Assembly (NCBI RefSeq): GCF_013166655.1
Contig: NZ_JABKCA010000002.1
Coordinates: 62,001-126,000, forward strand
Length of the DNA stretch: 64,000 bases
Direction of reading: 5' to 3'
Source: Lentimicrobium sp. L6
GTDB lineage: Bacteria; Bacteroidota; Bacteroidia; Bacteroidales; UBA12170
Part shown: positions 1 to 64,000 of the stretch, piece by piece
Layout: every line of letters begins with the position of its first letter
Position numbering within the stretch: position 1 is the first letter of the stretch
The notes under the pieces: generated by a model
The model's database searches: none
What the model was told of the DNA's origin: nothing
What the model saw: only the letters and a program-made list of their open reading frames with translations
Program-made: the position numbers and the translations under genes

Positions 1-80
1 AACTAAAAGCGAAAATGCAAATATATTTCTACAAAAAACTATAAAGAATAAAGAGTTATATGCGTCAATTAATTACTATT

Positions 81-294
81 AATCAATACTGTCCAAAATA
101 CGTTTCATATTATAAAAAGATTCTTTACTTCATTGCATTTCGTTCAGAAAGACAATGTATTAGAATATGACTCCATGGAAGAATGGGCTTTATTTTTTCA
201 ATGGCAAAATCAAACCCATTCTTCCAGTTTCCTTACCAAAACACTTGTCACTCCGATGCGTAGCGAGGAGTCTATTGTAATTATTAGGACGCTA
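81..294. repeat. Dispersed palindromic repeat, copy A
   Basis: This stretch matches 20480..20692 over about 214 bases. Both begin with AATCAATACTGTCCAAAA and end near TTAGGACGCTA. The two ends are imperfectly complementary: AAAGATTCTT near the left end pairs with the GAGGAGTCT region near the right end. A second inner stem is formed by AGAATGGG and CCCATTCT. The element could therefore fold into one long interrupted hairpin. It encodes nothing credible. The open frame reading through it into the next gene owes its first 70 codons to this repeat. It resembles a short non-autonomous or REP-like element. The rest of 1..342 shows nothing further. Confidence 0.7.
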
Positions 295-342
295 TTGACT
301 TTTAATAAAGGATTTCTAAGTCCTTTGTTTTACTTTTGCAGA

Positions 343-606
343 ATGAGAACATCTATAGAAATAAGTTATTATCCTTTAAAGGAAGAGTTTATTCCGCCTA
401 TTCAATCATTTATTGACAGACTAAATACCTACAGTGAAATCAATGTGGAAACCAATGGTATGAGTACCCAAATATTTGGTGAGTATGATGATGTAATGGC
501 TATTGTGACCAAAGAAATGAAAGCAGCCATGGAATTACCCTATTCCATTTTTGTGATGAAAGTCATCAACGCTGATTTGCAAATACATCCAGGTGCAAAT
601 GTCTAG
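343..606 (+). CDS. YkoF-like thiamine-binding domain protein
   Basis: A small soluble protein of 87 residues resembling the YkoF-related (thiamine/hydroxymethylpyrimidine-binding) fold: a beta strand at the start, a helix (IQSFIDRLN), a strand carrying NVETNGMSTQIFGEYDDV, a second helix and a closing strand. The frame is open upstream to 133, but that part is translated repeat DNA, so the ATG at 343 is chosen. It overlaps the PnuC-family gene by eight bases, which suggests coupled translation and a shared function. In the YkoF family the domain binds thiamine or its pyrimidine moiety. Here it may deliver or sense the substrate of the neighbouring transporter. Family assignment is by pattern and length and is fairly but not fully secure. 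Confidence 0.65.
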   Translation: MRTSIEISYYPLKEEFIPPIQSFIDRLNTYSEINVETNGMSTQIFGEYDDVMAIVTKEMKAAMELPYSIFVMKVINADLQIHPGANV

Positions 607-1306
607 TTTGTTCGAATTCTTATTGGAGCCTTATCAAACGGCTAGTATATTTCATATTCTTCTCGAAGTTCTAGCAGCTATATTTGGAATTGCTAGTGTT
701 TTCTATGCGCGTAAGGAAAGTATTTTGGTATTCCCTACAGGAATCATCAGTACGGTTATTTATGTTTACTTGCTTTCCCAATGGACGCTTTATGGCGATT
801 TAATCATTAATATTTATTATACCATCATGAGTATTTATGGTTGGTATATGTGGAGTAGAGTGGATGGCGATGAAAATCATATTCCCATATCCCGAACCAA
901 TACTATGGATAAGTTTAAAGCTTTCGGAATCTTCGCTTTCACAAGTGTTTTTGTGATTGTGGTTTATCGCTATTATAATGTGATGCCAAATCACTTGGGC
1001 TTTTTTGAAAGTATAGATTTTGCTATTGATAAATTAGGCTCTGGAAATGTTGAGGAATTTAGATTGGCCACTCCCTATTTAGATACATTTACCACTGGTA
1101 TTTTCTTTGCAGGAATGTGGCTCATGGCCAATAAGAAAATTGAAAACTGGACGCTTTGGATTGTTGGGGATGTGGTTTCTATTCCTTTGTATTTGGTAAA
1201 AGGATATGGGTTTACGGCCATTCAATATACGGTATTCTTAGTTTTGGCTATTATGGCTTATTTCACATGGAAAAAGAGTATTCAACAAGCTGTAGCAAAA
1301 AGATAA
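599..1306 (+). CDS. PnuC-family vitamin transporter
   Basis: An inner-membrane protein of 235 residues with about seven hydrophobic segments and the family features WTLYGDLIINIYYTIMSIYG and WIVGDVVSIPLYLVKGY. PnuC proteins move nicotinamide riboside by facilitated diffusion, with intracellular phosphorylation trapping the substrate. Related PnuT and PnuX carry thiamine or riboflavin. The ATG at 599 lies inside the end of the YkoF-like gene, and a GTG two codons earlier is possible. The kinase gene starts one base after the stop, fitting uptake followed by phosphorylation. The kinase favours nicotinamide riboside and the YkoF-like neighbour favours thiamine, so the substrate is left open. Confidence 0.8.
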   Translation: MSSLFEFLLEPYQTASIFHILLEVLAAIFGIASVFYARKESILVFPTGIISTVIYVYLLSQWTLYGDLIINIYYTIMSIYGWYMWSRVDGDENHIPISRTNTMDKFKAFGIFAFTSVFVIVVYRYYNVMPNHLGFFESIDFAIDKLGSGNVEEFRLATPYLDTFTTGIFFAGMWLMANKKIENWTLWIVGDVVSIPLYLVKGYGFTAIQYTVFLVLAIMAYFTWKKSIQQAVAKR

Positions 1307-1307
1307 T

Positions 1308-1832
1308 ATGGTAAAGAAAATCCTTATTACTGGGCCTGAAAGTACAGGGAAATCAACGCTGGTTCAGGCATTAGCTGAATACTTTAAAGCCCAATATGTT
1401 TCTGAATATGCTCGTGAATATCTCGAAAAGCTAGACCGACCATATAACGAAAATGATTTGCTTGAAATTGCTAAGGGGCAGATACAATTAGAGGATGCCA
1501 ATTTAGAAAGAGATTCTCTTTTATTTATTGATACCGATCTTACGGTCATGCATATTTGGAGTGAAGAGAAATTTGGCAGGACGAGTGATTGGGTATTGCA
1601 AGAAGTGAGATCCAGAACTTACGATTTATACTTGGTTCCAGATATCGATCTAGAATGGACCTACGATCCACAAAGAGAAAACCCGAATGATAGAGAGCGA
1701 TTAATGAAACTATATCAGAAATCATTTGATGAAAGAGGAATTAAATATCATATGATTAATGGACAGGGCGAACAGCGTTTTCAGAATGCCATTGAGATTG
1801 TGGAACGCTTTTTGAATGGAATGAATCAATGA
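1308..1832 (+). CDS. NadR-type ATP-dependent kinase
   Basis: A cytoplasmic P-loop kinase of 174 residues. The Walker A motif GPESTGKST is at residues 9-17. A downstream segment YVSEYAREYLEKL and the Walker-B-like FIDTDLTVMH are typical of the ribosylnicotinamide kinase domain of NadR. The adenylyltransferase and HTH parts of full-length NadR are absent, so this is a stand-alone kinase domain. It sits one base after the PnuC-family gene and would trap the imported vitamin by phosphorylation. In this family the substrate is nicotinamide riboside, but the YkoF-like gene at the head of the operon makes a thiamine-related substrate conceivable. Confidence 0.8.
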   Translation: MVKKILITGPESTGKSTLVQALAEYFKAQYVSEYAREYLEKLDRPYNENDLLEIAKGQIQLEDANLERDSLLFIDTDLTVMHIWSEEKFGRTSDWVLQEVRSRTYDLYLVPDIDLEWTYDPQRENPNDRERLMKLYQKSFDERGIKYHMINGQGEQRFQNAIEIVERFLNGMNQ

Positions 1833-2103
1833 TAGAATGAATAAAGGAGTTAATGATAGAATGTTAGAATTGGTCAAACTATTCAATCATTACACCATTA
1901 AAACATTCACTCATTAAAAACAAAATATAATAATCCAAAGTTTAGAGAAATTGTAAAAATCAAATAGCAAAAAAAGTAAAGATTTCAGTATTCTATATTA
2001 TATTAGATAATGAAACAACAAAAGGTAATGTAATGAAGCTCAATTTGAATTTCATTATTCATTCCTAAAACATTAAGAATTAAAAGTTTATATAAATAGT
2101 AAG
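1833..2103. other. Intergenic stretch with small AT-rich repeat
   Basis: No gene is visible. Bases 1875..1919 (CAAACTATTCAATCATT onward) closely match 42120..42164, and a related inverted stretch lies near 29318..29390. The remainder is AT-rich and featureless. No clear terminator follows the kinase gene. Confidence 0.45.
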
Positions 2104-2208
2104 ATTCAAGGCGCAAGTAAATTTAAAACCGCAGTTTACTGAAGTAAATGAGGATTTTGAATTTATAAAGCAACGCTGTAGCTTGCATTTATATAAGCTT
2201 AAATATAG
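2104..2208. repeat. Palindromic REP-like element before the response regulator
   Basis: A nested inverted repeat. The core TTTACTGAAGTAAA is a near-perfect palindrome. Outside it AAGTAAATTTAAAACC opposes GGATTTTGAATTTATAAAG. A tail (AAGCAACGCTGTAGCTTGC, then ATATAAGCTT) follows. The layout, with AAGGCGCAAG at the left and GCAACGCTGTAGC at the right, resembles extragenic palindromes scattered in many bacterial genomes. It ends eight bases before the ATG at 2216, so it must also be part of that gene's leader or promoter. Confidence 0.5.
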
Positions 2209-2215
2209 AGAATTT

Positions 2216-3367
2216 ATGGCAAAGATATTAGTAATAGACGACGAGAGAAGCATCAGAAACACCATCAAGGAAATTCTAGAGTATGAAAAGCACCAAGTGC
2301 TTTTGGCTGTAGATGGGAGCGAAGGTTTGAGTTTGATGGAACAGACCGCTTTCGATGTGGTACTCTGCGATATTAAAATGCCCGAAATGGATGGCATGGA
2401 AGTATTGGAAAAAGCCATGAAGATTACTGATAGTCCAATTATTATGATTTCTGGTCATGGAAATATCGATATTGCGGTGGAGGCTATTAAAATGGGAGCA
2501 TTCGATTATATTGCTAAGCCTTTGGATTTAAACCGCCTTTTGGTGACCATTAGAAATGCCATGGACAAGAAAACCTTAGTCGCTGAAACCAAAACGCTAA
2601 GAAGAAAAGTAGCTAAAAAATATACCATGATTGGGGAGTCTAAACCCATGCTGCATTTAAAAGAAATGATAGATAAAGTGGCACCAACCAATGCTCGTGT
2701 TCTAATTACCGGAGAAAATGGAACGGGAAAAGAATTGGTAGCACGAGCCTTATTTGAAGGTAGTGATAGAACCAAAAAGCCATTTATTGAAGTCAATTGT
2801 GCAGCCATACCATCTGAGTTGATCGAGAGTCAGTTATTTGGACACGAAAAAGGGAGTTTTACGTCTGCAATTAAGCAGCGTAAAGGTGATTTTGAATTGG
2901 CCCATGGCGGAACATTATTCCTCGATGAGATTGGTGATATGAGTTTGTCAGCACAAGCTAAAGTTTTGCGGGCACTGCAAGAAAATAAGATTACTAGAGT
3001 AGGAGGGGAGAAAGAGATTTCTGTGGATGTTAGAATTATTGCGGCCACCAATAAAAACCTGAAAGAGGAAATAGCAAAAGGAAATTTCCGTGAGGATTTA
3101 TACCATAGATTGAGTGTAATCTTATTAGAAGTTGCTTCTTTAAAAGATAGGAAAGAAGATATTCCTCATCTGGTAGCGCACTTTTTACAGCAGAGTAGTG
3201 AGTCCCAAGGAAAGAAAGCTCCAGAAATTTCTGAGGAGGCTATTAAGGCGCTCAAAGAGCTCGATTGGTCTGGTAATATCAGAGAGTTGCGTAATGTGGT
3301 AGAAAGGCTCGTGATATTGTCTGACGAGAAGATTGAGGCTGCTGATGTGAAGCAGTATGTTTTTTAA
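2216..3367 (+). CDS. Sigma-54 activator, receiver plus AAA+, no HTH
   Basis: A response regulator of 383 residues. The receiver domain (residues 2-118) has DD at 8-9, the phosphoacceptor Asp52 in CDIKMPEMDG and the conserved Lys101. The AAA+ domain (about 137-365) has Walker A GENGTGKE (166-173), a sigma-54 contact loop GSFTSA (213-218) in place of the usual GAFTGA, Walker B LFLDEI (234-239) and the R-finger region. The protein ends shortly after the C-terminal AAA+ subdomain, with no Fis-type helix-turn-helix. It must therefore act without its own DNA contact or through a partner. The ATG at 2216 is chosen because homologous receivers begin at this point; an upstream in-frame start lies in repeat DNA. 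No cognate kinase is adjacent. Confidence 0.88.
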   Translation: MAKILVIDDERSIRNTIKEILEYEKHQVLLAVDGSEGLSLMEQTAFDVVLCDIKMPEMDGMEVLEKAMKITDSPIIMISGHGNIDIAVEAIKMGAFDYIAKPLDLNRLLVTIRNAMDKKTLVAETKTLRRKVAKKYTMIGESKPMLHLKEMIDKVAPTNARVLITGENGTGKELVARALFEGSDRTKKPFIEVNCAAIPSELIESQLFGHEKGSFTSAIKQRKGDFELAHGGTLFLDEIGDMSLSAQAKVLRALQENKITRVGGEKEISVDVRIIAATNKNLKEEIAKGNFREDLYHRLSVILLEVASLKDRKEDIPHLVAHFLQQSSESQGKKAPEISEEAIKALKELDWSGNIRELRNVVERLVILSDEKIEAADVKQYVF

Positions 3368-3500
3368 GACTAATATACTTCTTATTAAACTTCTTAAACT
3401 GGTTTTCTCAAATATACTTAGACAAAAGTGTATTGGTACGAACTAGTTTTTTTATGTTAGATAGGTTCTCTAAAATACCCTCCTCAAAAAAGCTGAGACA

Positions 3501-3533
3501 AAAAAAATCCCCACCAAAATTGGTAGGGATTTG
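3501..3533 (-). terminator. Rho-independent terminator of gdhA
   Basis: The arms AAATCCCCACCAA and TTGGTAGGGATTT form a stem with one bulge. Read on the minus strand, the stem is followed by a run of eight T. It lies 37 bases beyond the gdhA stop codon. Confidence 0.8.
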
Positions 3534-3569
3534 TAATCTATAATCAGTTTAACAACTAAATAACCTGAA

Positions 3570-4919
3570 TTATACAACTCCTTGAGCTAACATAGCATCG
3601 GCAACTTTAACGAAACCAGCAATGTTTGCACCATTTACATAATTGATGAATTCACCTTCAGTTCCCCACTTAACGCAGTTCTCGTGAATGTCAATCATAA
3701 TAGAGTCTAATTTTGCATCAACTTCTTCTCTTGTCCAAGCTAAACGCTGAGAGTTTTGTGTCATTTCTAAACCAGAAACAGCAACACCACCTGCATTAGC
3801 AGCTTTACCAGGACCGTAAAGAATCTTAGAGTCAATATAAACGGTGATAGCATCTGGTGTAGAAGGCATATTTGCTCCTTCAGAGATACAGTAACAACCA
3901 TTATCAACTAAAGTTTGAGCTTCTTCACCATTAATTTCATTTTGAGTAGCACAAGGAAGAGCTACATCACACTTGATAATCCAAGGACGTTGTCCTTCGT
4001 GATATTCACAACCGAATTTTTCAGCATACTCTTTGATACGGCCACGCTTCACATTCTTCAATTCCATAACGAAAGCTAATTTCTCAGCATCGATACCAGC
4101 TGGATCATAAATGAAACCTGCAGAATCAGAAAGTGTAACTACTTTTCCACCTAATTCAGTAACTTTTTCAGTAGCATATTGAGCAACGTTACCAGAACCA
4201 GAAATACAAACTACTTTACCAGTGAAAGTTTCTTTTCTTGTGGCGAGCATTTCTCTTGCAAAATAAACAGCACCGTAACCAGTAGCTTCAGGACGGATTA
4301 AAGAACCACCCCAACCTAGGCCTTTACCAGTTAAAACACCAGTAAATTCGTTACGAATTCTCTTATATTGGCCATACATATATCCAATCTCACGACCACC
4401 AACTCCGATATCACCAGCAGGTACATCAGTGTTAGGACCAATATGACGTTGTAATTCTGTCATGAAGCTTTGAGCGAAACGCATCACTTCATTATCAGAT
4501 TTTCCTTTAGGATCAAAATCAGATCCACCTTTACCACCACCCATTGGAAGAGTAGTTAAACTATTTTTAAGTACTTGCTCAAAAGCTAAGAATTTTAAGA
4601 TACCAAGATTTACAGTTGGATGGAAACGAAGACCACCTTTGTAAGGTCCGATAGCGGAATTCATCTCAATTCTATATCCTTTGTTGATTTCAACACCACC
4701 TTTGTCATTTAACCAAGGCACACGGAAAAGAATTACTCTTTCTGGCTCAACCATTCTTTCAAGAATCTTAGCATCTTTATACTGAGGATTCTCTTCTACG
4801 AAAGGAATTAAAGATTCTACTACTTCATGAACTGCCTGGTGGAATTCAACTTCACCTGGGTTAGAAGCAATAACTTTTGCCATAAAATCTTGAACTTTTT
4901 GTTCCATTACATTAGCCAT
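3570..4919 (-). CDS. NADP-type glutamate dehydrogenase
   Basis: A cytoplasmic enzyme of 449 residues, the usual length of the hexameric bacterial type. It converts 2-oxoglutarate and ammonium to glutamate with reducing nicotinamide cofactor, the main ammonium-assimilation step when ammonium is plentiful. The substrate-binding part contains GPYKGGLRF and the catalytic lysine region PMGGGKGGSDFDPKGKSD (Lys130). The Rossmann domain has GSGNVAQYA at the dinucleotide fold. It is transcribed alone, with a strong terminator downstream. The start ATG at 4919 matches the family N-terminus. Codon use is regular, as expected for a highly expressed gene. NADP preference is inferred from the subfamily. 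Confidence 0.95.
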   Translation of the reverse strand: MANVMEQKVQDFMAKVIASNPGEVEFHQAVHEVVESLIPFVEENPQYKDAKILERMVEPERVILFRVPWLNDKGGVEINKGYRIEMNSAIGPYKGGLRFHPTVNLGILKFLAFEQVLKNSLTTLPMGGGKGGSDFDPKGKSDNEVMRFAQSFMTELQRHIGPNTDVPAGDIGVGGREIGYMYGQYKRIRNEFTGVLTGKGLGWGGSLIRPEATGYGAVYFAREMLATRKETFTGKVVCISGSGNVAQYATEKVTELGGKVVTLSDSAGFIYDPAGIDAEKLAFVMELKNVKRGRIKEYAEKFGCEYHEGQRPWIIKCDVALPCATQNEINGEEAQTLVDNGCYCISEGANMPSTPDAITVYIDSKILYGPGKAANAGGVAVSGLEMTQNSQRLAWTREEVDAKLDSIMIDIHENCVKWGTEGEFINYVNGANIAGFVKVADAMLAQGVV

Positions 4920-5505
4920 ATCAATTGTTTTTTATAAGGTTTTAATTTCAATTTCATGCCAAGTTTACGAAGAAAAAACCGTCCGAAACCCCTACCCAGA
5001 ACTAATTTACGTACAATGCTTATCTTTTTCAGGGAAACCCTTATGGGAACTTACGAAAAGAGATTATTGAATAAACATGCAGATTTGAAGGCTATAGAAT
5101 ATGCCTTGTCCCGATGGAAAAAAAGCTGTATTGTAGAGTTGATGCTTGGTCTCTAATTTTTGACTTATGAAAATATCACAGTTCATTCCAAATAAAATAG
5201 GCTATAATTCAGTGCTTTTGATTGCTTATTTAGAATTAGCAGATAAGCACTATAATTGTTTAGATAATAACACCGAATTTCTTATTGATTTTTCACAAAT
5301 ATAAAGGCTCTCTTAGCTAGAATAGGTCTACATATATATTCCATATAAATTCATTTTTTTGTAACGAGAATTACGGATTCAAATTGTTCAATCACTGCTG
5401 GGGAATTATAATTTTGAAAGTTTAGAAATAAAACTAATGTTTAATGAAATTAGCATTATAATTTCAATATATAATCGGTATAATACTCCTCCTATGCTAC
5501 TAAAA
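4920..5505. other. Long intergenic region upstream of gdhA
   Basis: This stretch holds no convincing gene. On the minus strand the best promoter-like box upstream of gdhA is TATATTTG at 5296..5303, which would imply a leader of about 370 bases; no closer match was found. Two short plus-strand open frames exist. One (4956..5156) starts in the gdhA leader and looks accidental. The other, 5167..5304, is listed separately. Around 5440-5480 a short AT-rich inverted repeat CTAAT/ATTAG occurs. Confidence 0.4.
5167..5304 (+). CDS. Possible 45-residue small ORF, unknown
   Basis: An ATG-initiated frame of 45 codons, beginning MKISQFIPNKIGYNS and ending FLIDFSQI. Its composition is not obviously random, but it has no Shine-Dalgarno sequence, no clear promoter box and no recognised domain. 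It lies in the long gap upstream of gdhA on the opposite strand. It may be a small gene, a remnant, or chance. Confidence 0.2.
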   Translation: MKISQFIPNKIGYNSVLLIAYLELADKHYNCLDNNTEFLIDFSQI

Positions 5506-6861
5506 CTAAAAAGGCAAAGCATTGTGCTGGGAAGGTGTGTTCCTTTTCCATATTGGAATCTTCAAGATAAATCCAGTATCATATACTATTTTATCCATTA
5601 GGCTAGCTTTTGATGAATGTATCACTTTCCCAAAAGCTAAATTCATTCCAATATGCTCAGTGAAGAAAAAATCGGCTCCAACAAGAAAGGAGGTAGCTGT
5701 TTGGTCTATTGGATTATCATGTCTGTTTTCTGAACTTCCATTATAAGATCTATTCACTACACCATAGCTCAAATCAAAGTATAGCCAGTTAAAACCAACC
5801 ACTTTAATACCTACGTTATACCAAGGACCTAAATCTTGAAACATTGGATCTGGATATACTCCGATTCCAGCATGTGGTGCAATCCCGAACACACTACCCA
5901 CTCTGTATTGAACCCTAAGGCCTAAATAACCGTAACTATTTCCAAATCCTCCTGCAATGCTCAAATAATGATAATCCCCATTGAAATATAACCTTTGTTG
6001 CATGGTTTGTCGAGATTTTGTGAATTTTATTGTTTTTACATTCTCACTTTCAAAACTCAATGTATCAATTACTACAAGGGGTTTTAGTTTGCTTATTGAA
6101 TCAGGCCAAATTTCTAAAATATCTCCCGATAGCTTTTCATTATTTCCAAAGTATATGGTTGCTTTATATTTTTTAGGGTTTTGATTAATCTTTATAAAAG
6201 AAGTTTCTGAAAGAGAATAGGTTTCTCGGTATTTCCTATCCCTAAGTATTCGGGTATTATTGGGGTAGTTCAATTGAAAGACAATTCCACTAATGGTGTC
6301 TCCATTTTTTAAAATAAGGAAGTCATAACCCGTAGATTTAGAATAACCCTCATATATTGTCTCTTTCTTTTTGAATCTTTTAGATTTGATTCCCTTATTA
6401 GGAGAATACCTAATTCTTCTGATGTAATCATAAGGAATCCTTAAGTGATTAAAGCTATGATTCTTCAGTATTAGATAATCATGAGGATGGTCTTCAATGA
6501 TTTCTCCCCTTAAGATATCAATATTCCTAAAATATATATAGTCTTGTTTTTTGAGCTTTTGTAGTTCTTCATGATTAACAATAGAGTCTTTTGACAAGTC
6601 TTTAGAAGTGATTTTAGAATCTTTAGTCTTAACTAAAGTCATTTTGTTATCAATATAATACTTTTCAATTTCATACCATTGAATGGTGGTAGTGATTTCA
6701 TTTTCGCTTTTATAGCTTATCGAAGCTCCTGGTTTTTGGTCAGTTATCTTCGCTTTAATAATATTACCATTCTTTAAATATATAAGATCAGGATAGCTCT
6801 TTTGTGAGAACCCAGTGAGTGTGAGAATCATAAAGATGCTGAGAGCTAAAAGTTTTTTCAT
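5506..6861 (-). CDS. Secreted beta-repeat and small-barrel protein, four repeats
   Basis: A 451-residue exported protein with a signal peptide (cleavage near TGFSQK, residue 19). The N-terminal two thirds contain four copies of a short beta-rich module of the form 'hydrophobic - K/N - G/N - I..G.I'. They start at LIYLKNGNIIKAKI, YIYFRNIDILRGEI, FLILKNGDTISGIV and TIYFGNNEKLSGDI. The last 150 residues (from about YHYLSIAGGFGN) alternate short polar and aromatic strands and end in a beta signal-like tail, as in small outer-membrane barrels. Paralogues follow upstream: 6858..7748 has two modules and 7751..8452 has one, with the same C-terminal region. Its ATG overlaps the upstream stop by four bases. 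No function is known to me. Confidence 0.7.
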   Translation of the reverse strand: MKKLLALSIFMILTLTGFSQKSYPDLIYLKNGNIIKAKITDQKPGASISYKSENEITTTIQWYEIEKYYIDNKMTLVKTKDSKITSKDLSKDSIVNHEELQKLKKQDYIYFRNIDILRGEIIEDHPHDYLILKNHSFNHLRIPYDYIRRIRYSPNKGIKSKRFKKKETIYEGYSKSTGYDFLILKNGDTISGIVFQLNYPNNTRILRDRKYRETYSLSETSFIKINQNPKKYKATIYFGNNEKLSGDILEIWPDSISKLKPLVVIDTLSFESENVKTIKFTKSRQTMQQRLYFNGDYHYLSIAGGFGNSYGYLGLRVQYRVGSVFGIAPHAGIGVYPDPMFQDLGPWYNVGIKVVGFNWLYFDLSYGVVNRSYNGSSENRHDNPIDQTATSFLVGADFFFTEHIGMNLAFGKVIHSSKASLMDKIVYDTGFILKIPIWKRNTPSQHNALPF

Positions 6862-7748
6862 TTCTTTTTTGATTGATTTCTATGCTTTCTAATTGGGAAT
6901 TTAATAATGGCTCCTGTATCAAAAATATATTTAGACGCTATTACTTGCTCTTTCGAAGGGATGACCAGACCAAAGCCCACATTTACTCCAAAATATTTAT
7001 TGAAAAAGTAGTCTGTACCTAATTGTAGTGCATATCCTGTGGTATTAACCGCTACTTCATCACTATTTAAGTAAGGTGGCACTTTCTTGTAATAGGTACC
7101 TGTAACTCCATAACTTCCATCTATAAAGAAGTGATTTAGGAAAAAGAATTTTAGCCCCATATTATAAAAAGGGTCTGCACCAAAAAGGATGTTTGCTGTA
7201 ATTCCTCCTCCTACATGAATTCCCACACCGAAATCTCCTCCAATCCTATATTGTAATCGAATACCAAGGCCACCATGAGTTAATCCTAAACCAGGGCTAA
7301 TGCTAAAATAATGGCGGTCTCCCTTATATGAGGCGTTTAGTTTCCTTTCTATATTTTCTTTTTTGTGAAAAACACGTTTTACTTTTTCATGGGAAATATA
7401 AACCGTATCTCCTAAATGATCTGGTATAAAAGTGATGAAATCATTGGGTTTTATTTGAAGTATAACACCTATAGTACGTTCACCAGAAACCATATAAAGC
7501 ACATCAAATGGATCGTCATACATTTGGTTTTGAATGATTTTATCTATGTCTTTAAATAAAAAAAGTTCAAGATATTGATCCTCTACCATTAGTCTAACAT
7601 GACGAGGGTATGCGATTTCCACCAAAGTACCAGAAACAATCTCTCCACTATTCAAATAGACCAAATCTTTATTGTTATCTTGAGCGTAAATTGCAGTTGA
7701 AAATAGAATTCCAAACATTAAACAAATAGTATTTAAATCAATCTTCAT
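6858..7748 (-). CDS. Secreted beta-repeat and small-barrel protein, two repeats
   Basis: A 296-residue exported protein with a signal peptide ending near IYAQDN (residue 23). Two copies of the short beta module (LVYLNSGEIVSGTL, and VLYMVSGERTIGVI) precede a barrel-like region starting DRHYFSISPGLG. That region closely follows the corresponding parts of its two neighbours: GLGIRLQYRIGGDFGVG here against YLGLRVQYRVGSVFGIA and GLGAHLQIRGGKTLGFG. It belongs to the same transcription unit, with a two-base gap upstream and a four-base overlap downstream. Probably an outer-membrane or periplasmic protein of the same unknown family. Confidence 0.7.
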   Translation of the reverse strand: MKIDLNTICLMFGILFSTAIYAQDNNKDLVYLNSGEIVSGTLVEIAYPRHVRLMVEDQYLELFLFKDIDKIIQNQMYDDPFDVLYMVSGERTIGVILQIKPNDFITFIPDHLGDTVYISHEKVKRVFHKKENIERKLNASYKGDRHYFSISPGLGLTHGGLGIRLQYRIGGDFGVGIHVGGGITANILFGADPFYNMGLKFFFLNHFFIDGSYGVTGTYYKKVPPYLNSDEVAVNTTGYALQLGTDYFFNKYFGVNVGFGLVIPSKEQVIASKYIFDTGAIIKFPIRKHRNQSKKK

Positions 7749-7750
7749 TG

Positions 7751-8452
7751 TTAAATTTCTTTTGGAGTTTCAGATTTTTTCTTTGGAGATGATAGTTTAA
7801 TTAAGAGGCCTAGATCTAGAGTAGCTCCTTGATATTTATTGTATTTAGAGGCTCCAACAGCAACGTTGAGCCCAATGTGTTCTGAAAAAATAAAATCTCC
7901 TCCAATTAATACGGAAGGACCAAGAACTGTGTGCCCCCAGTCAGAAAACCCAACTACCCCATAGGTAAGATCTATGAATAGATATTTGAAATAATAGAAT
8001 TTCGCTCCAATATTCCATCCAAAGCTATTATTCCCTCCATTGATACCTGGGAGATAGCCTGCCCCAAAATGACCACCAAAGCCTAGTGTTTTTCCTCCTC
8101 TAATTTGAAGATGTGCCCCTAAGCCGCCATAGGCATTTCCTATTCCCAGGCCAAAAGCGGCATATTCATTATATCCTTTGTCCAAATAGGATTTCTTTTT
8201 AATGGTTTTAGGATCAGTGTCTTTAGTAATTGTCAATTTGTTATCTATATAATACTTCTGAATATCTTTCCAGCTGATAACTGTTATAGAGCCGTTTTCA
8301 CTTTTATAGGTGATAGACTTCCCTAGTTTCTGCTTGAGGACTTTTGCATGGATAATGGTTCCGTCATTTAGAAAGATGGTGTCGGTATTGCTTTCTTGAG
8401 AATAGGAAGATATTGTTAATAGAAAAAAGAGAATGCTGATAAGGTGTCGCAT
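7751..8452 (-). CDS. Secreted beta-repeat and small-barrel protein, one repeat
   Basis: A 233-residue exported protein with a signal peptide (cleavage near SSYSQE, residue 19). A single short beta module (TIFLNDGTIIHAKV) is followed by ISWKDIQKYYIDNKL, which nearly repeats IQWYEIEKYYIDNKM in the first module of 5506..6861. The rest is the common barrel-like domain rich in glycine and aromatic residues, ending with a lysine-rich tail. It is the shortest of the three paralogues and could represent the basic unit from which the longer ones expanded. It lies 17 bases after the upstream gene in the same operon. Confidence 0.7.
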   Translation of the reverse strand: MRHLISILFFLLTISSYSQESNTDTIFLNDGTIIHAKVLKQKLGKSITYKSENGSITVISWKDIQKYYIDNKLTITKDTDPKTIKKKSYLDKGYNEYAAFGLGIGNAYGGLGAHLQIRGGKTLGFGGHFGAGYLPGINGGNNSFGWNIGAKFYYFKYLFIDLTYGVVGFSDWGHTVLGPSVLIGGDFIFSEHIGLNVAVGASKYNKYQGATLDLGLLIKLSSPKKKSETPKEI

Positions 8453-8469
8453 GATTATATGTTTTGAGA

Positions 8470-9096
8470 TTAGAATTTAATGATAAGGCCTATCCCGCTG
8501 TTGGTCATCCCCATATTCAGGCTGATGTCTTTTTGCTTGTGTTTTAGCATGGCATCTTCACTTTTTTTGGCTTTGATACTACCCGAAATCCAGAGAGGAG
8601 TGCCTAGATTAAAGAGGACGCCACCACCAATAAATAAAGCAGGAATGAAGTATCTGGTAGACTCATTGTTTTTATTGTTTCTATACATAACCCCATAAGT
8701 TATTGCACCAATAGCTCCCCCTAAAAGACTAAACTTTGCACCACCCTTTTTTTGTTTTAATGCTTTCTGATATTCAGCTTGAAAAAACGCTTCTCCTTTT
8801 ATTCTCTCTTTTTCATTTGTGGAAGAAAATATAAGTGGGTAGGCATTGGCTTTTATCTCTTCACGAGTTCGGAAATCGATAAATCGACCATTTTTTATAG
8901 CAGCAATGGCTAGAACAGTATCTTGAAAGTCATCTTTTTCATAGATGATGGTATTCCAGTTTTTTATTTTGAGAATTTGACATTCAGTAATAGAATCTCC
9001 TCCTGATACAGGATAAATAATGTCTTTGTATTTATCTTGACTAAAGGAAAATAAACTGGATAGTAGAAAGATAATGATAAAATAGATAGACTTCAT
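8470..9096 (-). CDS. Exported protein, beta module and glycine-rich hydrophobic segments
   Basis: A 208-residue protein with a signal peptide (cleavage near FSFSQD, residue 20). It carries one divergent beta module (DIIYPVSGGDSITECQIL), a basic segment (YQKALKQKKGG), two glycine-rich hydrophobic stretches (LLGGAIGAITYGV, and LFIGGGVLFNLGTPLWISG) and a short C-terminal strand ending IGLIIKF. The second half is clearly related to 9220..9720: both have PLWISGS followed by KxKK and end IGxxxxF. It heads the four-gene run 9096-5506. The shared tail suggests membrane insertion or a terminal beta strand. Function unknown. Confidence 0.65.
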   Translation of the reverse strand: MKSIYFIIIFLLSSLFSFSQDKYKDIIYPVSGGDSITECQILKIKNWNTIIYEKDDFQDTVLAIAAIKNGRFIDFRTREEIKANAYPLIFSSTNEKERIKGEAFFQAEYQKALKQKKGGAKFSLLGGAIGAITYGVMYRNNKNNESTRYFIPALFIGGGVLFNLGTPLWISGSIKAKKSEDAMLKHKQKDISLNMGMTNSGIGLIIKF

Positions 9097-9118
9097 AATT
9101 GGCGTTTAGAATACAAAT

Positions 9119-9126
9119 CAAAAATA
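9119..9126 (-). promoter_or_regulatory. -7 box of the 9096-5506 operon
   Basis: TATTTTTG on the minus strand fits the Bacteroidota TAnnTTTG consensus. It sits 23 bases upstream of the ATG at 9096. No convincing -33 TTG is visible. Confidence 0.4.
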
Positions 9127-9219
9127 GAAATAATTCTAAGCTTCTTATAAGGTTAATTGAATTTAGAAAGATTTTAGATAAGCCAAGATTTTGAGGAGGT
9201 CTTTGTAAATATATGCTGC

Positions 9220-9720
9220 TTAAAATCTTAAGCTGATGCCAATCCCATTTTTTGAGGAAGATAGTTGGAGGCTTATGGACTTTTCTTCCATTTTTTCAAG
9301 AACAGCTCTATTCTTTTTCATTTTTGAGGAGCCCGAAATCCATAAAGGGATTCCTATTCCTGTCATCACCGTTGCGGTAATAAAAATACCTGTTCCCACT
9401 CCACCTAAACTCTCTTTTTCCTTGTCGTTTTTATTCTCCATAGCTACTAAACTACCTGCAATAAATCCACTTAAACCAAATGCTGTTAAAAAGAGGCCTC
9501 CGTTTCTCCTTTTTTTTGCGCTGAAATATTCCTCTTCATAATATGAATAACTATCCTCAGCTTTTATGGAAGAATCATTTTTAGTGGGATTTGGTGAGAG
9601 CTTTGAATAGGAAAGTTGGCTGATTTGAAGTTGAGCAAGGGCTTTTTCTGGAGTATCTGATGCAAAAATTGATGTGCTCAGCATGGTGGAAATAAAAAGA
9701 ATGTAAATTATAGGCTTCAT
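9220..9720 (-). CDS. Exported glycine-rich protein, paralogue of 8470..9096
   Basis: A 166-residue protein with a signal peptide (MKPIIYILFISTM, cleavage near SIFASD). A KKRRNGG segment leads into two glycine-rich hydrophobic stretches (LFLTAFGLSGFIAGSLVA and IFITATVMTGIGIPLWISGS), then a charged helix and the ending IGISLRF. The last 100 residues parallel those of 8470..9096. The upstream in-frame region to 9795 is rejected: it contains this gene's promoter and the terminator of the next gene. The N-terminal beta module of its neighbour is missing here. Function unknown; an envelope location is likely. Confidence 0.65.
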   Translation of the reverse strand: MKPIIYILFISTMLSTSIFASDTPEKALAQLQISQLSYSKLSPNPTKNDSSIKAEDSYSYYEEEYFSAKKRRNGGLFLTAFGLSGFIAGSLVAMENKNDKEKESLGGVGTGIFITATVMTGIGIPLWISGSSKMKKNRAVLEKMEEKSISLQLSSSKNGIGISLRF

Positions 9721-9737
9721 GGGTATAGATTTGAGTT

Positions 9738-9745
9738 CAAAGATA
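9738..9745 (-). promoter_or_regulatory. -7 box of the 9720 gene
   Basis: TATCTTTG on the minus strand. A TTTTTTG lies 16 bases upstream as a possible -33 element. The box is 18 bases before the ATG at 9720, which supports that start. Confidence 0.5.
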
Positions 9746-9765
9746 TCAAAATCTAATGACACAAA

Positions 9766-9797
9766 AAATGCCATTTCTATAACAAGAAACGGCATTT
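9766..9797 (-). terminator. Terminator of the 9818 barrel gene
   Basis: The arms AAATGCCGTTTCT and AGAAATGGCATTT (minus strand) pair with one mismatch around a six-base loop and are followed by a T run. It lies 21 bases after the stop of 9818..10549. Confidence 0.75.
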
Positions 9798-9817
9798 GTA
9801 TTTATAAACAGGGAGTG

Positions 9818-10549
9818 TTAGTCTCCGAAAAGAACATAAGCTACACCCACCTTAAAACCAGCATAGGCATTGTGAGAAGCAGAATAAACACCATCGTTAT
9901 TTGGTATTTGCCAATCTGCTGCATTAATGTCTTTAAGACCATAACCAAAGTTTAAAGTCGCATCAACATATAAATTCTCAATAATGACAATTCTAGCACC
10001 AAGCTCTAAGTTTAAAATGATGTCGTTTTTCTCATAACGATCGGTTACATCTTTGGCTGTAATTTCGAATTCATCCTCTTCATGGTATTGAGTATATGGA
10101 CTTCCGTTTTTCGTCCAAGTTTGCTCTGCGTCTTTCATCATAGCAAATAAAATCCCAAACCCACCCATGAAATTAACTCTAGTTTCAGTACCAGTGAATT
10201 TTAACATGACTGGAATCACATTATACTTGAATAGTAGATTTCTTTCAAAAGATGATGAAGTAGTTTCTTCAAAGTCTTTATACTCATCGGTATAGTTCTG
10301 ACCTAGATTCATCATCCAATATCCAGAATATATGCCAATGTTGTCATTGAAATTATATCCAAGGTCTAAACCAAAAGAGGTGTTTGAAGTTGCAGCAAAG
10401 TCATATTCGTGACCATTACCCCAAGTATTTTGATTCACCATGAAAGAAGAAAGGTACATAAAGTTACCACCTACATTAAGTCCTTTTTGTGCATAACTGG
10501 CAGGAATAACCAGTGCTAATAATAGCATGATTGTTAAAAAGCGTTTCAT
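9818..10549 (-). CDS. Outer-membrane beta-barrel protein
   Basis: A 243-residue exported protein with the signal peptide MKRFLTIMLLLALV...SYAQ. Alternating amphipathic strands, an LDLGYNFNDNIGIYSGYW segment and a C-terminal AYAGFKVGVAYVLFGD fit the Bacteroidota porin/outer-membrane barrel family (PF13568-like). Homologues are abundant envelope proteins of mostly unknown cargo. The start at 10549 is chosen from the signal peptide; a longer frame to 10618 runs through the promoter box at 10586..10593. It is transcribed alone, with its own promoter and terminator. It differs from the 5.5-9.1 kb group in lacking the beta module. Confidence 0.8.
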   Translation of the reverse strand: MKRFLTIMLLLALVIPASYAQKGLNVGGNFMYLSSFMVNQNTWGNGHEYDFAATSNTSFGLDLGYNFNDNIGIYSGYWMMNLGQNYTDEYKDFEETTSSSFERNLLFKYNVIPVMLKFTGTETRVNFMGGFGILFAMMKDAEQTWTKNGSPYTQYHEEDEFEITAKDVTDRYEKNDIILNLELGARIVIIENLYVDATLNFGYGLKDINAADWQIPNNDGVYSASHNAYAGFKVGVAYVLFGD

Positions 10550-10585
10550 TTTGATTGTAATATTTGTTTTTAGTTTTTTCAAATT

Positions 10586-10593
10586 CAAATATA
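10586..10593 (-). promoter_or_regulatory. -7 box of the barrel gene
   Basis: TATATTTG on the minus strand, 37 bases before the ATG at 10549, fits the phylum consensus. Confidence 0.5.
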
Positions 10594-10648
10594 GAATAAT
10601 ACTTGATTTACCGAACATGAATTGTGAAAGTCTTTTGTTATGGAATAC

Positions 10649-12688
10649 TTAAGCTTTCCATTTCTTAAGAACTGAAGAGCTTATATACTCACTTTTATAT
10701 TTACTTTTAAGTTCTTCAAAGGTGATTTTGAAGTCACATCCAGTTTTCCAATTGCTGCATCCAAAGGCAGCTTTCCCTTTGAGGATCTTTCCAGAATTAC
10801 ATTTTGGACAAACTAGTTTGCTTATGTCTTCGGGCTTATTTATAGGTTTAGCCTTTTTAGTTTTAGGAGGAGGGTTGGCTTTTTTAGTCTTTTTAGTTTC
10901 CTCTTCCTCCTGATAAGTGATTTTCTTGGCGGATTCTTTTTTCACCTCATCTACTATTTGACTCACCATTTCTTTCATCTCACTCAAGAAGAGCTTTACA
11001 TCATATTTCCCTCTTTCAATCTGGCTGAGCTTCAATTCCCATTGGCCAGTTAATTCAGCGGATTTAAGCAGTTCGTTTTGTATAGAGCCAATGAGCTCAA
11101 TTCCTGTCTCGGTAGGGTGTAAGGCCTTTCGTTTTCGGGTCATGTATCGTCTGCGAAACAAGGTTTCTATGATGTTGGCTCGTGTAGAAGGACGACCAAT
11201 TCCATTGGATTTCATGACCTCCCTGAGCTTCTCATCGTCTACTTGTTTACCTGCGGTTTCCATGGCTCTTAACAAGGTGGCCTCTGTAAAATATTTGGGT
11301 GGTTGCGTTTGCTTTTTTTCCATGGCTGGTTCATGAGGACCTTGCTCTCCTTTTTCAAAAGTTGGCATTAGCTGTCCTTTGTCATCCTCATTTTCTTCTT
11401 TACCAAAAACGATTCTCCATCCAGGAGTGAGTATTTCTTTTCCTGTAGCTTTAAAAGGATAGCCAGCAGTTTCTCCAACAACTTTGGTATTTGAAATAAT
11501 ACAATCAGGATAGAAATTGGCGATAAATCGGCGGGTAATGGCATCGTATACATCACGCTCCACTCCAGTCATATTATTAGCTCTTATTCCTGTTGGAATA
11601 ATAGCATGGTGATCGGTAACTTTTGAATTGTCAAATACTCTTTTGGTCTTTGGTATCTTTTTCTCTAAAACACTTTGTGTTAAAGAAGAATAATCGTTGA
11701 GTCCTTTCAGAATACCAGCAATTTTAGGATACTGATCATCTGGAAGATAGGTGGTGTCCACACGAGGATAACTCACCAATTTTTTCTCATATAATTGCTG
11801 CACTGTTTTTAGTGTTTCGTCCGCAGTGAGGTTAAATCTCTTATTTCCTTCTACCTGTAAGCTAGTTAAATCAAAAAGTCTGGGAGCAAATTCTTTGCCT
11901 TTCTTTTTTTCGAAACTGACAATGGTGAATAAATCCTCTTTGATTTTTTCCATCATCTCCTCGGCTTTTTCTGGAGCAAAAAACCTTCCCTTTTCATAAG
12001 AGAACATGACCTCACGGTATTTTGTTTTTACTTCCCAGAAATCTTTGGGAATGAAATTGACAATTTCGAGATGACGCTGAACGATCATCGCGAGGGTAGG
12101 TGTTTGAACTCTTCCAATACTCAATACATTTTTGCCAGTACCATACTTTAAGGTATAAAGCCTACTGGCATTGATGCCTAGTAACCAATCTCCAATAGCT
12201 CGTGCGCTCCCAGCTTCGTATAAATGTTGATACTTGTCTTCTTCTTGTAGATGTTGAAATCCTTCTCTAATGGCCTCCTCCGTTAATGAAGAAATCCATA
12301 ATCGCTTCACAGGATTTTTATTTCCAGCTTTATGATATACCCAGCGTTGGATCAATTCTCCTTCTTGGGCGGCATCACCACAGTTAATGATTTCAGTGCA
12401 TTTCTCGTTTTGAATAAGAGATTCTAAAATATGAAATTGCTTCTGACTTCCAGGATTATCAATGAGTTTAATGCTGAACTTTTGAGGAATGATAGGTAAA
12501 TTATGAAGCTTCCACCATTTTAGCCGTGGGTCGTAGTCATCGGGAGTTTTTAAGGTGCATAAATGCCCAAAAGTCCAACTTACCCAATAACCATTACCTT
12601 CAAAATATCCATCGTGGCGGGTTTTAGCACCCACTATTTTGGCTATTTCTTTGGCCACACTCGGTTTTTCGGCTACACAAAGTTTCAT
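10649..12688 (-). CDS. DNA topoisomerase III (type IA)
   Basis: A 679-residue type IA topoisomerase that passes single strands and resolves linked DNA. The Toprim domain starts MKLCVAEKPSVAKEIA and has the acidic motif DAAQEGE at about 105-111. Its second position lacks the Asp of the usual DxDREGE, a substitution I associate with the TopB branch of this phylum. SIGRVQTPTLAM and VSYPRVDTTYL (active Tyr near 307) are clear. A lysine- and proline-rich linker leads to one C-terminal zinc finger (CPKC, then two further Cys). The start at 12688 matches the family; an in-frame extension to 12706 is not needed. A -7 box (TAACTTTG, 12704..12711) lies just upstream. Confidence 0.93.
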   Translation of the reverse strand: MKLCVAEKPSVAKEIAKIVGAKTRHDGYFEGNGYWVSWTFGHLCTLKTPDDYDPRLKWWKLHNLPIIPQKFSIKLIDNPGSQKQFHILESLIQNEKCTEIINCGDAAQEGELIQRWVYHKAGNKNPVKRLWISSLTEEAIREGFQHLQEEDKYQHLYEAGSARAIGDWLLGINASRLYTLKYGTGKNVLSIGRVQTPTLAMIVQRHLEIVNFIPKDFWEVKTKYREVMFSYEKGRFFAPEKAEEMMEKIKEDLFTIVSFEKKKGKEFAPRLFDLTSLQVEGNKRFNLTADETLKTVQQLYEKKLVSYPRVDTTYLPDDQYPKIAGILKGLNDYSSLTQSVLEKKIPKTKRVFDNSKVTDHHAIIPTGIRANNMTGVERDVYDAITRRFIANFYPDCIISNTKVVGETAGYPFKATGKEILTPGWRIVFGKEENEDDKGQLMPTFEKGEQGPHEPAMEKKQTQPPKYFTEATLLRAMETAGKQVDDEKLREVMKSNGIGRPSTRANIIETLFRRRYMTRKRKALHPTETGIELIGSIQNELLKSAELTGQWELKLSQIERGKYDVKLFLSEMKEMVSQIVDEVKKESAKKITYQEEEETKKTKKANPPPKTKKAKPINKPEDISKLVCPKCNSGKILKGKAAFGCSNWKTGCDFKITFEELKSKYKSEYISSSVLKKWKA

Positions 12689-12703
12689 TCGCAAATTTTG
12701 GGT

Positions 12704-12711
12704 CAAAGTTA
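12704..12711 (-). promoter_or_regulatory. -7 box of topB
   Basis: TAACTTTG on the minus strand, 16 bases before the ATG at 12688. It implies a very short leader. Confidence 0.4.
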
Positions 12712-12889
12712 TTCAATAATTCAAATGTTTTGTCTTGGAGTTTTAAACAAATGACTTGTATTTTTCTTTTAAGCTGAAAATCAAAGCTCAAGAAATATGT
12801 TTTTTCATGCCTTTTTTTCACAAAATAAATCGCAATGGAGCTTGTGTTTTCTGAGTGTATGATTGTCGGGAGACAATGGATAATTTTCC

Positions 12890-12897
12890 TATTTTTG
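12890..12897 (+). promoter_or_regulatory. -7 box, polysaccharide cluster leader
   Basis: TATTTTTG fits the consensus and lies about 187 bases before the flippase start. Transcription from here would give a long leader containing the hairpin at 12980..13016. Confidence 0.35.
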
Positions 12898-12979
12898 GCA
12901 TTCAAGATATAGCTGTACTCATGAGCAATAAATTAAATCGTTTTGTTTTTTTTCTTCAAGCATTGTTTGGGATATGTAT

Positions 12980-13016
12980 CTTGATTGAGAGAAGGATATG
13001 CTTCTCTATGTTCAAG
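12980..13016 (+). promoter_or_regulatory. Leader hairpin before the polysaccharide genes
   Basis: AGAGAAG and CTTCTCT (12988..13007) form a perfect stem around GATATG. CTTGA and TCAAG extend it after a three-base internal gap. There is no T run directly after it, so it is not a simple terminator. It lies 68 bases before the flippase ATG. The rest of 12712..13083 shows no gene. Confidence 0.4.
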
Positions 13017-13083
13017 CATAAGTATTTTTCGCTTTTTGCATTGGAGTTTGGTTTTGTAGTAGTTTCTTCAAAGAGTAGGACTT

Positions 13084-14367
13084 ATGTTTAAAGAAATCAA
13101 GCAATCGGAATTCGCCAAGCAAGTAGCAACGCTATTAACAGGAAGCCTATTGGCACAAGTGCTGCCTTTTATTGCTGAATATTTCATCACTCGATTATAT
13201 ACAGCAGCGGAGCTCGGTATTATTACTTTATTTACTTCGGTGGCGGTTATGTTTTCGATTATAGCAACTGGTAGATATGAGTTTGCAATAATGCTTCCTA
13301 AGGAAAAGGAGAAAAGTATAAATGTTCTATTTTTAGCTCTCTTCATTACAGTAATTATTGCTATTGTTTCTTTTTTTGTCACTTGGTTGCTCAATGATTG
13401 GGTTTGTAAAGTTCAAAAGAGTGATGAGTTAGGTCGCTTCCTTTGGTATGTTCCTATATCAGTATTGGCTGTGGGGGTTTTTAATAGCTTCAATCAGTGG
13501 GCCAATAGGAATGCTTATCATAATTATATGGCAGCTTCAAAGGTTTCGGAGAGTGGGACTACATCAGGTTTGAATGTATTATTCGGTTATATGAAGTTAG
13601 GGAATGCTGGGTTAATTATTGCATATTTGAGTGGGCAATTGATTTCCACAATAGCAGTGCTCATCCCTTTTTTTAAAAAGGATAAAGCTTTAGTAAAAGA
13701 AGTGAAGAAGTCGGAAATGAAATCTTTGGCTAAAAAATATAAGAAGTTTCCTACTACCAATTCGCTTCATGCTTTTATGGATATGTTTTTTCTAAGTGTT
13801 TTGGTATTCTTAATTAGCCACTATTTTGGTGATGATATAACGGGATATTATGGTAGAACTTATAAAATATTATTGGCCCCGTCTATACTCATTGGAGGAG
13901 TAGTTGGTCAGATTTTCTTCAGGAAAATATCTATTATGAAATCAAATGATGAAAGCATGATGGTTTTCTTTCAAAAAATAATTCTGCTATTATTTTTAAT
14001 TGGATTACCTATTTTTGTAATTATTATGCTTTTTGGACCTGAGATATTTGAATTATATCTGGGTAAGAATTTTATTACCGCAGGAACTTATGCCGCCATA
14101 TTAGCTCCTTGGATTTGGATGAAGTTTATCACTGGTCCATTAGCTATGGTTCCAGTGGTTTTTGATAAGTTAAATGCTTCTTTCCTTTTTGGAAGTTTAT
14201 CCAATTTGTTATTAGTATGTGCTATTGTTATTGGGGGAAGCTACGATTGGAGTGTTACTGGAACCTTCAAGCTATTAACGGTATTACAAATAATTGTTTT
14301 GAGCTTTTTTATTCTTTGGGTTTATTCATTGATTAAGAAATGTGACACAAAACTAGATAATATATAG
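13084..14367 (+). CDS. Polysaccharide flippase (Wzx/MOP type)
   Basis: A 427-residue inner-membrane protein with about 12-14 hydrophobic segments. The N-terminal pattern (SLLAQVLPFIAEYFITRLYT, ALGIITLFTS-like segment, GRYEFAIMLP) is that of O-antigen or oligosaccharide flippases. It would move lipid-linked repeat units across the inner membrane. It opens a plus-strand cluster with an acyltransferase, two glycosyltransferases and an O-antigen ligase/polymerase at two- to eleven-base spacings, which fits surface polysaccharide assembly. The start ATG at 13084 is the first plausible one. Confidence 0.88.
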   Translation: MFKEIKQSEFAKQVATLLTGSLLAQVLPFIAEYFITRLYTAAELGIITLFTSVAVMFSIIATGRYEFAIMLPKEKEKSINVLFLALFITVIIAIVSFFVTWLLNDWVCKVQKSDELGRFLWYVPISVLAVGVFNSFNQWANRNAYHNYMAASKVSESGTTSGLNVLFGYMKLGNAGLIIAYLSGQLISTIAVLIPFFKKDKALVKEVKKSEMKSLAKKYKKFPTTNSLHAFMDMFFLSVLVFLISHYFGDDITGYYGRTYKILLAPSILIGGVVGQIFFRKISIMKSNDESMMVFFQKIILLLFLIGLPIFVIIMLFGPEIFELYLGKNFITAGTYAAILAPWIWMKFITGPLAMVPVVFDKLNASFLFGSLSNLLLVCAIVIGGSYDWSVTGTFKLLTVLQIIVLSFFILWVYSLIKKCDTKLDNI

Positions 14368-14369
14368 CC

Positions 14370-14954
14370 ATGAGAAATGTTTTTAGTGCTATTAAGAGAG
14401 TTTATCTGCGTTTTTTTGCTTCGCAGGCTCGGCCTATTATGGTGTATTATAAGCGTAATTTCCAAAAGGAAAAAAAGGAAAATATAAGAATTAGCAGTTC
14501 TACCTTTTTAGATTATAAAGAGAGGCTGAAGATTGATAAGGAGGTATTTATTGGTCATTTTAATTTTGTAGAAGCCAGTAATGGAATTGAAATTGAAGAA
14601 GGTGTTCAAATTACGAATTATTGTAGTATAACGACTCATTCTTCCCATAATTCTATTAGACTCTATGGAGAAAAATATAAAGATTTTGCAAATTTGGTGG
14701 GCTATATAAAGGGTAGTGTGTTTATTGGAAAATATACTTTTGTTGGACCACATTCTGTGATTATGCCAAAAACAAGGATTGGAAAAGGAAGCTTGGTGAG
14801 CGCATATAGTTATGTGCAAGGAGAGTTTCCAGACTTTTCAATAATAGCTGGAAATCCAGCTACCGTGATTGGGAGTACCAAAAAAATGGATCAAAGAATA
14901 CTGGAGCAGCACGCCGAACTGAAACCTTTTTATGAAGCTTGGGCAAATGATTAA
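14370..14954 (+). CDS. Hexapeptide-repeat acyltransferase
   Basis: A 194-residue soluble enzyme with left-handed beta-helix repeats (IEIEEGVQITNYC, VFIGKYTFVGPHSVIMP, RIGKGSLVSAYSYV) and the closing SIIAGNPATVIG typical of WcaF/CatB-like transferases. It likely O-acetylates or otherwise acylates a sugar of the repeat unit using acetyl-CoA. The histidine pair in TTHSSHNS is a candidate for the catalytic His. It lies two bases after the flippase gene. Confidence 0.85.
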   Translation: MRNVFSAIKRVYLRFFASQARPIMVYYKRNFQKEKKENIRISSSTFLDYKERLKIDKEVFIGHFNFVEASNGIEIEEGVQITNYCSITTHSSHNSIRLYGEKYKDFANLVGYIKGSVFIGKYTFVGPHSVIMPKTRIGKGSLVSAYSYVQGEFPDFSIIAGNPATVIGSTKKMDQRILEQHAELKPFYEAWAND

Positions 14955-14958
14955 TCAA

Positions 14959-16020
14959 ATGGGAAAACAGCAAAGATATCTTCTTTTTGGAGATGGTAAT
15001 AGTCCTCATACATTGAAATGGGTTAAAGAACTCATTTTGCATTATGATGTTTTTGTGGTGTCTTCTTCTCAGGTTTCTGAGTCTTTGAAGAAAGTTATAC
15101 CTGCGGAAAAAAGAGAAGCTCTTGGGGTTGAAGTGCAAGCAGAAGGAAATACACTTGGTTATTTTAAAAAGATATTCAAATTAAATAGTATTATAAAGAG
15201 AATTCAACCTGAAATAGTAAATGCCCATTATATCAGTAGTCATGGTTTTTTAATTGCCTTGGTAAAGCAGTTTGGCTATTCAAAGTTTAAATTTGTAGCA
15301 TCAGCCTGGGGAACCGATGTTTTAGTTTTTCCTTTTCGGAATAAGGTGTTTTTTAGGATAATGAAGTTTGTGCTTTCTAAAGCAGATTATATAACTTCGG
15401 ATTCTAATCATATGAGTAAGGTGATTCAGCAGATTAAAAATAAACCTGTAATTACCTTTACATTTGGTTTGGACGAGATGCCAGATTTCAATGAATATGA
15501 AAAGGAAGCCAGTCTGTATTTTTCAAATAGAGCGCTTTCCGAGAACTATAATATTGGAGAAGTGATTCGAGCTTTTCAATCCATTGCAGAGGAGGATTTG
15601 GAAGCGAGGTTGGTAGTATCTAATGAAGGAGTTGATAAGGAAAATTTAGTATGGCAGGTTGTAGAACTGGGTTTGACGGAGCGAGTTGAATTTGTAGGGT
15701 TTTTAAGTGCGGAAGAGCAAGCGAAGGTTTATTCTAAAAGTAGTTTTTATTTCTCTTTGCCCTCATCCGATTCCACTAGTGTGAGTTTGTTAGAGGCTTT
15801 AGCTTATGGTTGTATTCCTATTTTGTCTGATATTCCTGCCAATAGGGAATGGGTGAAGAATGCGGAAAATGGGATTTTAATAGAAAAAGATATTGATTTA
15901 AAGCTGATTAATAAATTGCGTAATAATAGGATGTCTATTATCAGGTTTAATAGAAAGCAAATTGAAGAAAGAGGAATCTTTCCTAAGTTAATGAACGATT
16001 TTGTGGAAATCATAAAATAG
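14959..16020 (+). CDS. Glycosyltransferase, GT4 type
   Basis: A cytoplasmic glycosyltransferase of about 353 residues with a GT-B fold. The N-terminus reads YLLFGDGNSPHTLKWV. The acceptor domain has VNAHYISSHG and ASAWGTDVLV. The C-terminal donor-binding part has VEFVGFLSAEEQAKVYSKSS and SVSLLEALAYGCIPILSDIP, the EX7E-like region. It should add a sugar from a nucleotide donor to the lipid-linked unit. In-frame ATGs also occur at 14932 and 14947 inside the previous gene; 14959 is preferred because the first strand then begins directly. Confidence 0.85.
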   Translation: MGKQQRYLLFGDGNSPHTLKWVKELILHYDVFVVSSSQVSESLKKVIPAEKREALGVEVQAEGNTLGYFKKIFKLNSIIKRIQPEIVNAHYISSHGFLIALVKQFGYSKFKFVASAWGTDVLVFPFRNKVFFRIMKFVLSKADYITSDSNHMSKVIQQIKNKPVITFTFGLDEMPDFNEYEKEASLYFSNRALSENYNIGEVIRAFQSIAEEDLEARLVVSNEGVDKENLVWQVVELGLTERVEFVGFLSAEEQAKVYSKSSFYFSLPSSDSTSVSLLEALAYGCIPILSDIPANREWVKNAENGILIEKDIDLKLINKLRNNRMSIIRFNRKQIEERGIFPKLMNDFVEIIK

Positions 16021-16024
16021 AAAC

Positions 16025-17032
16025 ATGATAAAAAAAATAAGTCTCATTATTTCTTTAAAATCTTCTTTGGAAGAATCACACGATTTTATCCAATATTTAA
16101 TGGATTTGGAGAGACCAACAATAGAGGAGGAGCTCCTATTATTCTTTCCTTCTGGAAGCAATGATAAATCAGAGATTGTTTCCAAGTTGAAAAACAGGTT
16201 TCAGGCAATAAAAGAGCTAAAGAGTTTGGAGAATAAGATTGTTTCTGATTATAATCAAGCTATAAAAGAATCCTCAGGGGATTTAATTTTTATACTAGAA
16301 GAGCAAGCTCTCTATCCAGCAAAATATTTAGTTGATATGTTAACTTACACTGATGAATTAGCTGCTGATAAATTGGGTGGGGTTCTCGTTCCTAAGGCAA
16401 CAAATACCAATTTGATATCGGAATCGATTGCCGCTTCATTAATGAGTTTTTTTGTGGTTGGAAATACGCAGTATCGTTTAATTGCTGAAAAAAACAGAGA
16501 ATATTCTGCCTTGCCTACAGGTGTTTATAGAAAATCTGTTTTTGATAATTGGGGTTTATTTGATGAGAAACTTCAAAACCTAGCTGAAGATGAGTTAAAT
16601 GGGAGAATAGCAGCAAAAGGTGCGAAGATGTATTTGATTCCTTCATTAGAAATAGAATATAATTGTCCTACTACTTTGACTCAGATTATTCATTTCTTTC
16701 AAAATCAAGCTTATTTTAAGCCTTATGTGAATGCAAAGCTTGGCGTTTCCGCAAGTCTTAGACAGCTTTCTCCATCCATTGGATTGTTATTCTTTTTAAT
16801 TACAGGAACAGCTTCTTCTATCAACCCATTGATGCTTTTATTATTCCTATTTGCTGGAATGGTATATCTATTTGCTGATATTTGGGAGTCTTTTGGAATT
16901 GGTATTGCTAAAGATAAAGCACGATTGACTACCGTTTTAATCTTCCTATTTCCTATAATCCATATAAGCTATGGCTTGGGGTTTTTAAAAGCATGGATTG
17001 ATATTAATATTTTGAAAAGGACTTTGAAATAA
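16025..17032 (+). CDS. GT2-family glycosyltransferase, ExoA-like
   Basis: A 335-residue protein: a soluble GT-A domain (1-240) followed by two or three hydrophobic segments. The layout GVLVPKA, PTGVYRKSVFDNWGLFDEKL and EDELNGRIAAKG matches ExoA-like glycosyltransferases, including the general-base-like DELN. The place where the metal-binding DxD normally lies reads FILEEQALYP, so the canonical aspartates are not evident. Sequence before it is also diverged. It may still be active with an altered metal site or use the downstream acidic motif. It sits five bases after the GT4 gene. Confidence 0.75.
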   Translation: MIKKISLIISLKSSLEESHDFIQYLMDLERPTIEEELLLFFPSGSNDKSEIVSKLKNRFQAIKELKSLENKIVSDYNQAIKESSGDLIFILEEQALYPAKYLVDMLTYTDELAADKLGGVLVPKATNTNLISESIAASLMSFFVVGNTQYRLIAEKNREYSALPTGVYRKSVFDNWGLFDEKLQNLAEDELNGRIAAKGAKMYLIPSLEIEYNCPTTLTQIIHFFQNQAYFKPYVNAKLGVSASLRQLSPSIGLLFFLITGTASSINPLMLLLFLFAGMVYLFADIWESFGIGIAKDKARLTTVLIFLFPIIHISYGLGFLKAWIDINILKRTLK

Positions 17033-17043
17033 CAAATGAATTA

Positions 17044-18294
17044 ATGAAAGATTTACAAAGAATAACTATTTATAAAAACCTCATCATCTTCTTGATATTA
17101 GGTTTCTTATTACTTAGTATCTCTCCTTTTTGGCACCTATTGCCATCAGTGGCTATTCTTAGCTTTCTTACCATTTTGTCCTATAATGGTGCTAAGCAAA
17201 GTTTGGTGAATTTGAATAAGAATAAATGGCATGTTTTGTTGTTTAGCTCCTTGTTTTTTAGTTATCTGCTGGGGATGGCTTATACCACAAATAAAAATGA
17301 CGGTTGGCTCGATGTAATGTTGAAATCTTCATTTTTGCTTTTCCCTTTGACCTATGGAATATTTCCAAACGATTTATTTAAAGGAAAAGACCTTCGAAAG
17401 ATTCTAAATTCCTATGTTTTTATCTTGTTTGGTAGTACACTATTTTGTTTTGTAAATGCAATATTAAGCTACCAAAGTCATTCTGATCCCAGTGTGTTTT
17501 ATTATACCAAATTCGTGTTTTTTCAGCATCCTTCTTATTATGGTTTATATGTTAATATGGGGGTTCTAATCATACTAAATCAATGGATTAGAGATAAAGA
17601 CTCCATGGGGCAGAAGAGTAGAATATTGCAATTGGCTTTGCTTCCTTGGTTTCTTATTATTTTGTTTCTCGTTCAATCGAAAGCTGCTATTTTAACAGCT
17701 GGGTTTTTAGCAATATTAGCGGTGTTTGATGTTGTGGTATTTCGGAAGAACATTAAAAAAGGCATAAGTATATTTCTCAGTTTTGTCCTCATATATTTAG
17801 TAGCTATTGTTATTATCCCTAAAAGCTCTGATCGTTTTGATTCTGCTACTCAAACTATAGAACAAAGGGGGGAGGTTGATAATACCAAAGAATCAACTGC
17901 TGCTAGATTAAGCCTATGGAAAATAGCCTTTAAAACAATCATAAAACAACCCTTATTAGGTGTTGGAACGGGAGATGTAGAAACAGTATATAATGAGGAA
18001 TTAAAGAAAGAGGGTTTTCTGAAAGATGGTGAAATGACTTATAATTCGCATTCTCAGTATTTGCAAACAGCTATTGCTCTTGGCATTTTTGGTTTGTTGG
18101 TATTGCTAGCCAATGTTATATTCCCTTTTGTAATAGGGTTTAAGGAACGGAATCTTCTTTATATGGGTTTAGCTGTAACCGTGGCATTCAATATTTTGGT
18201 AGAGAGTATGTTGGAGCGACAAGCTGGGGTAATGTTTTTTACTTTCTTTAATAGTTTTATTTTCTTTGTTCTCATGAGAACAAAAGAAAGGTAA
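17044..18294 (+). CDS. O-antigen ligase/polymerase (Wzy_C type)
   Basis: A 416-residue inner-membrane protein with about ten hydrophobic segments and a large periplasmic loop. That loop contains LSLWKIAFKTIIKQPLLGVG and TYNSHSQYLQ, whose histidine corresponds to the conserved loop residue of WaaL-type ligases. The family either ligates polysaccharide to lipid A core or polymerises repeat units; sequence alone does not separate these. It is the last plus-strand gene of the cluster and converges on a minus-strand glycosyltransferase four bases away. Confidence 0.85.
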   Translation: MKDLQRITIYKNLIIFLILGFLLLSISPFWHLLPSVAILSFLTILSYNGAKQSLVNLNKNKWHVLLFSSLFFSYLLGMAYTTNKNDGWLDVMLKSSFLLFPLTYGIFPNDLFKGKDLRKILNSYVFILFGSTLFCFVNAILSYQSHSDPSVFYYTKFVFFQHPSYYGLYVNMGVLIILNQWIRDKDSMGQKSRILQLALLPWFLIILFLVQSKAAILTAGFLAILAVFDVVVFRKNIKKGISIFLSFVLIYLVAIVIIPKSSDRFDSATQTIEQRGEVDNTKESTAARLSLWKIAFKTIIKQPLLGVGTGDVETVYNEELKKEGFLKDGEMTYNSHSQYLQTAIALGIFGLLVLLANVIFPFVIGFKERNLLYMGLAVTVAFNILVESMLERQAGVMFFTFFNSFIFFVLMRTKER

Positions 18295-18298
18295 GCAA

Positions 18299-19522
18299 TT
18301 ATTCAGAAATAATATCTATAAACTTCTTTGCGAGGAAACGATAATCGTGATGCTGTTCTGCAAAGCGTCTACCATTCTTTCCCAATTTTAATAAGTCTGT
18401 TTCTGGGAGCTGAATAAGATGGGCTACTGCCTTCACTATAGCAGCTGAATCTTCTGGTTGAATACTAATGCCACATTGGGCATCTTCAACCATATTGTTA
18501 CCAGCGTCAATAGACTGAATTACAGGTTTGGCAGCCATCATATAATCAATCATCTTATTAGGACTAATTCCAAAACGGAATAAGGGTTGATATTTTAACC
18601 CGATAAATAAGAAATCGAATAATGATAATAGCTCTGGAATCTCATTCTTAGTGACGCTGTCAAGAATGAAGCAATTTGAAAGATTTTCTTTTTCAATTCT
18701 GCGCTCTAAAACTTCTTTCTCAGGCCCTTTTCCTACAATAACAACAGCTACAGAAGAGTCTATTTTATGGCAAGCATCTAACAAAGTATCCAAAGCATTT
18801 GCTAAACCCAAAGTTCCGGTGTAAGCCAGTATTTTGGAAAATTTTGTTTTAATTTCGGTAATACTCTTTCGGGTTTTAGGATTTAACTTCTGTCTCTTAT
18901 TCCAGTTTTCAACTGAAAAACCATTGGGAACGTAATGCCATTTCTTTAAATCCAATCCTCTCGATTTCATATAATCTTGAGTTTTGGGAAGCATGGAGAT
19001 GATGATGTCGGAATGTCTATATGCAAAGTCTTCAGCATGTTGCATGGCCATAATGAAAGGATGTTTTCTTGACATTCCTCCTAGTTCTATGGGGGATAAA
19101 GGCCATAAGTCGTGAACCTCATAAGCATATTTGGCTTTGGCTAATTTGGCTATTCTTCTGGCGGCATAATTATCAGAAGTGTAAGTGGAGCTGGCAATTA
19201 CTATATCGGGTTGATATTGTTTTGAAATTTGTTTAGAGCGAGAGTATATTTTTCTTACAAAATCAAAAATATTTAAAACACGTTTAACTCCATTTCCTTC
19301 ATAAGGTCTTGTCTTTACCCAAACATACCTTATCCCATCTAAAATAACTTCCTCAAAATCTTTTTTTACTTCTGGTTGATGTGCTCTAATATGAGATTGG
19401 TTAGATGCTAGAATAGTTACGTCATGCCCCATAGCAATCCATTCTTTAGCCATGAAATATGGTCTAAATTCCATTCCTAAATCTGGAGATCCAGCATAAT
19501 GATTGATCACAAGAATATTCAT
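18299..19522 (-). CDS. Glycosyltransferase, GT4, WbuB-like
   Basis: A 407-residue GT-B glycosyltransferase. The N-terminal part MNILVINHYAGSPDLGMEFR and EVHDLWPLSPIELGG are typical of WbuB-like L-fucosamine or N-acetylhexosamine transferases. The C-terminal part has LAYTGTLGLANALDTLLDA and the donor site FRFGISPNKMIDYMMAAKPV. It likely belongs to the polysaccharide pathway although it is on the opposite strand, converging with the O-antigen ligase gene. Donor and acceptor are unknown. Confidence 0.88.
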   Translation of the reverse strand: MNILVINHYAGSPDLGMEFRPYFMAKEWIAMGHDVTILASNQSHIRAHQPEVKKDFEEVILDGIRYVWVKTRPYEGNGVKRVLNIFDFVRKIYSRSKQISKQYQPDIVIASSTYTSDNYAARRIAKLAKAKYAYEVHDLWPLSPIELGGMSRKHPFIMAMQHAEDFAYRHSDIIISMLPKTQDYMKSRGLDLKKWHYVPNGFSVENWNKRQKLNPKTRKSITEIKTKFSKILAYTGTLGLANALDTLLDACHKIDSSVAVVIVGKGPEKEVLERRIEKENLSNCFILDSVTKNEIPELLSLFDFLFIGLKYQPLFRFGISPNKMIDYMMAAKPVIQSIDAGNNMVEDAQCGISIQPEDSAAIVKAVAHLIQLPETDLLKLGKNGRRFAEQHHDYRFLAKKFIDIISE

Positions 19523-19606
19523 TAAATATGATTTTGCGGCAAATATCGGATATTATTTGCTTTGCACCATGATTTAGGAATTTGGAATCTATTTTATAGT
19601 GATTCT

Positions 19607-20149
19607 CTATTTTAAAAACTTTATAGTTAGTGGATATTTATATGGATCCCCATTCATCACTTTTATAGTATTAAGTATGATAATTGCAGTACTAAACAAG
19701 CCTATGAGTGGTAATAAAACTACTCCAATCACAGCCATGACTAGAACCAAAGAACCTAATAAATATATGAGCAAACTCAATTGAAAATTCATGACATCTC
19801 TAAAGTGACTCTGCATTTCTGGAATTTCAGGTTTTTTCCAGATAAATAGAATAAGAGGAGGGAAAATCATAACAAACAGACCGCTCAAATGTAGAAGTGC
19901 CAACCACTGAGTATGGTCTACAGGTGAAGCATTCTGCTTTTCTTTTTCTACGATTTCACTCGTGAACTCTTCCAAAGCTACATCTAATGCTTCTGCCAAT
20001 AGATTTAATGTATAAGTCCTAGGATCTACTTCACCATTTTCAATCCTCTGAATGGTACGAACACTCAATTTCGTTTTCTCAGCTAAATCTTCTTGAGTAT
20101 AGCCTTTTAATAATCTTAATTCTTTGATTTTTTGTCCTATCATTTCCAT
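19607..20149 (-). CDS. XRE-type regulator fused to DUF4870 membrane domain
   Basis: A 180-residue protein. Residues 1-60 form an XRE helix-turn-helix (IKELRLLKGYTQEDLAEKTKLSVRTIQRIENGE). The rest has three hydrophobic segments of the DUF4870 type (LLHLSGLFVMIFPPLILFIW, then LLIYLLGSLVLVMAVIGVVL). It would be a DNA-binding protein tethered to the membrane, a plausible way to couple membrane state to transcription. Start ATGs are at 20149 and 20143; the frame further upstream overlaps the promoter. Three copies of an operator-like repeat lie just upstream, suggesting autoregulation. Confidence 0.82.
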   Translation of the reverse strand: MEMIGQKIKELRLLKGYTQEDLAEKTKLSVRTIQRIENGEVDPRTYTLNLLAEALDVALEEFTSEIVEKEKQNASPVDHTQWLALLHLSGLFVMIFPPLILFIWKKPEIPEMQSHFRDVMNFQLSLLIYLLGSLVLVMAVIGVVLLPLIGLFSTAIIILNTIKVMNGDPYKYPLTIKFLK

Positions 20150-20164
20150 ATCGTTTTTTGAGGA

Positions 20165-20172
20165 CAAATGTA
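20165..20172 (-). promoter_or_regulatory. -7 box of the XRE/DUF4870 gene
   Basis: TACATTTG on the minus strand is a full consensus match, 16 bases before the ATG at 20149. A TTGG about 17 bases upstream may be the -33 element; it overlaps the operator-like repeats. Confidence 0.55.
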
Positions 20173-20180
20173 TCCCCAAA

Positions 20181-20222
20181 TCACCCGACCAAGTTAGCTA
20201 TTTCACCCGACATTCACCCGAC
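20181..20222 (-). promoter_or_regulatory. Three phased operator-like repeats GTCGGGTGA
   Basis: The 9-mer GTCGGGTGA (minus strand) occurs exactly at 20181..20189, 20203..20211 and 20214..20222. Start-to-start distances are 22 and 11 bases, two turns and one turn of the helix, so all copies face the same side. They cover the -33 region and upstream of the regulator's promoter. Confidence 0.65.
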
Positions 20223-20255
20223 ATTTGTAATTATTTCTTTATTTGATAAGGATTG

Positions 20256-20271
20256 TAGACAAATTTGTCTA
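20256..20271. promoter_or_regulatory. 16-bp perfect palindrome
   Basis: TAGACAAATTTGTCTA is a perfect inverted repeat about 100 bases upstream of the XRE/DUF4870 gene. It is the size of a dimeric repressor site. No gene starts immediately to its right, so its target is unclear. Confidence 0.35.
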
Positions 20272-20479
20272 GCGGAGTTTGAAATTGAAAAGGATTGCTG
20301 TTAATTGGTCTCTGGATGAAAAATTTATGTTGTTGTACTTAGTCAGAAAAATAAAGGTTGAGTCTGTCGTGTGACAAAAGGCTTGCGAACTATTTTAAAT
20401 CTGAAGCTCCGGTTGATATCATTAAGATGACTGGTTCAAAATGGAAGTATACCGATTTATAGGTTTCTTATTAGTTCAG

Positions 20480-20692
20480 AATCAATACTGTCCAAAAGAA
20501 GTTCTGTATTAAAAAAGATTCTTCACTTCATTTCATTACGCTCAGATGACAGGGTGTTAGAATTTGACAGGAAGGAAGAAGGGCTTTGCTTTTGGCATTG
20601 AAAAATGCAAAGCCCTTCTTCCTTATGAGTTGCCAAAACACCTGTCATTCCGATGCGTAGCGAGGAATCTTTAATAATAATTAGGACGCTAA
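20480..20692. repeat. Dispersed palindromic repeat, copy B
   Basis: Second copy of the element at 81..294. The outer arms AAAGATTCTTCACTTC and GCGAGGAATCTTT are complementary, and CAGATGACAGG opposes CCTGTCATTCCG. The central stem AGAAGGGCTTTGC with GCAAAGCCCTTCT is perfect and longer than in copy A. The stretches 20272..20479 and 20693..20861 flanking it contain no visible gene. Confidence 0.7.
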
Positions 20693-20861
20693 TGGTTCAG
20701 AATCTATATTGTGCTTGCAAGAAAACTACAATTATACGATGGCTTGGATAAGAAATCTTCGAGAACAAGGCTTGTGAGTCTTAGTTGTCAAGTGTTTACT
20801 TTCGTAAATGATTGGCAAATAAGATGAGCATAACGAAGTTATCGGAGATTTCTTGAAAAGA

Positions 20862-21230
20862 CTATACGATTTCTTTTCCAAATGGCGTTAGGGCCAAACC
20901 AGCCATCTTAAAATGCTGACGAGCAAATGGAATTCCAATGATAGTAATGGCCAATAATATTCCGAAACATAAATGAGTGAGAGCAATCCAAATACCTCCA
21001 ATAAAAATCCAAATAATATTAAAAAGAGTATATAAACAGCCTCCAGATGAAGGAGTACTTCTAACCTCGCTTCCAAAAGGCCAAAGTGCCAATATTCCAA
21101 GTTTCATGGTTTGTATGCCAAATGGAATGCCAATAATAGTAATCATCATTAATAAAGATGAAACAAAATATTGAATGGCAACAAGCAATCCACCAAAAAT
21201 TAGCCAAATAAGGTTTCCAAGAAAGTTCAT
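20862..21230 (-). CDS. YccF family inner-membrane protein
   Basis: A 122-residue membrane protein with two similar halves. Each has a GIPF-containing motif after a hydrophobic stretch (ITIIGIPFGIQTMKLG and ITIIGIPFARQHFKMAG) and a WLIFGG or WIFIGG start. This duplicated layout is that of the YccF/DUF307 family, whose role is unknown. The ATG at 21230 is chosen; an upstream in-frame extension to 21326 lacks any membrane or domain character and overlaps the leader region. Confidence 0.88.
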   Translation of the reverse strand: MNFLGNLIWLIFGGLLVAIQYFVSSLLMMITIIGIPFGIQTMKLGILALWPFGSEVRSTPSSGGCLYTLFNIIWIFIGGIWIALTHLCFGILLAITIIGIPFARQHFKMAGLALTPFGKEIV

Positions 21231-21326
21231 ATTTATTGTTTTATCCTTTAGAGTTAAAATATTCAAATTGGTTACAAAGTACCGGAATTTTGAATTCCTG
21301 GGCAATAAAAAGAAGAATATTTCCAC

Positions 21327-21334
21327 TATCTTTG
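21327..21334 (+). promoter_or_regulatory. -7 box of the PNGase F-like gene
   Basis: TATCTTTG, a consensus match, lies 42 bases before the ATG at 21376. Confidence 0.45.
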
Positions 21335-21375
21335 AATTCTCTATTTAATATTCAAGTCACAATCAAATCACTATA

Positions 21376-24300
21376 ATGAAACACACTAACTCTATTTTAT
21401 TATTCGTTTTTTCAGTTTTGCTGGGATTTCAATCCATGGCAGGACCTGGCGATACTATCATGATACAAACCATCGAATATGAAGGCTTTCCACCGGGTTC
21501 TGGTTGGTTGGCACCTCGAGAAGGATATTTTGATTTTTCTGCTGTTGATGATAAAGAATTTTCTAAAGTATTTGTCCATTATAATTTGAAATGTGATGAT
21601 TCGCAAAATCCAGCTTGTGGGGAGTGGGATTATTTGTCTTATCTCAAAGTGATGGAACATACTGGAATAGGCTATCATCCTAGTTATATCGTTGGAGGGC
21701 AAGGCGGATTAACTCCTGCTACCTTTGATTATATGAATGAAGTCTCTTGGAAATATCAATCCAGATTTGAAAATGAAATCGTTTTTAATAGTTCTAGTCA
21801 ATCGGAATATGAACTAGGTACAGGCTCTTCAAATTTATCTCATCCGTTTAACGCTGCAGAATCCGATTCCAGAGCTTTTTACCTGTTTAGAGCCGATGAA
21901 TTAAGTGCGTCTGGATTAACTGTTGGAGAAATTACAGGCATACAATTTAATGTGAATAGCCTTGGAGATGCCATGCAAAGAGTGAATATTAGAATCAAAG
22001 CGACTTCTGATAATGAACTCAGTGAATATGTTGAGGATACTGATTTTACGACGGTTTATGCTAAGAATTCAGAAATTACAGAAACGGGTTGGGTGAATTT
22101 TGATTTCACTGATTTTTTCACGTGGGATGGTAGTTCTAATATGATAGTGGATATCAATTTTGCTTCTCCAAATGGGAATACAGCAACTACGGTTAAGGGT
22201 TCCACTTTGGCATGGAATTGTACACTACTATCCTCTCACGATGACTATTGTTTTAATTTTAATGGCCCCGATTTAGTAAGTGCTCCGGTTGATAATCTAA
22301 CTGATTTAGAAGAAGAGGTTACCATTTCTTTTTGGCAGTTTGGTGGCCCAGAACAGCCTCAAAGTGATGGTATTTTTGAAGCCAAAGATGCAAATGGAGC
22401 ACGAATTTTAAATATACATCTTCCTTGGAGTGATGGTCGTGTTTATTGGGATGCTGGAACTGCTGCACATTATGATAGAATTGATAAAACAGCAGATAAT
22501 GCTGAGCAATATAGAGGTAAATGGAACCATTGGGCTTTCACTAAAAAAGCCGCTCTAGGCCAAATGAAAATCTTTTTGAATGGCGAGCTCTGGCATTCTA
22601 GTACTGGTAAATTCATGACTATTGGCGCAATTGATACCCTTTTAATTGGAAAGAATATTGGAGGGAGTTATTATGATGGAAAAATAGATGAAGTTCAGGT
22701 TTGGTCTAAGTCTCTAGAGGAGGAAACCATTGCTGCTTGGATGTATAAAGATATTGATGCTTCACATCCTGATTATGAATTCTTAAAAATTTATTATCAG
22801 TTTGATGAGTTAGATGGATTACAAACTTCTGATGTGATGAATAGTGAAGCTGCAACGGTGCAAGGAGTTCCTGATGTAGTAGATTATAATGGTCAACGAG
22901 TAAAGGATTTTACCAGCTCACAAGAACGACCTCAAGTGAAGTTTAATCGTAACTCTTCGGATTATACCATCACTACTAATTTAGTAATTGATTCATTCCC
23001 TCAAGGACAAACACAATTAACTACTTATATTCAAGAATCAGCAGGTGCAACACCTGTAGTTGACGAAGAATTATTTGTTTATCCAGCCTATTATAATCAT
23101 TATCAATATGATGAGAATGGTATAGCAACAGATTCTTCAATGGTAGAGCCAGATGTTGAATTAACATTAGAAATGATTGAATATAACACAAGCGAACCAG
23201 GTGTTGAGATATTAATTCCTTGGGAAATTGGCAGGTTTATTACTCCTTATGGAAATAACCTATCATTAGGTGCCGATGGGTGGACTTGGGTTTATGACGT
23301 AACCGATTTTCAGCATTTATTACAAGGAGATAATGTACATATCAGTGCAGGGAATTTCCAAGAATTATTGGACATGAAATTTTATTTTGTTGAAGGAACA
23401 CCACCAAGAGATGTTTTAGAAACCAAGAAATTGTATTCTAAGAATGTTTCTTTAAGCAATTTTGATAATGTAATTATCGATACTGCTGTAGAGTTACTTC
23501 CGGAAGCCAAAATGTTTACTTTTAAAACCACGGTTACAGGTCATGGTTTTGGCAGCGGTGCCAACTGTGGTGAGTTTTGTTCAAATGTTCACTCCGTTCA
23601 TGTAAATGGAAATGAAGAATACAGTTGGGATATCATTCAAGAATGTGGTGAAAATGCTTTATATCCACAAGGTGGAACATGGTTCTATGATAGAGCGGGT
23701 TGGTGTCCTGGAATGGCCGGCAAACAACAAAACTTTGATATTACTCCATTTGTAAATGTAGGAGTTGATACGGAAGTAAATGTAGATTATAATATTGAAG
23801 AAGACCCTTATGGAAACTATGTGACAGAAATTTTCTTTGTGAGCTATGATGAACCAAATTTTGCCAACGATGCCAGCATCGAAGAAATCATAGCACCTAA
23901 TAAGTTCAAAGAAAATGGTCGTTTCAATCCTATTTGTGGAAATCCAATCATCCGTATTAAAAATACAGGAGCAGAGAATTTAACTACTCTAAACATTACA
24001 TATGGAATTGAAGGAATGACTGAGTACAACTATACTTGGGAAGGAAGCTTAGAGTTCTTGCAAGAAGAAATTGTAGAACTGCCAACAGTTGACAGAGATG
24101 AATTCTTTGGAGCATCAAATAAAAGATTCAATGTAACTATTTCAAGCGAAGTGGATGAATACGAACATAATAATATCAATACCTCAACTTTTGAAGTGGT
24201 TGATGAATATGCTCAACAAATTATCATTGAGTTCAAAACCAATACTCGCCCATTCGAAAACAGCTACGAAGTTCATGATACAGATGGAAACATAGTATAT

Positions 24301-24801
24301 TACAGAACACAGTTTGAAGCAAGTACTGTTCATTATGATACGCTGAATTTAGAGCAGGGTTGTTATAAATTCATTGCTTATGATACTGGTGGTGATGGAA
24401 TGTACAACTGGCCATCAAACCATGGAACTGGTCATATTAAATTGAGAACGATGGATGGCTCTTTGGTTGCAAATCTCGAAGCCTGGTTTGGAGAGTATAT
24501 TGCACATTCATTTGTAAATACTGCCTATCCTGTAAGAATAGATGATAGAGAAAACCTTACTTTCAATATTTATCCAAACCCATCAGATGGCTTATTCAAT
24601 ATTGAATTAATGACCAATCCAGGCGATTATCAGGTGAGTATATATAATCCAGCTGGTGCTTTGGTTCACGAAACTGAAATCAATAGCCAGTCGCCAGGTA
24701 CTTATCAGCTTAACTTATCAGAGCTTGACAATGGATTGTATTTAATCAATGTGACTTCAGGGGAATTTAATATGTTTAAGAAAATTGTAATCGAGAAATA
24801 A
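21376..24801 (+). CDS. PNGase F-like secreted glycoamidase with LamG insert, T9SS
   Basis: A 1141-residue secreted protein. A signal peptide (1-22) is followed by the first part of a PNGase F N-terminal domain, ending in CGEWDYLSY (Asp85, matching catalytic Asp60 of the Elizabethkingia enzyme). A large insertion follows, with a beta-rich part (about 130-290) and a LamG/concanavalin-like domain (about 295-480; WNHWAFTK, KIDEVQVWSKSL). The family sequence resumes with WEIGRFITPYG (Glu617) and VYDVTDFQHLL, then TVTGHGFGSGANCGEFC (Glu733) and YDRAGWCPGMA. All three catalytic acids appear kept. Residues 830-1060 hold further beta domains. A T9SS type A sorting domain begins at about 1065 (FNIYPNPSDGLFNIEL) and ends FKKIVIEK. 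It probably removes N-glycans from glycoproteins outside the cell. Confidence 0.85.
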   Translation: MKHTNSILLFVFSVLLGFQSMAGPGDTIMIQTIEYEGFPPGSGWLAPREGYFDFSAVDDKEFSKVFVHYNLKCDDSQNPACGEWDYLSYLKVMEHTGIGYHPSYIVGGQGGLTPATFDYMNEVSWKYQSRFENEIVFNSSSQSEYELGTGSSNLSHPFNAAESDSRAFYLFRADELSASGLTVGEITGIQFNVNSLGDAMQRVNIRIKATSDNELSEYVEDTDFTTVYAKNSEITETGWVNFDFTDFFTWDGSSNMIVDINFASPNGNTATTVKGSTLAWNCTLLSSHDDYCFNFNGPDLVSAPVDNLTDLEEEVTISFWQFGGPEQPQSDGIFEAKDANGARILNIHLPWSDGRVYWDAGTAAHYDRIDKTADNAEQYRGKWNHWAFTKKAALGQMKIFLNGELWHSSTGKFMTIGAIDTLLIGKNIGGSYYDGKIDEVQVWSKSLEEETIAAWMYKDIDASHPDYEFLKIYYQFDELDGLQTSDVMNSEAATVQGVPDVVDYNGQRVKDFTSSQERPQVKFNRNSSDYTITTNLVIDSFPQGQTQLTTYIQESAGATPVVDEELFVYPAYYNHYQYDENGIATDSSMVEPDVELTLEMIEYNTSEPGVEILIPWEIGRFITPYGNNLSLGADGWTWVYDVTDFQHLLQGDNVHISAGNFQELLDMKFYFVEGTPPRDVLETKKLYSKNVSLSNFDNVIIDTAVELLPEAKMFTFKTTVTGHGFGSGANCGEFCSNVHSVHVNGNEEYSWDIIQECGENALYPQGGTWFYDRAGWCPGMAGKQQNFDITPFVNVGVDTEVNVDYNIEEDPYGNYVTEIFFVSYDEPNFANDASIEEIIAPNKFKENGRFNPICGNPIIRIKNTGAENLTTLNITYGIEGMTEYNYTWEGSLEFLQEEIVELPTVDRDEFFGASNKRFNVTISSEVDEYEHNNINTSTFEVVDEYAQQIIIEFKTNTRPFENSYEVHDTDGNIVYYRTQFEASTVHYDTLNLEQGCYKFIAYDTGGDGMYNWPSNHGTGHIKLRTMDGSLVANLEAWFGEYIAHSFVNTAYPVRIDDRENLTFNIYPNPSDGLFNIELMTNPGDYQVSIYNPAGALVHETEINSQSPGTYQLNLSELDNGLYLINVTSGEFNMFKKIVIEK

Positions 24802-24820
24802 AAGTCGATTTTTGAATATA

Positions 24821-24858
24821 GAAATCCCTAGTTGTTCATTCAGCTAGGGATTTTTTAA
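24821..24858 (+). terminator. Terminator of the PNGase F-like gene
   Basis: AAATCCCTAG and CTAGGGATTT form a perfect 10-bp stem with a 12-base loop, followed by TTTT. It lies 20 bases after the stop. Confidence 0.85.
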
Positions 24859-24897
24859 TTTAAAAAAAGCCATGAGTTTTAACCCATGGATTATTTG

Positions 24898-24905
24898 TAA
24901 TTTTG
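24898..24905 (+). promoter_or_regulatory. -7 box of the aspartase-family gene
   Basis: TAATTTTG, 17 bases before the ATG at 24922, fits the consensus. The -33 element is weak. Confidence 0.4.
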
Positions 24906-24921
24906 TTTCATAATAAGGAAT

Positions 24922-26358
24922 ATGAGAAAAGAAAAAGATTTTTTAGGTGAAGTAGAAATTGAAGACAAATATCTATATGGAATTCACTCGGTTAGAGCTC
25001 GTCAGAACTTCCCGAATCAAAGCGCTTTCCATCAGGAATGGTACCAGGCAGTTGGTGAAGTAAAACGGGCCTGCTATCAAACTTATAAAAACTTTAAAAA
25101 ATTAGTTTTAAAAGGAATTCCCACTACTGATTTACCTATTCATTTTATGGGAGATTCCTCCATTGAATCTCTGCAAAAAGCAGCTGAAGAAGTTGCTCTG
25201 GGCAAACATTTCGATCACTTTATTATTCCTGCTGTTCAAGGTGGTGCTGGCACTAGTATTAATTTAAATGTAAATGAAATTATTGCCAATAGGGCTTTAC
25301 AAATAATGAATCATCAAACAGGTGATTATTCGACAATTGATCCTATTGAACAAGCTAATATATATCAATCTACCAACGATGTCATTCCAACAGCATTAAA
25401 GGTAAGTCTCATGAAATTGTTGAAAAAATTAGAGGAGGCCATCAATAAAAGTAGGAAAGCAATGGAAGGAGTAGAGAACGAGTTTAGAAGTATTCCTCGC
25501 TTGGGTTATACTCAGCTTCAAGAGGCTGTCCCTTCCACCTATGGTCGTCTTTTCTCTTCTTATAGCGATGCATTGAGTCGTGATTGGTGGAGGGTTAGCA
25601 AATCATGGGAAAGAATTAAAGTTGTAAATTTAGGTGGTGGGGCTATTGGTACTGGGGTATCTGTTCCTCGATATTTTATTATGGAAGTCGTCCAGCAATT
25701 AAAAGATTTAACCAAGCTTCCCATCAGCCGAGGTGAAAACCTCGGAGATGCCACCTCTAATCTTGATTCATATGTGGAGGTGAGTGCTATTCTTAAAGCT
25801 CATGCTGTGAATTTAGAGAAGATGGCAAACGATATGCGCCTCCTAGCTTCAGATATCACTAAGCCTAATTTTAGTATTCCACAACGACAGGTTGGCAGCT
25901 CTATAATGCCCGGAAAAGTGAATCCTGTAATTCCTGAGTTTATCATTTCTAGCATGCATCAAGTTTATTGTAATGATATGTTGATAAGTAATCTATCTGC
26001 AAAAAGTGACTTTGAGCTCAATGCCTATTTACCGTCGATTGGTAATGCTTTATTAGAGAACCTGAAATTATTAATTGCTGCTAATCAGAGTTTAGAGCAA
26101 AACTTGCTTCACGGTATAAAAATTGATACGCAAAACTCGGAGGAGGATTTTTATAAAAGCGCTTCCTTAACTACGGTTTTAAGTCCCTTAATCGGCTATC
26201 ATAAAGCCGCTGAAATGGCAAAATTGATGAAGCAAAAGCAGACCAGTATTTTTCAAGCCAATCAAGAATTGAACTTACTTGGCGAAGAAAAGCTGAAAGA
26301 GATGATGAAACCGGAAAGTTTAACCGCTTTAGGATTCTCCATAAAAGATTTAATGTAA
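24922..26358 (+). CDS. Aspartase-family lyase linked to HydF
   Basis: A 478-residue member of the aspartase/fumarase superfamily. It contains the signature GSSIMPGKVNPV with its flexible loop serine, plus QGGAGTSINLNVNEIIANRA and QSTNDVIPTA. Aspartase subfamily members release ammonia and fumarate from L-aspartate. The gene directly precedes hydF, and lyases of this family are found in hydrogenase-maturation loci of several anaerobes, where ammonia supply for the H-cluster dithiomethylamine bridge is a plausible job. Substrate is inferred; fumarase or another ammonia-lyase activity is not excluded by sequence. Its own promoter lies just upstream. Confidence 0.82.
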   Translation: MRKEKDFLGEVEIEDKYLYGIHSVRARQNFPNQSAFHQEWYQAVGEVKRACYQTYKNFKKLVLKGIPTTDLPIHFMGDSSIESLQKAAEEVALGKHFDHFIIPAVQGGAGTSINLNVNEIIANRALQIMNHQTGDYSTIDPIEQANIYQSTNDVIPTALKVSLMKLLKKLEEAINKSRKAMEGVENEFRSIPRLGYTQLQEAVPSTYGRLFSSYSDALSRDWWRVSKSWERIKVVNLGGGAIGTGVSVPRYFIMEVVQQLKDLTKLPISRGENLGDATSNLDSYVEVSAILKAHAVNLEKMANDMRLLASDITKPNFSIPQRQVGSSIMPGKVNPVIPEFIISSMHQVYCNDMLISNLSAKSDFELNAYLPSIGNALLENLKLLIAANQSLEQNLLHGIKIDTQNSEEDFYKSASLTTVLSPLIGYHKAAEMAKLMKQKQTSIFQANQELNLLGEEKLKEMMKPESLTALGFSIKDLM

Positions 26359-26379
26359 TTTCTTAAAGAATAAAGAGTG

Positions 26380-26453
26380 TTGGCTTTTTCTGCTCCCCTG
26401 TCTAACTGCTTTAGCCAGGTAGCCTTTAGGGTAAGGGGCAATCAAAAAAAGCT
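26380..26453 (+). repeat. Imperfect hairpin between lyase and hydF
   Basis: TTGGCTTTTTCTGCTCCCCT on the left opposes AAGGGGCAATCAAAAAAAGCT on the right, with gaps. A similar but shorter hairpin lies at 47641..47680. It could be a leader structure of hydF or a small dispersed repeat. Confidence 0.35.
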
Positions 26454-26481
26454 AAAAAGATTTATCATACAATAATATAAG

Positions 26482-27711
26482 ATGTCAAAAGGAAAAGATC
26501 AAAAACCACATATAGGTATTTTCGGAAGAAGAAATAATGGTAAGAGTTCGCTTATTAATTGCTTAGCAGATCAAGATATTGCCATAGTTAGCGATGTAGC
26601 CGGAACGACTACAGATCCAGTTAAGAAATCCATGGAAATTGATGGCATTGGCCCAGTGGTTTTGGTAGATACTGCTGGAATTGATGATACTGGAGATTTA
26701 GGGAAGCAAAGAATAAAGAAAAGTATGCAGACCATTCCCAATATGGATTTGGCTGTGCTTGTGATTACCAATAATGCTTGGGATGCTTTTGAGGAGGATT
26801 TAGTCAATAAATTTCAGAAGAAGGATGTTAATTTTATAGTGGTTCATAATAAAACGGATCAATATCCCATTTCTGATGCATTTTTAAAAGAAACAGAAGC
26901 ACGAGTAGGTGGAAACCTAATCCCATTTAGCTGCTTAAAGGCCGATAATTTGGAACGATTGATAGAAGAAATGCGGAAGAATATTCCAGAATCCGCTTAT
27001 CAATCGAATACCTTAATTGGAGATTTAATTTCGGCTGGTGATACTGTATTATTGGTCACACCTATTGATGATGAAGCTCCAGAAGGGCGTTTGATTCTTC
27101 CTCAAGTTCAGTTGATTAGAGATATTTTGGATAATGATGCTGTGGCAGTAGTATTAAAAGAGCGAGAGCTAGACGAGCACATCAGTAAAATGAGTCCGAA
27201 GCCAGCACTAGTGGTAACAGATAGTCAGGTGTTCTTGAAAGTGGATGGTTCGGTGCCAAATGATATTCCCATGACCAGCTTTAGTATTGTTTTAGCGAGG
27301 CAAAAAGGAAACTTTGAGCATTATTTAAAAGGAACTTATCAGCTCGGTGAATTAAAAGATGGAGATAAGATTCTTCTTTTAGAATCTTGCACCCATCACG
27401 TATCCTGTGATGATATTGGTCGAGTGAAAATCCCTCGCTGGCTCGATCAGTTTAGTGGCAAGAAATTAGAGTATACCGTGGTTTCTGGTTTAGATCAGGT
27501 GCCAGGAGAAATTACAGATTATGCCATTGTCATACAATGTGGAGGTTGTGTCATCACTAAAAAACAAGTTCATAATAGATTAATGCCAGCCATTGAAGCA
27601 GGAGTTCCAGTAACTAATTATGGAATGGCCATAGCTTTTGTGCAAGGCATTTATCATAGGGCTATTCTGCCTTTCACCAAAGAGGATAGGGATAATTCTA
27701 TTTATTTGTAA
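26482..27711 (+). CDS. [FeFe]-hydrogenase maturation GTPase HydF
   Basis: A 409-residue scaffold protein for H-cluster assembly. The GTPase domain (1-175) has G1 GRRNNGKSS, a G2-region threonine in DVAGTTTDP, G3 DTAGIDD and G4 NKTD. The middle part is the dimerisation domain. The C-terminal [4Fe-4S] site is formed by Cys-Thr-His in LLESCTHHVSCDD and, about 50 residues on, CGGC, the CxH...CxxC pattern of HydF. In the pathway HydG makes the Fe(CO)(CN) unit and HydE processes it; HydF hosts the precursor. Neither HydE, HydG nor the hydrogenase is in this window. Confidence 0.95.
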   Translation: MSKGKDQKPHIGIFGRRNNGKSSLINCLADQDIAIVSDVAGTTTDPVKKSMEIDGIGPVVLVDTAGIDDTGDLGKQRIKKSMQTIPNMDLAVLVITNNAWDAFEEDLVNKFQKKDVNFIVVHNKTDQYPISDAFLKETEARVGGNLIPFSCLKADNLERLIEEMRKNIPESAYQSNTLIGDLISAGDTVLLVTPIDDEAPEGRLILPQVQLIRDILDNDAVAVVLKERELDEHISKMSPKPALVVTDSQVFLKVDGSVPNDIPMTSFSIVLARQKGNFEHYLKGTYQLGELKDGDKILLLESCTHHVSCDDIGRVKIPRWLDQFSGKKLEYTVVSGLDQVPGEITDYAIVIQCGGCVITKKQVHNRLMPAIEAGVPVTNYGMAIAFVQGIYHRAILPFTKEDRDNSIYL

Positions 27712-27754
27712 TATTCCTCATTCCTAATAATTATTGTTAAAATTATTTTTAAAC

Positions 27755-27803
27755 TTGATATTACAATATTACGTACATATATTTGTACAAAATATTGTAA
27801 TAT
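27755..27803 (+). promoter_or_regulatory. yefM-yoeB promoter within a 13-bp inverted repeat
   Basis: The arms ATATTACAATATT (27758..27770) and AATATTGTAATAT (27791..27803) are perfectly complementary. Between them is the -7 box TATATTTG (27778..27785), with a TTG at 27755..27757, 20 bases upstream, as the -33 element. The right arm overlaps the antitoxin ATG at 27802. An inner GTACA/TGTAC pair adds a second symmetry. Binding here would block transcription. Confidence 0.75.
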
Positions 27804-28056
27804 GTTAACAGCAACTATATCGGATTTCCGGAAAGACATTAAGAAATATCTTGATCGAGTCACTCAGAATTTTGAAACCCTAATTATTAATAGAGGAAAA
27901 GATAGCGGAGTTGTAGTTTTGTCTTTGGATGAGTATAATGCTTTAACAACGACTCAACATGAAATGTCTTCTGCAAGTAATGAGAAAAGATTAGACGCTG
28001 CCATTCAGAAAATGAAAGTTGGCGATTCTTTTGAAAAAGAAATTCTTGAACCTTGA
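27802..28056 (+). CDS. YefM/Phd-family antitoxin
   Basis: An 84-residue protein beginning MLTATISDFRKDIKKYLDRV, the Phd/YefM fold start, followed by the VVVLSLDEYNAL segment. The tail is charged and probably unstructured until it wraps the toxin. It is followed after 19 bases by the YoeB toxin gene. In this family the antitoxin dimer also represses its own promoter, and the promoter here lies within a matching inverted repeat. Confidence 0.9.
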   Translation: MLTATISDFRKDIKKYLDRVTQNFETLIINRGKDSGVVVLSLDEYNALTTTQHEMSSASNEKRLDAAIQKMKVGDSFEKEILEP

Positions 28057-28075
28057 TTTCCAACATTTATAAACT

Positions 28076-28333
28076 ATGAAGTATATATTTGTTGATGAGT
28101 CATGGGAAGATTATTTATATTGGCAGAAGTATGACAAAAAGAACCTCAAAAAAATAAATGAACTTATAAAGGCAATCGCTCGTCACCCATTTTCTGGCAA
28201 GGGAAAACCAGAACCTTTAAAACATAAGTATAAGGGGTATTGGTCAAGAAGAATTGATGGAGAACACCGATTGATTTATCAAGTAAAGGATGAAGAAATC
28301 AGGATTTTAAAATGCAGATTTCATTACGATTAA
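28076..28333 (+). CDS. YoeB-family mRNA-interferase toxin
   Basis: An 85-residue RelE-superfamily toxin that cleaves mRNA in the ribosomal A site. The family residues are all in place: Glu in GKGKPEPLK (about 46), Arg in EHRLIY (about 65), and the terminal His83-Tyr84 in FHYD. The protein therefore looks active. It forms an operon with the YefM antitoxin gene. Confidence 0.92.
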   Translation: MKYIFVDESWEDYLYWQKYDKKNLKKINELIKAIARHPFSGKGKPEPLKHKYKGYWSRRIDGEHRLIYQVKDEEIRILKCRFHYD

Positions 28334-28397
28334 TTCATCTCACTCTAAATTTAAATATATCACTTAGTTTGAAGAGTACTTAAAACTCAAAAACATC

Positions 28398-29093
28398 ATG
28401 AAAAACATCATCATAACAGGAGCCAGTAGAGGTATTGGAAAAGCTGCAGCATTAAAACTTGCTCAAGAGGAAAATATAAGGATTTTAGTAATTGCTCGTT
28501 CAGCTGAGAAACTAGAGGAGCTGAAAGATGAAGTTCCTGCTGGTGCTGAATTACTCATCTACCCATTCGACTTGAACAATGGTGAGTATGAAAAACTAAA
28601 GCAATTTATTGGTGAGAACTTTAATTCGGTAGACCTCCTCATTAATAATGCCGGAAGTTTAGTCGTGAAGCCTTTTATGGAGATGACGGAGGATGACTTC
28701 GATCTTCAATTTCAGATCAATGCCAAAAGCGTTTTTCATTTATCAAAAATTTGTATTCCATTAATGCCCAAAGGGAGCCATATTGTTAATATTAGTAGTA
28801 TGGGAGGATTCCAAGGAAGTATGAAGTTTCCAGGTTTGAGTTTGTACTCTGCTAGTAAAGGAGCGGTGAGTATTTTAACAGAAAGTCTAGCAGCAGAATT
28901 AGTAGAACAAGGGATTTCAGTAAATGCTTTGGCTTTTGGTGCGGTAGATACCGATATGTTGCGTTCTGCTTTCCCTGATTATCAGGCACCACTCAACGCT
29001 ACTGAAATGGGAGAATACCTTGCTGATTTCGCACTCACCAAAGCCAAATTCTATAATGGAAAAGTTTTGCCAGTTAGTGTGAGTACTCCATAG
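28398..29093 (+). CDS. SDR-family oxidoreductase
   Basis: A 231-residue short-chain dehydrogenase/reductase. The cofactor motif GASRGIGKA is at residues 7-15, NNAG is present, and the catalytic Ser (NISSMGG) and Tyr-Lys (YSASK) are in place. The length is that of classical SDRs. RSAEK after the second strand suggests NADP(H). The substrate is not predictable; ketoacyl reductase-like or sepiapterin reductase-like activity is possible. Confidence 0.88.
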   Translation: MKNIIITGASRGIGKAAALKLAQEENIRILVIARSAEKLEELKDEVPAGAELLIYPFDLNNGEYEKLKQFIGENFNSVDLLINNAGSLVVKPFMEMTEDDFDLQFQINAKSVFHLSKICIPLMPKGSHIVNISSMGGFQGSMKFPGLSLYSASKGAVSILTESLAAELVEQGISVNALAFGAVDTDMLRSAFPDYQAPLNATEMGEYLADFALTKAKFYNGKVLPVSVSTP

Positions 29094-29126
29094 TTTGTGG
29101 GACAAATACTTATTTTAAATACCAAA

Positions 29127-29230
29127 GCTAACACGGATTTGCAATCTGTGTGATTTAAACACATCCCTTAATGTTAATATTTTCGCACGGAAAACATTTC
29201 CGCGCTAGCATTATACCTATAGATTAAACT
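29127..29230. repeat. Double-hairpin REP-like element
   Basis: Two hairpins occur in tandem. The first is ACACGGATT-TGC-AATCTGTGT (29131..29151). The second pairs the CGGAAA region with the TTTCCGCG region (29184..29206). A GCGCTAGCATTATACC tail follows. Paired short hairpins with such a tail resemble REP-type extragenic repeats. The rest of 29094..29514 contains only an AT-rich stretch near 29318..29390, related in inverted orientation to the repeats at 1875 and 42120. Confidence 0.45.
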
Positions 29231-29514
29231 ATTTTCTTCTAAATATAGCTTTTTAACAAAGTATGCGTTTGCCCTGTTTTAAATACTTGATCGTTTCTTT
29301 TAACGAGTAAAAATACATGTTTGAATGATTTAATAGTTAACTCTGTTTTATTTATTCTATCATTCTAACATTCATTCATTAAATAATCTAAAAACTTGTA
29401 TTTCATTTGATGACAATAATTGCTATAAATCCTCTGTAAAGTGTAATTTTAATTTCTTTCTCTCCCTTTCCCCAAAAATGACTAATTTAGCTATTCACCC
29501 AAAAAGCATTTGTT

Positions 29515-29958
29515 ATGAAATTTTTACGAATCTTATTTATCCTATTAATTACTGCATTTGTGGTCATACAATTTGTTGGGATCGAAAAAACAAATCCCGA
29601 ATTCGATTCCTCTTCCGATTTTATCGTGATGGAGAATCCTCCAGAAGATGTGGCACAAATGCTTCGCTCGTCTTGTTACGACTGTCATTCCAATGAAACG
29701 ATTTGGCCTTGGTATTCGAATATTGCACCAGTGAGTTGGATGTTAGAAGAACATGTAGAGGATGGTCGTGACAATATAAATCTGAACTTCTGGGGAGAGA
29801 TAGACCTAGAAGATAGAGCTTATGTTATTGAAGAGATGATAGAAGAGATGGAAGAAGGAGAAATGCCTATTCCAGGTTATTTAATCACGCATTCTAATGC
29901 TAAATTAAGTGATGCTCAAAAAGAAAAATTATTTGCTTGGTTAAGGTCTAAACAATAA
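29515..29958 (+). CDS. Haem-binding domain protein (CxxCH)
   Basis: A 147-residue protein with an N-terminal membrane anchor or signal segment (residues 4-23). The Haem_bd-type domain contains Cys54-Tyr-Asp-Cys57-His58, followed by SNETIWPWYSNIAPVSW, typical of the family. It is expected in the periplasm with one covalently attached haem c. A short acidic helix EEMIEEMEEGEMP precedes the C-terminal part, with PIPGYLITHSNAKLSDAQK resembling a small cytochrome. It is 14 bases upstream of the cardiolipin synthase gene. Confidence 0.87.
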   Translation: MKFLRILFILLITAFVVIQFVGIEKTNPEFDSSSDFIVMENPPEDVAQMLRSSCYDCHSNETIWPWYSNIAPVSWMLEEHVEDGRDNINLNFWGEIDLEDRAYVIEEMIEEMEEGEMPIPGYLITHSNAKLSDAQKEKLFAWLRSKQ

Positions 29959-29972
29959 AATTGTAAACAAAA

Positions 29973-31451
29973 ATGGTGCTATTTGTTTTCTTTGAATCGG
30001 TAGCTTGGGACTGGATTTCCATTATTGCAGTGGTAATTGCTTATGTTTTTGTGATCTATTTGGTAGCAAAAACATTATTACAAAATAGGAATCCAGTTTC
30101 TACCTTAAGTTGGATTATGGTCTTGGTCATGATTCCTTTCTTGGGACTCATCCTCTATTTTTTGTTTGGGCAGAAAGCCACTAAAAGATGGGTTTTCAAA
30201 CGTATGCGAAACAAGGAAATTATTCAGATGAGTGAGATTAGTGAAACCCAGCTCAAAGCTTTAGAAAATATCGATTTGGTAGAAGATAGGTATTTAAATG
30301 AGTTTCATAAGCTCATGTCCATGCTCCTCAAAAACAACAGCTCTTTTCTTTCCTCCAATAACCATATTCAGTTATATCATAATGGAAAAGACGTATATCG
30401 CTCCATTTATCAAGACTTAAAAGCGGCAAAAAAATTCATACATGTACAATATTACATTTTAGAGGATGGTGAAGTCGCAGAGAAAGTGACCAAGATATTA
30501 GTTGAAAAGAGCAAACAAGGACTAGAAGTAGTTTTGCTTCTCGATGGACTTGGAAGCCGTAAGCTTAGCGATAGCTATCTCAATAGAATGAAAGAGAATG
30601 GGGTGGAGGTTTTGTTGTTTCGCCCAGTTCGATTTCCTAATTTGGCCAATAAAATCAATAATAGAAACCATAGAAAAATTGTGGTGATTGATGGTGATAT
30701 TGGCTATACAGGTGGAATAAATTTGGCAGATAAATACTTGGTAGATTATGGTGAGGAAGGTTTTTGGAGAGATACGCATCTTCGAATTCATGGGGATTCG
30801 GTAAAGATGTTGGAAGCCATATTCTTAGTGGATAGGTTTTCTTTAACCAAACATGTTTACGATGATTTAGAACCCTATTTCCCTGCGGTGGGAACTCCTC
30901 CAGGAAGTCATATACAAATTGCCAGTAGCAGTCCAGAGAGTGGAAGTGCTAATATTCATCACGCTTTCTTTACGGCCATTAATACCGCTAAGAAATCCAT
31001 ACGTTTGGTGAGTCCCTATTTTATTCCTGATGAATCTTTGTTGATGGCTTTAAAGACGGCTGCTTCCGGTGGAGTCAAAGTAGAAATCATCCTCCCCGGA
31101 ATTGTGGATTCCTATTTTGTGCAATACTCTGCTCGTTCCTATGTGCAGCAATTATTATATCATGATATTCATGTTTATTTCTATGAAAAAGGCTTTGTTC
31201 ATGCAAAGATTCTTTTGATTGACGACTTGCTAAGCATCATTGGAACCGCCAATTTCGATTACAGAAGCTTCTATCAAAATTTCGAAATCAGCGCCCTTAT
31301 TTATGATCAGGCTTCTACTCTGGAGCTCATTGAACAATTTGAGAAAGACAAGTCCGATTCTGAAAAACTTAACCTCAGAGCATGGAAAAGAAGACCGATG
31401 AAGAACAAAGTCTTTGAATCTTTCGCTCGGTTATATGCTCCTCTCATATAA
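29973..31451 (+). CDS. Cardiolipin synthase
   Basis: A 492-residue membrane enzyme that joins two phosphatidylglycerol molecules into cardiolipin. Two N-terminal transmembrane segments (about 13-33 and 43-65, PLDc_N type) precede two phospholipase D motifs: His233-Lys235-Asp240 (NHRKIVVID) and His410-Lys412-Asp417 (VHAKILLID). Both are complete. Length and layout match the ClsA type. It probably forms a unit with the haem-binding gene upstream. Confidence 0.93.
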   Translation: MVLFVFFESVAWDWISIIAVVIAYVFVIYLVAKTLLQNRNPVSTLSWIMVLVMIPFLGLILYFLFGQKATKRWVFKRMRNKEIIQMSEISETQLKALENIDLVEDRYLNEFHKLMSMLLKNNSSFLSSNNHIQLYHNGKDVYRSIYQDLKAAKKFIHVQYYILEDGEVAEKVTKILVEKSKQGLEVVLLLDGLGSRKLSDSYLNRMKENGVEVLLFRPVRFPNLANKINNRNHRKIVVIDGDIGYTGGINLADKYLVDYGEEGFWRDTHLRIHGDSVKMLEAIFLVDRFSLTKHVYDDLEPYFPAVGTPPGSHIQIASSSPESGSANIHHAFFTAINTAKKSIRLVSPYFIPDESLLMALKTAASGGVKVEIILPGIVDSYFVQYSARSYVQQLLYHDIHVYFYEKGFVHAKILLIDDLLSIIGTANFDYRSFYQNFEISALIYDQASTLELIEQFEKDKSDSEKLNLRAWKRRPMKNKVFESFARLYAPLI

Positions 31452-31515
31452 AAGAATAGGTATTTCAAAATAGGTTAAAAAACCTTTAATCCACTCTAGG
31501 CTTTATTGCTTTTAC

Positions 31516-31523
31516 TATTTTTG
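31516..31523 (+). promoter_or_regulatory. -7 box of the metallophosphoesterase gene
   Basis: TATTTTTG, 24 bases before the proposed TTG start at 31547. Confidence 0.4.
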
Positions 31524-31546
31524 CCAAAAACACAAAATAAACTCAT

Positions 31547-32866
31547 TTGAAACTAAGAAACACACTCTTATTTATTTTAGGGATCATCATCATCTTTGCC
31601 TTGCTCTGGTTTTTTCTGCCTGCTTTAGCGGAGCCTTTCCTTAACTTTTCAATATTACTATTATTAAGTATCTATGTTTGGTCTGCGATTAATGTGAGGG
31701 TAAGAAAACAAGTTCCTATTTTGAAAACCATTTTTGTTTTTTTATTTTGGTTGCCAATGGCATTGGTGGGTATTTCTAGTATTGCCCTCCTCAAGTATAG
31801 TTTAGACGATTGGCCTCCTTTTTTGAAGGTATACTTCATTGGTGGATTATTTACCTATATAGTTTCCCTTCTTTTGCCCATTGTTTTCCTGTTTATTTCT
31901 GATATAGTGAAGTGGATAGAGATGCTTTTTAAAAAGCAGAATGTAAACAGAACAGATAATATAAAAGGGAATGAAGTTACAAGAAGAAAGTTCATAGTTA
32001 ATACAGGATTATCACTTGGTGGTATTGCTCTTGGAACCATGGGATTTGGTATGATTCATGGGAATTATAATTTCAAGATATGGCGTCATCAACTGAAAGT
32101 CTCTAGAGCTTCACAAGCCTTAAAAGGATTAAGAATTGTGCAGATTTCTGATTTCCATTTGGGAACTTGGGTGAGTAAAACGCCTTTAGAGGAGGCTGTT
32201 AAATATATTAATGGCTTACAAGCAGATTTGATTTTCTTCACAGGAGATTTGGTGAATTCTCAAACTGCTGAAGCTTTTCCATTTCAAGAGGAATTGAGCA
32301 AAATGAAAGCAAAATTAGGTGTTTATGCTTCTTTAGGAAATCATGATTACGGTCATTATCATAAATGGGCTGATCAAGCGGAAGAAGAAAAAAACTGGTC
32401 AGATTTATTGGAGTTTTACGAGAATATGGATTGGAAGCTTTTGAGAAATGAAAGTGAAACTTTGGAGATTCAAGGTAGTGTTCTTAATGTGATAGGTGTG
32501 GAGAATTGGAGTAAGAATCCTCGATTTCCTCGCATAGGAGATTTGGATGAAGCCATTAAAAGTAACCCTAATGCGGAGCTCAATTTACTCCTTAGTCACG
32601 ATCCTACCCATTGGAGCGAGATAGTAATTCATTCAGAAACGCCTATAGATATTACTTTCAGTGGACATACCCATGGCTTTCAATTTGGAATAGAATCGAG
32701 CCTTTTTAGATGGAGTCCGGCACAATATGTTTATAAGCATTGGGCAGGAATTTATCAGAATAAGGAATCAGAAATCTATCTAAATGTAAACCGAGGAATT
32801 GGTGCCATCGGCTTCCCAGGCCGTGTTGGAATCAAGCCGGAAATCACTTTGGTTGAAATAGCTTAA
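31547..32866 (+). CDS. Membrane metallophosphoesterase
   Basis: A 439-residue protein. Four hydrophobic segments occupy residues 1-130, with a fifth at about 150-165. The calcineurin-like phosphoesterase domain follows: ISDFHLG (D and H ligands), FTGDL, GNHDYGHYHK, SHDP and FSGHTHG are complete. It resembles the YkuE/YaeI group, which includes enzymes acting on phospholipid headgroups; the adjacent cardiolipin synthase fits a lipid role. The start is TTG at 31547: an in-frame stop lies at 31538 and the next Met is at about residue 72, which would cost two membrane segments. RRKF just before the fifth hydrophobic segment mimics a twin-arginine signal. Confidence 0.85.
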   Translation: MKLRNTLLFILGIIIIFALLWFFLPALAEPFLNFSILLLLSIYVWSAINVRVRKQVPILKTIFVFLFWLPMALVGISSIALLKYSLDDWPPFLKVYFIGGLFTYIVSLLLPIVFLFISDIVKWIEMLFKKQNVNRTDNIKGNEVTRRKFIVNTGLSLGGIALGTMGFGMIHGNYNFKIWRHQLKVSRASQALKGLRIVQISDFHLGTWVSKTPLEEAVKYINGLQADLIFFTGDLVNSQTAEAFPFQEELSKMKAKLGVYASLGNHDYGHYHKWADQAEEEKNWSDLLEFYENMDWKLLRNESETLEIQGSVLNVIGVENWSKNPRFPRIGDLDEAIKSNPNAELNLLLSHDPTHWSEIVIHSETPIDITFSGHTHGFQFGIESSLFRWSPAQYVYKHWAGIYQNKESEIYLNVNRGIGAIGFPGRVGIKPEITLVEIA

Positions 32867-32885
32867 TCTTTGGTTTCTTATCATA

Positions 32886-32934
32886 AGTAATTATACCTAG
32901 GTTCTTTAATGATGGAACTGGTGAGATGACCTAG
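32886..32934 (+). promoter_or_regulatory. Duplicated upstream element, copy 1
   Basis: AGTAATTATACCTAGGT at the left and CTGGTGAGATGACC at the right match the element at 33278..33326. It starts exactly 71 bases before the -7 box of the first small gene. CCTAGGT and ACCTAG give it internal symmetry. Confidence 0.55.
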
Positions 32935-32956
32935 TCTATCATACTAAATCCAATCT

Positions 32957-32964
32957 TATCTTTG
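32957..32964 (+). promoter_or_regulatory. -7 box of small gene 1
   Basis: TATCTTTG, a consensus match, 35 bases before the Shine-Dalgarno-led ATG at 32999. Confidence 0.5.
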
Positions 32965-32998
32965 TATCAGTAATTAATAATATAAATAGGAGGATATT

Positions 32999-33100
32999 AT
33001 GAAAAATTTAATTTTAGAAAACGAAAAATTCTGGTTCGCAATTTATACTGTATTCGTTACACTCATTTTATTAACATTTAACTACTTTGGAGTTCTGTAA
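32999..33100 (+). CDS. 33-residue membrane peptide with strong Shine-Dalgarno
   Basis: The peptide reads MKNLILENEKFWFAIYTVFV, followed by TLILLTFNYFGVL. It is one hydrophobic helix with a charged N-terminus, so probably a single-pass inner-membrane peptide. AGGAGG lies six bases before the ATG, which is rare in this phylum and argues for a real gene. The N-terminal half parallels the second small gene (MK-x-L, N, W, I, TV). A -7 box, an upstream element and a terminator surround it. I do not recognise the family. Confidence 0.65.
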   Translation: MKNLILENEKFWFAIYTVFVTLILLTFNYFGVL

Positions 33101-33113
33101 ACTCAATATATAA

Positions 33114-33145
33114 TACCAAATATGTGGTGAATCATTAGTTTGGTA
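33114..33145 (+). repeat. Inverted repeat after small gene 1
   Basis: TACCAAA (33114) and TTTGGTA (33139) are perfectly complementary across an 18-base spacer. AATACCAAA also follows the second small gene directly after its stop. Confidence 0.4.
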
Positions 33146-33151
33146 CCTCTT

Positions 33152-33184
33152 AAAAGCTCGGAATGAAAATTTCGGGCTTTTTTT
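33152..33184 (+). terminator. Terminator of small gene 1
   Basis: AAAGCTCGGAA and ATTTCGGGCTTT form an imperfect stem, followed by a T run. Confidence 0.65.
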
Positions 33185-33277
33185 AATGACTTTAGTATTG
33201 TTTGTGTGTGATATTAATCCGTTTTATCCTGTTTTGTGATTTTTATAACCCCTCTATCTCTGCCTATGAAGTTTATC

Positions 33278-33326
33278 AGTAATTACACCTAAGTCTAATA
33301 TGCCATAGTAATGGTGAGACCTCCAG
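33278..33326 (+). promoter_or_regulatory. Duplicated upstream element, copy 2
   Basis: AGTAATTACACCTAAGT and TGGTGAGACC match copy 1 at 32886..32934, with one base difference in spacing. It starts exactly 71 bases before the -7-like box at 33349. Confidence 0.55.
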
Positions 33327-33348
33327 TTTTTTAAAGGATAGTAATTCA

Positions 33349-33356
33349 GATATTTG
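33349..33356 (+). promoter_or_regulatory. -7-like box of small gene 2
   Basis: GATATTTG, one base off the TAnnTTTG consensus, 34 bases before the ATG at 33383. Confidence 0.35.
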
Positions 33357-33382
33357 CAGTACAAACAAACAAAGGAGGTGAT

Positions 33383-33517
33383 ATGAAAACGTTAGCAATT
33401 AGTAATCGAGTTTGGGCTATAATAAGCACAGTGGTAATAGCGAAATTATGGATAGTTGGAGCAAGTATGGTAGGAACAATGGCTTTACTTCTCTCCAGAA
33501 ACTACGGCATTATTTAA
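33383..33517 (+). CDS. 44-residue membrane peptide with strong Shine-Dalgarno
   Basis: The peptide starts MKTLAISNRVWAIISTVVIA and ends MALLLSRNYGII, with a hydrophobic middle that probably crosses the membrane once. AAAGGAGGTGAT directly precedes the ATG, nearly the full complement of the 16S rRNA 3' end. The N-terminal part aligns with the first small gene; the C-terminal part is longer. It has its own upstream element, promoter-like box and terminator. I do not recognise it. Confidence 0.65.
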   Translation: MKTLAISNRVWAIISTVVIAKLWIVGASMVGTMALLLSRNYGII

Positions 33518-33649
33518 TACCAAACACTTCATGCCAACCATAATTATTAAACGAGCAATAAACCATATTATAATTAAATCTACCAAGATTTAATCCTCAG
33601 AATTATCGAGAGAATGACATACATTATTTATTTCGAAATGCGATGAAGT

Positions 33650-33679
33650 AAGGCCTGGAATTTTTTCTTGGCCTTTTTT
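33650..33679 (+). terminator. Terminator of small gene 2
   Basis: AAGGCC and GGCCTT pair around an AT-rich loop and are followed by TTTT. It lies about 130 bases after the stop, with no other gene between. Confidence 0.6.
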
Positions 33680-33790
33680 AGTGTATTATAATTCCTATTG
33701 CTAATAGGAATTAAACTCTAACTAGGCTTTTTATCTTTTATAATTTTATCTTCTCATGCTTTTTCCGACATTTGTAAAAATTCCGATTTT

Positions 33791-34225
33791 ATGTTCACCG
33801 ATGAATATTATATGAAAATGGCTTTTCAACAAGCCCAATTGGCTTTTGATAAGGATGAAGTGCCTGTTGGTGCTATCATTGTCTTCAGAGACCGAGTGAT
33901 TGCAAAAGCCCATAACCTTACCGAAACTCTAAACGATGTCACTGCCCATGCCGAGATGCAAGCCATCACTGCTGCGGCAAATACTTTGGGTGGGAAGTAT
34001 TTAAATGAGTGTAGCCTCTATGTAACCTTGGAACCATGTGTGATGTGTGCTGGAGGTTCCGCTTGGGCACAAATGGGGAAAGTGGTTTTTGGCGCCTATG
34101 ACCAAAAGAAAGGTTTTTCTAAGTATCAAGAATCCATTCTTCATCCCAAAACAGAAGTGATAGGAGGTGTGATGGAATTGGAGTGTGGACAATTGATGAC
34201 AGAATTTTTCAGCAAAAAAAGATAG
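33791..34225 (+). CDS. tRNA adenosine deaminase
   Basis: A 144-residue zinc deaminase that converts A34 to inosine in tRNA-Arg. His53-Ala-Glu55 supplies the ligand and catalytic Glu, and PCVMC (Cys83, Cys86) completes the zinc site. Length and TAHAEMQAI fit TadA rather than cytidine or guanine deaminases. The next gene starts one base after the stop. Confidence 0.9.
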   Translation: MFTDEYYMKMAFQQAQLAFDKDEVPVGAIIVFRDRVIAKAHNLTETLNDVTAHAEMQAITAAANTLGGKYLNECSLYVTLEPCVMCAGGSAWAQMGKVVFGAYDQKKGFSKYQESILHPKTEVIGGVMELECGQLMTEFFSKKR

Positions 34226-34226
34226 A

Positions 34227-36092
34227 ATGGATAAAGGGTTCAAAGGTTTTGGGAGTCTCAAGAAAACGGAATTAACCTCTATTTCCATTTTCTTATTGGT
34301 ATCTTTATACCTTGCTATTCGAGCCTTTATGGTTCCATTGGTTCATGATGAAGTGGCCACCTTTTTTTATTATGTTCAGAAAGGTGTGTTTCTTCCTCCT
34401 CATGCTCATTGGGATGCCAATAATCATCTGCTGAATTCACTATTAAGCTATTTTAGCTATTCCTTTTTTGGTTCCTCAGAGTTTTCCTTGCGGCTTTCTA
34501 ATCTTATATTTTTCCCCGTTTTTTTCTTCTTTGTATACAGAATCTCCAATCTATTAAGGAATCCTGTTTTGAAATGGACCTTTTTCATCACTTTTATATT
34601 TGCTCATAATTTTATAGAATATTTTGCTTTATCCAGAGGGTATGGAATGTCCATGGCTTTGCTTTTTGCCTCTATTTATTATGTTTTTCAGGTATTTAAA
34701 AAAGGTGAACTTAAGTATTATATTTTTAGTACTTTATTTATCAGTCTTGCCATTTCCGCTAATCTAACCCTTGTAAACACAGGTATCCTCATCTCAAGTA
34801 TTTTGGGGTTTCATATTATTTTAAATTATAAAGAAAACCAACTCCATCATTCCATAAAAGCGATTATTATCATATTAGTTTCAGGGATTATCCCATTAAT
34901 ATTGGCTGGAAAACTATTACTCCAGTTCAAAGCAAAAGGGCTTTTGTATTATGGTACTTTAGATGGTTTTTGGGAGCTTACGGTTCGTTCATTGGTGAAG
35001 CTAATCCTTGGCCAAGAAAGTTGGATGGCTGAAGTGATTATCGCTTTCTTTAGTTTAGCTATTATAATCTTATTTTTATATCGAATTTTCAAAAGTCCGA
35101 GTTTGAAAGAGCTCTGGAAAGTAGAGTTTATCTTTTTATATCTCCTCGTTGGGAATTTTGCAGCAGTGATGATCATGTCCTATTTATTGCAAGTGAATTT
35201 CCCAGAAGATAGAACGGGTTTGTATTTCTTTCCATTTTTTATGGGAAGTTTGATTTTTCTATGGGATTCAGTATGGGAAAGAATGAATCATTATGTGAGG
35301 TTTTTGCTGATGTTGCCTTTTTTGTTTTTCCCAATTCATTTTTTGATGAGTTTAAATATCAGCCATTCTTCTTTTTGGAGAAAGGAGCTTATTCCTCAAC
35401 GTTTCTATGATGCAATTCTTGAAGGCAAAAATATAATTGGTGAAAACCCAAGTATTGGGGCTTATCAGATAAGAACCCTATGCTTTGCCTATCAGAATTA
35501 TAGTCATGGTGGGCTGCTAAATCAAATACAGTCCTCTCATTATCCCGAATTAATTTCTGATTTTCAGATTGTAGATTTGAGCAAGCATGAGGAGTGGCTC
35601 ACGTATTATGATCTATTAGGTACAGAGCCTATATCTAATTTATCACTACTCAAAAGGAAAGCTAAGCTTGAAGCTAGTTTAATTGCAGAGAAAAGTATAT
35701 CTAATAAAGGACAAATAGAGAATGCCTTTTATAATATTTATCGAGGAAGCTTTGAGAATATCGATGAAAGCAGTTTGAAAATTAATTTAAAAGTAAAATT
35801 AACTACTGAGGAATCCCCTTTTATAGGGCGCATTGTGGCAGAGCTTAGAGATTTGGATAATAAATTATTAGAATATGAATCAATAGCATTAGACTGGAAT
35901 AGAGGAAACTGGAAAAAAGATAAAAATGAAATGACTGGGAGTTTGTATTTACATCAATTGCCCAAGGGTATTTCTAAAATTGTTGTCTATATTTGGAATG
36001 TTGATCAGCGTCCATATATTTTGGAAAGTGTAGATTTTAAAATGGTGCAAATTGAATTGCAAGAGTCCCTTTACTTAGAATACAAAGAATAA
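34227..36092 (+). CDS. GT39-like multipass membrane protein
   Basis: A 621-residue protein with about ten hydrophobic segments in the first 400 residues and a soluble C-terminal part of about 200 residues. An acidic pair in the first periplasmic loop (LVHDEVATFFYYVQKG), followed by HWDANNHLLNSLLSY, resembles the ArnT/PMT-type transferases that use polyprenyl-phosphate sugars. It could transfer a sugar to lipid or protein in the periplasm, but the C-terminal part is unfamiliar to me. It sits between TadA and galactokinase in one transcription unit. Confidence 0.65.
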   Translation: MDKGFKGFGSLKKTELTSISIFLLVSLYLAIRAFMVPLVHDEVATFFYYVQKGVFLPPHAHWDANNHLLNSLLSYFSYSFFGSSEFSLRLSNLIFFPVFFFFVYRISNLLRNPVLKWTFFITFIFAHNFIEYFALSRGYGMSMALLFASIYYVFQVFKKGELKYYIFSTLFISLAISANLTLVNTGILISSILGFHIILNYKENQLHHSIKAIIIILVSGIIPLILAGKLLLQFKAKGLLYYGTLDGFWELTVRSLVKLILGQESWMAEVIIAFFSLAIIILFLYRIFKSPSLKELWKVEFIFLYLLVGNFAAVMIMSYLLQVNFPEDRTGLYFFPFFMGSLIFLWDSVWERMNHYVRFLLMLPFLFFPIHFLMSLNISHSSFWRKELIPQRFYDAILEGKNIIGENPSIGAYQIRTLCFAYQNYSHGGLLNQIQSSHYPELISDFQIVDLSKHEEWLTYYDLLGTEPISNLSLLKRKAKLEASLIAEKSISNKGQIENAFYNIYRGSFENIDESSLKINLKVKLTTEESPFIGRIVAELRDLDNKLLEYESIALDWNRGNWKKDKNEMTGSLYLHQLPKGISKIVVYIWNVDQRPYILESVDFKMVQIELQESLYLEYKE

Positions 36093-36102
36093 GCAGTATC
36101 AT

Positions 36103-37269
36103 ATGAAACAAGAAAGCTCATTATTAAAGCATATCGAAGCAAAATTTGAAGCGCTTTATCAAAATACCCCAAGACTATTTCTAGCTCCTGGGAGAATAAA
36201 TATTATAGGAGAACATACCGATTATAATGATGGTTTTGTACTACCAGCAGCTATAGATAAACATATTGCTTTTGCAGTGGCCAAGAACGATTTGAATTGC
36301 TTTCGTTTCTATTCCATGGATTTTCATGAATTGGAGGAGGTCAATTGTTTGGAATTGGGTCAAGACATAAAACTATGGGCTCAATATTTAATAGGTGTTT
36401 TGGCGCAATTTGAAAAAATAGGAAAGCTTGATTCTGGCTTCGATATGGTTTTTGGGGGTAATATTCCGGTAGGTGCAGGCCTTTCTTCTTCAGCAGCTTT
36501 GGAATGTGGCTTGGCTAAGGCTGTGAATGTTTTATCCAATTTGCAATTAAGCGATATCGATTTAGTGAAGTTGGCACAAAAAGCAGAGCATGAATATGCA
36601 GGAGTGATGTGTGGAATCATGGATCAATATGCCAGTGTTTTTGGCAAGAAAAACCAGGTTTTTAAACTCGATTGTCGCGATAATACTCACCAATACTTTC
36701 CACTTGAACTTCATGACTATGAGCTGCTTTTAATCAATACCAATGTGAAGCATAGTTTGGCCTCCTCCGAGTATAATCTCCGACGAGAAGAATGCGAAAG
36801 AGGAGTCCAGTATTTTAAAACTTTCGACTCCAATATTACTGCCCTTCGCAAGGTGAGTTTAGAAATGATAGAAGCGCATGAAGACAAACCAGACCCTGTA
36901 AGTTATAAGCGTTCTAAGTATATGGTGGAGGAGATCGCTAGAGTTGGACAAGCCACCCAAGCCTTGGCTAATCATGATCTCAAAACCCTTGGTCAATTAC
37001 TCTATCAAACTCACGATGGACTTTCTAAATTATACGAAGTAAGTTGCCCAGAGCTCGATTTTCTCGTTGACCTAACACGGCCATTAAACCAAATTCTCGG
37101 TAGCCGAATGATGGGCGGTGGATTTGGGGGCTGTACCCTCAACCTCATTAAAAAATCTTTTGTTTCGGAGTTTAAGGAAATAGTAGACATGGCTTATGAA
37201 AAACAGTTTTCAAAAAAACCAGATTTTTACGAAGTTCATCTTAGTGATGGAGCTAGAGAAGTGTTTTAA
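36103..37269 (+). CDS. Galactokinase
   Basis: A 388-residue GHMP kinase that phosphorylates galactose at C1 in the Leloir pathway. The galactokinase signature GRINIIGEHTDYNDGFVLP lies near residue 28. The ATP loop is PVGAGLSSSAALE, and the C-terminal GHMP motif MMGGGFGGCTLNL is complete. The neighbours are not other gal genes, so it is either a stand-alone salvage gene or serves glycan building with the upstream transferase-like gene. Confidence 0.93.
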   Translation: MKQESSLLKHIEAKFEALYQNTPRLFLAPGRINIIGEHTDYNDGFVLPAAIDKHIAFAVAKNDLNCFRFYSMDFHELEEVNCLELGQDIKLWAQYLIGVLAQFEKIGKLDSGFDMVFGGNIPVGAGLSSSAALECGLAKAVNVLSNLQLSDIDLVKLAQKAEHEYAGVMCGIMDQYASVFGKKNQVFKLDCRDNTHQYFPLELHDYELLLINTNVKHSLASSEYNLRREECERGVQYFKTFDSNITALRKVSLEMIEAHEDKPDPVSYKRSKYMVEEIARVGQATQALANHDLKTLGQLLYQTHDGLSKLYEVSCPELDFLVDLTRPLNQILGSRMMGGGFGGCTLNLIKKSFVSEFKEIVDMAYEKQFSKKPDFYEVHLSDGAREVF

Positions 37270-37388
37270 TCTATCTATTTTGGTTTAGGATATATAGAGA
37301 TAAATATTTCTAAATTTGATAGGCCTAAATACTGAAATATACTATCTTTACAGGATTCATTATCAGACAGTAATATAAAACTCATATC

Positions 37389-38069
37389 ATGAAACATGTT
37401 CTTTATTCTATCATTATTTCGATTTTTATTACCTCACCTTTTTTTTTATCAGCACAAAAGAATTGCAAAGTTCTAGTATCCGAAATTGATAGCATATACA
37501 CCGGAAAATGTAAAAAAGGATTGGCAAATGGTAAAGGTACAGCTATAGGAATAGATAGTTATACTGGAAAATTCTCAAAAGGTTATCCTCATGGCCGTGG
37601 CACCTATAATTGGGCCAATGGGGATATTTATACTGGAAACTGGAAGGAAGGTAAACGAAGCGGAGCCGGTAAACTTACTCTGAAGTTAGGGGCAACAGAT
37701 AGTATTATTGACGGCCTATGGGATGATGATAAATATATGGGGGCAAAACCCATTCCACCAAAAGTGATTCATAAGGTAAGTATCGATCGTTATTCATTTA
37801 AGAAGACTGGTGGAACAAAAAATAGGGTCTTGATCAATTTTATGCAGAATGGGATGAGAAATACAACTATTACGAACTTTTCCATGAGCACATCAAATGG
37901 CATCGAATCGAACCTGGGTCATTCTATAGGATATGATTTTATAGAATTTCCAGTGAGGATACTCGTTAATTATATGACTATGAATAAATTAAAGTCAGAA
38001 GAATATCAAGTTATCTTAGAGTTTGAAATTACTGATCCCGGTGATTGGTTATTAGAAATCCATAATTAA
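37389..38069 (+). CDS. Exported MORN-repeat protein
   Basis: A 226-residue protein with a signal peptide ending near FLSAQK (residue 23). Three to four MORN repeats follow (YTGKCKKGLANGKGTA, YTGKFSKGYPHGRGTY, YTGNWKEGKRSGAGKL). The C-terminal 100 residues have no recognised domain. MORN repeats bind lipids or proteins in other systems; a function here cannot be given. It has no close operon partners. Confidence 0.8.
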   Translation: MKHVLYSIIISIFITSPFFLSAQKNCKVLVSEIDSIYTGKCKKGLANGKGTAIGIDSYTGKFSKGYPHGRGTYNWANGDIYTGNWKEGKRSGAGKLTLKLGATDSIIDGLWDDDKYMGAKPIPPKVIHKVSIDRYSFKKTGGTKNRVLINFMQNGMRNTTITNFSMSTSNGIESNLGHSIGYDFIEFPVRILVNYMTMNKLKSEEYQVILEFEITDPGDWLLEIHN

Positions 38070-38179
38070 ATTTCAGCTTTTACGAAATTAAGTATGCTCT
38101 AAATGGGTTTGTTTTCTTTGTGAATAACATGTATATTTGTTGTAATAGGAGAGCTTTTTCACTTTTAGGGAGCATAAAA

Positions 38180-38187
38180 TACATTTG
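38180..38187 (+). promoter_or_regulatory. -7 box of the histidine kinase gene
   Basis: TACATTTG, full consensus, 40 bases before the ATG at 38227. It overlaps an alternative TTG start at 38185, which argues against that start. Confidence 0.55.
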
Positions 38188-38226
38188 TATTTAGTTGAAT
38201 TTGGGGAGGCTAAAAACACTAAGTTG

Positions 38227-40731
38227 ATGAAGGGCACAAATTTGAAGAACCGATTTTCAAATCATATATATACACCATTACTATTTGTATTGGCTTTTTC
38301 TATTGTATTCAGCCTGATTCTTTATGTTGCCTTTGAAAATGAAGAGCAAAAACAAAAGCAAAATACTATTGAGATTGCTGAGATGATAGCTCAATCTGTA
38401 GATATCATGCTCAAAGGAAATCTAGATTATATCAATCTTTTGGCTGAGAGAAGTGCTAGCCATGAACTTTCGAAAGACGAATTCCATCAAAGTATTGTAG
38501 AGTATATTAAGGTGCATCCTGAGTTTATAATTATCGTTAAAGCAGATAGTAATTTTGTTATCGAGGACATAGCACCATTAGAAGGAAAAGACCATATTAT
38601 TGGAATGCCGGTTAATATTTCTGAACCAATGAGAGCCTCTCGATTAGCCAAGGAAGAAAGGCGAGCAGTTTATACTTTACCTTTTGAGTCTATTTTATCT
38701 CCTCGTACTATTCAGGTTTGGACTCCTGTTTTTAGTAATGATCGGTTTCTCGGTTTATTAGCGGGGGTTTATTCTTGTGATAAAATATTAGAAAATAGTA
38801 TTCCAGAAAATCTATCAAAAAAAATACGTGTAAGTATTTTAGATGAGAATGATCATATCCTAGCATTTGTTCAAGATGCAGATTTCGAAGGATTAGGCGA
38901 CTCTCATGATATTAGATTGAAATCTATTCCAAATGGAATGAGTTTAAGAATTGAAATGATTAATCCTTCAGAATATAGTTGGTTGATGATACTCTTGTTT
39001 GCTTTAATCATTATTATGGCCATAGGCCTTACTCATAGTTTATACAAGGTTTCTAGGGAGAATAAATTACGAAATCAAGCTCAGAAAATTCTTGAAAAGA
39101 ATGAGATATACCTAAAGAATCAAAACCAAGAATACGCTACTTTATATGAAAAAAATAAATCTCAAAATGAGAATTTAAGAAATGCTAAGCAGAAAGCGGA
39201 GGAAGATAGAGCCTATATCAATATGTTATTTAGTTCCGTCCCTGTAGGCCTAGCTCTTACCTCTCTAGATGGTTCGTTAAAAGAAATTAACGCTGCTTAT
39301 GCTCAAATTATTGGATATTCAATTGAGGAGACTTTAAAGCTGTCCTACTGGGATATCACTCCTAAGAAATATGAAGCAAATGAACAAGAACAATTAGAGC
39401 GTTTAGATAAGAAAGGAGTTTATGGGCCATACGAGAAAGAGTATATTCATAAATCAGGCGCTCTCATTCCTGTCCGCTTGAGTGGAAGGATTATTGAGAA
39501 AGAAGGGCGAAAATATATATGGTCCACCGTTGAAGATATTTCAGATAAAGTAGAGGATGAAAGGCGATTGAAAAAACAATATGAGGAATATGCATCATTA
39601 AATAAAGAATATAGAGCTCAAAATAAAAGTCTCCTTCAAGCTTTTAATAATCTAGAGGAAAGTGAAATACGTTTTAAAGCTCTACATAATGCATCTTTTG
39701 GAGGTATTACTATTCATGATAAGGGAGTCATATTGGAATGTAATAATGGACTTTCTACTATCTCAGGTTTCCCCATAGAAGAATTAATAGGGATGGATGG
39801 ACTTCTCTTGATTGCAGAGGAGGATAGGGGAAAGGTCATGTCGAATATTCTGGCTGAGATTGAAACATCATATGAAGTTAATGGTTTAAGAAAAAATGGA
39901 GATATTTATCCCCTGCGCCTAGAGGCTAGGATGATTCCTTATAAGGGTAGAACTGTTCGTGTTGTTGAGTTTAGAGATATCACGGAGCAGAAAAATATAG
40001 AAAATCAATTGCGAATTGCAAAAGAAGATGCCGAGAAGAGCGACCATCTGAAATCAGCATTTTTGGCCAATATGAGTCATGAAATTAGAACGCCTATGAA
40101 TGGTATCCTTGGGTTCGCAGGTTTGCTGAAAGAGCCAGATCTCACAGGGGAAGAACAACAAGAGTATATTCGGGTTATAGAGAGAAGTGGAGCCAGGATG
40201 TTGAATATCATCAATGATATTGTTGATATTTCAAAATTAGAATCTGGTCTAATGGAGTTAAATTTGGCTCCTTCAAGTATTAAAAAACAAATGGAGTACA
40301 TATATACATTCTTTACTCCAGAGGCCAGTAAAAAAAATATAGAACTGTCCTATTCCCTGAGCCTTGCAACAGAAGAAACCATAATAATAACAGATAGGGA
40401 AAAAGTGTTTGCCATTTTAACAAACCTTGTTAAGAATGCTGTAAAATATACCGATTCAGGGAAGATTGAATTTGGTTGTCAGAAAAAAGGTGCATTTATT
40501 GAGTTCTATGTTAAAGATACAGGTATTGGAATTCCTCAGGATCGGATTAAAGCTGTTTTTGAAAGATTTATCCAAGCCGATCTATCTGATACTAATAATC
40601 AGCAAGGTGCTGGCTTAGGTTTAGCCATTACAAAAGCCTATGTAGAATTATTAGGTGGTGAAATTTGGTTAGAGAGTGAGAAAAACAAAGGATCTACTTT
40701 TTATTTCAATATTCCATATGTTCCTTCATGA
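38227..40731 (+). CDS. PAS-domain sensor histidine kinase
   Basis: An 834-residue membrane sensor. Two transmembrane segments (about 17-37 and 250-272) enclose a periplasmic Cache-like sensor. Then come a coiled coil, a PAS domain (about 335-445, with GSLKEINAAYAQIIGYSIEE), a second PAS (about 480-595), HisKA with the phosphoacceptor His in MSHEIRTPMNG, and HATPase with NLVKNAVKYTD, DTGIGIP and GAGLGLAITK. There is no receiver domain, so an outside response regulator is needed; none is adjacent. Confidence 0.9.
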   Translation: MKGTNLKNRFSNHIYTPLLFVLAFSIVFSLILYVAFENEEQKQKQNTIEIAEMIAQSVDIMLKGNLDYINLLAERSASHELSKDEFHQSIVEYIKVHPEFIIIVKADSNFVIEDIAPLEGKDHIIGMPVNISEPMRASRLAKEERRAVYTLPFESILSPRTIQVWTPVFSNDRFLGLLAGVYSCDKILENSIPENLSKKIRVSILDENDHILAFVQDADFEGLGDSHDIRLKSIPNGMSLRIEMINPSEYSWLMILLFALIIIMAIGLTHSLYKVSRENKLRNQAQKILEKNEIYLKNQNQEYATLYEKNKSQNENLRNAKQKAEEDRAYINMLFSSVPVGLALTSLDGSLKEINAAYAQIIGYSIEETLKLSYWDITPKKYEANEQEQLERLDKKGVYGPYEKEYIHKSGALIPVRLSGRIIEKEGRKYIWSTVEDISDKVEDERRLKKQYEEYASLNKEYRAQNKSLLQAFNNLEESEIRFKALHNASFGGITIHDKGVILECNNGLSTISGFPIEELIGMDGLLLIAEEDRGKVMSNILAEIETSYEVNGLRKNGDIYPLRLEARMIPYKGRTVRVVEFRDITEQKNIENQLRIAKEDAEKSDHLKSAFLANMSHEIRTPMNGILGFAGLLKEPDLTGEEQQEYIRVIERSGARMLNIINDIVDISKLESGLMELNLAPSSIKKQMEYIYTFFTPEASKKNIELSYSLSLATEETIIITDREKVFAILTNLVKNAVKYTDSGKIEFGCQKKGAFIEFYVKDTGIGIPQDRIKAVFERFIQADLSDTNNQQGAGLGLAITKAYVELLGGEIWLESEKNKGSTFYFNIPYVPS

Positions 40732-40853
40732 TGCAATGATTAATGCCAATAGGAAATGTGCATTTTTATTGATTTTAACGCTAAGATCATTTTATCAGTT
40801 TGTATAATAAGCTTCATAGAAAAATATTATTATTTATCATTTCCAAAAAAAGC

Positions 40854-40861
40854 TATATTTG
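40854..40861 (+). promoter_or_regulatory. -7 box of the mod operon
   Basis: TATATTTG, full consensus, 36 bases before the ATG at 40897 and directly followed by the inverted repeat 40862..40885. Confidence 0.55.
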
Positions 40862-40885
40862 CACTATGCATTCAAAAACATAGTG
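40862..40885 (+). promoter_or_regulatory. Operator-like inverted repeat, mod operon
   Basis: CACTATG and CATAGTG are perfect 7-bp arms around a 10-base spacer, placed over the expected transcription start. A ModE-like regulator is the first gene downstream. The arms share the CTAT/ATAG core of ModE sites. Confidence 0.55.
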
Positions 40886-40896
40886 ATGTGAGCAAA

Positions 40897-41229
40897 ATGA
40901 TAAATACACGTTTTAGATATTGGATTGATAAAGGGGAAAAGCCATATTTGGGTTTAGGCCGTGTCCTATTATTAGAAAATATTTTAGAGCATGGTTCTAT
41001 CACCAAAGGTGCAGCAGCCATAGAAATGTCCTATCGTAAGGCTTGGCAATTGGTAGAAGATATGAATAAACTATCGGAACATCCTTTAGTGGAAAAGCGG
41101 TTAGGAGGAAAAAAAGGTGGAGGAGCAGTTGTTACAGAAACCGGAAAAGAAGCCATCAGAAAGTATTACGAGCTGCAAAAGAAGATTGAAGCTTTTATCG
41201 CTACACAAACTCAAGAATTTAATATCTAA
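40897..41229 (+). CDS. ModE-like winged-helix regulator
   Basis: A 110-residue DNA-binding protein with the ModE N-terminal layout: LENILEHGSITKGAAAIEMS, YRKAWQLVEDMNKL and RLGGKKGGGAVVTETGKE. The molybdate-binding C-terminal domains of E. coli ModE are absent; the separate Mop protein in the operon may supply them. The ATG at 40897 is chosen; an open frame back to 40756 runs through the promoter and operator. Its stop overlaps the ModA start by one base (TAATG). Confidence 0.85.
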   Translation: MINTRFRYWIDKGEKPYLGLGRVLLLENILEHGSITKGAAAIEMSYRKAWQLVEDMNKLSEHPLVEKRLGGKKGGGAVVTETGKEAIRKYYELQKKIEAFIATQTQEFNI

Positions 41230-42101
41230 TGAAGAAATTCAGACTCCTATTATTCATTAGTATTTTGTTTTTTACTTCCTGTCAAAAATCGGAGGAGTCG
41301 AAATTAAATATTGCGGTTGCTGCCAATATGCAGTTTGCCATGAAAGAGATCATCAAGGAGTTTAAAGAGCAGACGGGTATAGAATGTCAAATGATGACCA
41401 GTTCTTCCGGAAAACTCAACGCACAGATAAAAGAGGGAGCTCCCTATCATATATTTGTCTCGGCCAATATGAAATATCCTCAAGATTTATTTGATGCAGG
41501 ATTCACCACCTCTAACCCCGAGATTTATGCATATGGCAAATTAGTATTATGGTCGATGAAAGAAGGTGTTTTACCCTCAATTGAGTTGTTACAAAAGGTG
41601 CAAATAAATCATATTGCAATAGCAAATCCCAAAACGGCACCATATGGAACGGCTGCCAAAGAGGTTTTAATGAATTTGAATTTATACAAAGATTTAGAAT
41701 CTAAGCTAGTTTATGGAGAAAGTGTTGCCCAATGCAATCAGTTTATTCTGTCTAAATCTGCAGAAATGGGTTTCACTGCAAAATCTGTGGTGTTGTCAAT
41801 GCATGGTAAGGATCAAGGTCAATGGATAGATGTGGAGGACTCACTATATTCACCTATTACACAAGGAGCGGTTATCATTAAGCAAAATGAAATGCATGCA
41901 GAGGCTAAGGAATTTTATGAATTTCTTTTCTCAGATAGAGCAGCTTTGATATTGGAAGGGTTTGGTTATCAGGTGAGTGTAGCTCAGGATTGGTTAGGAA
42001 TAATTCAAGAATCAAAATTGTCAAGTGAGAAAGACAAGCTCGCTGTATTATTAGAGGAGGCTACAGAATTAACAAAAATAGTGTTGAAAGCAAAGGATTA
42101 A
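41229..42101 (+). CDS. Molybdate-binding lipoprotein ModA
   Basis: A 290-residue substrate-binding protein. The lipoprotein signal peptide ends in the lipobox FTSC (Cys19). The ligand-binding segments NIAVAANMQFAM, MTSSSGKLNAQI and HIFVSANMKYP fit ModA, where serine and backbone groups hold the oxyanion. It feeds the ModB-ModC transporter encoded two genes downstream. Tungstate is also a possible ligand. Confidence 0.92.
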   Translation: MKKFRLLLFISILFFTSCQKSEESKLNIAVAANMQFAMKEIIKEFKEQTGIECQMMTSSSGKLNAQIKEGAPYHIFVSANMKYPQDLFDAGFTTSNPEIYAYGKLVLWSMKEGVLPSIELLQKVQINHIAIANPKTAPYGTAAKEVLMNLNLYKDLESKLVYGESVAQCNQFILSKSAEMGFTAKSVVLSMHGKDQGQWIDVEDSLYSPITQGAVIIKQNEMHAEAKEFYEFLFSDRAALILEGFGYQVSVAQDWLGIIQESKLSSEKDKLAVLLEEATELTKIVLKAKD

Positions 42102-42164
42102 CTTATGATAAATGAGATTCAAACTATTAAATCATTCACGTATTAAATCATTCCCTCATTGAAA

Positions 42165-42563
42165 ATGAATAATTTAAGAGGAAAAATATCAAAAATAAAA
42201 ACCCATGGAAATATCTCTCAGGTCAAAGTTGATTTAGGAGAGGTTTGCTTTTGTACGGTGATTATTGAAACTCCAGAAACAGCTTCTTACTTAAAGATAG
42301 GAAATCCCATTCAAGTGGTTTTTAAAGAAACTGAAGTTATTATTGGCAAAGGGAATCAGGAGGATAATAGCATTCAAAACAAAGTGGATGGAGTAGTTTT
42401 GGATTTTGAGAAAGGTGTGATTTTATCTAAGGTCGTTATTAAAACCGCTATAGGAAATATCTCTTCATTTTTAACCACTGACTCCGCTGAGAAACTCCAA
42501 TTAGTAAAAGGTACTTCCATTTGTGCCATGATACAAACCACCGAAATCATGTTATCAGAATGA
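42165..42563 (+). CDS. Mop/TOBE-domain molybdate-binding protein
   Basis: A 132-residue protein with two tandem Mop-like domains, each with a beta strand start (LRGKISKIKTHGNISQVKVD and NKVDGVVLDFEKGVI). Mop domains bind molybdate at subunit interfaces. Its place between modA and modB and the lack of such a domain in the ModE-like regulator suggest storage or sensing. ATG 42165 is preferred over a TTG at 42159. Its stop overlaps the modB start by four bases. Confidence 0.85.
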   Translation: MNNLRGKISKIKTHGNISQVKVDLGEVCFCTVIIETPETASYLKIGNPIQVVFKETEVIIGKGNQEDNSIQNKVDGVVLDFEKGVILSKVVIKTAIGNISSFLTTDSAEKLQLVKGTSICAMIQTTEIMLSE

Positions 42564-43234
42564 TAGATTGGCAACCTTTAATATTGACATTTGAACTGGC
42601 CTTGGTCACCACATTATTACTATTGGTGATATCCATACCGCTGTCCTATTGGTTGGCTTATACCAAGTCGCGTATCAAGCCGGTTATTGAAACACTTGTT
42701 AGTATGCCATTGGTATTACCCCCTACGGTTTTGGGTTTTTATTTGTTAGTGGCTTTTAGCCCTTCAAATTCTTTTGGTTCTTGGCTAGATGAATATTTAG
42801 GTTTGCGATTGATTTTCTCATTCCAAGGCTTGGTAATTGCTTCCATTATCTATAGTTTGCCGTTTATGATTCATCCTATTCAGGCAGGATTTTCAAGTTT
42901 ACCCTCCTCAATTTCAGAGGCTAGTTATGTGCTTGGGAAATCGAAAATGACAACCCTTTTTAAAGTATTATTACCTAATATTAAAACCTCATTACTAACA
43001 GGAATTGTTTTGGCATTTGCCCATACTATTGGAGAATTTGGTGTAGTGTTAATGATTGGAGGAAATATCCCAGGGAAGACTAAAGTAGCGTCTATTGCCA
43101 TTTACGATGAGGTAGAAGCCTTAAATTATGTCGCGGCCAATTCCTATTCCTTGATATTATTTGCTATCACTTTTTGTATTCTCCTGATGGTTTATTTGGT
43201 GAATGGCGGTTACCTAAAGAGATTTATCCAATAA
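42560..43234 (+). CDS. Molybdate ABC permease ModB
   Basis: A 224-residue inner-membrane permease with about five to six transmembrane segments. The EAA-type loop EASYVLGKSKMTTLFKVLLP contacts the ATPase, and GEFGVVLMIGGNIPGKT is characteristic of ModB. The ATG at 42560 overlaps the previous stop (ATGA), so an upstream in-frame start at 42521 is not needed. Confidence 0.93.
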   Translation: MIDWQPLILTFELALVTTLLLLVISIPLSYWLAYTKSRIKPVIETLVSMPLVLPPTVLGFYLLVAFSPSNSFGSWLDEYLGLRLIFSFQGLVIASIIYSLPFMIHPIQAGFSSLPSSISEASYVLGKSKMTTLFKVLLPNIKTSLLTGIVLAFAHTIGEFGVVLMIGGNIPGKTKVASIAIYDEVEALNYVAANSYSLILFAITFCILLMVYLVNGGYLKRFIQ

Positions 43235-43253
43235 TAGTTGCAAAGAAAGAGAA

Positions 43254-44129
43254 ATGATAAAAATAAACCTGCAAAAACAGCTCAATGCAGCTAATGGCTT
43301 TCTCCAAATAAATGTGGATATGGAAATAGAGAAAGGTCAACTAGTAACCATATATGGGGAATCTGGAGCTGGAAAAACATCTATTCTTAGGATGTTGGCG
43401 GGGTTGATGGAAGCTGATAGTGGTTTGATCAAAGTTAATGATGCTATTTGGTTAAATGAAGATAAGGGACTTTGTTTGAAGCCACAACAAAGAAGAATTG
43501 GTTTTGTTTTTCAAGACTATGCCCTGTTTCCTAATATGACAGTTAAAGATAACTTAAGCTTTGCATTGGAAAAAGGTCAGGATAAGAATATTGTTGAGGA
43601 GCTTATTGATTTTATGGAGTTGGGTGATTTACAACTTCGTCATCCTGATAAGCTTTCTGGAGGTCAGAAGCAAAGAGTAGCCTTAGCCAGAGCTTTGGTC
43701 AGAAAACCCGAAATACTCCTTCTCGATGAACCCCTCTCAGCTCTCGACGCTAAAATGCGAACTAAATTGCAAGATTATATCCTTAAAGTTCATCGAAAGT
43801 ATCATTTAACAACCCTCCTCATTAGTCATGAAGTGGGAGAGGTGATAAAAATGGCAGATAAGATTTTTATCCTTGAGCAAGGTAAAATTGCAAAACAGGG
43901 AAAACCTATCGATGTATTCTCTAGTAAACAAATCAGCGGGAAGTTCCAATTTTCTGGTGAGATTGTTCAAATAGCCAAAGAAGAAATCATTTATATTGTC
44001 ACGGTTCTTATAGGTGCCAATTTCGTAAAAATCGTTGCCGAAGAAAATGAGATTTCTACCATGAAAGTTGGCGATAAGGTAATTGTAGCCTCAAAAGCTT
44101 TCAACCCCATACTACGAAAAATCACTTAG
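43254..44129 (+). CDS. Molybdate ABC ATPase ModC
   Basis: A 291-residue ABC ATPase. Walker A GESGAGKT (35-42), Q-loop FVFQDYALFP, signature LSGGQKQRVALARAL, Walker B LLLDEPLSALD and the switch His in LISHEVGEV are complete. A C-terminal segment of about 60 residues resembles the single TOBE domain of ModC. It is the last gene of the mod operon. Confidence 0.93.
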   Translation: MIKINLQKQLNAANGFLQINVDMEIEKGQLVTIYGESGAGKTSILRMLAGLMEADSGLIKVNDAIWLNEDKGLCLKPQQRRIGFVFQDYALFPNMTVKDNLSFALEKGQDKNIVEELIDFMELGDLQLRHPDKLSGGQKQRVALARALVRKPEILLLDEPLSALDAKMRTKLQDYILKVHRKYHLTTLLISHEVGEVIKMADKIFILEQGKIAKQGKPIDVFSSKQISGKFQFSGEIVQIAKEEIIYIVTVLIGANFVKIVAEENEISTMKVGDKVIVASKAFNPILRKIT

Positions 44130-44271
44130 ATTCTCTTTTGTTTCCGTATCATATCAACCTTGAGTGTTATTTTTTTTCAAAAAACTGCTCCTAAATGCAA
44201 CACTTGTGTTTTTCTTCTGTTATTAATCCTGTAATTAACAAACATTTTAAATTTGTTTTTGTCTCAAATGA

Positions 44272-44279
44272 TAACTTTG
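44272..44279 (+). promoter_or_regulatory. -7 box of the TonB receptor gene
   Basis: TAACTTTG, full consensus, 54 bases before the ATG at 44326. A TTTG lies 16 bases upstream as a possible -33 element. Confidence 0.5.
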
Positions 44280-44325
44280 CGCGTCATAGGGATATGGAAA
44301 TAAAAAGCTTATAAAAAAATAACGC

Positions 44326-46650
44326 ATGAGAAAGTATTTGATCCTCCTTGGTATTCTATTAATGGCATTTCAGCTTTCTGCTCAAAAATTTACCATCAGT
44401 GGTAAAGTGAAAGATGCTGCCAATGGTGAAGAACTAATAGGAGCCACTATATTTATTAAAGGCCTAAAAACAGGAACGGTGACCAATGAATATGGTTATT
44501 TTTCTTTGAGTCTTGATAAAGACGATTACGAGATAGAAATCAATTATCTGGGTTTTGAAGCCATTCTTCAGAAAGTAGTTTTAGATAAAGACCATTACTT
44601 TACTTTTGAATTAGCAGAATCCTCTTCCGATTTGCAAGAAGTGGAAGTAACAGGTGAAAGAATAGATCGCAATGTCAAAAGCAACGAAATGAGCAATGTG
44701 AAGCTCCAATCCAAAACCATTAAAAAAATCCCTGCCTTTATGGGAGAAGTGGATTTGGTGAAAGTGATACAATTGCTTCCTGGTGTTCAAAGCACATCCG
44801 AAGGATCCTCAGGATTTAGTGTGAGAGGAGGTTCTCCTGATCAAAACCTTATTCTATTGGATGAAGCTACCGTTTATAATGCCTCTCACTTAATGGGCTT
44901 TTTCTCGGTGTTTAATAATGATGCTATTAAAGATGTGAAAATCTATAAAGGCGATATTCCAGCTGCACATGGTGGGAGACTATCATCCCTTTTAGATGTG
45001 AGAATGCGAGATGGTAATAGTAAGAAAATATCTGTCACTGGTGGAATTGGTAGTATTTCGAGTCGATTGACTATAGAAGGGCCTATAGTGAAAGACAAGA
45101 CTACTTTCCTAGTTTCTGGACGAAGAACCTATGCGGACCTTTTTCTTAGACTCAGCTCTAATGAAGACCTTAAAAACAATATCCTTAACTTTTATGATTT
45201 AAATGCTAAGGTGAATCATACCTTCAATAAGAAGAATCGATTATATCTTTCTTTCTATATGGGTCAGGATAAATTCGCCAACGATTTTGCAAAATTATAT
45301 TTCGGAAATAGAACTTCCACCATACGTTGGAATCATTTATTTAGTGATAAACTCTTCTTTAATTTCACTTTCACCAATAGTGTGTATAATTATAATTTGG
45401 GAACTCCAGAAGGCAACCCCAATGCTTTCGATTGGAAAAGTAGAATGACAGATTATGGGGTAAGAGGAGATTTTACCTATTTCTTGAATCCTCAAAATAC
45501 TGTAAAATTTGGCTTAGAAGGCACCTATCATATTTTTGAACCTGGTAGTGCTAAAGGATTGGGTGAGGAGGCTTTGTTTACTGAATTTGTTCAACCCAAG
45601 AATTATGCGCTGGATTATGCATTCTATATCTCTAATGAACAGAAGATTGGCGAGAGAATACAGTTGAAATATGGATTGAGACTCTCTGTTTTTCAGAATA
45701 TTGGTCCTGGAACTATTTATAATTTTGATGATAATTATGATAAAATCGATTCTACAGTTTATCCTAAAGGAGAAATATTTAATACCTATATGGGTTTAGA
45801 ACCACGCTTCGGAATTTCTTATTTGCTCAACGATTATTCCAGTATAAAAGTCAATTATTCCCGTACTCGTCAATCTATGCAATTGGCACAAAATTCCACA
45901 GCCGGAACTCCTTTGGATATTTGGTTTCCTGCTTCACCTAATGTGAAACCTCAAATTGCTGATCAAGTGGCATTGGGGTATTTTAGAAATTTCAATGAAA
46001 ATGCAGTTGAAACCAGCGTGGAGGTTTATTATAAAAACATGAAAAATGCCATCGATTTTAAAGACTTTGCTGAAGTCTTATTAAACGAGCAACTGGAAGG
46101 TGAACTGAGATTTGGGAAAGCCTGGAGTTATGGAATTGAATTTCTCATCAGAAAAAATGTAGGTAAGTTAACGGGTTGGATAAGTTATACCTATAGCAAG
46201 ACTGAGCGTAGATTTGAAGATATTAATAGAGGAAATGTATATCCCGCTCCTTATGATAAACCCCATGATGTTTCTATTGTAATGAGTTATGGGCTTAACG
46301 AGAGATTGGATTTATCAGCCAATTGGGTTTATGCCACCGGACAACCAGCAACATTTCCAACCGGAAGAGCCCATTATGGAAATACAATAGTCCCTATTTA
46401 TTCTGATAGAAATGCCTATAGAATGCGAGATTATCACCGTCTAGATGTTTCTGCCACATGGAGGAAGAAGCAAAAGGAAGGTTCCAAGTTTGATTGGGAT
46501 ATTAACCTTTCTGTTTATAATGCCTATGCTCGACATAATACTTGGTCAATCAACTTTATTCAAGATGAAAATGATCCCAATGTGACCTATGCAGAACAGA
46601 CTTATCTCTTTAGTATTATTCCAGCATTGACCTTTAATTTCAAATTTTAA
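44326..46650 (+). CDS. TonB-dependent receptor with CarboxypepD_reg domain
   Basis: A 774-residue outer-membrane receptor. A signal peptide (1-20) is followed by a carboxypeptidase-regulatory-like domain (about 22-105), a plug (about 115-225; SSGFSVRGGSPDQNLILLD) and a 22-stranded barrel ending in ALTFNFKF. It takes up a substrate using TonB energy. It pairs with the DUF4249 lipoprotein four bases downstream. It has its own promoter 190 bases after the mod operon. Its cargo is unknown, and the molybdate neighbourhood is suggestive only. Confidence 0.9.
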   Translation: MRKYLILLGILLMAFQLSAQKFTISGKVKDAANGEELIGATIFIKGLKTGTVTNEYGYFSLSLDKDDYEIEINYLGFEAILQKVVLDKDHYFTFELAESSSDLQEVEVTGERIDRNVKSNEMSNVKLQSKTIKKIPAFMGEVDLVKVIQLLPGVQSTSEGSSGFSVRGGSPDQNLILLDEATVYNASHLMGFFSVFNNDAIKDVKIYKGDIPAAHGGRLSSLLDVRMRDGNSKKISVTGGIGSISSRLTIEGPIVKDKTTFLVSGRRTYADLFLRLSSNEDLKNNILNFYDLNAKVNHTFNKKNRLYLSFYMGQDKFANDFAKLYFGNRTSTIRWNHLFSDKLFFNFTFTNSVYNYNLGTPEGNPNAFDWKSRMTDYGVRGDFTYFLNPQNTVKFGLEGTYHIFEPGSAKGLGEEALFTEFVQPKNYALDYAFYISNEQKIGERIQLKYGLRLSVFQNIGPGTIYNFDDNYDKIDSTVYPKGEIFNTYMGLEPRFGISYLLNDYSSIKVNYSRTRQSMQLAQNSTAGTPLDIWFPASPNVKPQIADQVALGYFRNFNENAVETSVEVYYKNMKNAIDFKDFAEVLLNEQLEGELRFGKAWSYGIEFLIRKNVGKLTGWISYTYSKTERRFEDINRGNVYPAPYDKPHDVSIVMSYGLNERLDLSANWVYATGQPATFPTGRAHYGNTIVPIYSDRNAYRMRDYHRLDVSATWRKKQKEGSKFDWDINLSVYNAYARHNTWSINFIQDENDPNVTYAEQTYLFSIIPALTFNFKF

Positions 46651-46654
46651 GACC

Positions 46655-47527
46655 ATGAAAACAATATATATATACCTATTATTCGTTGCGCTAGCTCTTG
46701 GTATGATTAGCTGTACAGAACGTATCGATATTGAGTTAGATGAAACTTTTGCTCGATTGATAGTGGAAGCAAATTTGACTAATGATACTATGGCTCATTC
46801 CGTTTATTTATCAGAAACTTCTTCTTATTATTATAATCAGCCAGCGCCAAAAGTAAGTGGTGCACAAGTCAGGTTTATTGATGATTTGGGAAATGCAGTA
46901 GAGTTGAGTGAAACAGAAGCTGGAACCTATCAAACACCTGATGATTATTATGGAGTGATTGGAAGAACCTATGAACTCAGAATTGATTTGGAAGATGAAA
47001 TCGGAGGATCGAAAATATATGAAGCCAGCTCCAAGTTAGTAGATGTAGGGGCCATGGATTCTATCCGTATGGAGTTTAATAGTCGATTTGGTAATGATGG
47101 TTTTTGGATAGTCAAACTTTATGCTTTGGATCCTGGAGGAATCGAAAACTTCTATATTTTCAATGTCTACAAGAATAACGAGTTAATGACCGATACGCTA
47201 AATAAAGTTTCTTTTACCGACGATAAGCTCTTCGATGGAAACTATACCTATGGAATCGGTATTTCCTATTTCAACAATTCTTATGACAACCAAAGCTTTG
47301 AAATGGGCGATACAGTGGTGCTGCAAATGGGTGGAATTACAAAGCCTCACTATACTTTTTTAGCTAATATGTCGGAAGCCACTTCCTTTCAAAATCCTCT
47401 ATTTGGAGGACCTCCAGCCAATGTTGTGGGCAATATCAGCGGTAGTGGGTTTGGGTATTTTGCTGCTTATAGTAGTACTTATGGTTCCTTGATTATTTCA
47501 GAAAAGACCGTTGATTTTACAGAGTAA
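46655..47527 (+). CDS. DUF4249 lipoprotein
   Basis: A 290-residue protein with a lipobox (GMISC, Cys20) and the DUF4249 pattern: LIVEANLTNDT near the start, RFIDDLGNAVEL and EAGTYQTPDDYYGVIGRTYEL. DUF4249 proteins are regularly encoded after TonB-dependent receptors and are thought to sit on the outer face of the outer membrane. This one is about 100 residues shorter than the two paralogues at 56-58 kb. Confidence 0.87.
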   Translation: MKTIYIYLLFVALALGMISCTERIDIELDETFARLIVEANLTNDTMAHSVYLSETSSYYYNQPAPKVSGAQVRFIDDLGNAVELSETEAGTYQTPDDYYGVIGRTYELRIDLEDEIGGSKIYEASSKLVDVGAMDSIRMEFNSRFGNDGFWIVKLYALDPGGIENFYIFNVYKNNELMTDTLNKVSFTDDKLFDGNYTYGIGISYFNNSYDNQSFEMGDTVVLQMGGITKPHYTFLANMSEATSFQNPLFGGPPANVVGNISGSGFGYFAAYSSTYGSLIISEKTVDFTE

Positions 47528-47640
47528 TGATGTTTACATATCCGTTTTACTCTGGCTTTAAACAGAGTCTGATTCCTAGGGCTTTAAAATGAAATATTCA
47601 TGTCTTCAAAAGAACTTACTGAACCATATTTAGGAGATTA

Positions 47641-47680
47641 GATTTTTTGCTCCCTTCAAGTAAGAGGCAAACAAAAAATC
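47641..47680. terminator. AT-rich hairpin between convergent genes
   Basis: GATTTTTTG and CAAAAAATC form a perfect 9-bp stem whose A/T arms give T runs on both strands. It lies between the DUF4249 gene and the oppositely oriented YgiQ gene, so it may terminate both. It resembles the hairpin at 26380..26453. Confidence 0.4.
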
Positions 47681-47732
47681 ACATAAGATGATTGAGGTTT
47701 TAATCGAAGATAACGAGGTGTTGTTATAATAA

Positions 47733-49571
47733 CTATTTAGATTTCTTAGTCATCAACTTCTTCAATATAGCAGGCTGATCCTTCAATACCTTTTTCATCC
47801 AAGCAAAGTTTTCCGACTTATACCAAAAGAAGAAACGATGTTGTTCTTGTTTCTCGTTTTTCGATTTGGCAGTAAAAGTTTTCTCCAGAGTATAAGGATG
47901 GTAGCCAGAATAGTAGATTACTGTTGCTACGGTCATAGGGGTTGGAGTAAAGTCCTGAACCTGCTCCAACCGGAATCCCATATCTTTGGTTTCAGCTGCT
48001 AAATTCGCCATGTCCTTATGCTTAGATCCTGGGTGAGAGGAAATAAAGTAGGGGATAAGCTGCAAGTTGAGTTTTAACTTCTCATTTATCTTATTGAAGT
48101 TACTGGTGAACTTCTTGAAATTCTCAAAAGGAGGCTTTCTCATAATATGCAAAGTATCATCGCTAGTATGCTCTGGTGCTACTTTTAAACGGCCACTGAC
48201 GTGTCTGGTTAAAACTTGTTCTAGATACTCATTTAACTCTCCTTCATCGCCTTGCTTATTGCGATCTTTTACCAATAAATCGTAACGAATTCCACTGCCA
48301 ATAAATGCTTTCTTAATATTAGGATTGGCATCTACAGAACGATAAATATCCAATAGGGGTTGATGTGATGTATCTAAGTTTTTACAAACATTTGGATGGA
48401 TACAGCTCGGGCGAACGCATTTTCCACAAATGCTTTGGTCAATACCTTTCATACGATACATATTGGCACTTGGTCCACCCAAATCACTCAAATAACCTTT
48501 AAAATCTGGCATCTGAGTTACCTGTTCAACCTCCTCTAAAATGGATTTTTTAGAACGGCTGGCAATAAACTTTCCTTGATGTGCAGAAATGGTACAAAAA
48601 CTACATCCTCCAAAACATCCTCTATGCATATTAATAGAGAATTTAATCATTTCAAAAGCAGGAATATCACCACGCTTTTTATATTTAGGATGAGGAAGTC
48701 GAGTATAAGGAAGGTCGAAAGAACGATCTATTTCCTTTTCGCTCATGGTAGGAAAAGGAGGATTCACTAAAACCATTTGATTACCTACTTTTTGTAGCAA
48801 TCTTTTGGCCTTCATTTTATTGGATTCCTGCTCAATATGTTTAAAATTGGCAGCAAATTTCAACTTGTCTTTCAAACACTCTTCATGCGAGGTGAGCTCA
48901 AAATCTTCCCACTTTTTATTCACCGGAATCTTCTCGTTCTCAGCAATCAAAACTGAAGTCTGAGGAATGGTTTTAATGGATGAAAATGGAACCCCTCTAT
49001 CTAAAAGTCTGATTAGCTCCATGAGGGGCATTTCGCCCATTCCATAAACCAATAAGTCGGCACCTGTTTCAACCAATATAGATGGTTGAAGCTTATCACT
49101 CCAATAATCGTAATGGGTAACACGGCGAAGAGAAGAACCTACTCCTCCAAGAACTACAGGAACATCAGGATACAATTTTTTCAAAGCTTTGGTATAGGTT
49201 ACCGAGGCATAATCCGGACGAAAGCTATGGGCACCACCTGGTGTAAAAGCATCATTACTTCTGAGTCTTTTGTTTGCGGTGTAATGATTTACCATAGAAT
49301 CCATATTGCCATCAGTTACGCCAAAGAAAAGTCTAGGTGCTCCAAACTTTTGAAAGTCGCGTAAATCGTCTTGCCAATTGGGTTGAGGAACGATTCCTAT
49401 ACGAAATCCCTCGGCTTCAATAAGTCGTCCAATAACAGCTGCTCCAAAACTGGGATGATCCACATAGGCATCTCCGGTGATGAGGATAACATCTAATTCT
49501 TCCCAGCCGCGCTGCAACATTTCTTTTTTGGTGATGGGTAACCAATCTGTAATCTTAGGTTCTTGATACAT
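47733..49571 (-). CDS. YgiQ-family radical SAM protein
   Basis: A 612-residue protein with an N-terminal YgiQ-specific domain (ITGDAYVDHPSFGAAVIGR) and a radical SAM domain. The [4Fe-4S] cysteines are in HRGCFGGCSFCTISAHQGK (CxxxCxxC). SGIRYDLL and KVAPEHTSD follow. The family is widespread; its reaction is not established. An additional cysteine group (CGKCVRPSCIHPNVC) may hold a second cluster. It is transcribed alone, convergent with the receptor pair. Confidence 0.92.
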   Translation of the reverse strand: MYQEPKITDWLPITKKEMLQRGWEELDVILITGDAYVDHPSFGAAVIGRLIEAEGFRIGIVPQPNWQDDLRDFQKFGAPRLFFGVTDGNMDSMVNHYTANKRLRSNDAFTPGGAHSFRPDYASVTYTKALKKLYPDVPVVLGGVGSSLRRVTHYDYWSDKLQPSILVETGADLLVYGMGEMPLMELIRLLDRGVPFSSIKTIPQTSVLIAENEKIPVNKKWEDFELTSHEECLKDKLKFAANFKHIEQESNKMKAKRLLQKVGNQMVLVNPPFPTMSEKEIDRSFDLPYTRLPHPKYKKRGDIPAFEMIKFSINMHRGCFGGCSFCTISAHQGKFIASRSKKSILEEVEQVTQMPDFKGYLSDLGGPSANMYRMKGIDQSICGKCVRPSCIHPNVCKNLDTSHQPLLDIYRSVDANPNIKKAFIGSGIRYDLLVKDRNKQGDEGELNEYLEQVLTRHVSGRLKVAPEHTSDDTLHIMRKPPFENFKKFTSNFNKINEKLKLNLQLIPYFISSHPGSKHKDMANLAAETKDMGFRLEQVQDFTPTPMTVATVIYYSGYHPYTLEKTFTAKSKNEKQEQHRFFFWYKSENFAWMKKVLKDQPAILKKLMTKKSK

Positions 49572-49762
49572 AGTTTGCAAAGATAATGGGAAAAATACAA
49601 TGGGAATCTAAATTGTTAAAATTGGATATGATTTAACGAATTGGGGATGGTTTATTGGAAAAGGGGAGCACTATTCTCCTGAATTGTTGCTTTATAATCT
49701 TTAATCGTAGTTCAGGTATTCTTTCGTTTGAAGCTTTAATTAACGCAGCTCAGAGAGCTACG

Positions 49763-50821
49763 CTACTGGTCTTTTAAAAAATCATAAACATCACCATCCG
49801 CTCTCTTCTTAATATAAGGTATTTGAGTAAAATTGGAGGAGATTCCATGGAATATATCATAATAGAAATCATAAACACTTGGGTATTTAGCTGGAGATTT
49901 GCCAATAAAATAAGTATGAGCAGCGCCAGGAGGAAGTGTGAATTTCACGATATCTGAAAAATTAATATAAGTGGCATTTTTTGCCAATGGATAGAATGCT
50001 GTTTCTCCAAGTTGATAAGATTCTTTGGTGAAGATACGAATGCCATTCAGGTTTACATCATTGATATTTGAGTTGATGATGATTCTTTCTTGAAGATTGA
50101 AATTTTCTACCCATTGAGTATGGTTTTTTTCTTCCACCGCAGCAGCATTGATGATACTATACTTAAAAATGGGCTCCTGATTTGCAAATGCAGAATCCTC
50201 TAGTGCCAAATTCTTAGGGTATTGATTGCCAATGCTATGATAAATTGCAGATAAAGAGTGCGTTTCGAAACCTTTGTTCTCTTTTCTAAAAGTTCGCATC
50301 AGGCTCAAAATATATTTATAATGAACCATAGATTTTGAAACATTGGGTCTCATAGTTTTTAAGTTTTCCCCTGGACTGATATTAGGATTTCTGCTGGGCC
50401 AACTGAATACTATTACATTCACTTTTTGATAATGTTGAACATCATAACCTCTATGTACTGCATTATTAAAGGTCTTTCCAGCGCCATGAATAAAAAGCAA
50501 CCAATCATCTTCTATAGCCGATATCTCGTTGATAAATTGGCTAGAATCCATTAAGGTATAATGAATAGAATCGGCAGTGATAAACTCTCCCTTGAAGAAA
50601 TAGGGGATGCTGTCCTTACTTAATTCATAGTTGGAATAAACCTCATTATTAATCATTGTAGTATCATGATTAGAAATGATATAGATGGTAGAGCCTTTAC
50701 TGATTTCATTAGAATAAAGAAACCCTGTTGGCTGAGCCATAGCGTTTGTTGTAATTAGAATGAAACTAAAAAGGACTATACTTATATATATTGAAATTTG
50801 TACTTTTATATAGGAATTCAT
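49763..50821 (-). CDS. Exported alpha/beta hydrolase (DUF900-like)
   Basis: A 352-residue protein with a long signal segment (residues 8-29, cleavage near NAMAQP). The DUF900-like hydrolase core has FIHGAGKTFNNAVHRG, VIVFSWPS and the nucleophile region YHSIGNQ, equivalent to the HSMGN of the family. The usual acid and His positions are less clear. It probably acts in the periplasm as an esterase or lipase-like enzyme; substrate unknown. Confidence 0.75.
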   Translation of the reverse strand: MNSYIKVQISIYISIVLFSFILITTNAMAQPTGFLYSNEISKGSTIYIISNHDTTMINNEVYSNYELSKDSIPYFFKGEFITADSIHYTLMDSSQFINEISAIEDDWLLFIHGAGKTFNNAVHRGYDVQHYQKVNVIVFSWPSRNPNISPGENLKTMRPNVSKSMVHYKYILSLMRTFRKENKGFETHSLSAIYHSIGNQYPKNLALEDSAFANQEPIFKYSIINAAAVEEKNHTQWVENFNLQERIIINSNINDVNLNGIRIFTKESYQLGETAFYPLAKNATYINFSDIVKFTLPPGAAHTYFIGKSPAKYPSVYDFYYDIFHGISSNFTQIPYIKKRADGDVYDFLKDQ

Positions 50822-50987
50822 GCGTATGTGTTTAGTGAAGCAAAAGTAGGGAATGACATTATAAACACTTAGTCATAGGTAGTTAATAATATGCTAATTA
50901 GGATTTCTTAAGAAAACAAGGTGATTGAAAATCACAAGGGCTTAAATTAAATTAGATCTAGCGTGAAGACTAATAAAACTTCTTTGT

Positions 50988-50995
50988 TATGTTTG
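50988..50995 (+). promoter_or_regulatory. -7 box directly before the BNR protein gene
   Basis: TATGTTTG ends five bases before the ATG at 51000, so transcription would start at or within a few bases of the start codon (leaderless mRNA). Confidence 0.45.
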
Positions 50996-50999
50996 CAAT

Positions 51000-53900
51000 A
51001 TGAAAAAACAAATCCATTATTCTTTAGCTGTTCTAATTATTCTTATTAGTTTTAATCTTAAGGCCCAAGATCATTATACCATTTATGATGATTATCCAGG
51101 AATGATAAAAACCTATAAGCCTGCTTATCAGGATGAGTATCCAGAATGGGCTAAGATGTTATATCAGGAGCCTGTTAATTATAATGAGGTATTAAAAGCA
51201 TATTCAGACTATTTGCAAAATAATGAAGTAGCGAAATCACCCATTTTACGCTATTTTAAAATTTGGAAAAGAAATATAGAGGCTTTTGTTTTGGAGGATG
51301 GATATATTCAAATTCCTGATTTGAAGAAATATCAAGAGAATCTTTTGGAAACTCAGGTGGCATCAATTACTCATGCATATAAAACCAACTCAAACTGGAG
51401 CTTTTTAGGTCCGAAGGAGACCTTTTGGTTAAACGAGAATGGATCTTCAACAGCACCCTCCTCTTGTCCTTGGCAAGTGAATGTGTATTGCTTTGATGTT
51501 TCGGCATCTAATCCCGAAATATTATATTGTGGAACTGAGACCGGTTTTGTAAATAAGTCCATAGACAATGGATTAACATGGGAACAGATTGGCTTGAATT
51601 ATGTTTTTGGCAGTGGGATATCTGCCTTAAGTATAGATCCCGAAAATGAAGAGATAGTTTATGTATGTGCTGAAAGCCAAGTACACAAAACAGTGGATGG
51701 TGGATTGACTTGGATTCCTTTATTAGGTCAAGACGAGTATTTTCACACTAATAATATGGAGATTGACCCGAATAATCCTGAAAAACTGATACTTGGAACT
51801 TCTAATGGTATTGTTATCTCCAATGATGGAGGTGAAAGCTTTGAGAATGTGTTTTATGGTCCTAATGTTTATGATGTACAAATTAAGACTGATGATTCAA
51901 ACGTCATTTATGCCATATCATGGAATAATTGGAATTTTGCTATTCTAAAATCAACTGATGCAGGTGGGAGCTTTGATTACGATTCTCAATTTCCAAGTGG
52001 AATAAATGATGCTAGTGGAGGACTGTTAGCTTCATCACCAGCGAATCCAGACTTATTATTAGCTATATTGCTAAGCACTGATAATACACCTTATTTATAT
52101 CAATCTGACATGAGTATTGGAGATTGGAGCTTATTAGCAGAAGGAAATACCAGCCAATTACCAATGAATAATGGGCAAGGTTTTTTCGATTTAGTATTAG
52201 AGATATCTCCAATTGATGAATCCTTGATTTTTGTGGGAACAACAACTTTATATAAATCTTCAAATTCTGGAGGTCAGTTTCATGCCATAGGTGGATATAC
52301 AGGCTCTTTTCAAATACATCCAGATATTCAGGATATGAAGTTGCTGTCAGATGGTAACACATGGCTAGCTACTGATGGAGGAATGACTTTTACAACCGAT
52401 AACTTCACCAGTACCAATAATTATTTTTCAAGAACAAATGGAATCATAGGGTCAGATATGTGGGGCTTTCATCAAGGATGGAATGAGGATCTTATTGTTG
52501 GAGGAAGGTACCATAATGGAAATACAGCCATGGCCGATTTTTATAATGATAAGTCATTGAGAATGGGAGGTGCTGAATCTCCTACTGGATGGATAATGCC
52601 TGGTAAAAGCCGACATGCAGCCTTTAATGATTTGGGTAATGGCTGGATTCTTCCGGAAACTGCTGAAGGAAAACCTGAAGGGCGTTTTATTTTCAGTAAG
52701 TATCCTAATATGGATGAATATGGTGGCAGAAGAGGCAATATCGTATTCCATCCCAATTACTATGGAACGGTATTTTTAGGAGAAGGAAATGCTTTTTGGA
52801 AAAGCATTGATGGCGGTATAACTTTCGATATGCTTCATGATTTTGGGGGCAGAGTAAAGTTTTTAGACATTAGTTATTCAAATGCTCATGTGATATATGC
52901 TGATGTTGTAGGGCAAGGTTTATATAGAAGTTCAGATGATGGATATTCTTGGGAATCAAAACCCAGTTTAACAAGTGGCGATTATGGTAATTCTTATTGG
53001 AGAGGGAAAACGCATTTTGCCATTTCTCCAATGAATGAAAACACGATATATGCATGTTTGAGTAATGGGACATGGACAGAAGATATTGGGCAAGTTTTTC
53101 GATCAACAGATGGTGGAGATACTTGGATGGATTGGACAGGAGATTTGGATACTTATACCAAGTGTTTGGTGATTCAGCCGGATGAGAACCTACAGGATAT
53201 TGTTTATTTGTTTACCAATGCTGAAAACGGGCAAGCTGCTAGAGTTTTCAAACGAGGAGAAGATGAAGATACATGGACAGAATTCGACACTGGATATCCT
53301 TCAGGAATGAATGTGAATTATGCCATGCCATTTTATAGAGATGCAAAACTAAGAGTTGGTGGTAGTGGAGGTGTTTGGGAATCTCCAATGGAGCAGGAAG
53401 AAATGGCCATTTTGGTAAATCCTTGGATAGAAAAGAAATTCTATAATTGTATGTTGGATACCCTGTTTTTTAATGATCATAGTATCATGAATCATGATGG
53501 AGCATCCTGGCATTGGGAAATATCACCAGAACCTTTATTTATTGAGGATGCAAATTTAAGAAATCCAAAAGTGATATTAGGGGATACAGGATATTATTCC
53601 GTAAGCCTTAGTGTAATAAAAGATGGACAAGAATATAATAAAACAATAACTGATATGGTTTGGGCTGGGGCTTGTTCATCCATTGAAAATTGCGATAATC
53701 CAGCAGAATTACCAAAAGGTGATTGGGAGGTTTTTTATGTGGATAGTGAGGAAGAGAACTATCCTGGGTTGGCATCTATGTCCATTGATGGCGATCCATC
53801 TACTATTTGGCATACCGAGTGGAGCAGCGGATCGGACCCTTATCCTCATGAAATGATAGTGGATTTTGGTAGTGCATATCAACTCTTTAATTTCACTTAT

Positions 53901-54407
53901 TTACCGAGACAGGATGGGGAAAATGGTAGAATTAAAGATTACACCCTATATATCAGCGATAATGGTTATGAATGGCATGAAATGAGTAATTCTAGTTTTG
54001 AAAATTCTGCGGCTCCTCAAACAGTAGTCTTTGAGGAATCTATTAATGGAAGGTTTTTTAAACTCGTAGCACATTCTGAAGTTAATGGAAATGAGTGGGC
54101 TTCGGCTGCTGAGTTTTCATTGGTAGGCTGTACTGAATTATTAGGAATATCAAATATGGAATCTATTAATGATTTAAAAGCCTTCCCAATACCCATAACT
54201 AATTTGGTGAATATTAATCTGCCCAATATGCAAATCAATGAATACGAAGTGGTATCATTGTCGGGACAAGTATTGATATCTAATGCCCTAAGAACTCAGA
54301 ATAAAAATCTAACTATTGATATGGAAGGTTTTCAAACTGGAGCTTACATAATAAGGTTAATTTCTCCAAATGGGTTCATATTTAGAGTGAAAGTGATAAA
54401 GAATTAA
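51000..54407 (+). CDS. Secreted BNR-repeat and discoidin protein, T9SS
   Basis: A 1135-residue secreted protein. A signal peptide (1-22) and a helical region (25-125) precede a beta-propeller-like part with about eight Asp-boxes (SIDNGLTW, TVDGGLTW, STDAGGSF, SIDGGITF, SSDDGYSW, STDGGDTW), as in sortilin/VPS10 or sialidase-like folds. A PKD-like domain (about 805-900) and an F5/8 type C (discoidin) domain (about 915-1045; SIDGDPSTIWHTEW, YTLYISDNGYEW) follow. The last 80 residues form a T9SS sorting domain. It is likely a cell-surface or released glycan- or protein-binding protein. No sialidase catalytic set is evident. Confidence 0.85.
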   Translation: MKKQIHYSLAVLIILISFNLKAQDHYTIYDDYPGMIKTYKPAYQDEYPEWAKMLYQEPVNYNEVLKAYSDYLQNNEVAKSPILRYFKIWKRNIEAFVLEDGYIQIPDLKKYQENLLETQVASITHAYKTNSNWSFLGPKETFWLNENGSSTAPSSCPWQVNVYCFDVSASNPEILYCGTETGFVNKSIDNGLTWEQIGLNYVFGSGISALSIDPENEEIVYVCAESQVHKTVDGGLTWIPLLGQDEYFHTNNMEIDPNNPEKLILGTSNGIVISNDGGESFENVFYGPNVYDVQIKTDDSNVIYAISWNNWNFAILKSTDAGGSFDYDSQFPSGINDASGGLLASSPANPDLLLAILLSTDNTPYLYQSDMSIGDWSLLAEGNTSQLPMNNGQGFFDLVLEISPIDESLIFVGTTTLYKSSNSGGQFHAIGGYTGSFQIHPDIQDMKLLSDGNTWLATDGGMTFTTDNFTSTNNYFSRTNGIIGSDMWGFHQGWNEDLIVGGRYHNGNTAMADFYNDKSLRMGGAESPTGWIMPGKSRHAAFNDLGNGWILPETAEGKPEGRFIFSKYPNMDEYGGRRGNIVFHPNYYGTVFLGEGNAFWKSIDGGITFDMLHDFGGRVKFLDISYSNAHVIYADVVGQGLYRSSDDGYSWESKPSLTSGDYGNSYWRGKTHFAISPMNENTIYACLSNGTWTEDIGQVFRSTDGGDTWMDWTGDLDTYTKCLVIQPDENLQDIVYLFTNAENGQAARVFKRGEDEDTWTEFDTGYPSGMNVNYAMPFYRDAKLRVGGSGGVWESPMEQEEMAILVNPWIEKKFYNCMLDTLFFNDHSIMNHDGASWHWEISPEPLFIEDANLRNPKVILGDTGYYSVSLSVIKDGQEYNKTITDMVWAGACSSIENCDNPAELPKGDWEVFYVDSEEENYPGLASMSIDGDPSTIWHTEWSSGSDPYPHEMIVDFGSAYQLFNFTYLPRQDGENGRIKDYTLYISDNGYEWHEMSNSSFENSAAPQTVVFEESINGRFFKLVAHSEVNGNEWASAAEFSLVGCTELLGISNMESINDLKAFPIPITNLVNINLPNMQINEYEVVSLSGQVLISNALRTQNKNLTIDMEGFQTGAYIIRLISPNGFIFRVKVIKN

Positions 54408-54458
54408 GTTTTATTTAGGTTCAAACAAGGTGTTTTTTGATCTAGACCTTAATTGTGT

Positions 54459-56066
54459 TTAATTTCCTACTTGAATTTCTTGTGCTTGCCAAGCGTATTC
54501 TCCGTTTTCATCTATTCCCTGAATCATAATCAGATATTTCCCTGAAAATAAAGGAGTCTGCAAATGAATATCCGAGAAATCTTTCAGATCTGTTTTCCAA
54601 TAAATGGTATTGGAGAAGGATTGTTGTGTTTGTAAGTTGGACATGTTAAAGGAGTAAAATAAGTAGTTTAAGTATTGACCCGACTCAGGAAATCTCATAT
54701 TGCCAAAATCTCCTTTTCGTGTTTTAATATGAATTACCCCACCATATATTTGGTTACCATGAACATATGCCTGATTGATAACTTCAATTTCTTTCACCAA
54801 CTTAGGATTCATGGCTAGGACTCTATCTGCCTCGTCCACTGGCACCCAATCCACCATCACTAGTGAAGGATAAATGTTTAATTCTGCTTGAGTTCCAATT
54901 AAATGTAAGCTCCTCTTACCTTTTTTCTTTTTAATAGTCACCCAACTTGGCAAGTCTGTAAAATATTGTGACATGCTATCCAATGGCACATAAAAATCAA
55001 AATCGATGGTTTTAAAAACAGAGCCATAAAAGGCTTTTTTCTTTCTGGTTTTATTTTTTACAATGGGTTTGCTTTCATAGATACTTGCTATTTGTTGTCG
55101 TTTAGCCATTTTTAGTAGGATTTCCTTTTCTGCTTTTTCAACTGTGAATTTTGGGGTATTCAAGTTTATTTTTTTAGTGCAGAAATCTTGATCGATTTGA
55201 ATTTCTACTTTTCCTTCTTCGCTAGAACCCGCAATAAGAAAAAGCTCCTTTTCATTAAAATCTTCTACCAATGCTACGTTAAAATGCCCATCGGCATCAC
55301 ATAAAACCGAGATAAAATCTTTTTCACCAAGAATATGAACATTTAATTGATGAAATGGCGAAACATGGCCATTCACGAGTATTTTTCCACTTAAGCTTAA
55401 TCCTCTTGTTTCAGCTTCGTATTTCATTTGATAATAATACTCAACTTTTGGTTTTGTTTTGTTAAGTTTGAAGGCTTGACTTCCTGCAGGAATCATGCTC
55501 ACACTTGGGTTTTTAAATTCAGCCACCGATTTATCTAAATGAATGACTAATGGATCACCGACTGTATATTTAGATTTACTAACCAAAAGGTCTGCATTGG
55601 GTTTTAATTTTGATATGGTTTCATGAACTATCAGCGAGTCTTTAATGTCCAAAACCTCCTTTTGGAAAGGGTTAATTACCTTTAAAAGATTGTAATGGTA
55701 ATCATAAGGACTTCCATTCCGCATCCATTTTGTATAAGTTCTTAGGAAATAATAACCGCTTAACACATCCTCAGGAATAATTAATTTTCCGGAATAAGAT
55801 TGATCGATAACTGGGAGTTTTGTTTGGTTTATCTTCTGATTTTCTGGGCTGATTAATTCCACATAAACAACTGTGCTTAATAACTCATCTTCATCTGAAA
55901 TACTGAGGATACCAGAGAAACAGATTTCTTCTCCAGATATATATATAGCTCTATCAGTCCAGGTTTCTGCTTTTTCGGCTGGCAATAAACCTTGTGCATT
56001 CACATTAGCGAGTAGTAGTCCTGAAATCACGACAAGGAGATATGTTATTTTGTTTTTCATCATCAT
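54459..56066 (-). CDS. MG2-like protein with TonB-plug-like C-terminus
   Basis: A 535-residue exported protein. The signal peptide (cleavage near VNAQGL) leads to a macroglobulin MG2-like domain (AIYISGEEICFSGIL, VLSGYYFLRTYTKWMRN). A further beta region follows, and near residue 430 a plug-like stretch (VKEIEVINQAYVHGNQIYGG, then VIHIKTRKGDFG) as in TonB-receptor plugs. There is no barrel. In other members of this broad family the plug is followed by a barrel or acts as a partner of one. The start overlaps the upstream stop (TAATG). It is the last gene of the receptor operon. Confidence 0.72.
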   Translation of the reverse strand: MMMKNKITYLLVVISGLLLANVNAQGLLPAEKAETWTDRAIYISGEEICFSGILSISDEDELLSTVVYVELISPENQKINQTKLPVIDQSYSGKLIIPEDVLSGYYFLRTYTKWMRNGSPYDYHYNLLKVINPFQKEVLDIKDSLIVHETISKLKPNADLLVSKSKYTVGDPLVIHLDKSVAEFKNPSVSMIPAGSQAFKLNKTKPKVEYYYQMKYEAETRGLSLSGKILVNGHVSPFHQLNVHILGEKDFISVLCDADGHFNVALVEDFNEKELFLIAGSSEEGKVEIQIDQDFCTKKINLNTPKFTVEKAEKEILLKMAKRQQIASIYESKPIVKNKTRKKKAFYGSVFKTIDFDFYVPLDSMSQYFTDLPSWVTIKKKKGKRSLHLIGTQAELNIYPSLVMVDWVPVDEADRVLAMNPKLVKEIEVINQAYVHGNQIYGGVIHIKTRKGDFGNMRFPESGQYLNYLFYSFNMSNLQTQQSFSNTIYWKTDLKDFSDIHLQTPLFSGKYLIMIQGIDENGEYAWQAQEIQVGN

Positions 56067-57265
56067 TAGTTTGGCCAAAATTCGGGTTTTTGTGTGACAC
56101 CACCACGCATGGTGCAAAAAATACATTCGTCATTTAATATAGTAGTGGAAGGAAATCCATCCTCAGATAGCAAATATGCGGGATAATCGCGGGGTGAAAT
56201 TTCAATAAATCCGAATCTTAATGGCTCTGGATAACAGCGATCTGAGTAGTTTAATTCGAATTCAGGTTTCGGTTCTACAAATATCCTTTTTTTGCTAATA
56301 TTACTGGCTTGAAAAAATCCTAAAACCTCAAAGTCAGGTGAACTTGTATTTCTTATATTTCCTTTTACAGCAAGTGGTTGTGTAGCGTAAAGGCCACCTT
56401 GTTCTTCGTTGTTTTGCCTGAGTTGATCCCAGTAAAAGTAGGCTGCTCTGCTTAGTGCCATTTGTTCTATAAGAAGGCTATATAGAATTCCTAATTTGGG
56501 TCTTGTATTTTCAATATAATGAAGAGGGAATTTATTGATACTGTTAGAACTAAAGCTTTCGGTGCTTAAGGTGAAAATCTCATCTACCAAATCTGTTCTA
56601 TAACAAATCATTTCCGAAGAATCTGGAGGGCTTACTTGCTGAATTTCTCCATTATAATAAAACTCAAGAGGATAAACAGAGTGATATTCATAGGTTTCTG
56701 TGAGTTTCCAGCGGTAGTATCTGCTATCAGAATTTTCGCCTGTCATATTGGTGTAAAACTGGACTCCCATTAACCAGCCTTCTGGGTAATCAATATGGTG
56801 TTGTTCCACTTCATAATATACTTCCCCAATAGCTGGACCTTTTGGAATATAGTCGTAGTCGGACTCCAAGACTATACCACCTACGATAGTTACTTTTATT
56901 TTATAACCCCTTCCAATGACCAATTCATCGCTTGTCATCCAGACTTTGTAAGTCCCATCCCCAGTGTTAATTAAATCGAAAATATTGTTTTCATCGTCAA
57001 TGATTTTTACTTCACAAAAATCGACAGGAATAAAATGAGGCTCCTTAACTGAAGAGGTGATACTAACATTTACCTCTTGCCAACCTTCCTGGTTACTCAC
57101 CATCCCTTGGACTACATATTTTTCTATTGAGGACGCTTTTAATGCTGGATTATAAGGCTTTATGCAGGTCCATAAACCCAATAGAATAATTAATGAAAGG
57201 ATAATGTTCATCATTTTTCGGGATGAAAATAAAAGAGTAATATGTTTCATTAATTTCAATTTCAT
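56066..57265 (-). CDS. DUF4249 lipoprotein, paralogue 2
   Basis: A 399-residue lipoprotein of the DUF4249 type. The lipobox is LWTC. YVVQGMVSNQEGWQEVNVSI, CEVKIIDDENNIFDL and DGTYKVWMTSDELVIGRGY follow the family. The C-terminal part has paired cysteines in ECIFCTMRGG. The first ATG (57265) overlaps the upstream stop by four bases; a later ATG at 57214 would give a shorter, more usual signal peptide. It is close to 57262..58410 over its full length, so the two arose by tandem duplication. Confidence 0.85.
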   Translation of the reverse strand: MKLKLMKHITLLFSSRKMMNIILSLIILLGLWTCIKPYNPALKASSIEKYVVQGMVSNQEGWQEVNVSITSSVKEPHFIPVDFCEVKIIDDENNIFDLINTGDGTYKVWMTSDELVIGRGYKIKVTIVGGIVLESDYDYIPKGPAIGEVYYEVEQHHIDYPEGWLMGVQFYTNMTGENSDSRYYRWKLTETYEYHSVYPLEFYYNGEIQQVSPPDSSEMICYRTDLVDEIFTLSTESFSSNSINKFPLHYIENTRPKLGILYSLLIEQMALSRAAYFYWDQLRQNNEEQGGLYATQPLAVKGNIRNTSSPDFEVLGFFQASNISKKRIFVEPKPEFELNYSDRCYPEPLRFGFIEISPRDYPAYLLSEDGFPSTTILNDECIFCTMRGGVTQKPEFWPN

Positions 57266-58410
57266 GGCCAGAAAATTGGTTTTTCAGTTTTACCACCTCG
57301 TAGAGTGCAATCTACGCATTCATCATTCATTAATACTGGAATCCAAACCCCTCTATCTTCCATTAGCCAAGCAGGATACATATTAGGTGTTATTTCGATC
57401 AATCCTTTTCTCATCAAGGCAGGAGAGCATTTATTAGAATAATCCAGTTCTAAATCGTTTAAAGGTTCAGTAAATATTCTTTTACTGGTTTCGGAACTAG
57501 CTTGGAAAAATCCTAATACTTCCAAGTGAGGATTTGTTGTATTTACGATATTCCCTTTAATAGCTAGGGGTTGAGAAGCATAGAGACCTTCTCCAATGGT
57601 ATTGTTGATTCTCAATTGGTCCCAGTATTGATAGGCAGCCTCACTCAACGCAATTTGTTTAAGCATAAAACTATAAAGAACCGATAATCGTTCTGAGGTA
57701 TTACTTACATAGTGTAATGGGAGGTTGGAATATTCATTCTCGCTTAAACTTTGGGTAGAAAGTGTAAATATTTCATCAACAACTCTAGTGGTCCAGCAAT
57801 AAAATTCGGAATAATCTGGTGGAAAGATATGGTTGACCACCCCATCATAGTAAAACTCTTTGGGGTAAGCAGAGTGAAACTCCCAAGTCTCGGTGATTTG
57901 CCATCTATAAAATCGGCTTTGTTGGCTGCTTGCTTTTAAATGGGTATAATATTGAATTCCTTTTATCCATTCATCGGGTTCGCTAGTGGGCAAGTCTTTT
58001 AATTGGAAAAACACACCCTCTATTTCTGGTCCAGAAGGCATCTGGTCAAATGATGATTCCAAAATATCCTCATTGGGTAAAACAATTCTAGTTTTATAAG
58101 CTCTACCCACAACCAAGTATTCTTGACTCATCCAAACTCTATATTTGCCCTTTTCATATTCTTCCATGTCAAATTTTTGGTTTTCATCATCAATAATTTC
58201 TACTTGGCAACCTCCAACAGGAATATAAGCGGGTTGTGTTAATGCTGATGAAATGGAGATATCTATTTCTTGCCACCCTTCTTGGTTGTTCACCGTACCT
58301 TGTACCACATATTTTTGTAAGGCATTATCCTTGAAATTGGGATCGTATTTTTTGATACATGAGGTCAAAATTATGAACAAGATTAGATATATAAGTTGAT
58401 TAATCCGCAT
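57262..58410 (-). CDS. DUF4249 lipoprotein, paralogue 1
   Basis: A 382-residue lipoprotein; lipobox ILTSC after MRINQLIYLILF. YVVQGTVNNQEGWQEIDISI and CQVEIIDDENQKFDM closely parallel the downstream paralogue. The C-terminal ECVDCTLRGG carries the same cysteine pair. The ATG at 58410 lies within the end of the receptor gene (11-base overlap). It is probably the surface partner of that receptor. Confidence 0.87.
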   Translation of the reverse strand: MRINQLIYLILFIILTSCIKKYDPNFKDNALQKYVVQGTVNNQEGWQEIDISISSALTQPAYIPVGGCQVEIIDDENQKFDMEEYEKGKYRVWMSQEYLVVGRAYKTRIVLPNEDILESSFDQMPSGPEIEGVFFQLKDLPTSEPDEWIKGIQYYTHLKASSQQSRFYRWQITETWEFHSAYPKEFYYDGVVNHIFPPDYSEFYCWTTRVVDEIFTLSTQSLSENEYSNLPLHYVSNTSERLSVLYSFMLKQIALSEAAYQYWDQLRINNTIGEGLYASQPLAIKGNIVNTTNPHLEVLGFFQASSETSKRIFTEPLNDLELDYSNKCSPALMRKGLIEITPNMYPAWLMEDRGVWIPVLMNDECVDCTLRGGKTEKPIFWP

Positions 58411-61159
58411 CGAAGTTCCCCAATTTAAATATCCAAGTTGCAGTAAAGATAGGTACGCCAATCACAGCATATTGATAGCTTGAGATTCTGCCCTGTTCTT
58501 TGGTGAAATATACAGAATAGGGATTTTCTCTGGAGGTAAGATTATAAACACTGAAGATAAATGAGCTGTGAAGTAGCTTTTTCTTTCTTAAGTTTCCTTC
58601 TACAGTTAAAGAGATGTCGGTCCGAAAGTAATCTGGAATTCTATATTCGTTTCGTTTGGAATAGTCGAGATAGGGTTGGCCTTCTATATAATAATAACTA
58701 GTTGGGAAAGTAGCAGGCTTACCAGTTTGATAGGTTAAGGAAGTACTAAATATTACTCGTTTACTAATTCGGTAATTGATAATGGCATTAAAAACATGAG
58801 GAATATCAAAATTACTAGGGTAAGGGTCGCCTTGATTAATTTGGTTCCACTTTTCCCCGCCATCTACTTGTATCATGGAACGCGAATAGGTATATGCCAA
58901 CCATCCTCCAAGTTTCTTGCCTGTTCTTTTCACTAATAACTCGATTCCATAACTGGTTTGGTCACCTTGTAAAACAGTAGTTTCAACCAAAGGGCTACTT
59001 AGGAAATCGGCTCCATCTTTAAATTCGGTATAGTTTTTAGTGCTTTTATAATACACTTCGGCACTGGCTTCCCATCCTCCTTTAGGAAAGTTTCTAAAAA
59101 CGCCAAGGGAAACTTGATAGGAGCGACTGGGTTGTAAATGATAATCAGCCAACTTCCACTGAGAATTTGGAGCTACCGTAATGGTATTATTTAGCATAAA
59201 AATATTCTGATGCATTTGGTTGAAGCCTAGCTTGATGCTTCCAAACTCATCGGTTTGATAGTTTAAAGAAGCTCTGAATTCTGGGAAATAATACCATTTG
59301 ATGGCCTTACCACTATCGAAAGTTAATGAATCCGAAATATTTCTCTCATCTCTTGGTCCATTTTCAAAATAGGTATATACTTTTTTAGGACCAAAAGCAC
59401 TGTATGCGGAAAACCTGAATCCAGCATTGAGTTCCAATAAAGGAGTGATTTGGTATTTATCTGATAAATATAAAGCAGTTTCAAGGCCTTGCTCATTACC
59501 CAAATGGATAGGTGATTGTAATGATTGATTACCTGATGGTAATACATCACCTCTTTCCAACCCATACCAAACTCCATTTATTCCAAAATCAAGACTGTTT
59601 TTCTCGGTAAATATTTGATGGAAATCGGCTTTTATATCATATTGCCCCACTTTGAATTCATGCTCATAAGCAGCGCTTTCTAGCTGATTGTCGATGGTTT
59701 TAAATTGATATTCAGCTCCACTAAGAGAGAAGTCTCCTCTAAGACTAGAATTAAACTGATGACCAAAATTGGCCGATAATCCTTTGTTGGAATACCAATA
59801 AGTGTTGATATCGTGAAGCTTAAAATAGTCTTGACTGATATAGCCAAATACATTGATTTGTGTTTTGGGTAAATCGTAGTTAAAGGAAGCGGTTATATCA
59901 TAAAATGAAGCTTTGCTATTTCTGATGGTATAGTCCTTTACCTGTTTCAAAATCCAATCGGAATATGAAGAACGGCCACTAATGAGGAATGAGGCCGTAT
60001 CTTTCTTGATAGGGCCTTCTATGGTTAAATTACCTGCGATAGGACTGATACCGCCATGAGCAGTATACCTTTTTTTATTTCCGGATCGCGCATTGATATC
60101 AAATATGGAAGAGATTTTTCCTCCATATTGAGCGGGAATATAACCCTTGTAAATGCTGAAATCTTTAATCACATCGGCATTAAATGCTGGGAAGAATCCA
60201 AACATGTGAGATGTATTATAAACAGGGATATTATTATAATAAAAGGCATTTTGATCGAAACTTCCTCCTCTTACATTCAGTCCTGCTGCACCTTCTCCTA
60301 CACTTACAATTCCGGGTAACATTTCTGATACCTTTATGATATCGCTTTCACCCATCATCATGGGAAGTTCTTTGATGTTTTTAACGCTTACTTTTTCCAA
60401 TCCAGGGTCCTTATCACGAATACTCATTTGCCTATCTCCATAAATCACCACCTCTTTCATGTCGTAATTAGCTTTTTGCATAGGTAGTTGAAAGCTTCCA
60501 TCGGATATGACTTGTATCTGGCAATTGATTTTCTCCATTCCTAAGCACTCTATTCTAGCATTATACTTACCAGATGGTAATTGCATCTCAAAAAAACCTA
60601 GAGCATCTGTAATCCCACCTTTTTTTAGTTCTTCAAAATAAATGGTTGCTCCTTCTACTCCTTTATCGGTTTGGGCATCCCTTACTCGTCCACTCATTTT
60701 TACTTTTCTACCCACTATAGGATATTTTGATGTGCCAACTGTGATTTTAATATTATCAGCTTTTCTACCTTTCATAAAGGCGGATGTTGGTTTTTGAACC
60801 TCCTCGCTTATGTTTTCCTTGGGAGGAGGATTATAATCAGGAAGTTGGCTTAGCAATTCTTGTTGAGGAAGTATAACTATAAATGACTCATAAATAGATG
60901 CTTTATATTCGGTAGAATTTAAAATACTTTCGAAAGCATCTAAAACAGATATCTGAGAATTTGTGATGTTTACTTTGATATTTTTAGTCCATTCTTCTTG
61001 ATATAAAACCTTATAATGGCTTTGTTGCTCTACTTCTTCAATAAAATTAGGGAATGAGGAGTCTGTCAATTTGATATTCAGCAGTACTTTTTCATTATTT
61101 TGGGCGATGATTGGGAGAAAATAAGCCCACAGTCCGATGAGTATAATGAGCTTTTTCAT
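58400..61159 (-). CDS. TonB-dependent receptor with STN domain
   Basis: A 919-residue outer-membrane receptor. After the signal peptide (1-19) comes an STN domain (about 24-100; IKVNITNSQISVLDAFESIL), a linker, a CarboxypepD_reg domain (about 150-235), a plug (about 245-345; GAAGLNVRGGSFDQNAFYYN) and the barrel. STN domains usually signal through a FecR-type anti-sigma factor, but no FecI or FecR gene lies in the window. Plug and barrel are similar in layout to the receptor at 44326. The start overlaps the upstream stop by four bases. Confidence 0.9.
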   Translation of the reverse strand: MKKLIILIGLWAYFLPIIAQNNEKVLLNIKLTDSSFPNFIEEVEQQSHYKVLYQEEWTKNIKVNITNSQISVLDAFESILNSTEYKASIYESFIVILPQQELLSQLPDYNPPPKENISEEVQKPTSAFMKGRKADNIKITVGTSKYPIVGRKVKMSGRVRDAQTDKGVEGATIYFEELKKGGITDALGFFEMQLPSGKYNARIECLGMEKINCQIQVISDGSFQLPMQKANYDMKEVVIYGDRQMSIRDKDPGLEKVSVKNIKELPMMMGESDIIKVSEMLPGIVSVGEGAAGLNVRGGSFDQNAFYYNNIPVYNTSHMFGFFPAFNADVIKDFSIYKGYIPAQYGGKISSIFDINARSGNKKRYTAHGGISPIAGNLTIEGPIKKDTASFLISGRSSYSDWILKQVKDYTIRNSKASFYDITASFNYDLPKTQINVFGYISQDYFKLHDINTYWYSNKGLSANFGHQFNSSLRGDFSLSGAEYQFKTIDNQLESAAYEHEFKVGQYDIKADFHQIFTEKNSLDFGINGVWYGLERGDVLPSGNQSLQSPIHLGNEQGLETALYLSDKYQITPLLELNAGFRFSAYSAFGPKKVYTYFENGPRDERNISDSLTFDSGKAIKWYYFPEFRASLNYQTDEFGSIKLGFNQMHQNIFMLNNTITVAPNSQWKLADYHLQPSRSYQVSLGVFRNFPKGGWEASAEVYYKSTKNYTEFKDGADFLSSPLVETTVLQGDQTSYGIELLVKRTGKKLGGWLAYTYSRSMIQVDGGEKWNQINQGDPYPSNFDIPHVFNAIINYRISKRVIFSTSLTYQTGKPATFPTSYYYIEGQPYLDYSKRNEYRIPDYFRTDISLTVEGNLRKKKLLHSSFIFSVYNLTSRENPYSVYFTKEQGRISSYQYAVIGVPIFTATWIFKLGNFDAD

Positions 61160-61848
61160 AATTGGTCCAAATATTGAGTGACTAAATACAATTCAGAATC
61201 TGTGGCTTTATGGATTTTAATTCTATTGGCCTTTAACCATCGTTTAAATTTCTTTTGATGGATGTCTTTAATATTTTTTATAAGTGATTTATTCTTCACA
61301 ATTTGTGAAATATCTCCTTGACAAATGAGAACTATTTCTTTTTTTGCATCGGTAAATTGGTAGTCATATACACTGGCCGTGGAGGTGGTTTCTAATTTTT
61401 TAAACCAATAAATCTGGAATTGATGATTTCCGTTTCCGATAATTTGATAGATCTTATAGCTTGCACTATCGATTTTACTGATTATAAAATGCTTATGTTC
61501 AAGACTGAATTCACTAAGGTGTTCCAGGGGAACCTCAATGAGTTTGATAGCTTTGTTTTGGTCTTGAAACTCTAATAATACCTTTTGTTTGTAAATGTCT
61601 AAGTTTAATTTATGGTTTCTAAATAATTGATTTTGAATCCTTATGTCTCCTGTAGTCATGGTTTTGCCGACTAGAAACTGATGATTATTTACTTGGTTGT
61701 TATAGAAATCGGAATACACTTTACCATTAAACAAAATAGGGGATAAACCATAAACCACATCTCTTTGGGTTTTTAAATTTTGGGCGGCCAAAAAATGAAT
61801 TCCCAAAAATAGAAGTACAGCAATATTAATTAGTCTTAATACTTTCAT
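61156..61848 (-). CDS. Exported protein heading the receptor operon, unknown
   Basis: A 230-residue protein with a signal peptide (cleavage near FLAAQN, residue 23). The core has LFNGKVYSDFY, FLVGKTMTTGDIRIQNQLF and a mainly beta pattern; the C-terminus is helical and basic (QKKFKRWLKANRIKIHK). I do not recognise the family. As first gene of the operon, with a four-base overlap to the receptor, it probably works with it in the envelope. Confidence 0.65.
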   Translation of the reverse strand: MKVLRLINIAVLLFLGIHFLAAQNLKTQRDVVYGLSPILFNGKVYSDFYNNQVNNHQFLVGKTMTTGDIRIQNQLFRNHKLNLDIYKQKVLLEFQDQNKAIKLIEVPLEHLSEFSLEHKHFIISKIDSASYKIYQIIGNGNHQFQIYWFKKLETTSTASVYDYQFTDAKKEIVLICQGDISQIVKNKSLIKNIKDIHQKKFKRWLKANRIKIHKATDSELYLVTQYLDQL

Positions 61849-61882
61849 TAGGCTGATTTTTATTGGTTTGGGTTTGTTCCCT

Positions 61883-61890
61883 CAAAAGTA
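61883..61890 (-). promoter_or_regulatory. -7 box of the five-gene receptor operon
   Basis: TACTTTTG on the minus strand, 34 bases before the ATG at 61848. Confidence 0.45.
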
Positions 61891-62450
61891 AGTAATAATT
61901 TAATACATTCTTTATCCTGCCCTTTTTTACACGGCTTTTAGCTTAATTTATAATAATATATGCTGGTGTCTTATGTCCTGATGTTTCTTAAGTTGGATTT
62001 GTCTGCTTTTAAGAAATAATATTGGAAGGATACATGTTTGTTCTTTTCTGGAAATAATTTTATTTATTTCGACTCACGCCAAGTCTAAGTTCTGAATAAT
62101 TTTTATAACTGGAATATGGGTATATATTGATACAGCCAATGATGATTGTGAGCCATTTAAATTGGAGGTCATACAAATGAGGTTATGTTTTGGTTTTTAA
62201 AGGATACTCCATTCTGTTTCTGGGAGAATAAATAAATTCAAATCTGAAAATATCGCAAGTATCAGAAAACCAATACTAAATGATTTGTCTAATACTAAAG
62301 TATGAATAAAAAAAAAGAAGGATTTTATTCAGTTTCATACTTTGTGATGAGTGATTTCTCAAATTTCTCCCTTTCATTTGCATCAACAATTCGAAACAAT
62401 GAAATTAAAGTCGATATCAATTTTAAATATTTTATCAAAAATTAAAAATC
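61891..62450. other. Intergenic region between divergent units
   Basis: About 560 bases separate the receptor operon from the lipoprotein gene. It is AT-rich. No gene, strong hairpin or repeat copy was seen. Confidence 0.4.
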
Positions 62451-62942
62451 ATGAAAAACATTAAACTCTTATTTATCCTATTTATTGGATTAAGCATTAT
62501 TAGTACTTCTTGTAAAAAAACAGAAGAAGAGACAGCAGAAGAAATCATCGACCAAATTTTAGACATTCATGGCAGTATTAATCTAGATGTAGATGGAACT
62601 ACTTTTGATAGACTTTTTTCTAGTGTTACCTATTCAGAATCTGACAAAATGGTTGTTTTTTGGGCATATGATAATGATTCGGAAGACAGTTTTATCATAA
62701 CTTTTGGAGAAGTTCCTGCGGTAGGTGTTACCGGAACAATAGATTATGAAGCTGAAGATGGCCTTGCCTTATTGATTACAGGTAGTTTTATGGATGGAGC
62801 AGGTTATTACGCTCAAAGTGGAACTATTAAGAGAAACTCTACAAATGAATATGAAATAGATGTTGTAGTAGCTGAATATACTGGTACTGGTTCTAGTTAT
62901 ACAATTTCAGGAACAGTTGTAGTTGGAAAAACCAATCCTTAA
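62451..62942 (+). CDS. Small lipoprotein, unknown
   Basis: A 163-residue lipoprotein; lipobox ISTSC (Cys21). The mature part has an acidic linker (TEEETAEEIIDQ) and then a beta-rich domain with HGSINLDVDGTTF, IITFGEVPAVGVTGTI and YTISGTVVVG, resembling small lipoproteins of unknown function in this phylum. No operon partner is certain. Confidence 0.72.
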   Translation: MKNIKLLFILFIGLSIISTSCKKTEEETAEEIIDQILDIHGSINLDVDGTTFDRLFSSVTYSESDKMVVFWAYDNDSEDSFIITFGEVPAVGVTGTIDYEAEDGLALLITGSFMDGAGYYAQSGTIKRNSTNEYEIDVVVAEYTGTGSSYTISGTVVVGKTNP

Positions 62943-62986
62943 GAAATAATCAATTATTCGTTTTAACGCATATAATCATATAATAA

Positions 62987-63934
62987 TTGAAATCCCCCTT
63001 AAATACACATATTGAGTCGAATGTGACTAACACATTGGCTTCAGACCAAGCCCGTATTCTGAAAGGAATACTGGGTTTGGTTATTCTTGTTTTCTTTCTA
63101 CTCATTGCTTTAGTTGTGGCACTAGACAATAGCAAGCAATTATTAATTGCAGTAGTTCTGCTTTCATTGTCGCTGAGTATCTCTATTAGCCTCCTCGTGT
63201 ATTTGTCTATTGACTTAAATCAACTTCATCAGAAGAAGTATTACTTTGATTTGATTCTAAAAAATCAACCTCTATTAAAGTATATTGGGAATCAGTATGT
63301 TTCAGTTTATGCTTTCTCTGATAGTTTATTATATGATGAGGTAGATTTTTTTTATAAGGGTAGCGATTTACTCAAATCAGAAAACTGGGAAGTTTCTAAC
63401 TTGAAAGTGAAATGTAGAACAAGAAATACCAATAAAGAAAATAAAGTTTTCAAAGGGTGTTTTTTTAGTTTTAAAAAATCTTTAGCTATCCAAGAACCTA
63501 TTATCATAAAGCCAAAAATTATTGGCCCTGATGTTACTATTCCAAAGGTTCTGAATCATTTGATGAATCCATATTTCAACCCAAATGCAGATCAAATAGT
63601 AACAGGATATTCTGATTTCGATCAATTATTCGATATCTACACTTTAAATGCAAAAGAAACAACTTCGTTCCTATCAGAAGGTAAGATGAAGGATATATTA
63701 AGTTTTTACAATAATTTGAAACAAATTGTTGAAAAGCAAAGTTCAAAAAATAAAAACCGTATTTTTAAGCCAAAATTTGATAAACCTCTAAATGCCTTAG
63801 AATTATCGTTTCATAAAGATGGAATCTACTTGGCCATTAGAGAGCAAAAGATTTTTTCCTTATTGAAGGAAAGCATGAACACAAAACACCAAAACATTAT
63901 ATTAGATCTAATCAAATATCTTGACAAAATTTAA
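62987..63934 (+). CDS. DUF3137-like membrane protein
   Basis: A 315-residue protein with two hydrophobic segments (about 26-48 and 53-75) and a cytoplasmic C-terminal domain. Its pattern (FKGCFFSFKKS, PYFNPNADQIVTGYSDFDQL, ALELSFHKDGIYLAI) fits DUF3137. There is no ATG before residue 230; the likely start is TTG at 62987 or GTG at about 63023. Function unknown. Confidence 0.65.
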   Translation: MKSPLNTHIESNVTNTLASDQARILKGILGLVILVFFLLIALVVALDNSKQLLIAVVLLSLSLSISISLLVYLSIDLNQLHQKKYYFDLILKNQPLLKYIGNQYVSVYAFSDSLLYDEVDFFYKGSDLLKSENWEVSNLKVKCRTRNTNKENKVFKGCFFSFKKSLAIQEPIIIKPKIIGPDVTIPKVLNHLMNPYFNPNADQIVTGYSDFDQLFDIYTLNAKETTSFLSEGKMKDILSFYNNLKQIVEKQSSKNKNRIFKPKFDKPLNALELSFHKDGIYLAIREQKIFSLLKESMNTKHQNIILDLIKYLDKI

Positions 63935-63944
63935 ACAAATAAAA

Positions 63945-64000
63945 ATGAGAAAATTTATTCTACTAAGTATCATTCTATGTTTTGCTTTTCAAGTAAAAGC
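63945..64000 (+). CDS. Start of an exported-protein gene (partial)
   Basis: The frame begins MRKFILLSIILCFAFQVKA, a signal peptide, and runs off the window. It starts ten bases after the DUF3137-like gene, so the two may form an operon. Confidence 0.55.
   Translation, partial: MRKFILLSIILCFAFQVK

Follow-up and report, generated by a model that had tools for sequence, protein, structure and literature searches.

Two orphan genes for putative single-helix membrane microproteins in Lentimicrobium sp. L6 share an upstream site at a fixed distance from the -7 box

The stretch of DNA analyzed here (the window; 64,000 nt of Lentimicrobium sp. L6, contig NZ_JABKCA010000002.1) carries two very small genes, P1 and P2, in the 924-bp gap between a metallophosphoesterase gene (31547-32866) and a gene for a TadA-like deaminase (33791-34225), in the order phosphoesterase, P1, P2, TadA. 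Their features are collected in Table 1. The pair had been picked out from the letters of the window alone, as two peptides of 33 and 44 residues with one hydrophobic helix each, and both the ORF coordinates and the structure predictions agree with that description. Very short genes are readily overlooked, and a literature search found no publication on either peptide or on the element upstream of them.

Table 1. Features of the P1 and P2 genes (window positions; G003 is a second genome of the genus)
Feature	Position	Strand	Remarks
Gene 1 distal upstream element AGTAATTATACCTAGGT, core CYTARG at offsets 10-15	32886-32902	+	Direct reading; 71 bases before -7 box
Gene 1 proximal segment, TGGTGAGA then TGACCTAG	32919-32934	+	TGACCTAG kept in G003 P1, TGGTGAGA not
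Gene 1 -7 box TATCTTTG, fits TAnnTTTG	32957-32964	+	Identical in G003
Gene 1 Shine-Dalgarno AGGAGG	32988-32993	+	Kept in G003; -10.2 kcal/mol
Gene 1 (P1), putative 33-aa single-helix membrane peptide	32999-33100	+	G003 ortholog 76% identical; predicted helix
Gene 1 conserved 3′ UTR	33127-33184	+	53/58 bases identical in G003
CCTCTT in gene 1 3′ UTR, predicted to pair with SD	33146-33151	+	Fold prediction
Gene 1 terminator	33153-33184	+	Hairpin, also present in G003
Gene 2 distal upstream element AGTAATTACACCTAAGT	33278-33294	+	71 bases before -7 box; G003 P2 in same register (L041:3279)
Gene 2 TGGTGAGA; G003 P2 has TGGTGAAA	33312-33319	+	One base out of register versus gene 1
Gene 2 -7-like box GATATTTG, one mismatch to TAnnTTTG	33349-33356	+	Identical in G003
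Gene 2 extended Shine-Dalgarno AAAGGAGGTGAT	33371-33382	+	11 consecutive pairs with presumed 16S tail, -17.8 kcal/mol
Gene 2 (P2), putative 44-aa single-helix membrane peptide	33383-33517	+	G003 ortholog 82% identical; predicted helix
Gene 2 3′ UTR hairpin, 9-bp stem, 4-nt loop	33573-33594	+	Present in both species
Gene 2 intrinsic terminator	33650-33679	+	Hairpin, also present in G003

Among ten sampled genomes of the same genus, one (G003) possesses the block phosphoesterase, P1, P2, TadA in the same order and place. Its gap between phosphoesterase and TadA is wider than that of the window (1532 bp versus 924 bp); in the 600 bp of the G003 gap that precede P1, no further peptide similar to P1 or P2 was found. 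Comparison of the window and G003 copies gave dN 0.129 and dS 1.00 for P1 (dN/dS ~0.13) and dN 0.104 and dS 1.80 for P2 (dN/dS ~0.06), values that derive from two species with dS near saturation. Differences were distributed over the three codon positions as 7/1/12 in P1 and 6/2/22 in P2; that is, 12 of 20 and 22 of 30, respectively, fell at third positions. As far as two species can tell, the substitutions are distributed as expected for a coding sequence under selection, and the codon-position differences together with the dN/dS values rule out chance ORFs. The sequence-only reading had made its case dependent on conservation in close relatives, and G003 was found to keep the frames, the AGGAGG and the upstream element. 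Since the carriers are two species only, all of the conservation of P1 and P2 reflects a single divergence.

The predicted structure of each peptide consists of one long hydrophobic helix (pLDDT 92.5 for P1 and 87.6 for P2). Across five peptides the best 19-residue hydropathy was 1.93-2.16, and the predicted helices of P1 and P2 are long enough for a membrane span; from these models we infer that P1 and P2 insert into the membrane. Neither P1, P2 nor the third peptide described below gave a match below E 0.1 in scans of Pfam, NCBIfam, PADLOC (a defense-system library) and PHROGs. No homolog of P1 was found in the viral_contigs or phages collections, and none of P2 in the viral_contigs or plasmids collections.

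P1 and P2 each scored below E 1e-10 in two of 41 genomes (the window's own, ten of the genus and thirty of the order), several of the genus genomes being only 74-86% complete. When 295 genomes of the order were searched, a sample that does not contain G003, the P1 profile fell below 1e-3 only in the window's own genome (G000), the next best match having an E of 0.0027. A P2 profile match in G012 from the same search (E 1.8e-4) falls within an ORF of 494 aa whose product looks soluble by eye and was dismissed as chance, and nucleotide matches at L042, L044 and L045 proved to be AT-rich stretches at the starts of other genes. TadA itself is present in eight of the 11 genus genomes. In G002, the one further genome of the genus in which the two flanking genes were seen side by side, it follows the phosphoesterase after 110 bp with no peptide between, and the P1-P2 pair would therefore be either a lineage-specific insertion or a loss in G002. 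In the five TadA-bearing genomes besides G000, G003 and G002, other genes lie within the 520 bases upstream of TadA, and no AGGAGG-led ORF was found in those bases. As judged from these searches, P1 and P2 occur in just one sub-lineage of a single Bacteroidales genus.

A third gene occurs in G003 as a 36-aa ORF (L043:1409-1519) that is unlinked to P1-P2. Judged by global alignment of the peptides (shuffle z 9.4-9.5), it is clearly a homolog of P1; no Shine-Dalgarno sequence (SD) and no terminator of its own are visible. The ortholog of its neighbor was sought in G000, where only a 31%-identical, pyruvate-kinase-like match was obtained, and because this ortholog was not found the third copy is apparently missing from G000 or from its assembly. 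The mutual similarity of P1 and P2 is marginal by the same kind of comparison. Global shuffle p was 0.001 for the window pair and 0.0095 and 0.0175 for two other tested pairs (z range 2.8 to 4.7), local shuffle p was 0.0075, 0.043 and 0.07, and the hhalign probability was 0.4%. Between P2 and the third peptide no global similarity was detected (p 0.92 and 0.30; local p 0.036 and 0.057), and what links P2 to the family would therefore be mainly the promoter rather than the peptide. The kinship that related N-termini had suggested for P1 and P2 is weaker than claimed earlier. The description of the region as a duplicated locus suits the promoters, while the kinship of the two peptides is marginal and the clear homolog of P1 is the third G003 gene.

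For both window promoters, an exact distance of 71 bases had been proposed from the start of the upstream element to the -7 box (32886/32957 and 33278/33349). Counted on the sequence, the same distance separates the two in both G003 orthologs (L041, 2899/2970 and 3279/3350) and in the third gene (L043, 1308/1379), and hence in five of five promoters, across which the core CYTARG is kept. Register was measured as the ungapped similarity of 150 upstream bases at 151 relative offsets. The element match between window genes 1 and 2 was the best of the 151 offsets (score 14), and in 2000 dinucleotide shuffles the observed score was never reached at offsets -1 to +1, either for this pair or for G003 gene 1 against the third gene. 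Among eight between-gene promoter pairs, offset 0 was the sole best in four (window genes 1 and 2, score 14; window gene 1 and third gene, 10; G003 gene 1 and third gene, 19; window gene 2 and third gene, 10), tied best in one (window gene 1 and G003 gene 2), and not best in three. The segment score of 19 for G003 P1 against the third gene was followed by a next best of 7.

Other parts of the promoters are less uniform. A second block named by the sequence-only reading, TGGTGAGA, does occur in both window copies; it starts at offset 33 in gene 1 and at offset 34 in gene 2, one base out of register, and is absent from G003 P1 and from the third gene. The -7 box attributed to gene 1 fits the expected motif, and that of gene 2 departs from it by one base. 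The available part of PMC7366714 gives the promoter consensus as a -33/-7 type with TAnnTTTG at -7. Three of the five promoters lack both TTTG and TTG throughout the 34 bases that precede the -7 box. Of the other two, G003 gene 1 carries a TTG 31 bases before the box, and the TTTGs of the third gene lie just 13 and 7 bases before it. Since, by the same portion of that paper, no -33 motif was found in F. johnsoniae either (PMC7366714), the missing motif in P1/P2-type promoters says little.

A sequence-only model of the five promoters was run on the 11 genus genomes, with 150 first-look candidates scored per genome. At E <= 10 it returned 110 matches, of which five were the training sites (49-58 bits). 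Ten of the remaining 105 were examined in sequence, and among the ten no unrelated gene was seen carrying the site. Eight were set aside: L119 lies in a long ORF, and L118, L120, L121 and L123-L126 are partial matches, lie inside longer ORFs or have no gene-start context. At L122:1080-1154 (G000:C75; E 0.38) an intergenic ACTTAGG and GATATTTG stand at the same spacing of 71; no ORF was found behind the site, it was sole best offset in none of five register tests, and it is likelier to be a chance match. The best non-training match, L117 in G003, is of full length (19.2 bits, E 0.009 for that genome) and is suggestive only, because 11 genomes were searched. A -7-like box closes the match, again at a distance of 71, and in register tests offset 0 was the lone peak with two of the five promoters (third gene and window gene 2). 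No ORF was found downstream; a stretch of 21 bases there matches the start of the third gene at 81% identity and is followed by a hairpin and a T run. Because of this downstream resemblance, L117 is read as probably a decayed copy of the third peptide gene, complete with promoter element and terminator. The probable relic (L117:1870-2060; G003:C79) is divergent from a gene that by eye encodes a CocE-like hydrolase.

An element common to several promoters at a fixed distance points to a common activator. The conserved spacing had been taken earlier to suggest the same, and the register now counted in five promoters points likewise; on the sequences compared, the constant distance of the element from the -7 box is most likely due to such an activator. 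The distance could also be inherited rather than required, because whole units may have been copied, and the shared element would then be functionless, a leftover similarity from copied promoter-gene units. Such copying is suggested by the third gene and the probable relic, and three of the eight between-gene pairs do not peak at offset 0. However, the core is kept between paralogs with diverged spacers and between species, and the 71 bp have undergone no net insertion or deletion; we regard leftover similarity as unlikely.

Ribosomes of this class mostly ignore Shine-Dalgarno sequences. AGGAGG is nonetheless kept in all four copies of P1 and P2 (window and G003), whereas a survey of the 20 bases before the first ATG found it in none of 48 window ORFs (110 aa or longer, largely non-overlapping); the first ATG was taken as the start, which will be wrong for some. 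The longest SD-like match in that survey was AAAGGA. The earlier remark that genes of this phylum normally lack strong SDs agrees with the survey. Pairing energies were calculated with a 13-base 16S tail that we presume for this genome; the tail is an assumption, because no 16S gene was found in the 11 genus genomes. With this tail, G003 P1 pairs at -12.2 kcal/mol, G003 P2 at -12.6 kcal/mol with a mismatch inside the helix, and the third gene at -0.6 kcal/mol, so that, including the window copies (Table 1), pairing falls below about -13 kcal/mol in one of the four P1/P2 copies, window P2.

G000 as a whole contains 384 instances of AGGAGG with an ATG 3-8 bases behind it, versus 306 of the reversed pattern. 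Six of the first 30 such sites stand at plausible gene starts, which are those of P1, P2 and, by eye, of hpf-like, cydB-like, BatA-like and lipoprotein genes. Strong SDs are accordingly rare here and not restricted to the peptides, because AGGAGG also precedes the hpf-like, cydB-like and other genes. The cydB-like gene, by eye for a cytochrome bd subunit II-like protein, lies in L154 (G000:C4, about 26323-26339), the BatA-like gene in L136 and the lipoprotein gene in L153. A run of rpsU, an xerC-like gene and the hpf-like gene (the latter two by eye) occupies L127:1490-3022 (G000:C1, about 44960-46500), and its strong SD, AAAAAAGGAGG (-13.4 kcal/mol), precedes the hpf-like gene and not rpsU. 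In G000, rpsU pairs at -10.1 kcal/mol, with an interruption, and rpsR at +1.6 kcal/mol.

According to the available sections of PMC9976891, the anti-SD is masked by bS21, bS18 and bS6, which matches the background about masking by proteins including bS21 that accompanied the original observation. The same sections give ranges for extended SDs of -14 to -21 kcal/mol for rpsU and -7 to -14 kcal/mol for rpsR, and for rpsU a rise of 3-fold or more under ribosome-composition control is published there (PMC9976891). Translation of P1 and P2 might be gated by bS21-lacking ribosomes that alone expose the anti-SD, the two genes being part of a strong-SD regulon. Window P2 resembles rpsU (bS21) control in Bacteroidota in having an 11-bp extended SD, with an energy inside the rpsU range and outside the rpsR range as given in that part of the paper (PMC9976891), and the AGGAGG of all four copies is consistent with this. 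Unlike rpsU, P2 is not a ribosomal gene, and its extension is not conserved in G003; the P1 copies and the third gene pair more weakly still. In G000 neither rpsU nor rpsR has an extended SD, and the published autoregulatory loop, as far as the available text describes it, is not seen here. As the G003 P2 extension is interrupted and other genes carry AGGAGG at gene-start-like positions, bS21-linked control of P1 and P2 is only suggestive on this comparison, in which the 16S tail is assumed, and we consider it improbable. A broader version, in which P1 and P2 would belong to a dispersed microprotein regulon with the activator site copied per unit and with SDs of the rpsU class, translated mainly by bS21-lacking ribosomes, strikes us as very improbable. 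If it were true, the regulon would be a non-ribosomal output of specialized ribosomes that couples ribosome state to the membrane.

Both genes had also been said to end alike. Their terminators are present in G003 as well; AATACCAAA follows both genes in the window and neither G003 ortholog, and belongs with the peptide likeness and the register of TGGTGAGA to the weaker parts of an observation of which the genes, the SDs and the 71-base spacing stand. Fold predictions for the P1 mRNA pair its SD with the CCUCU that immediately precedes the terminator; the MFE and centroid structures of both species show this, as does the consensus fold. Mean SD pairing was 0.97 in the window and 0.78 in G003 versus shuffle means of 0.70 and 0.62, and was matched by 4 of 100 mononucleotide shuffles in the window and by 22 of 100 in G003; the window value for this predicted pairing is suggestive, the G003 value not significant. 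For P2, SD pairing was not in excess of shuffles (0.63 vs. 0.64; 0.67 vs. 0.64).

These folds bear on the idea that the peptides are type I toxin-like, with a full-length mRNA that would stay silent while its SD is base-paired to a distant 3′ anti-SD, until processing or a signal frees it. The size of the peptides, their single helix, the strong SDs, the tandem arrangement and the pairing predicted for P1 in both species would all suit such toxins. The available part of PMC6733600 describes a long-distance interaction in AapA-type toxin mRNAs of Helicobacter to which the P1 fold-back is similar; P1 has in common with those mRNAs a short hydrophobic ORF, a strong SD and a predicted 5′-3′ SD/anti-SD closure. 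For B. thetaiotaomicron, the available part of PMC7366714 reports seven antisense pairs that resemble type I systems. However, P2 lacks the closure, in G003 the closure does not exceed shuffles, no SD precedes the third gene, and there was no match in PADLOC, though that library is one of defense systems. Nor was a promoter detected for an antisense antitoxin in a search that covered TAnnTTTG boxes on the minus strand: none lies in 32860-33800 or in L041:2290-3840, a result compatible with a weaker promoter or a trans-acting antitoxin. We doubt that P1 and P2 are toxins of this type.

The 3′ regions could alternatively have a role of their own, the transcripts being dual-function and the conserved 3′ UTRs acting as small regulatory RNAs. 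Whole transcripts folded no better or barely better than shuffles (z -1.8 and -2.1 for P1; -1.0 and -1.4 for P2). The P2 3′ UTR alone, terminator included, folded better (z -4.1 in the window, -2.9 in G003), and its hairpin keeps one pair by a two-sided and one by a one-sided change between the species. The 3′ block of P1 (53/58 identical) is also better conserved than the coding region (80%). These fold and block scores are inflated, because terminators are included, and they come from two sequences only. Rfam gave no match in the window at gathering scores, two weak matches there in permissive mode (E 0.26 and 0.51), and none in G003. We consider a regulatory RNA function improbable. The P2 3′ UTR (33518-33649) extends for about 130 bases before the terminator and keeps TTTATTTCGAAATGC exactly in G003.

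We therefore favor, with a probability of roughly 0.6, a reading in which P1 and P2 encode putative single-helix inner-membrane microproteins, each with its own promoter and terminator, under a shared activator acting at the 71-bp site, in units that were spread by copying. P1 and P2 would each be transcribed singly, as a unit closed by its own terminator, and the recognizable parts of the promoter would be the -7 box and the upstream CYTARG site exactly 71 bp before it. A shared DNA-binding activator would bind the CYTARG site and recruit RNA polymerase, and both genes would therefore be switched on together by one signal. Copying of units would account for the P1-homologous third G003 gene with its identical promoter layout. 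Once made, the peptides would insert into the inner membrane and may modulate a process in that membrane or a larger protein located there, while the strong SD would allow high translation per mRNA during the response.

TisB, DinQ, AcrZ and MgrB are examples of stand-alone single-helix bacterial membrane microproteins. Like these, P1 and P2 combine a length of 30-50 aa, one hydrophobic helix, their own promoter and terminator, a strong SD and a narrow distribution; unlike them, they have a Bacteroidales-type promoter, and the copies share an upstream site at fixed spacing. On the sequence comparisons above, P1 and P2 are real orphan genes for putative single-helix microproteins that share one promoter site. 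In B. thetaiotaomicron, 409 very short genes were predicted, seven of them with ribosome-profiling support, according to the available part of PMC7366714; P1 and P2 bring evidence of selection, a promoter pair with a common site, and strong SDs. They would be good reporters for finding the activator and for testing whether ribosome composition also affects strong-SD mRNAs besides that of rpsU.

Two further groups of genes were noted at lower window coordinates. A 409-aa GTPase ORF (26482-27711), by eye HydF-like (a hydrogenase maturation protein), adjoins an aspartate ammonia-lyase-like gene (24922-26358), and two adjoining small ORFs of 84 and 85 aa at 27802-28333 resemble, by eye, a toxin-antitoxin pair of the YefM/YoeB type.
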